DNA of 7,763 nt. Source: an uncultured Pseudomonadota bacterium. Lineage in GTDB: Bacteria; Pseudomonadota; Gammaproteobacteria; Burkholderiales; SG8-41. Numbering within the stretch: the first letter of the stretch is position 1; each line of letters opens with the position of its first letter. The DNA lies in NCBI GenBank assembly GCA_946885605.1, contig CAMPGR010000155.1:1-7763 (forward strand), read 5' to 3'. The position numbers and the translations under genes were made by a program. Shown one piece after another: positions 1 through 7,763 of this stretch. The notes beneath the pieces are model-generated. The model had not been told where the DNA came from. It searched no databases and saw nothing but the letters and a program-made list of their open reading frames with translations.

Positions 1-12
1 GTCTGTGCTTAC

Positions 13-606
13 ATGCGCGCCATGCACTACCTCATCGATGGTCCTGACGACGCGCCGCACACCTTTCTCTTCGCGCATGGCGCGGGCGGGGCGATGGACA
101 CGTCCTTCATGAACGTCGTGGCGCGCGGGCTGGCCGAGCGTGGGATTCGTGTGGTGCGGTTCGAGTTCCCGTACATGGCGGCGCGGCGGACGTCGGGCAG
201 GCGCGGTGCGCCGGACCGGCAACCGGTGCTGCTGGACACGTTCCGGCAAGTGGTCGAGGAACATGGCGGCGGCCCAAAGGTGATCGTCGGCGGGAAGTCG
301 ATGGGCGGACGCATGGCCAGCATGATCGCGGACGAGGTGGGCGCGCGCGGACTGCTGGTGTTCGGCTACCCCTTCCATCCGCCCGGCAAGCCGGCGCAGA
401 CGCGCACCGCGCATCTCGAGCAACTGCGCACGCCGTCGCTGATCCTGCAGGGGACGCGGGACGCATTCGGCACGCCCGACGACGTAGCTCGCTACGCGCT
501 TTCGCCGGCCATCCGCATCGAGTGGATGCAGGGCGGCGATCACTCGCTGAAGGGGAAGGTTCCGGAAGCGATCGATGCCGCGGCGGCATACGTCGGCGAA
601 CGCTGA
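13..606 (+). CDS. Small alpha/beta hydrolase, KANL3/Tex30-like
   Basis: This is a 197-aa cytoplasmic alpha/beta-hydrolase-fold protein of the short KANL3/Tex30-like type; the substrate is unknown. The sequence shows an oxyanion-loop motif HGAGG at residues 22-26 and a nucleophile elbow GKSMGG with Ser96. The acid is probably Asp150 in QGTRDAFG, and the catalytic His is His177 in GGDHSLK, so the triad appears complete. No signal peptide or membrane segment is visible. Length fits the family (about 200 aa). The start is uncertain: ATG at 13 and ATG at 22 are both possible, and the frame is open to the left edge, so a start outside the window cannot be excluded. No ribosome binding site is visible in the 12 bases available. 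It ends 52 bp before the response regulator on the same strand, with no functional link evident. Confidence 0.85.
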   Translation: MRAMHYLIDGPDDAPHTFLFAHGAGGAMDTSFMNVVARGLAERGIRVVRFEFPYMAARRTSGRRGAPDRQPVLLDTFRQVVEEHGGGPKVIVGGKSMGGRMASMIADEVGARGLLVFGYPFHPPGKPAQTRTAHLEQLRTPSLILQGTRDAFGTPDDVARYALSPAIRIEWMQGGDHSLKGKVPEAIDAAAAYVGER

Positions 607-658
607 GATATTCCTTCTTCCCGTGGGACTGGAGTTGCTGCTAGAGTTACTTACCGAC

Positions 659-1060
659 ATGCGGCCCAACGTCCTGATCGTCGAAGATGACACCGCCACC
701 CGGCAATACCTGCGCCAGGTGCTGGAGGCGGAGGGCTGCCACGTGCACGAGGCGGCGGACGGCGAGAAGGCAGTCGGCAAGCTGGCCGATCATCACTACG
801 ACGCCATCGTGCTGGACATCGCGCTGCCGAAGCTCAGCGGCACGGACGTGATGGAGTACATCGCCAGCACGTCGCCGCGGATGCTGGAGTCGATCGTGGT
901 CGTGACCGGTCTGGAGGGAAGCGAGATCCGCAAGCTCTTCCCGACCATCTGCGAGACGCTCTCGAAGCCGGTCCTGCCCACGCGCCTGATCGCCTCGGTG
1001 CGCCGCTGCCTCGGCGCGACCGCGCATCCGAACGGCCTGTCGGGCATCACCGTCGCGTAA
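659..1060 (+). CDS. Single-domain response regulator (receiver only)
   Basis: This 133-aa protein consists of one CheY-like receiver domain and no output domain. The acidic pocket is Glu9-Asp10-Asp11 (VEDD), the phosphoacceptor is Asp53 (VLDIALPKLSG), the switch Thr is Thr83 (VVVTG), and the conserved Lys is Lys103 (SKP), so phosphotransfer chemistry looks intact. A start at 659 is chosen because receiver domains begin with this MRPNVLIVEDD stretch. An upstream in-frame ATG at 575 would overlap the hydrolase gene and add 28 residues with no domain character. The Shine-Dalgarno is weak (AGAG near 643). The C-terminal tail of about 17 residues has no recognised motif. No histidine kinase is in the window, so the partner is unknown. 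Confidence 0.88.
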   Translation: MRPNVLIVEDDTATRQYLRQVLEAEGCHVHEAADGEKAVGKLADHHYDAIVLDIALPKLSGTDVMEYIASTSPRMLESIVVVTGLEGSEIRKLFPTICETLSKPVLPTRLIASVRRCLGATAHPNGLSGITVA

Positions 1061-1099
1061 CGCCTTTTCGCGACCACCGCGAGTCGAACGCGAGAAATC

Positions 1100-1128
1100 T
1101 TCAGATCGCTCAGCGGGTTGAGTACAAT
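1100..1128 (+). promoter_or_regulatory. Putative sigma70 promoter of the tRNA-Arg gene
   Basis: A -35 box TTCAGA (1100-1105, 4 of 6 to consensus) and a -10 box TACAAT (1123-1128, 5 of 6) are separated by exactly 17 bp. The predicted transcription start lies near 1135, about 8 bp before the mature tRNA 5' end. This is typical of a stand-alone tRNA unit. It was called from sequence match only. Confidence 0.6.
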
Positions 1129-1142
1129 CCGCGCACCACTCG

Positions 1143-1219
1143 GCGCCCGTAGCTCAGCTGGATAGAGCGTTCGCCTCCGGAGCGAAAGGTCGCAGGTTCG
1201 AATCCTGCCGGGCGCACCA
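1143..1219 (+). tRNA. tRNA-Arg, anticodon CCG
   Basis: This is a complete 77-nt cloverleaf including the encoded CCA. The acceptor stem is GCGCCCG (1143-1149) paired with CGGGCGC (1209-1215), and the discriminator is A1216. The D arm is GCTC/GAGC. The anticodon stem is TTCGC/GCGAA around the loop CTCCGGA, giving anticodon CCG, which reads Arg codon CGG. The T arm is GCAGG-TTCGAAT-CCTGC (1192-1208). All stems pair perfectly. Its 3' end lies 6 bp from the TonB-dependent-receptor remnant and at the edge of the region that looks rearranged. tRNA 3' ends are common integration sites, but I found no second copy of this 3' end in the window. Confidence 0.97.
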
Positions 1220-1224
1220 ACCCC

Positions 1225-1353
1225 TCGGAACGACGTGGTCACACCGACGCGAAACGCGCGCTTTTCCACCGGATGGAAGTGCACGTCGTCGACTCCCGCC
1301 GCAGACTCGCCCGGCAAACGCGACGCGTAGAAGTAGTCGACGTCGGCCGCGTC
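1225..1353 (-). pseudogene. C-terminal remnant of a TonB-dependent receptor (probable)
   Basis: Read on the minus strand, 1353 to 1228 encodes about 42 residues with the character of an outer-membrane TonB-dependent receptor tail. It contains DYFYASRLPGE, then GVDDVHFHPVEKR, and ends in a beta strand with a terminal aromatic (VGVTTSF). I recognise this pattern from receptor C-termini; no search was run. Where the gene should stop after the final Phe, the codon at 1227-1225 is CGA, one transition away from TGA. The frame therefore stays open into the antisense of the tRNA. The similarity stops abruptly near 1353, where plus-strand Res-like coding begins, so the rest of the receptor gene has been lost. 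It is non-functional in this context. The alternative is chance antisense of a plus-strand gene, but the receptor-like motifs argue against that. Confidence 0.5.
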
Positions 1354-2445
1354 CTGCGGCAACCCGGAGCACGGCATTACGCGGACGAGCGATTGAATAC
1401 CGCGCACTTTTACGTCCGCGTAGATCGGGGCGAGGTGTGGGACGAGCTACTGAACGAGGTAAAGGCAAAACTGAACGCAGACGCGCCGGAAATTCGCGTC
1501 ATCAGTAGTGCACCCGGCAAGGCTCGTCCTGTCGAATACAGCGCGAACGTTTCAGTTGAGGTTCCGACGACTGCATACAACCCGAAGCACGCGGTTGGAC
1601 CTATTGCGACGATTGTCGATGCTATGACCGATTACACGACGGACGACGGAATCAATACGCGAGCGGAGGGGAGTCGAAGGATCACGAGGCAGAAGGTCGG
1701 CTCCGAACGCGCGGTTGATACGAAGTGGGAAGGCTTTGCACAGTCTAATTTAGTGGCAGCTCGTTGGGTGTTTCAGCGCGAGGTCAGGCGGAGGTATCCC
1801 GGTGCGTTGCAAGTCGCGTCTACGGCTGAACCCAAGTTCGACGCGCGTGTTGGCGTCGGAAGCAAGGCGTATCTTCACATCGTGCAGACGGCAGAGCGCG
1901 TCGTGGATGCGTATCGTGACAATGTCGAACTTGTGCTGAAGCGCGTAGATCCCTATGTCGTTGGATCAGTCCTTGTACGGCCCGACGATGTGCTGAGGTT
2001 CAATAATGCCGTCCATGAGGGTTACGACGGCTTGAATGGCTTTGAACGTGAGTTTGCAATCGCGCTCGACCGAACCGGGCTTCGGTGGTGTCGCAATCCG
2101 TCTCGCACTGGCTATGGAATCCCGCTCATCACCATTGGGTCCACCAGCACATTCTATCCGGACTTCCTCGTCTGGAAGCGCTCTACTGTGTTTGCACTCG
2201 ACACGAAAGGCGGCCACGTCCTACACGATGCGGCAGCGCGCAAACTTCTGAGGATCGAGCCATCAGCCGGCTCGAAGCGTCGCCTCGTAGTAGGGCTGAT
2301 AAGCCGAGGCCAGTGGACGGCTGATATTCAGCAGGAAGACGCGGATGGCTTCACTGTGTGGGGCTTGAAGCAGGATGGGACGCGGCGTGTAGTACACGTT
2401 GTAGACCTCAAGGAAGCGATCTCTCGTGTCATAAGTGGTTCTTAG
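1345..2445 (+). pseudogene. 5'-truncated type III restriction (Res)-like helicase-nuclease, C-terminal part
   Basis: The open frame runs from 1273 (390 aa), but family-like sequence begins only near 1345. GRVLRQPGARHYADERLN (from residue 25) resembles helicase motif VI of DEAD/DEAH Res subunits. The earlier helicase motifs, Walker A and DEAD/DEAH box, are absent. The C-terminal part carries a PD-(D/E)XK-type nuclease pattern: FEREF (257-261), FYPDF with Asp297, then LDTKG with Asp310 and Lys312, so the nuclease residues look intact. Residues 1-24 are antisense to the receptor remnant and are unlikely to be native. Codons such as TTA, AAT, GCA and GTT are more frequent than in neighbours, consistent with transferred DNA. 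No methyltransferase partner is present. I call it a decayed fragment; expression as a stand-alone nuclease is possible but has no supporting start signal. Confidence 0.68.
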
Positions 2446-2542
2446 AGCGTTCTCCATTCGACGGCTCCCCGCGAAGAGCGGCAGCAATGAAAGAAGGCGT
2501 ACAGGCTGCGATCATCGCGCTACAGAAGCGGCGCATCTCCCC

Positions 2543-3877
2543 TTAGCTCGGTGCGCTGACTGGCGGCTCGAACAGGCGTGCGGGATCGCCCGCAGTCACG
2601 TACTCGCGGACGTACTGGACGACGGCGGCCGTCGCCTCGCGGTTTTCGACGGCGCGGCGGAGGTAGTCAAGGGCGTTGACGCTTGCGAGCGTCACGCCTG
2701 CCACCGTGAAGAGCGAGATGAGATCCCAAGCGATGATCTCTGCGTCCGTCCATTCTTCGCGGCGCAGAAGTTCCTCGCAAATATCGAGCTTCACGAAGCC
2801 TGCATCGCCGGTCATCCCGCGGAGGGTGAACGACGCGGCTGCGTTCTGCAGAACACTCAAGCCCTCCTCGAACTCGCCGCGCGCGAGGTGCACCATGCCG
2901 ATCGTCCACTCGCTCCGGATGGCCTCGGCCTCCATGCGAAGCGCCTCGTAGCGGCGGACCGCGCGCTGCGCGTCGTCCATCGCGGCCTCGAGGTTGCCGA
3001 GCCGCAGGTTGCACTCGCCGAGATTCGCGAGCACTCGCGCTTGCTCAACCTCATCGCCGAGCCGTTCGAGCAGCGGGAGCACCTCGCGCCAGCGCTGCTG
3101 CGCCGCGAGCACATCGCCCTGGTCGATCAGGATGCCTGCTTCGAGCATGATGGTTTTTGCGAGCGGCACGGAATCGCCGTATCCCGTGAGCGTGGCGTGC
3201 GCGTGCCGCAGGATCGTGAGCGCCTCCGCGTATCGTGTCATCTTGAAGAGCACGCCCGCCCGGGTGTACTGCGCTTGAGCGGCGTCGAACGCGCCGGTGA
3301 GCAGCGAGGCATAGAAGGCTTCCGCGATTTCGGCCGCGTCCAGCGCTTCTTCGTAGCGCCCGAGATGCCGGAGTGCATTCGATCGGTGCTTCCAGACATC
3401 GCCGAGCGCGGTCCGACATTCAACGTCCGGCAGCGTGTTCGCAATCTGGTCTGCAACCTTGACGAGGAGGAGGGCATATTCGGGCCGTCGGTTCAGTTCG
3501 ACTTCCACCTCTTCGAGCAGCCGCTTCACCATCCCGAACGTTCGGTGCGCGGGATGTCGCTCCAGGTACGAGTTCCATGTCGTGATGGGCAGATTCCGGA
3601 GATCGAGGAAGAATGCATCCGCCGAGGACCACTCCGCTACGACGGCATCGAATTCACTGAGGAGTGTGTTTCGCAGCGGCCCCCGGTGGTGATCCTCGAT
3701 TGCGAAGTAGCCGATGACATCACCGTGGCCGAGAAGAATCATGATCTGCCGAAACTCCTCCTTGATGGCTTCGCACTGTGCGCAGGCGGCGAGGTGCGCC
3801 GCCATCGACCGCCGATCCACCGCCGCGTCGTTCTCGACGTACAAGAGGATGTCCATACGGTCGGGGTGCTCCGTCAC
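2543..3877 (-). CDS. Soluble zinc-finger anti-sigma factor with TPR body
   Basis: This is a 444-aa protein. Near the N-terminus is a canonical zinc-binding anti-sigma (ZAS) motif H-x3-C-x2-C: His28, Cys32, Cys35 in AAHLAACAQC. Residues about 160-410 form helical TPR-like repeats (NALRHLGRYEEALDAAE at 167-183, then YTRAGVLFKMTRYAEAL, ARVLANLGECNLRLGNLEAA and others). No transmembrane segment is visible, so it should be cytoplasmic, unlike many ECF anti-sigma factors. The start is GTG at 3877. It overlaps the sigma stop by four bases (GTGA) and has an AAGGGG Shine-Dalgarno at 3891-3886, eight bases upstream. The longer frame reaching 4030 would lie deep inside the sigma gene. Predicted role: hold the sigma factor in the preceding gene until a signal acts, perhaps through the TPR part. 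Its body is paralogous to the HTH-TPR protein at 4585-5985. Confidence 0.82.
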   Translation of the reverse strand: MTEHPDRMDILLYVENDAAVDRRSMAAHLAACAQCEAIKEEFRQIMILLGHGDVIGYFAIEDHHRGPLRNTLLSEFDAVVAEWSSADAFFLDLRNLPITTWNSYLERHPAHRTFGMVKRLLEEVEVELNRRPEYALLLVKVADQIANTLPDVECRTALGDVWKHRSNALRHLGRYEEALDAAEIAEAFYASLLTGAFDAAQAQYTRAGVLFKMTRYAEALTILRHAHATLTGYGDSVPLAKTIMLEAGILIDQGDVLAAQQRWREVLPLLERLGDEVEQARVLANLGECNLRLGNLEAAMDDAQRAVRRYEALRMEAEAIRSEWTIGMVHLARGEFEEGLSVLQNAAASFTLRGMTGDAGFVKLDICEELLRREEWTDAEIIAWDLISLFTVAGVTLASVNALDYLRRAVENREATAAVVQYVREYVTAGDPARLFEPPVSAPS

Positions 3878-4365
3878 GACGTTCGCCCCTTGACCGTCGC
3901 CGCCAGCGCCTCGCGCACGGCGCGCAGGCAGCGGTGCACGAGCAGGCGACCGTATGCGCCGGACGACTCCGTCGAGGCACAGCGGTGCGCGATTTCTTCC
4001 GGCGAGAGCCCGTCGACGTAGCGAAGCCAAAGCACCTTCTGGCAGCGTTTCGGAATGCGCGCGAGAAGGCGCAAAACGTCCACCCGCGCGCCCACGTCTG
4101 CCCCGAGCTCACGCGTGTCGGTGAGGTCCGGCAACGGTTCCGTGGGTTTCCGATCGCGCCAGTAGTTGCGGCAGGCGTTCGTCGTGGCCTGCACGAGCCA
4201 GCCGCGGTCATCGCCGATCGCGGCGTTGTGGCGGATAAAGGCCACGAAGACATCGTGGATGACTGCGCGGACATCCGCCGGCGGGACGCGGAAGCGCTGC
4301 GCCGCGATGTACCGCATCAAGTCGTAGTGCTCCTCGTACGCGGCAGCCACGCGTTCGCGCGTCAT
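3874..4365 (-). CDS. ECF-like sigma-70 family RNA polymerase sigma factor
   Basis: This 163-aa sigma factor has regions 2 and 4 only. Region 2 spans about residues 10-72: YDLMRYIAAQRF, then a DVFVAFIRH helix at 38-46, then the region 2.4-type GWLVQATTNACRNYWRDR at 55-72. Region 4 starts near residue 103 with IPKRCQKVLWLRYVDGLSPEEIA, the usual start of its helix-turn-helix. Between them is an acidic linker (PLPDLTDTRELGADVG). Length fits ECF-type factors. The start is ATG at 4365, where the domain begins; a GAGAGAG stretch lies just upstream, and the open frame extends to 4575 without domain character. Its stop overlaps the GTG of the ZAS-TPR gene, so the two are translationally coupled as sigma and cognate anti-sigma. 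No C-terminal SnoaL-like or other extension is present. The promoter recognised is unknown. Confidence 0.88.
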   Translation of the reverse strand: MTRERVAAAYEEHYDLMRYIAAQRFRVPPADVRAVIHDVFVAFIRHNAAIGDDRGWLVQATTNACRNYWRDRKPTEPLPDLTDTRELGADVGARVDVLRLLARIPKRCQKVLWLRYVDGLSPEEIAHRCASTESSGAYGRLLVHRCLRAVREALAATVKGRTS

Positions 4366-4401
4366 CGTCTCTCTCAGGTCCGGCGAGGCAGGAACCCCAG
4401 A

Positions 4402-4431
4402 AGTATAGCGAGTCGGCTGATAACGAATTCC
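4402..4431 (-). promoter_or_regulatory. Possible promoter for the sigma/anti-sigma pair
   Basis: On the minus strand TATACT (4407-4402) matches 5 of 6 bases of a housekeeping -10 box, 37 bases before the sigma ATG. No good TTGACA lies upstream. A GGAATT at 4431-4426, 18 bp upstream of the -10, vaguely resembles an ECF -35 (GGAAC-type), which would allow autoregulation. This is weak evidence based on one good hexamer. Confidence 0.3.
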
Positions 4432-4519
4432 CCGGCCGCGGTTCCCCGTCCGGCGAGAGGCCTCTCCGACATGTCGATACCGCCGGCTCCCGCAGCGGAG
4501 CACGGCTTGAGGAGGGGCT

Positions 4520-4588
4520 ATGACCGAGATCGAACTGTTGCTGGCGCTCATCGTTCTGTACAGCAGAATTTCCATCCCGAACGGCTAG
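4520..4588 (+). CDS. Candidate 22-aa hydrophobic small protein, convergent with the HTH-TPR gene
   Basis: On the plus strand, in the gap between the minus-strand HTH-TPR and sigma genes, lies a 22-codon ORF. It begins MTEIELLLALIVLY and ends SRISIPNG, with TAG at 4586-4588. It has an unusually good Shine-Dalgarno for this window, AGGAGGGG at 4510-4517, ending two bases before the ATG. The product has an acidic start, a hydrophobic core of about ten residues and a short polar tail. The stop overlaps the opposite-strand stop of the HTH-TPR gene (4585-4587), so the genes converge tail to tail. It could be a small membrane protein, a signalling pre-peptide, or chance. No clear promoter is visible. 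The ORF is too short for codon statistics. Confidence 0.33.
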   Translation: MTEIELLLALIVLYSRISIPNG

Positions 4589-5985
4589 GTGGTGGCGGTG
4601 GCGTGGCCGGGGGCGCCCCTGGCCCGCTCACCGGCGCGCCACGCCGCCCGGCACGGGTTTTCAGCTTCACGCAGGGCGATGCGGACTTCCGTGACGACTG
4701 CGCGCTTGTCCTCCGCCCGCGTAATACGGCGGAGGTGATCGAGGGCAGCGGCTGCGCTTATCTGGAGCCCCGCGCGGACGAGCACGCCCGCGACACCCTG
4801 CGCGTAGCGGGTGAGCGCACGGTCCGGTGTGGGCTCTTCGAGCATCAGTTCAATGGCATCGAGGCCGACGCAGCCCGCGTCGCTGAAAGCCCCGAGCGCG
4901 GCGAAGTCCTGCTCGACGTGCTGCAGGGCACGGATACCCGCTTGGCGACTTCGGAATCGCGCGAGATAGGACGCGATGTTCCACTGCGTCCGCGCAAGCT
5001 CGGTGCGGTTCTTGAGCGACCGGAAGGCCGCAGCCGCATACCGCAGCCAGTGCCGCGCTGCTGCGGCGTCGCCGCGGCGGACCTCGCACGCGCCGAGGTT
5101 CTGCCAGACGCGCGCGAGCGCCTCCGAGTCGCCGAGATCATCGAGAATGCCGCGCAGCCGGAGCCACGTCTCGCGCGCGGCATCAACCTGCCCTTCATCG
5201 AAGAGAATGCCCGCGAGGAGGAGATCGGCGTGCGCGGCCCGGCGCGCATCGCTCGTGGCGACGAACCGCGCGCGGGCCTGCTGCGCGGCTGCCCGCGCGT
5301 CGGCCCAGCGTTCCATCTTGAACAGCACGCCACCGCGCGTGTACTCCACGCGCCCCGCTTCATTCGTGCAGTACCGCGCCTTGAGGAACAAGCGCGCAGC
5401 GAGCGCTAGGTCTTCGAGCGCTTCCTCGAACTCGCCGAGGTGCCGCAGCGCGTTCGCACGCCCCTTCAGCGCATGCCCTTGGAGGGATGCTGCTAGCTCT
5501 GGCGCGGTGTCCCGCAGCCGCGTCGCCATGCCCGCAGCCGCAACGAAGATCATGGCGGCTTCCCGCGGCGCTTGGTCGATCCGCGGCTCACCGGCGCGGA
5601 GCAGGTGGCACACCATTGTTTCGCTGTCGATGTCGGCCGCTAGGAGCAGATCGGGCCAGTCTTCACCGGTGACGTTCCCGAGGAAGTCCTTGAGCTGGCG
5701 GAGTTCACCGAGGAATAGGCGGCTCAAGCGCTGGTGCGGACTCGCGAGCAGCTCGTCGCCGCGCTCGAACAGCACACCCGGCGTCACGGCTTCACCGGAG
5801 AGTTCCGCGCAGGCCGCGGTCACATCCACGACGAAGCGCCGTGTGGGACCGACTTCGCCCAAGCGAACGCGAAGCACGTGCTGGCGCGAGTAGTTTGCCG
5901 CCTTCGCGATCGCGAACGGAGCAATGTCCTTCCGCCGTAGGAAGAGCTCAAGGCGGGTCAGGAGGTCGATGTGCGGAATGAACAC
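4585..5985 (-). CDS. HTH-TPR transcriptional regulator
   Basis: This is a 466-aa protein with an N-terminal helix-turn-helix of XRE-like appearance (residues about 8-45; core IAPFAIAKAANYSRQHVLRV at 21-40). A linker follows, then a long alpha-helical TPR-like region (about 165-420; GRANALRHLGEFEEAL at 175-190, YTRGGVLFKMERWADAR at 215-231, VWQNLGACEVRRGDAAAA at 293-310). It has no ATPase, receiver, zinc finger or membrane segment. The start is GTG at 5985, with GGAG at 5999-5996 ten bases upstream; it lies 15 bp after the stop of the 55-aa gene, so the two are probably cotranscribed. The body aligns end to end with the ZAS-TPR anti-sigma (shared NALRHLG, GVLFKM, ALDxLRR), indicating an old duplication with head exchange. 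HTH plus TPR is the RNPP architecture, in which the TPR binds a small peptide. Whether that applies here is inference. Confidence 0.8.
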   Translation of the reverse strand: MFIPHIDLLTRLELFLRRKDIAPFAIAKAANYSRQHVLRVRLGEVGPTRRFVVDVTAACAELSGEAVTPGVLFERGDELLASPHQRLSRLFLGELRQLKDFLGNVTGEDWPDLLLAADIDSETMVCHLLRAGEPRIDQAPREAAMIFVAAAGMATRLRDTAPELAASLQGHALKGRANALRHLGEFEEALEDLALAARLFLKARYCTNEAGRVEYTRGGVLFKMERWADARAAAQQARARFVATSDARRAAHADLLLAGILFDEGQVDAARETWLRLRGILDDLGDSEALARVWQNLGACEVRRGDAAAARHWLRYAAAAFRSLKNRTELARTQWNIASYLARFRSRQAGIRALQHVEQDFAALGAFSDAGCVGLDAIELMLEEPTPDRALTRYAQGVAGVLVRAGLQISAAAALDHLRRITRAEDKRAVVTEVRIALREAENPCRAAWRAGERARGAPGHATATT

Positions 5986-6000
5986 CGGTTGCGATCTCCG

Positions 6001-6168
6001 TCAGCTCGCCATCGCTAGTTCCACCTCCGGCTGCTGCGCCCGTGGTGTCCAGCTCTTCCAGCGCTCGTAGGCCAAGTAGCCATCGCAGAACGTCGGGAAG
6101 TCGAGGGGACCGAGGAGGGCGCACATGGCCTCGTAGTCCTGGTGCACGTCTGGGTGTATTTCCGTCAT
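6001..6168 (-). CDS. 55-aa conserved-looking small protein, first gene of the cassette
   Basis: An ATG at 6168 opens a 55-codon frame ending in TGA at 6001-6003. It is followed after 15 bp by the GTG of the HTH-TPR gene, so it looks like the first gene of the operon. The product is acidic and aromatic, starting MTEIHPDVHQDYEAMCALLG, then FPTFCDGYLAYERWKSW (residues 24-40) and a polar tail. It has two cysteines and no hydrophobic stretch, signal peptide or known motif. Coding support is good: 46 of 55 codons end in G or C, matching the neighbouring genes. The Shine-Dalgarno is poor (GAG touching the ATG). I do not recognise the family. Possible roles are a partner of the HTH-TPR regulator or a translated leader for it. 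A longer overlapping minus-strand frame (6229-5948) has low-complexity, Arg/Pro-rich shadow character. Confidence 0.55.
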   Translation of the reverse strand: MTEIHPDVHQDYEAMCALLGPLDFPTFCDGYLAYERWKSWTPRAQQPEVELAMAS

Positions 6169-6627
6169 CTCGAAAGAGGAGTGACGTGCTTACCTCTTCC
6201 CCTACCCGCGATCTGGGGGCATGACGCAAATGTGTCTAGGTCCTCGGTTTTTATTGACGCCCGTAAATGCGCCGTGGTCTCCTCGTGGGTCTTCGGTTCC
6301 ACGACCCATGAAAACGCTGAACAGTCCGGCCGCTGGTGCCCGGCGGACCCACGCGTCGCGGGCGCTGCCACTCACGCGCGCCGCGCCGCACGGCGTTAGA
6401 CACGGATCGTCGTGGACCGACACGACAGGCGCGACGGCCGGCACCAGCGACCACCATTCGGAGGAGCGCACGCGGGGATCGGAATGGCAACTCGCGGTGC
6501 AGCGGCCGCGCTTCGTCGCGGAGGAGCACGACGAGCGCGGCGTACGCGATATTGAGGTCGTAGCAAATGCATAGGTATCAAGGCATGGGAGCCGTGGCTG
6601 CGGGCACCGCCCGCGGTGGTGGCTCAC

Positions 6628-6775
6628 GGGTTCGGTTAGGGTGGCAGCTACCCTCCGAAGCGGATCTGACGGTCGCGGGGCCTGCGAATCTCTCTCTCGA
6701 TCACCTGGCGACACCATCCAGTGGGGCGTTGTTGCACGAACGCTGCTGCTGAAGAGCGCCGCCCTAACCGAACCC
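6628..6775. repeat. 148-bp element bounded by 18-bp inverted repeats (MITE-like)
   Basis: The left arm GGGTTCGGTTAGGGTGGC (6628-6645) is the reverse complement of the right arm GCCGCCCTAACCGAACCC (6758-6775), with a single mismatch. The arms enclose 112 bp with no credible gene. Flanking bases show only a two-base direct repeat (AC), too short to prove target duplication. Arm length and spacing fit a miniature inverted-repeat element or the joined ends of a deleted insertion sequence. A regulatory or folded structure is the alternative. No transposase is in the window. Confidence 0.55.
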
Positions 6776-6831
6776 ACCATTTTCTTTGAAGAGCAAGGGT
6801 AAGGATTTGCGCCACTCCGTCACTCCTTCCG

Positions 6832-6860
6832 TTGACGAGCCAGCACACGGATGTGAATAC
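6832..6860 (+). promoter_or_regulatory. Possible promoter of the secreted-protein gene
   Basis: TTGACG (6832-6837, 5 of 6 to the -35 consensus) is followed after 17 bp by GAATAC (6855-6860), a poor -10 preceded by TGT as in an extended -10 (TGTGAATAC). The predicted start near 6867 leaves a leader of about 50 bases before the ATG at 6916. This is the best candidate seen upstream of the gene. Confidence 0.33.
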
Positions 6861-6915
6861 GGCCACGCGGTTTCTGCCCGTCCAGCTCGAAGGTCCAACA
6901 AAGGGGAACCCTTCG

Positions 6916-7763
6916 ATGATTCACCGTCTGAAGCTGCTGATCGTCTTTGTGATCGCGTTCGCGCCGCGCCTGGAGGGCGGCGTGCTAACCGAGTCCGCCA
7001 TGGAGCGCTCTCGCGCCCGACTTGAACCGGTGGCACCGCTCTTTGAGAAGAACGTAGGTCAGTACAAGCCGGAGGCTGTCTTCGCGGCGCGGACGCGCGG
7101 CTACACGGCCTTTCTCACTCCCCTCGAAACCGTCCTGGCGCTTTCCTCCGGTGGTGCAGGCGGTCCTGTTGTGCGCTTCAGATTTGCTGGCGGTCGTCAT
7201 TCCGAACTCCTTGGTCAAGAGACCGCATTGGAGTCTCGCTACTACGTTCGCGCAAATGCGACGTACGCCCCGCCCCTTTTCGGAACCGTTTTGGTGAAAG
7301 ATGTGTATTGCGAGACCGACGTTCTCTACCGGCTCTCGCCGGAGGGCCTTGCGTTTGACGTCCACCTGCAACCCGGGAGTGACCCGTCGAGCATCGCGTT
7401 AGAGGTCGATGCACCAGGGCCGCTGAGCGTCACACAGGATGGAGACCTGCGCATCCCGACAGGACGTGCCGAGCCGATTGTGCAGCGCCGTCCCATCGCA
7501 TTCCAACTCGAGGACGGCCAACGCCAGCCCGTCGATGCCCGGTACTCTATTGATAGCGCTGGACGTGTGCGGTTCATCCTCGGGGCATACGACCGCAGCC
7601 GTCCGCTCATCATTGACCCGGTACTTACCTATGCGATGGTGCTCGATGGTAGCGAAAACGACGTCGCGCTGAACGCCTTTGTCGACGCCTCCCGCAACGT
7701 CTACCTAACCTCCATGAGAAGGCCCAATCCGTCAACGGCCGACGTGGCGGCCAGCGCTGCTTC
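6916..7763 (+). CDS. Secreted DUF7948/SBBP (beta-propeller) repeat protein, N-terminal part
   Basis: The gene is cut by the right window edge; 282 codons are visible without a stop. The start is ATG at 6916, with AAGGGG at 6901-6906 nine bases upstream. Residues 1-16 look like a signal peptide (MIHRLKLLIVFVIAFA), although no ideal cleavage site is visible. The mature part opens with LFEKNVGQYKPEAVFAARTR (42-61) and contains RYYV and LSPEGLAFDVHLQPG. It reaches PLIIDPVLTY (230-239) followed by LDGSENDVALNAFVDASRNVYLT. This order is typical of the DUF7948 domain that precedes SBBP beta-propeller repeats in large extracellular proteins of Acidobacteriota and related phyla, usually well over 500 aa. 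The function of the family is poorly known; an extracellular or surface role is inferred. It is divergent from the sigma cassette across 747 bp. Confidence 0.8.
   Translation, partial: MIHRLKLLIVFVIAFAPRLEGGVLTESAMERSRARLEPVAPLFEKNVGQYKPEAVFAARTRGYTAFLTPLETVLALSSGGAGGPVVRFRFAGGRHSELLGQETALESRYYVRANATYAPPLFGTVLVKDVYCETDVLYRLSPEGLAFDVHLQPGSDPSSIALEVDAPGPLSVTQDGDLRIPTGRAEPIVQRRPIAFQLEDGQRQPVDARYSIDSAGRVRFILGAYDRSRPLIIDPVLTYAMVLDGSENDVALNAFVDASRNVYLTSMRRPNPSTADVAASAA

Follow-up and report, generated by a model that had tools for sequence, protein, structure and literature searches.

A duplicated TPR body bearing a DNA-binding-type head in one copy and an anti-sigma-type head in the other flanks an ECF sigma factor gene

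ECF sigma factors are a major class of bacterial signalling proteins, and soluble anti-sigma factors with peptide-binding-type sensors are, to our knowledge, poorly known. TPR-containing receptors of the RRNPP(A) kind, which are 250–500 aa long and carry an HTH head in several classes, work in systems with an adjacent small exported propeptide. RRNPP(A) receptors include PlcR, NprR, Rgg and Rap (PMC10075063), and the soluble zinc anti-sigma (ZAS) proteins with a C-terminal sensor are represented by ChrR, a ZAS domain joined to a cupin-like domain and paired with RpoE, and by RshA, paired with SigH (PMC8999054). Class I ZAS proteins are recognized by an Hx3Cx2C motif across helices 2–3 of an N-terminal helical bundle (PMC7406223), and ECF42-type sigma factors carry a C-terminal TPR extension (PMC8103513, PMC8999054).

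The locus described here combines features of these systems. Like ChrR, its predicted anti-sigma factor, ZAS-TPR, would be a cytoplasmic protein with an N-terminal Hx3Cx2C helical head, a separate C-terminal sensor and an associated ECF sigma factor; the likeness to RshA/SigH covers the cytoplasmic location, the head and the ECF sigma association. In contrast to both, the sensor is a long TPR superhelix, and a second copy of it, with an HTH head, is encoded in the same operon. Control of an ECF sigma factor via TPR repeats would recall ECF42, but here the TPR bodies are separate genes with other heads, which sets the locus apart from that group. The second copy, HTH-TPR (466 aa, TPR repeats, HTH-like predicted fold), fits the size and domain make-up of an RRNPP(A) receptor; no RRNPP chain is among the PDB sequence matches at E≤0.1, and fold similarity to RRNPP receptors is no greater than to eukaryotic TPR proteins. 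ZAS-TPR also matches the NsdA family NF053720 weakly, a TPR-level likeness only, at 25.8 bits and far under the curated cut-off of 75. Neither a ZAS-TPR anti-sigma factor nor an HTH-TPR/sigma/ZAS-TPR operon is described in the text retrieved by a full-text literature search that covers few subscription papers.

The window, a 7,763-nt stretch of DNA from a bacterium known solely from environmental DNA, holds a four-gene regulatory cassette on the minus strand (Table 1). An earlier note on this sequence had named these four ORFs (55-aa protein, HTH-TPR, ECF sigma, ZAS-TPR), and all four lie where it placed them, although the starts of two are corrected here: the sigma ORF most likely begins at 4575, giving 233 aa, and ZAS-TPR most likely begins with a GTG at 3877, where its start shares 4 nt (GTGA) with the sigma stop. 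The extent of 2543..6168 that the note gave to the unit proved too short, since the unit adds a promoter and dyad (6178–6236) and a divergent promoter and ORF (6797–7763). Between the stop of the 55-aa gene and HTH-TPR lie 15 nt. Scans of the window for sigma-70 promoters and terminators gave nothing clearly over shuffles, and Rfam returned tRNA only.

Table 1. Features of the cassette and its surroundings in the window
Feature	Position	Strand	Remarks
ZAS-TPR (P0002), predicted soluble anti-sigma factor	2543..3877	-	start most likely
Hx3Cx2C zinc anti-sigma motif	3773..3796	-	H29, C33, C36 of P0002
ECF sigma factor	3874..4575	-	Sigma70_r4_2, Sigma70_r2; start most likely
HTH-TPR protein, 466 aa (P0001)	4585..5985	-	
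HTH head of HTH-TPR, residues about 10–72	5770..5958	-	AlphaFold2 helices, profile
55-aa protein, first gene of the operon	6001..6168	-	C-terminus PEVxxAMA(R)S conserved
Cassette ECF-type promoter, GGGTAG-N16-GTCACTCC	6178..6207	-	exact match
Candidate HTH-TPR operator, imperfect dyad GACACATTTGCGTCA	6222..6236	-	half-sites GACRCA/TGYGTC
Second promoter of the same class, GGGTAAGGATTTGCGCCACTCCGTCACTCC	6797..6826	+	1 mismatch; divergent
Divergent DUF7948 ORF, predicted target	6916..7763, past window end	+	

One TPR body has been duplicated, and its copies, with a DNA-binding-type and an anti-sigma-type head, flank the ECF sigma gene, as the earlier note had proposed. In BLASTP the two bodies align over 316 aa, with 35% of residues identical (E 6e-40), and a profile-profile comparison spans 353 columns (probability 100, E 2.5e-46), so the paralogy first read by eye is real, and the landmarks on which it was read (NALRHLG, YTRxGVLFKM, NLGxC and ALDxLRR) all fall within the BLASTP alignment. 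Nor does the likeness stop at a generic TPR consensus, the outcome that the note had said would undo its proposal: the alignment is significant, and both phylogenetic trees rule out generic TPR likeness as its cause. In a tree of 88 TPR bodies from the wider family, the HTH-TPR proteins form one clade (99, starred) that groups with the ZAS-TPR orthologues of the same cassette; for this tree 140 bodies were cut, the short L067 and L070 were dropped, L093 and positions 7705–9393 of L065 were omitted by hand, and 25 database proteins were kept, with head labels for database rows taken from the source list. A 46-row tree with hand-picked rows again recovers one HTH-TPR clade (100/99), with the cassette ZAS-TPR proteins falling on its side of a 99/97 branch. 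As read from the tree, HTH-TPR requires a single origin and ZAS-TPR is the widespread form. The bodies diverge in their C-terminal tails, and two proteins, P0170 and P0171, are intermediate, joining an HTH head to a ZAS-type tail. The cassette preserves one sensor duplication with both alternative heads side by side.

If the two bodies read a shared kind of ligand, their groove positions should be conserved alike, and they are. Taking the groove to be TPR positions 2, 5, 6, 9, 12 and 13, and with position numbering assigned by hand from repeat anchors, residues are identical in both bodies at 12 of 36 groove, 12 of 42 structural and 11 of 126 other positions (groove versus other, Fisher p 0.0006).

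The heads segregate cleanly between the two sets of relatives, although the head profiles derive from rows of the same two lists: the HTH head occurs in 58 of 63 HTH-TPR entries and the ZAS head in 0 of 63, while the ZAS head occurs in 94 of 104 ZAS-TPR entries and the HTH head in 0 of 104. AlphaFold2 models the HTH-like domain with a pLDDT of about 95 and helices at 11–19, 23–30, 34–41 and 49–63, with YSRQHxLRxR in the recognition-helix region. In the fetched loci, the profile of this head also recognizes HTH proteins that stand alone in relatives (5e-27 to 1e-29). No HTH family for the head is among the Pfam matches listed (25 of 28 families) for 39 relatives; the HTH-TPR alignment A2 has 39 rows, the window's protein plus picks from 63 matches. 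We label the domain XRE-type provisionally, from the predicted helices together with sub-threshold Pfam matches of the free-standing relatives and weak PHROG matches. The head probably binds DNA. At paralogous loci the HTH is either free-standing or fused to sigma, and the two HTH-sigma fusions (L045 and L054) are preceded by promoter-like sites that are weaker and spaced at 17 nt; the presence of the HTH on sigma itself in these two paralogues suggests joint action at promoters.

The sigma factor matches Sigma70_r4_2 (E 2.6e-7, 30.6 bits, above the cut-off of 25.7) and Sigma70_r2 (E 1.3e-4, 22.2 bits, just under the cut-off of 24), and no region 1 or 3 family is among its Pfam matches, in keeping with the ECF make-up of regions 2 and 4 only. 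Its core begins at about 4365, and the N-terminal extension resembles that of the sigma factor in relative genome G015 (alignment A3). ZAS-TPR shows two class I ZAS features: of its N-terminal model helices (8–15, 23–32, 34–51, 53–60), the second and third carry Hx3Cx2C, and its gene adjoins and overlaps that of the ECF sigma factor. Of 105 database relatives, 87 retain the motif; the other 18 comprise seven full-length proteins with CxxC but no His, the generic TPR protein P0109, and ten more, mostly short, that have neither CxxC nor the His. All 36 hand-chosen rows of alignment A1 (the window's ZAS-TPR plus picks from the 105 matches) have it, and zf-HC2 is matched by 13 of these 36 at E≤0.1 (best 3e-5). 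The zinc head of the window's protein is not among the 13 and lies under Pfam detection. The ZAS-TPR head probably holds the sigma factor.

The cassette is preceded by a promoter, GGGTAGGGA-N13-GTCACTCC, which is new here; its letters occur together only in papers unrelated by title, in a search covering few subscription papers. The exact pattern GGGTAG-N16-GTCACTCC has 79 sites in 148 genomes of the class (reversed control, 2), of which 77 fall in one family, in 16 of its 18 genomes. A phylum sample of 396 genomes yielded 30 sites, which lie in five genomes that all belong to the same family (control, 0). Positions outside the search pattern are conserved as well (position 7 G in 80/80, 8 G in 74/80, 9 A in 72/80). 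The window holds two sites at ≤2 mismatches against 0.03 expected from shuffles, and the second scores 28.9 with the PWM. The promoter code points to dozens of sites in uncultured Acidobacteriota that can be tested.

Recognition of this promoter by the cassette's own sigma factor would fit the association of sites with sigma/TPR pairs. A first matrix scan had included sites at the pairs themselves; in the repeat scan, with a matrix built from 64 sites away from such pairs, 18 of 51 pairs still have a site nearby, and 1 of 51 has one on the opposite strand. Against this reading, 33 of the 51 pairs have no site in the scanned stretches; at three of these (the window, L066 and L082) a site lies just beyond the scan, and at the remaining 30 none was seen. 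The L001 sigma gene of genome G001, orthologous to that of the window, has no site at its start. The occurrence of up to 11 TPR-profile matches per genome, as against a single promoter motif, also speaks against it.

In the window, 14 nt separate the dyad GACACATTTGCGTCA from the −35-like element downstream of it, and the dyad is 15/15 identical at the matching place in G015, 13 nt from the −35, where the longest chance match in 2000 shuffles is 12 nt. Of 80 promoter sites, just two, those of the HTH-TPR cassettes, have it within 80 nt upstream, and the evidence for it thus consists of two loci. Across the 18 family genomes, the dyad search found 4 places in G015, 5 in G017 and 0–2 in each other genome, as against 3 in total for the reversed pattern. 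We infer that the dyad is a candidate operator to which HTH-TPR may bind.

For 22 of 63 HTH-TPR clusters there is a ZAS-TPR cluster whose contig is exactly as long, against a shifted-control mean of 0.37; of the 41 unmatched clusters, 17 are on contigs shorter than 4500 nt and 24 on longer ones. Going by the locus tags VGQ65_14155 and VGQ65_14165, a single gene could lie between P0121 and P0021, and gene order is the same in G015, the sole relative genome with HTH-TPR. The earlier note would have given up its proposal had homologues rarely been adjacent elsewhere, and this co-location speaks for it. Among the 148 class genomes, just one gave a full HTH-TPR match when no more than 11 candidates were scored in each, and scoring of all candidates in the family gave 1 of 18 genomes. 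G001 has an orthologous sigma/ZAS-TPR pair (L001), and HTH-TPR was not found there, which, with the rarity of HTH-TPR, argues against an obligatory three-part system. More widely, the long fetched loci, which represent the stronger TPR-profile matches, hold 67 such TPR genes, 48 of them directly preceded by an ECF sigma gene; weaker matches (such as G023, G027, G036 and G044, and further G048, G060, G086 and G089) fall outside these loci. By these comparisons the cassette belongs to a larger sigma/TPR family, of which it forms a branch with swapped heads. ZAS-TPR has no relative in viral contigs; plasmids gave a single partial match for it (31%), a Streptomyces BTAD regulator, and none for HTH-TPR; and five proteins of the window had no PADLOC match at E≤1. 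A mobile or plasmid origin and a role as a defence system were rejected on these grounds.

We favor, with a probability of roughly 0.6, a cytoplasmic ECF sigma module that regulates itself and whose sensor has been duplicated, in which ZAS-TPR serves as anti-sigma factor and HTH-TPR is bound to DNA at the same promoter. The sigma factor would guide RNA polymerase to GGGTAGGGA-N13-GTCACTCC at its own operon, whose earliest product would be the 55-aa protein, at the divergent DUF7948 gene and elsewhere in the genome. ZAS-TPR, translationally coupled through the 4-nt overlap, would keep sigma inactive with its zinc helical head until its TPR superhelix binds a peptide or protein, which would free sigma. 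HTH-TPR would be the copy of the TPR body in which the anti-sigma head was exchanged for a small XRE-type domain that also exists free; sitting on the dyad, it may read the same kind of signal through the conserved groove, so that sigma release and promoter access would be set jointly. A site upstream of the −35 favors a role for HTH-TPR as activator. A tentative extension, which we consider doubtful, is that one intracellular ligand, possibly the C-terminus of the 55-aa protein, both frees sigma and switches the dyad-bound paralogue, with head-swapping as the family's general route of rewiring; if so, the anti-sigma, HTH, HTH-on-sigma and free-HTH forms would be alternative wirings of one promoter class.

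Several observations could also be accommodated if ZAS-TPR is an anti-sigma factor and HTH-TPR an independent repressor of the operon, the TPR partners having diverged and their adjacency being a relic of tandem duplication. The 35% identity and unlike tails of the bodies, the retention of sigma and ZAS-TPR in G001, where HTH-TPR was not found, and a dyad confined to cassette promoters, as simple autoregulation would have it, all agree with this; the groove positions common to both bodies, the recurrence of the linkage across diverged cassettes and the HTH carried on sigma in two paralogues do not, and we regard it as a credible but unlikely account. The earlier note's idea of competition between TPR bodies has a local form, in which promoter-bound HTH-TPR captures ZAS-TPR by heterodimerizing and so frees sigma on the spot, a ligand controlling the pairing. 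Long TPR superhelices with common positions would suit such pairing, gene order and translational coupling would balance the amounts, and the HTH-sigma fusions hold HTH and sigma together, but this version seems improbable. Finally, the ZAS head might not inhibit at all, the TPR protein instead being a co-activator or chaperone of sigma. Some sigma-paired paralogues do lack the zinc motif (16 of 88 rows are labelled neither ZF nor HTH, and L060 is degenerate), and six ZAS-TPR genes have no sigma gene directly upstream (L038, L041, L077, L078, L079 and L081). The wide retention of Hx3Cx2C, with seven of the exceptions missing only the His, weighs the other way and makes this very improbable.

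The possible regulon was sampled by Pfam on 30 mechanically picked first downstream ORFs out of 79. Thirteen have a match above cut-off (M4 and astacin proteases, trypsin, GDSL, PLD, dynamin, ion channel, DUF4407, CsgG, radical SAM, FtsK, NMT1 and saccharopine dehydrogenase), three have matches below cut-off only, and 14 have none at E≤0.01; given this mixed content, we do not claim a single regulon function. The 55-aa protein, in which no hydrophobic leader is apparent by eye, has four homologues in the protein database (63–98% identical) and a weak counterpart at the matching place in G015 (36% of 42 aa, E 0.011). In G015, no copy of the promoter precedes the gene of the divergent exported protein. 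In the window, the divergent ORF is open to the end of the sequence and matches DUF7948 with E 7.8e-32, and its N-terminus is signal-like by eye, giving the appearance of an exported protein.

The minus-strand run described in the earlier note is present, with tight junctions: four ORFs encode a 55-aa protein, HTH-TPR (466 aa; a TPR protein with an HTH-like head), an ECF sigma factor, and ZAS-TPR, a paralogue of HTH-TPR with a zinc anti-sigma-type head. The 55-aa stop is separated by 15 nt from the GTG start of HTH-TPR, an in-frame sigma ATG at 4575 lies 9 nt past the HTH-TPR stop, and the GTG start of ZAS-TPR overlaps the sigma stop. Read from this ATG, sigma carries an N-terminal extension similar to that of the sigma in G015, a relative genome with an HTH-TPR cassette. 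With four homologues in the database (63–98% identity) and a conserved C-terminus, the 55-aa ORF is very likely a real gene; that its product might serve as a TPR ligand is only an idea.

Features of the window and of three fetched loci
Feature	Locus	Coordinates	Strand	Remarks
Four-ORF cassette	window	6168 to 2543	minus	
HTH-TPR	window	4585-5985	minus	
ECF sigma	window	3874-4575	minus	
ZAS-TPR	window	2543-3877	minus	
Second promoter copy	window	6797-6826	plus	one mismatch; from window scan, shuffles expect 0.03 sites
ORF with signal-like N-terminus (by eye)	window	6916 to window end	plus	DUF7948, E 7.8e-32; after second promoter copy
Abhydrolase_11 family protein (E 3e-67) and response-regulator receiver-domain protein	window	13-606 and 575-1060	plus	before the tRNA
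tRNA-Arg(CCG), then lower-G+C stretch	window	1143-2445		G+C 0.57-0.60 vs mostly 0.61-0.70 elsewhere
Free HTH protein, ~80 aa	L112	6117-6371		
Free HTH protein, ~80 aa	L113	6335-6589		
Free HTH protein, ~80 aa	L114	6319-6612		

The paralogy of the two TPR bodies, previously read by eye, was confirmed by alignment of the proteins (35% identity across 316 residues, E 6e-40) and of their family profiles (353 columns, E 2.5e-46), and the trees agree. An unrooted tree of 88 bodies, with members of the wider sigma-linked family of TPR proteins, shows HTH-TPR as one clade (support 99) that joins the same-cassette ZAS-TPR orthologues (31-row set, 98). A slower, likewise unrooted tree of 46 rows recovers the HTH-TPR clade at 100/99, while a 99/97 branch keeps HTH-TPR and cassette ZAS-TPR on the same side; one protein with a degenerate head (L060) sits in the same region. 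Of the 88 rows, 57 carry the zinc head, which is the widespread form, 15 carry an HTH and 16 neither; two proteins, P0170 and P0171, join an HTH head to a C-terminal tail of the ZAS-TPR kind. Given the trees, the prevalence of the zinc head and this mixed architecture, a single head swap on a copied sensor is the simplest history of HTH-TPR.

Protein searches returned 105 ZAS-TPR relatives (one a generic TPR protein) and 63 HTH-TPR relatives among the best ~8000 candidates each; the few organism names among them point to Thermoanaerobaculia or, more broadly, Acidobacteriota. For 22 of the 63 HTH-TPR clusters, the longest contig is exactly as long as that of one of 104 ZAS-TPR clusters, as against a mean of 0.37 (maximum 3) with shifted lengths, supporting co-occurrence of the two genes. 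The remaining 41 (17 on contigs <4500 nt, 24 on longer ones) are no sign of absence, since each cluster stands for several sequences. In one assembly, the locus tags of two such proteins (P0121, P0021) differ by two steps. Among 148 class genomes, 31 match the ZAS-TPR profile at 1e-10 and one, G015, has a match covering the HTH head among the matches scored, with the gene order of the window; in G001, which holds an orthologous sigma/ZAS-TPR pair, HTH-TPR was looked for and not found. A TPR protein lies directly 3' of the sigma gene in 48 of 67 cases (long loci fetched; TPR proteins ≥330 aa), and 2 of the other 19 are HTH-TPRs located before sigma. Six zinc-headed TPR proteins (L038, L041, L077, L078, L079, L081) form a clade without sigma directly upstream, and may be orphan anti-sigmas or use the head otherwise.

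Small free HTH proteins of G001, G008 and G017 match the HTH head at 5e-27 to 1e-29, are highly similar to one another and share the recognition-helix letters YSRQHLLRIRMG; the ORFs of their loci (L112, L113, L114) gave no sigma or TPR profile match beside the free HTH. A protein of this kind is a possible donor of the head. At L045 and L054 an HTH of the HTH-TPR-head kind is fused to the sigma N-terminus, preceded by promoter-like sites that are spaced at 17 nt and score lower (17.6 and 19.1). L049 has free HTH ORFs after a sigma/TPR pair, and L065 has one beside TPR genes. Judged from these fusions and neighbours, HTH and sigma appear to belong together.

The 150 nt before the 55-aa gene and its G015 counterpart have GACACATTTGCGTCA, GCGGGTAGGG and GTCACTCCTC in common, in the same order; the best match in 2000 shuffle trials was 12 nt. 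GCGGGTAGGG and GTCACTCCTC also occur 5' of sigma at L037, L042, L044, L046, L052, L053, L054 and L082 (imperfectly in L046, L052 and L054), and ~475 nt ahead of an open frame at L088. The exact pattern GGGTAG-N16-GTCACTCC has 79 sites in 18 of 148 class genomes, a few of them already known when the pattern was chosen; 77 fall in one family (16 of its 18 genomes), and the reversed pattern gave 2. Adjacent positions outside the pattern show conservation as well (G in 80/80, G in 74/80, A in 72/80), and a longer pattern searched across the phylum gave 30 matches in 5 of 396 genomes, all of the same family (control 0). A weight matrix placed a site at 18 of 51 sigma/TPR pairs, either at -250 to +200 nt of the sigma open-frame start (8) or no more than 250 nt past the TPR gene (10), compared with 0 of 204 shuffled upstream stretches; a matrix built from 64 sites away from pairs gave the same 18 of 51, against 1 of 51 on the opposite strand. 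Both spacing and position are typical of an ECF promoter, and we therefore infer that sigmas of this family read the promoter class, with several paralogues as candidates. At L154, L183, L192, L194, L195 and L201 the site directly follows a TPR gene, and a gene for an ABC-transporter ATPase begins ~300 nt further on; these sigma/TPR pairs seem to drive a transporter. Two kinds of small protein (~70–130 aa) recur among the first genes behind the 79 sites, one around 'FGWPHAIRAILDRFEESGIDLTAASxEEEIA' and the other around 'xxLVANFARVHxLxSxFDGDPxKWxEF'; a Pfam scan of one protein of each kind gave no match.

In both HTH-TPR cassettes, GACACATTTGCGTCA stands 13–14 nt 5' of the -35-like block. It forms an imperfect dyad with half-sites GACRCA/TGYGTC and, with up to 2–3 mismatches allowed, was not found in the 80-nt stretches preceding the other 78 promoter sites. 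On the basis of two loci, this is the pattern that would be expected of a candidate HTH-TPR site. The earlier interpretation, a duplicated sensor body with one copy on a DNA-binding-type head and the other on an anti-sigma-type head, is partly supported and extended here; the mechanism itself, including any joint control, is inferred from the anatomy of the cassette, which we regard as a new form within ECF sigma/soluble anti-sigma regulation.

Elsewhere in the window, a divergent ORF, the predicted target, follows the second promoter copy; in G015 a large, apparently exported protein that carries CARDB repeats is divergent from the cassette, and a promoter copy sought in front of it was not found. 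The low-G+C stretch after tRNA-Arg(CCG) holds a 390-aa ORF that, at the thresholds used, has no match in Pfam, NCBIfam, PADLOC or PHROG and whose PDFLVWKRS...ALDTKGG stretch is nuclease-like by eye. This stretch is possibly the remnant of a tRNA-integrated element.
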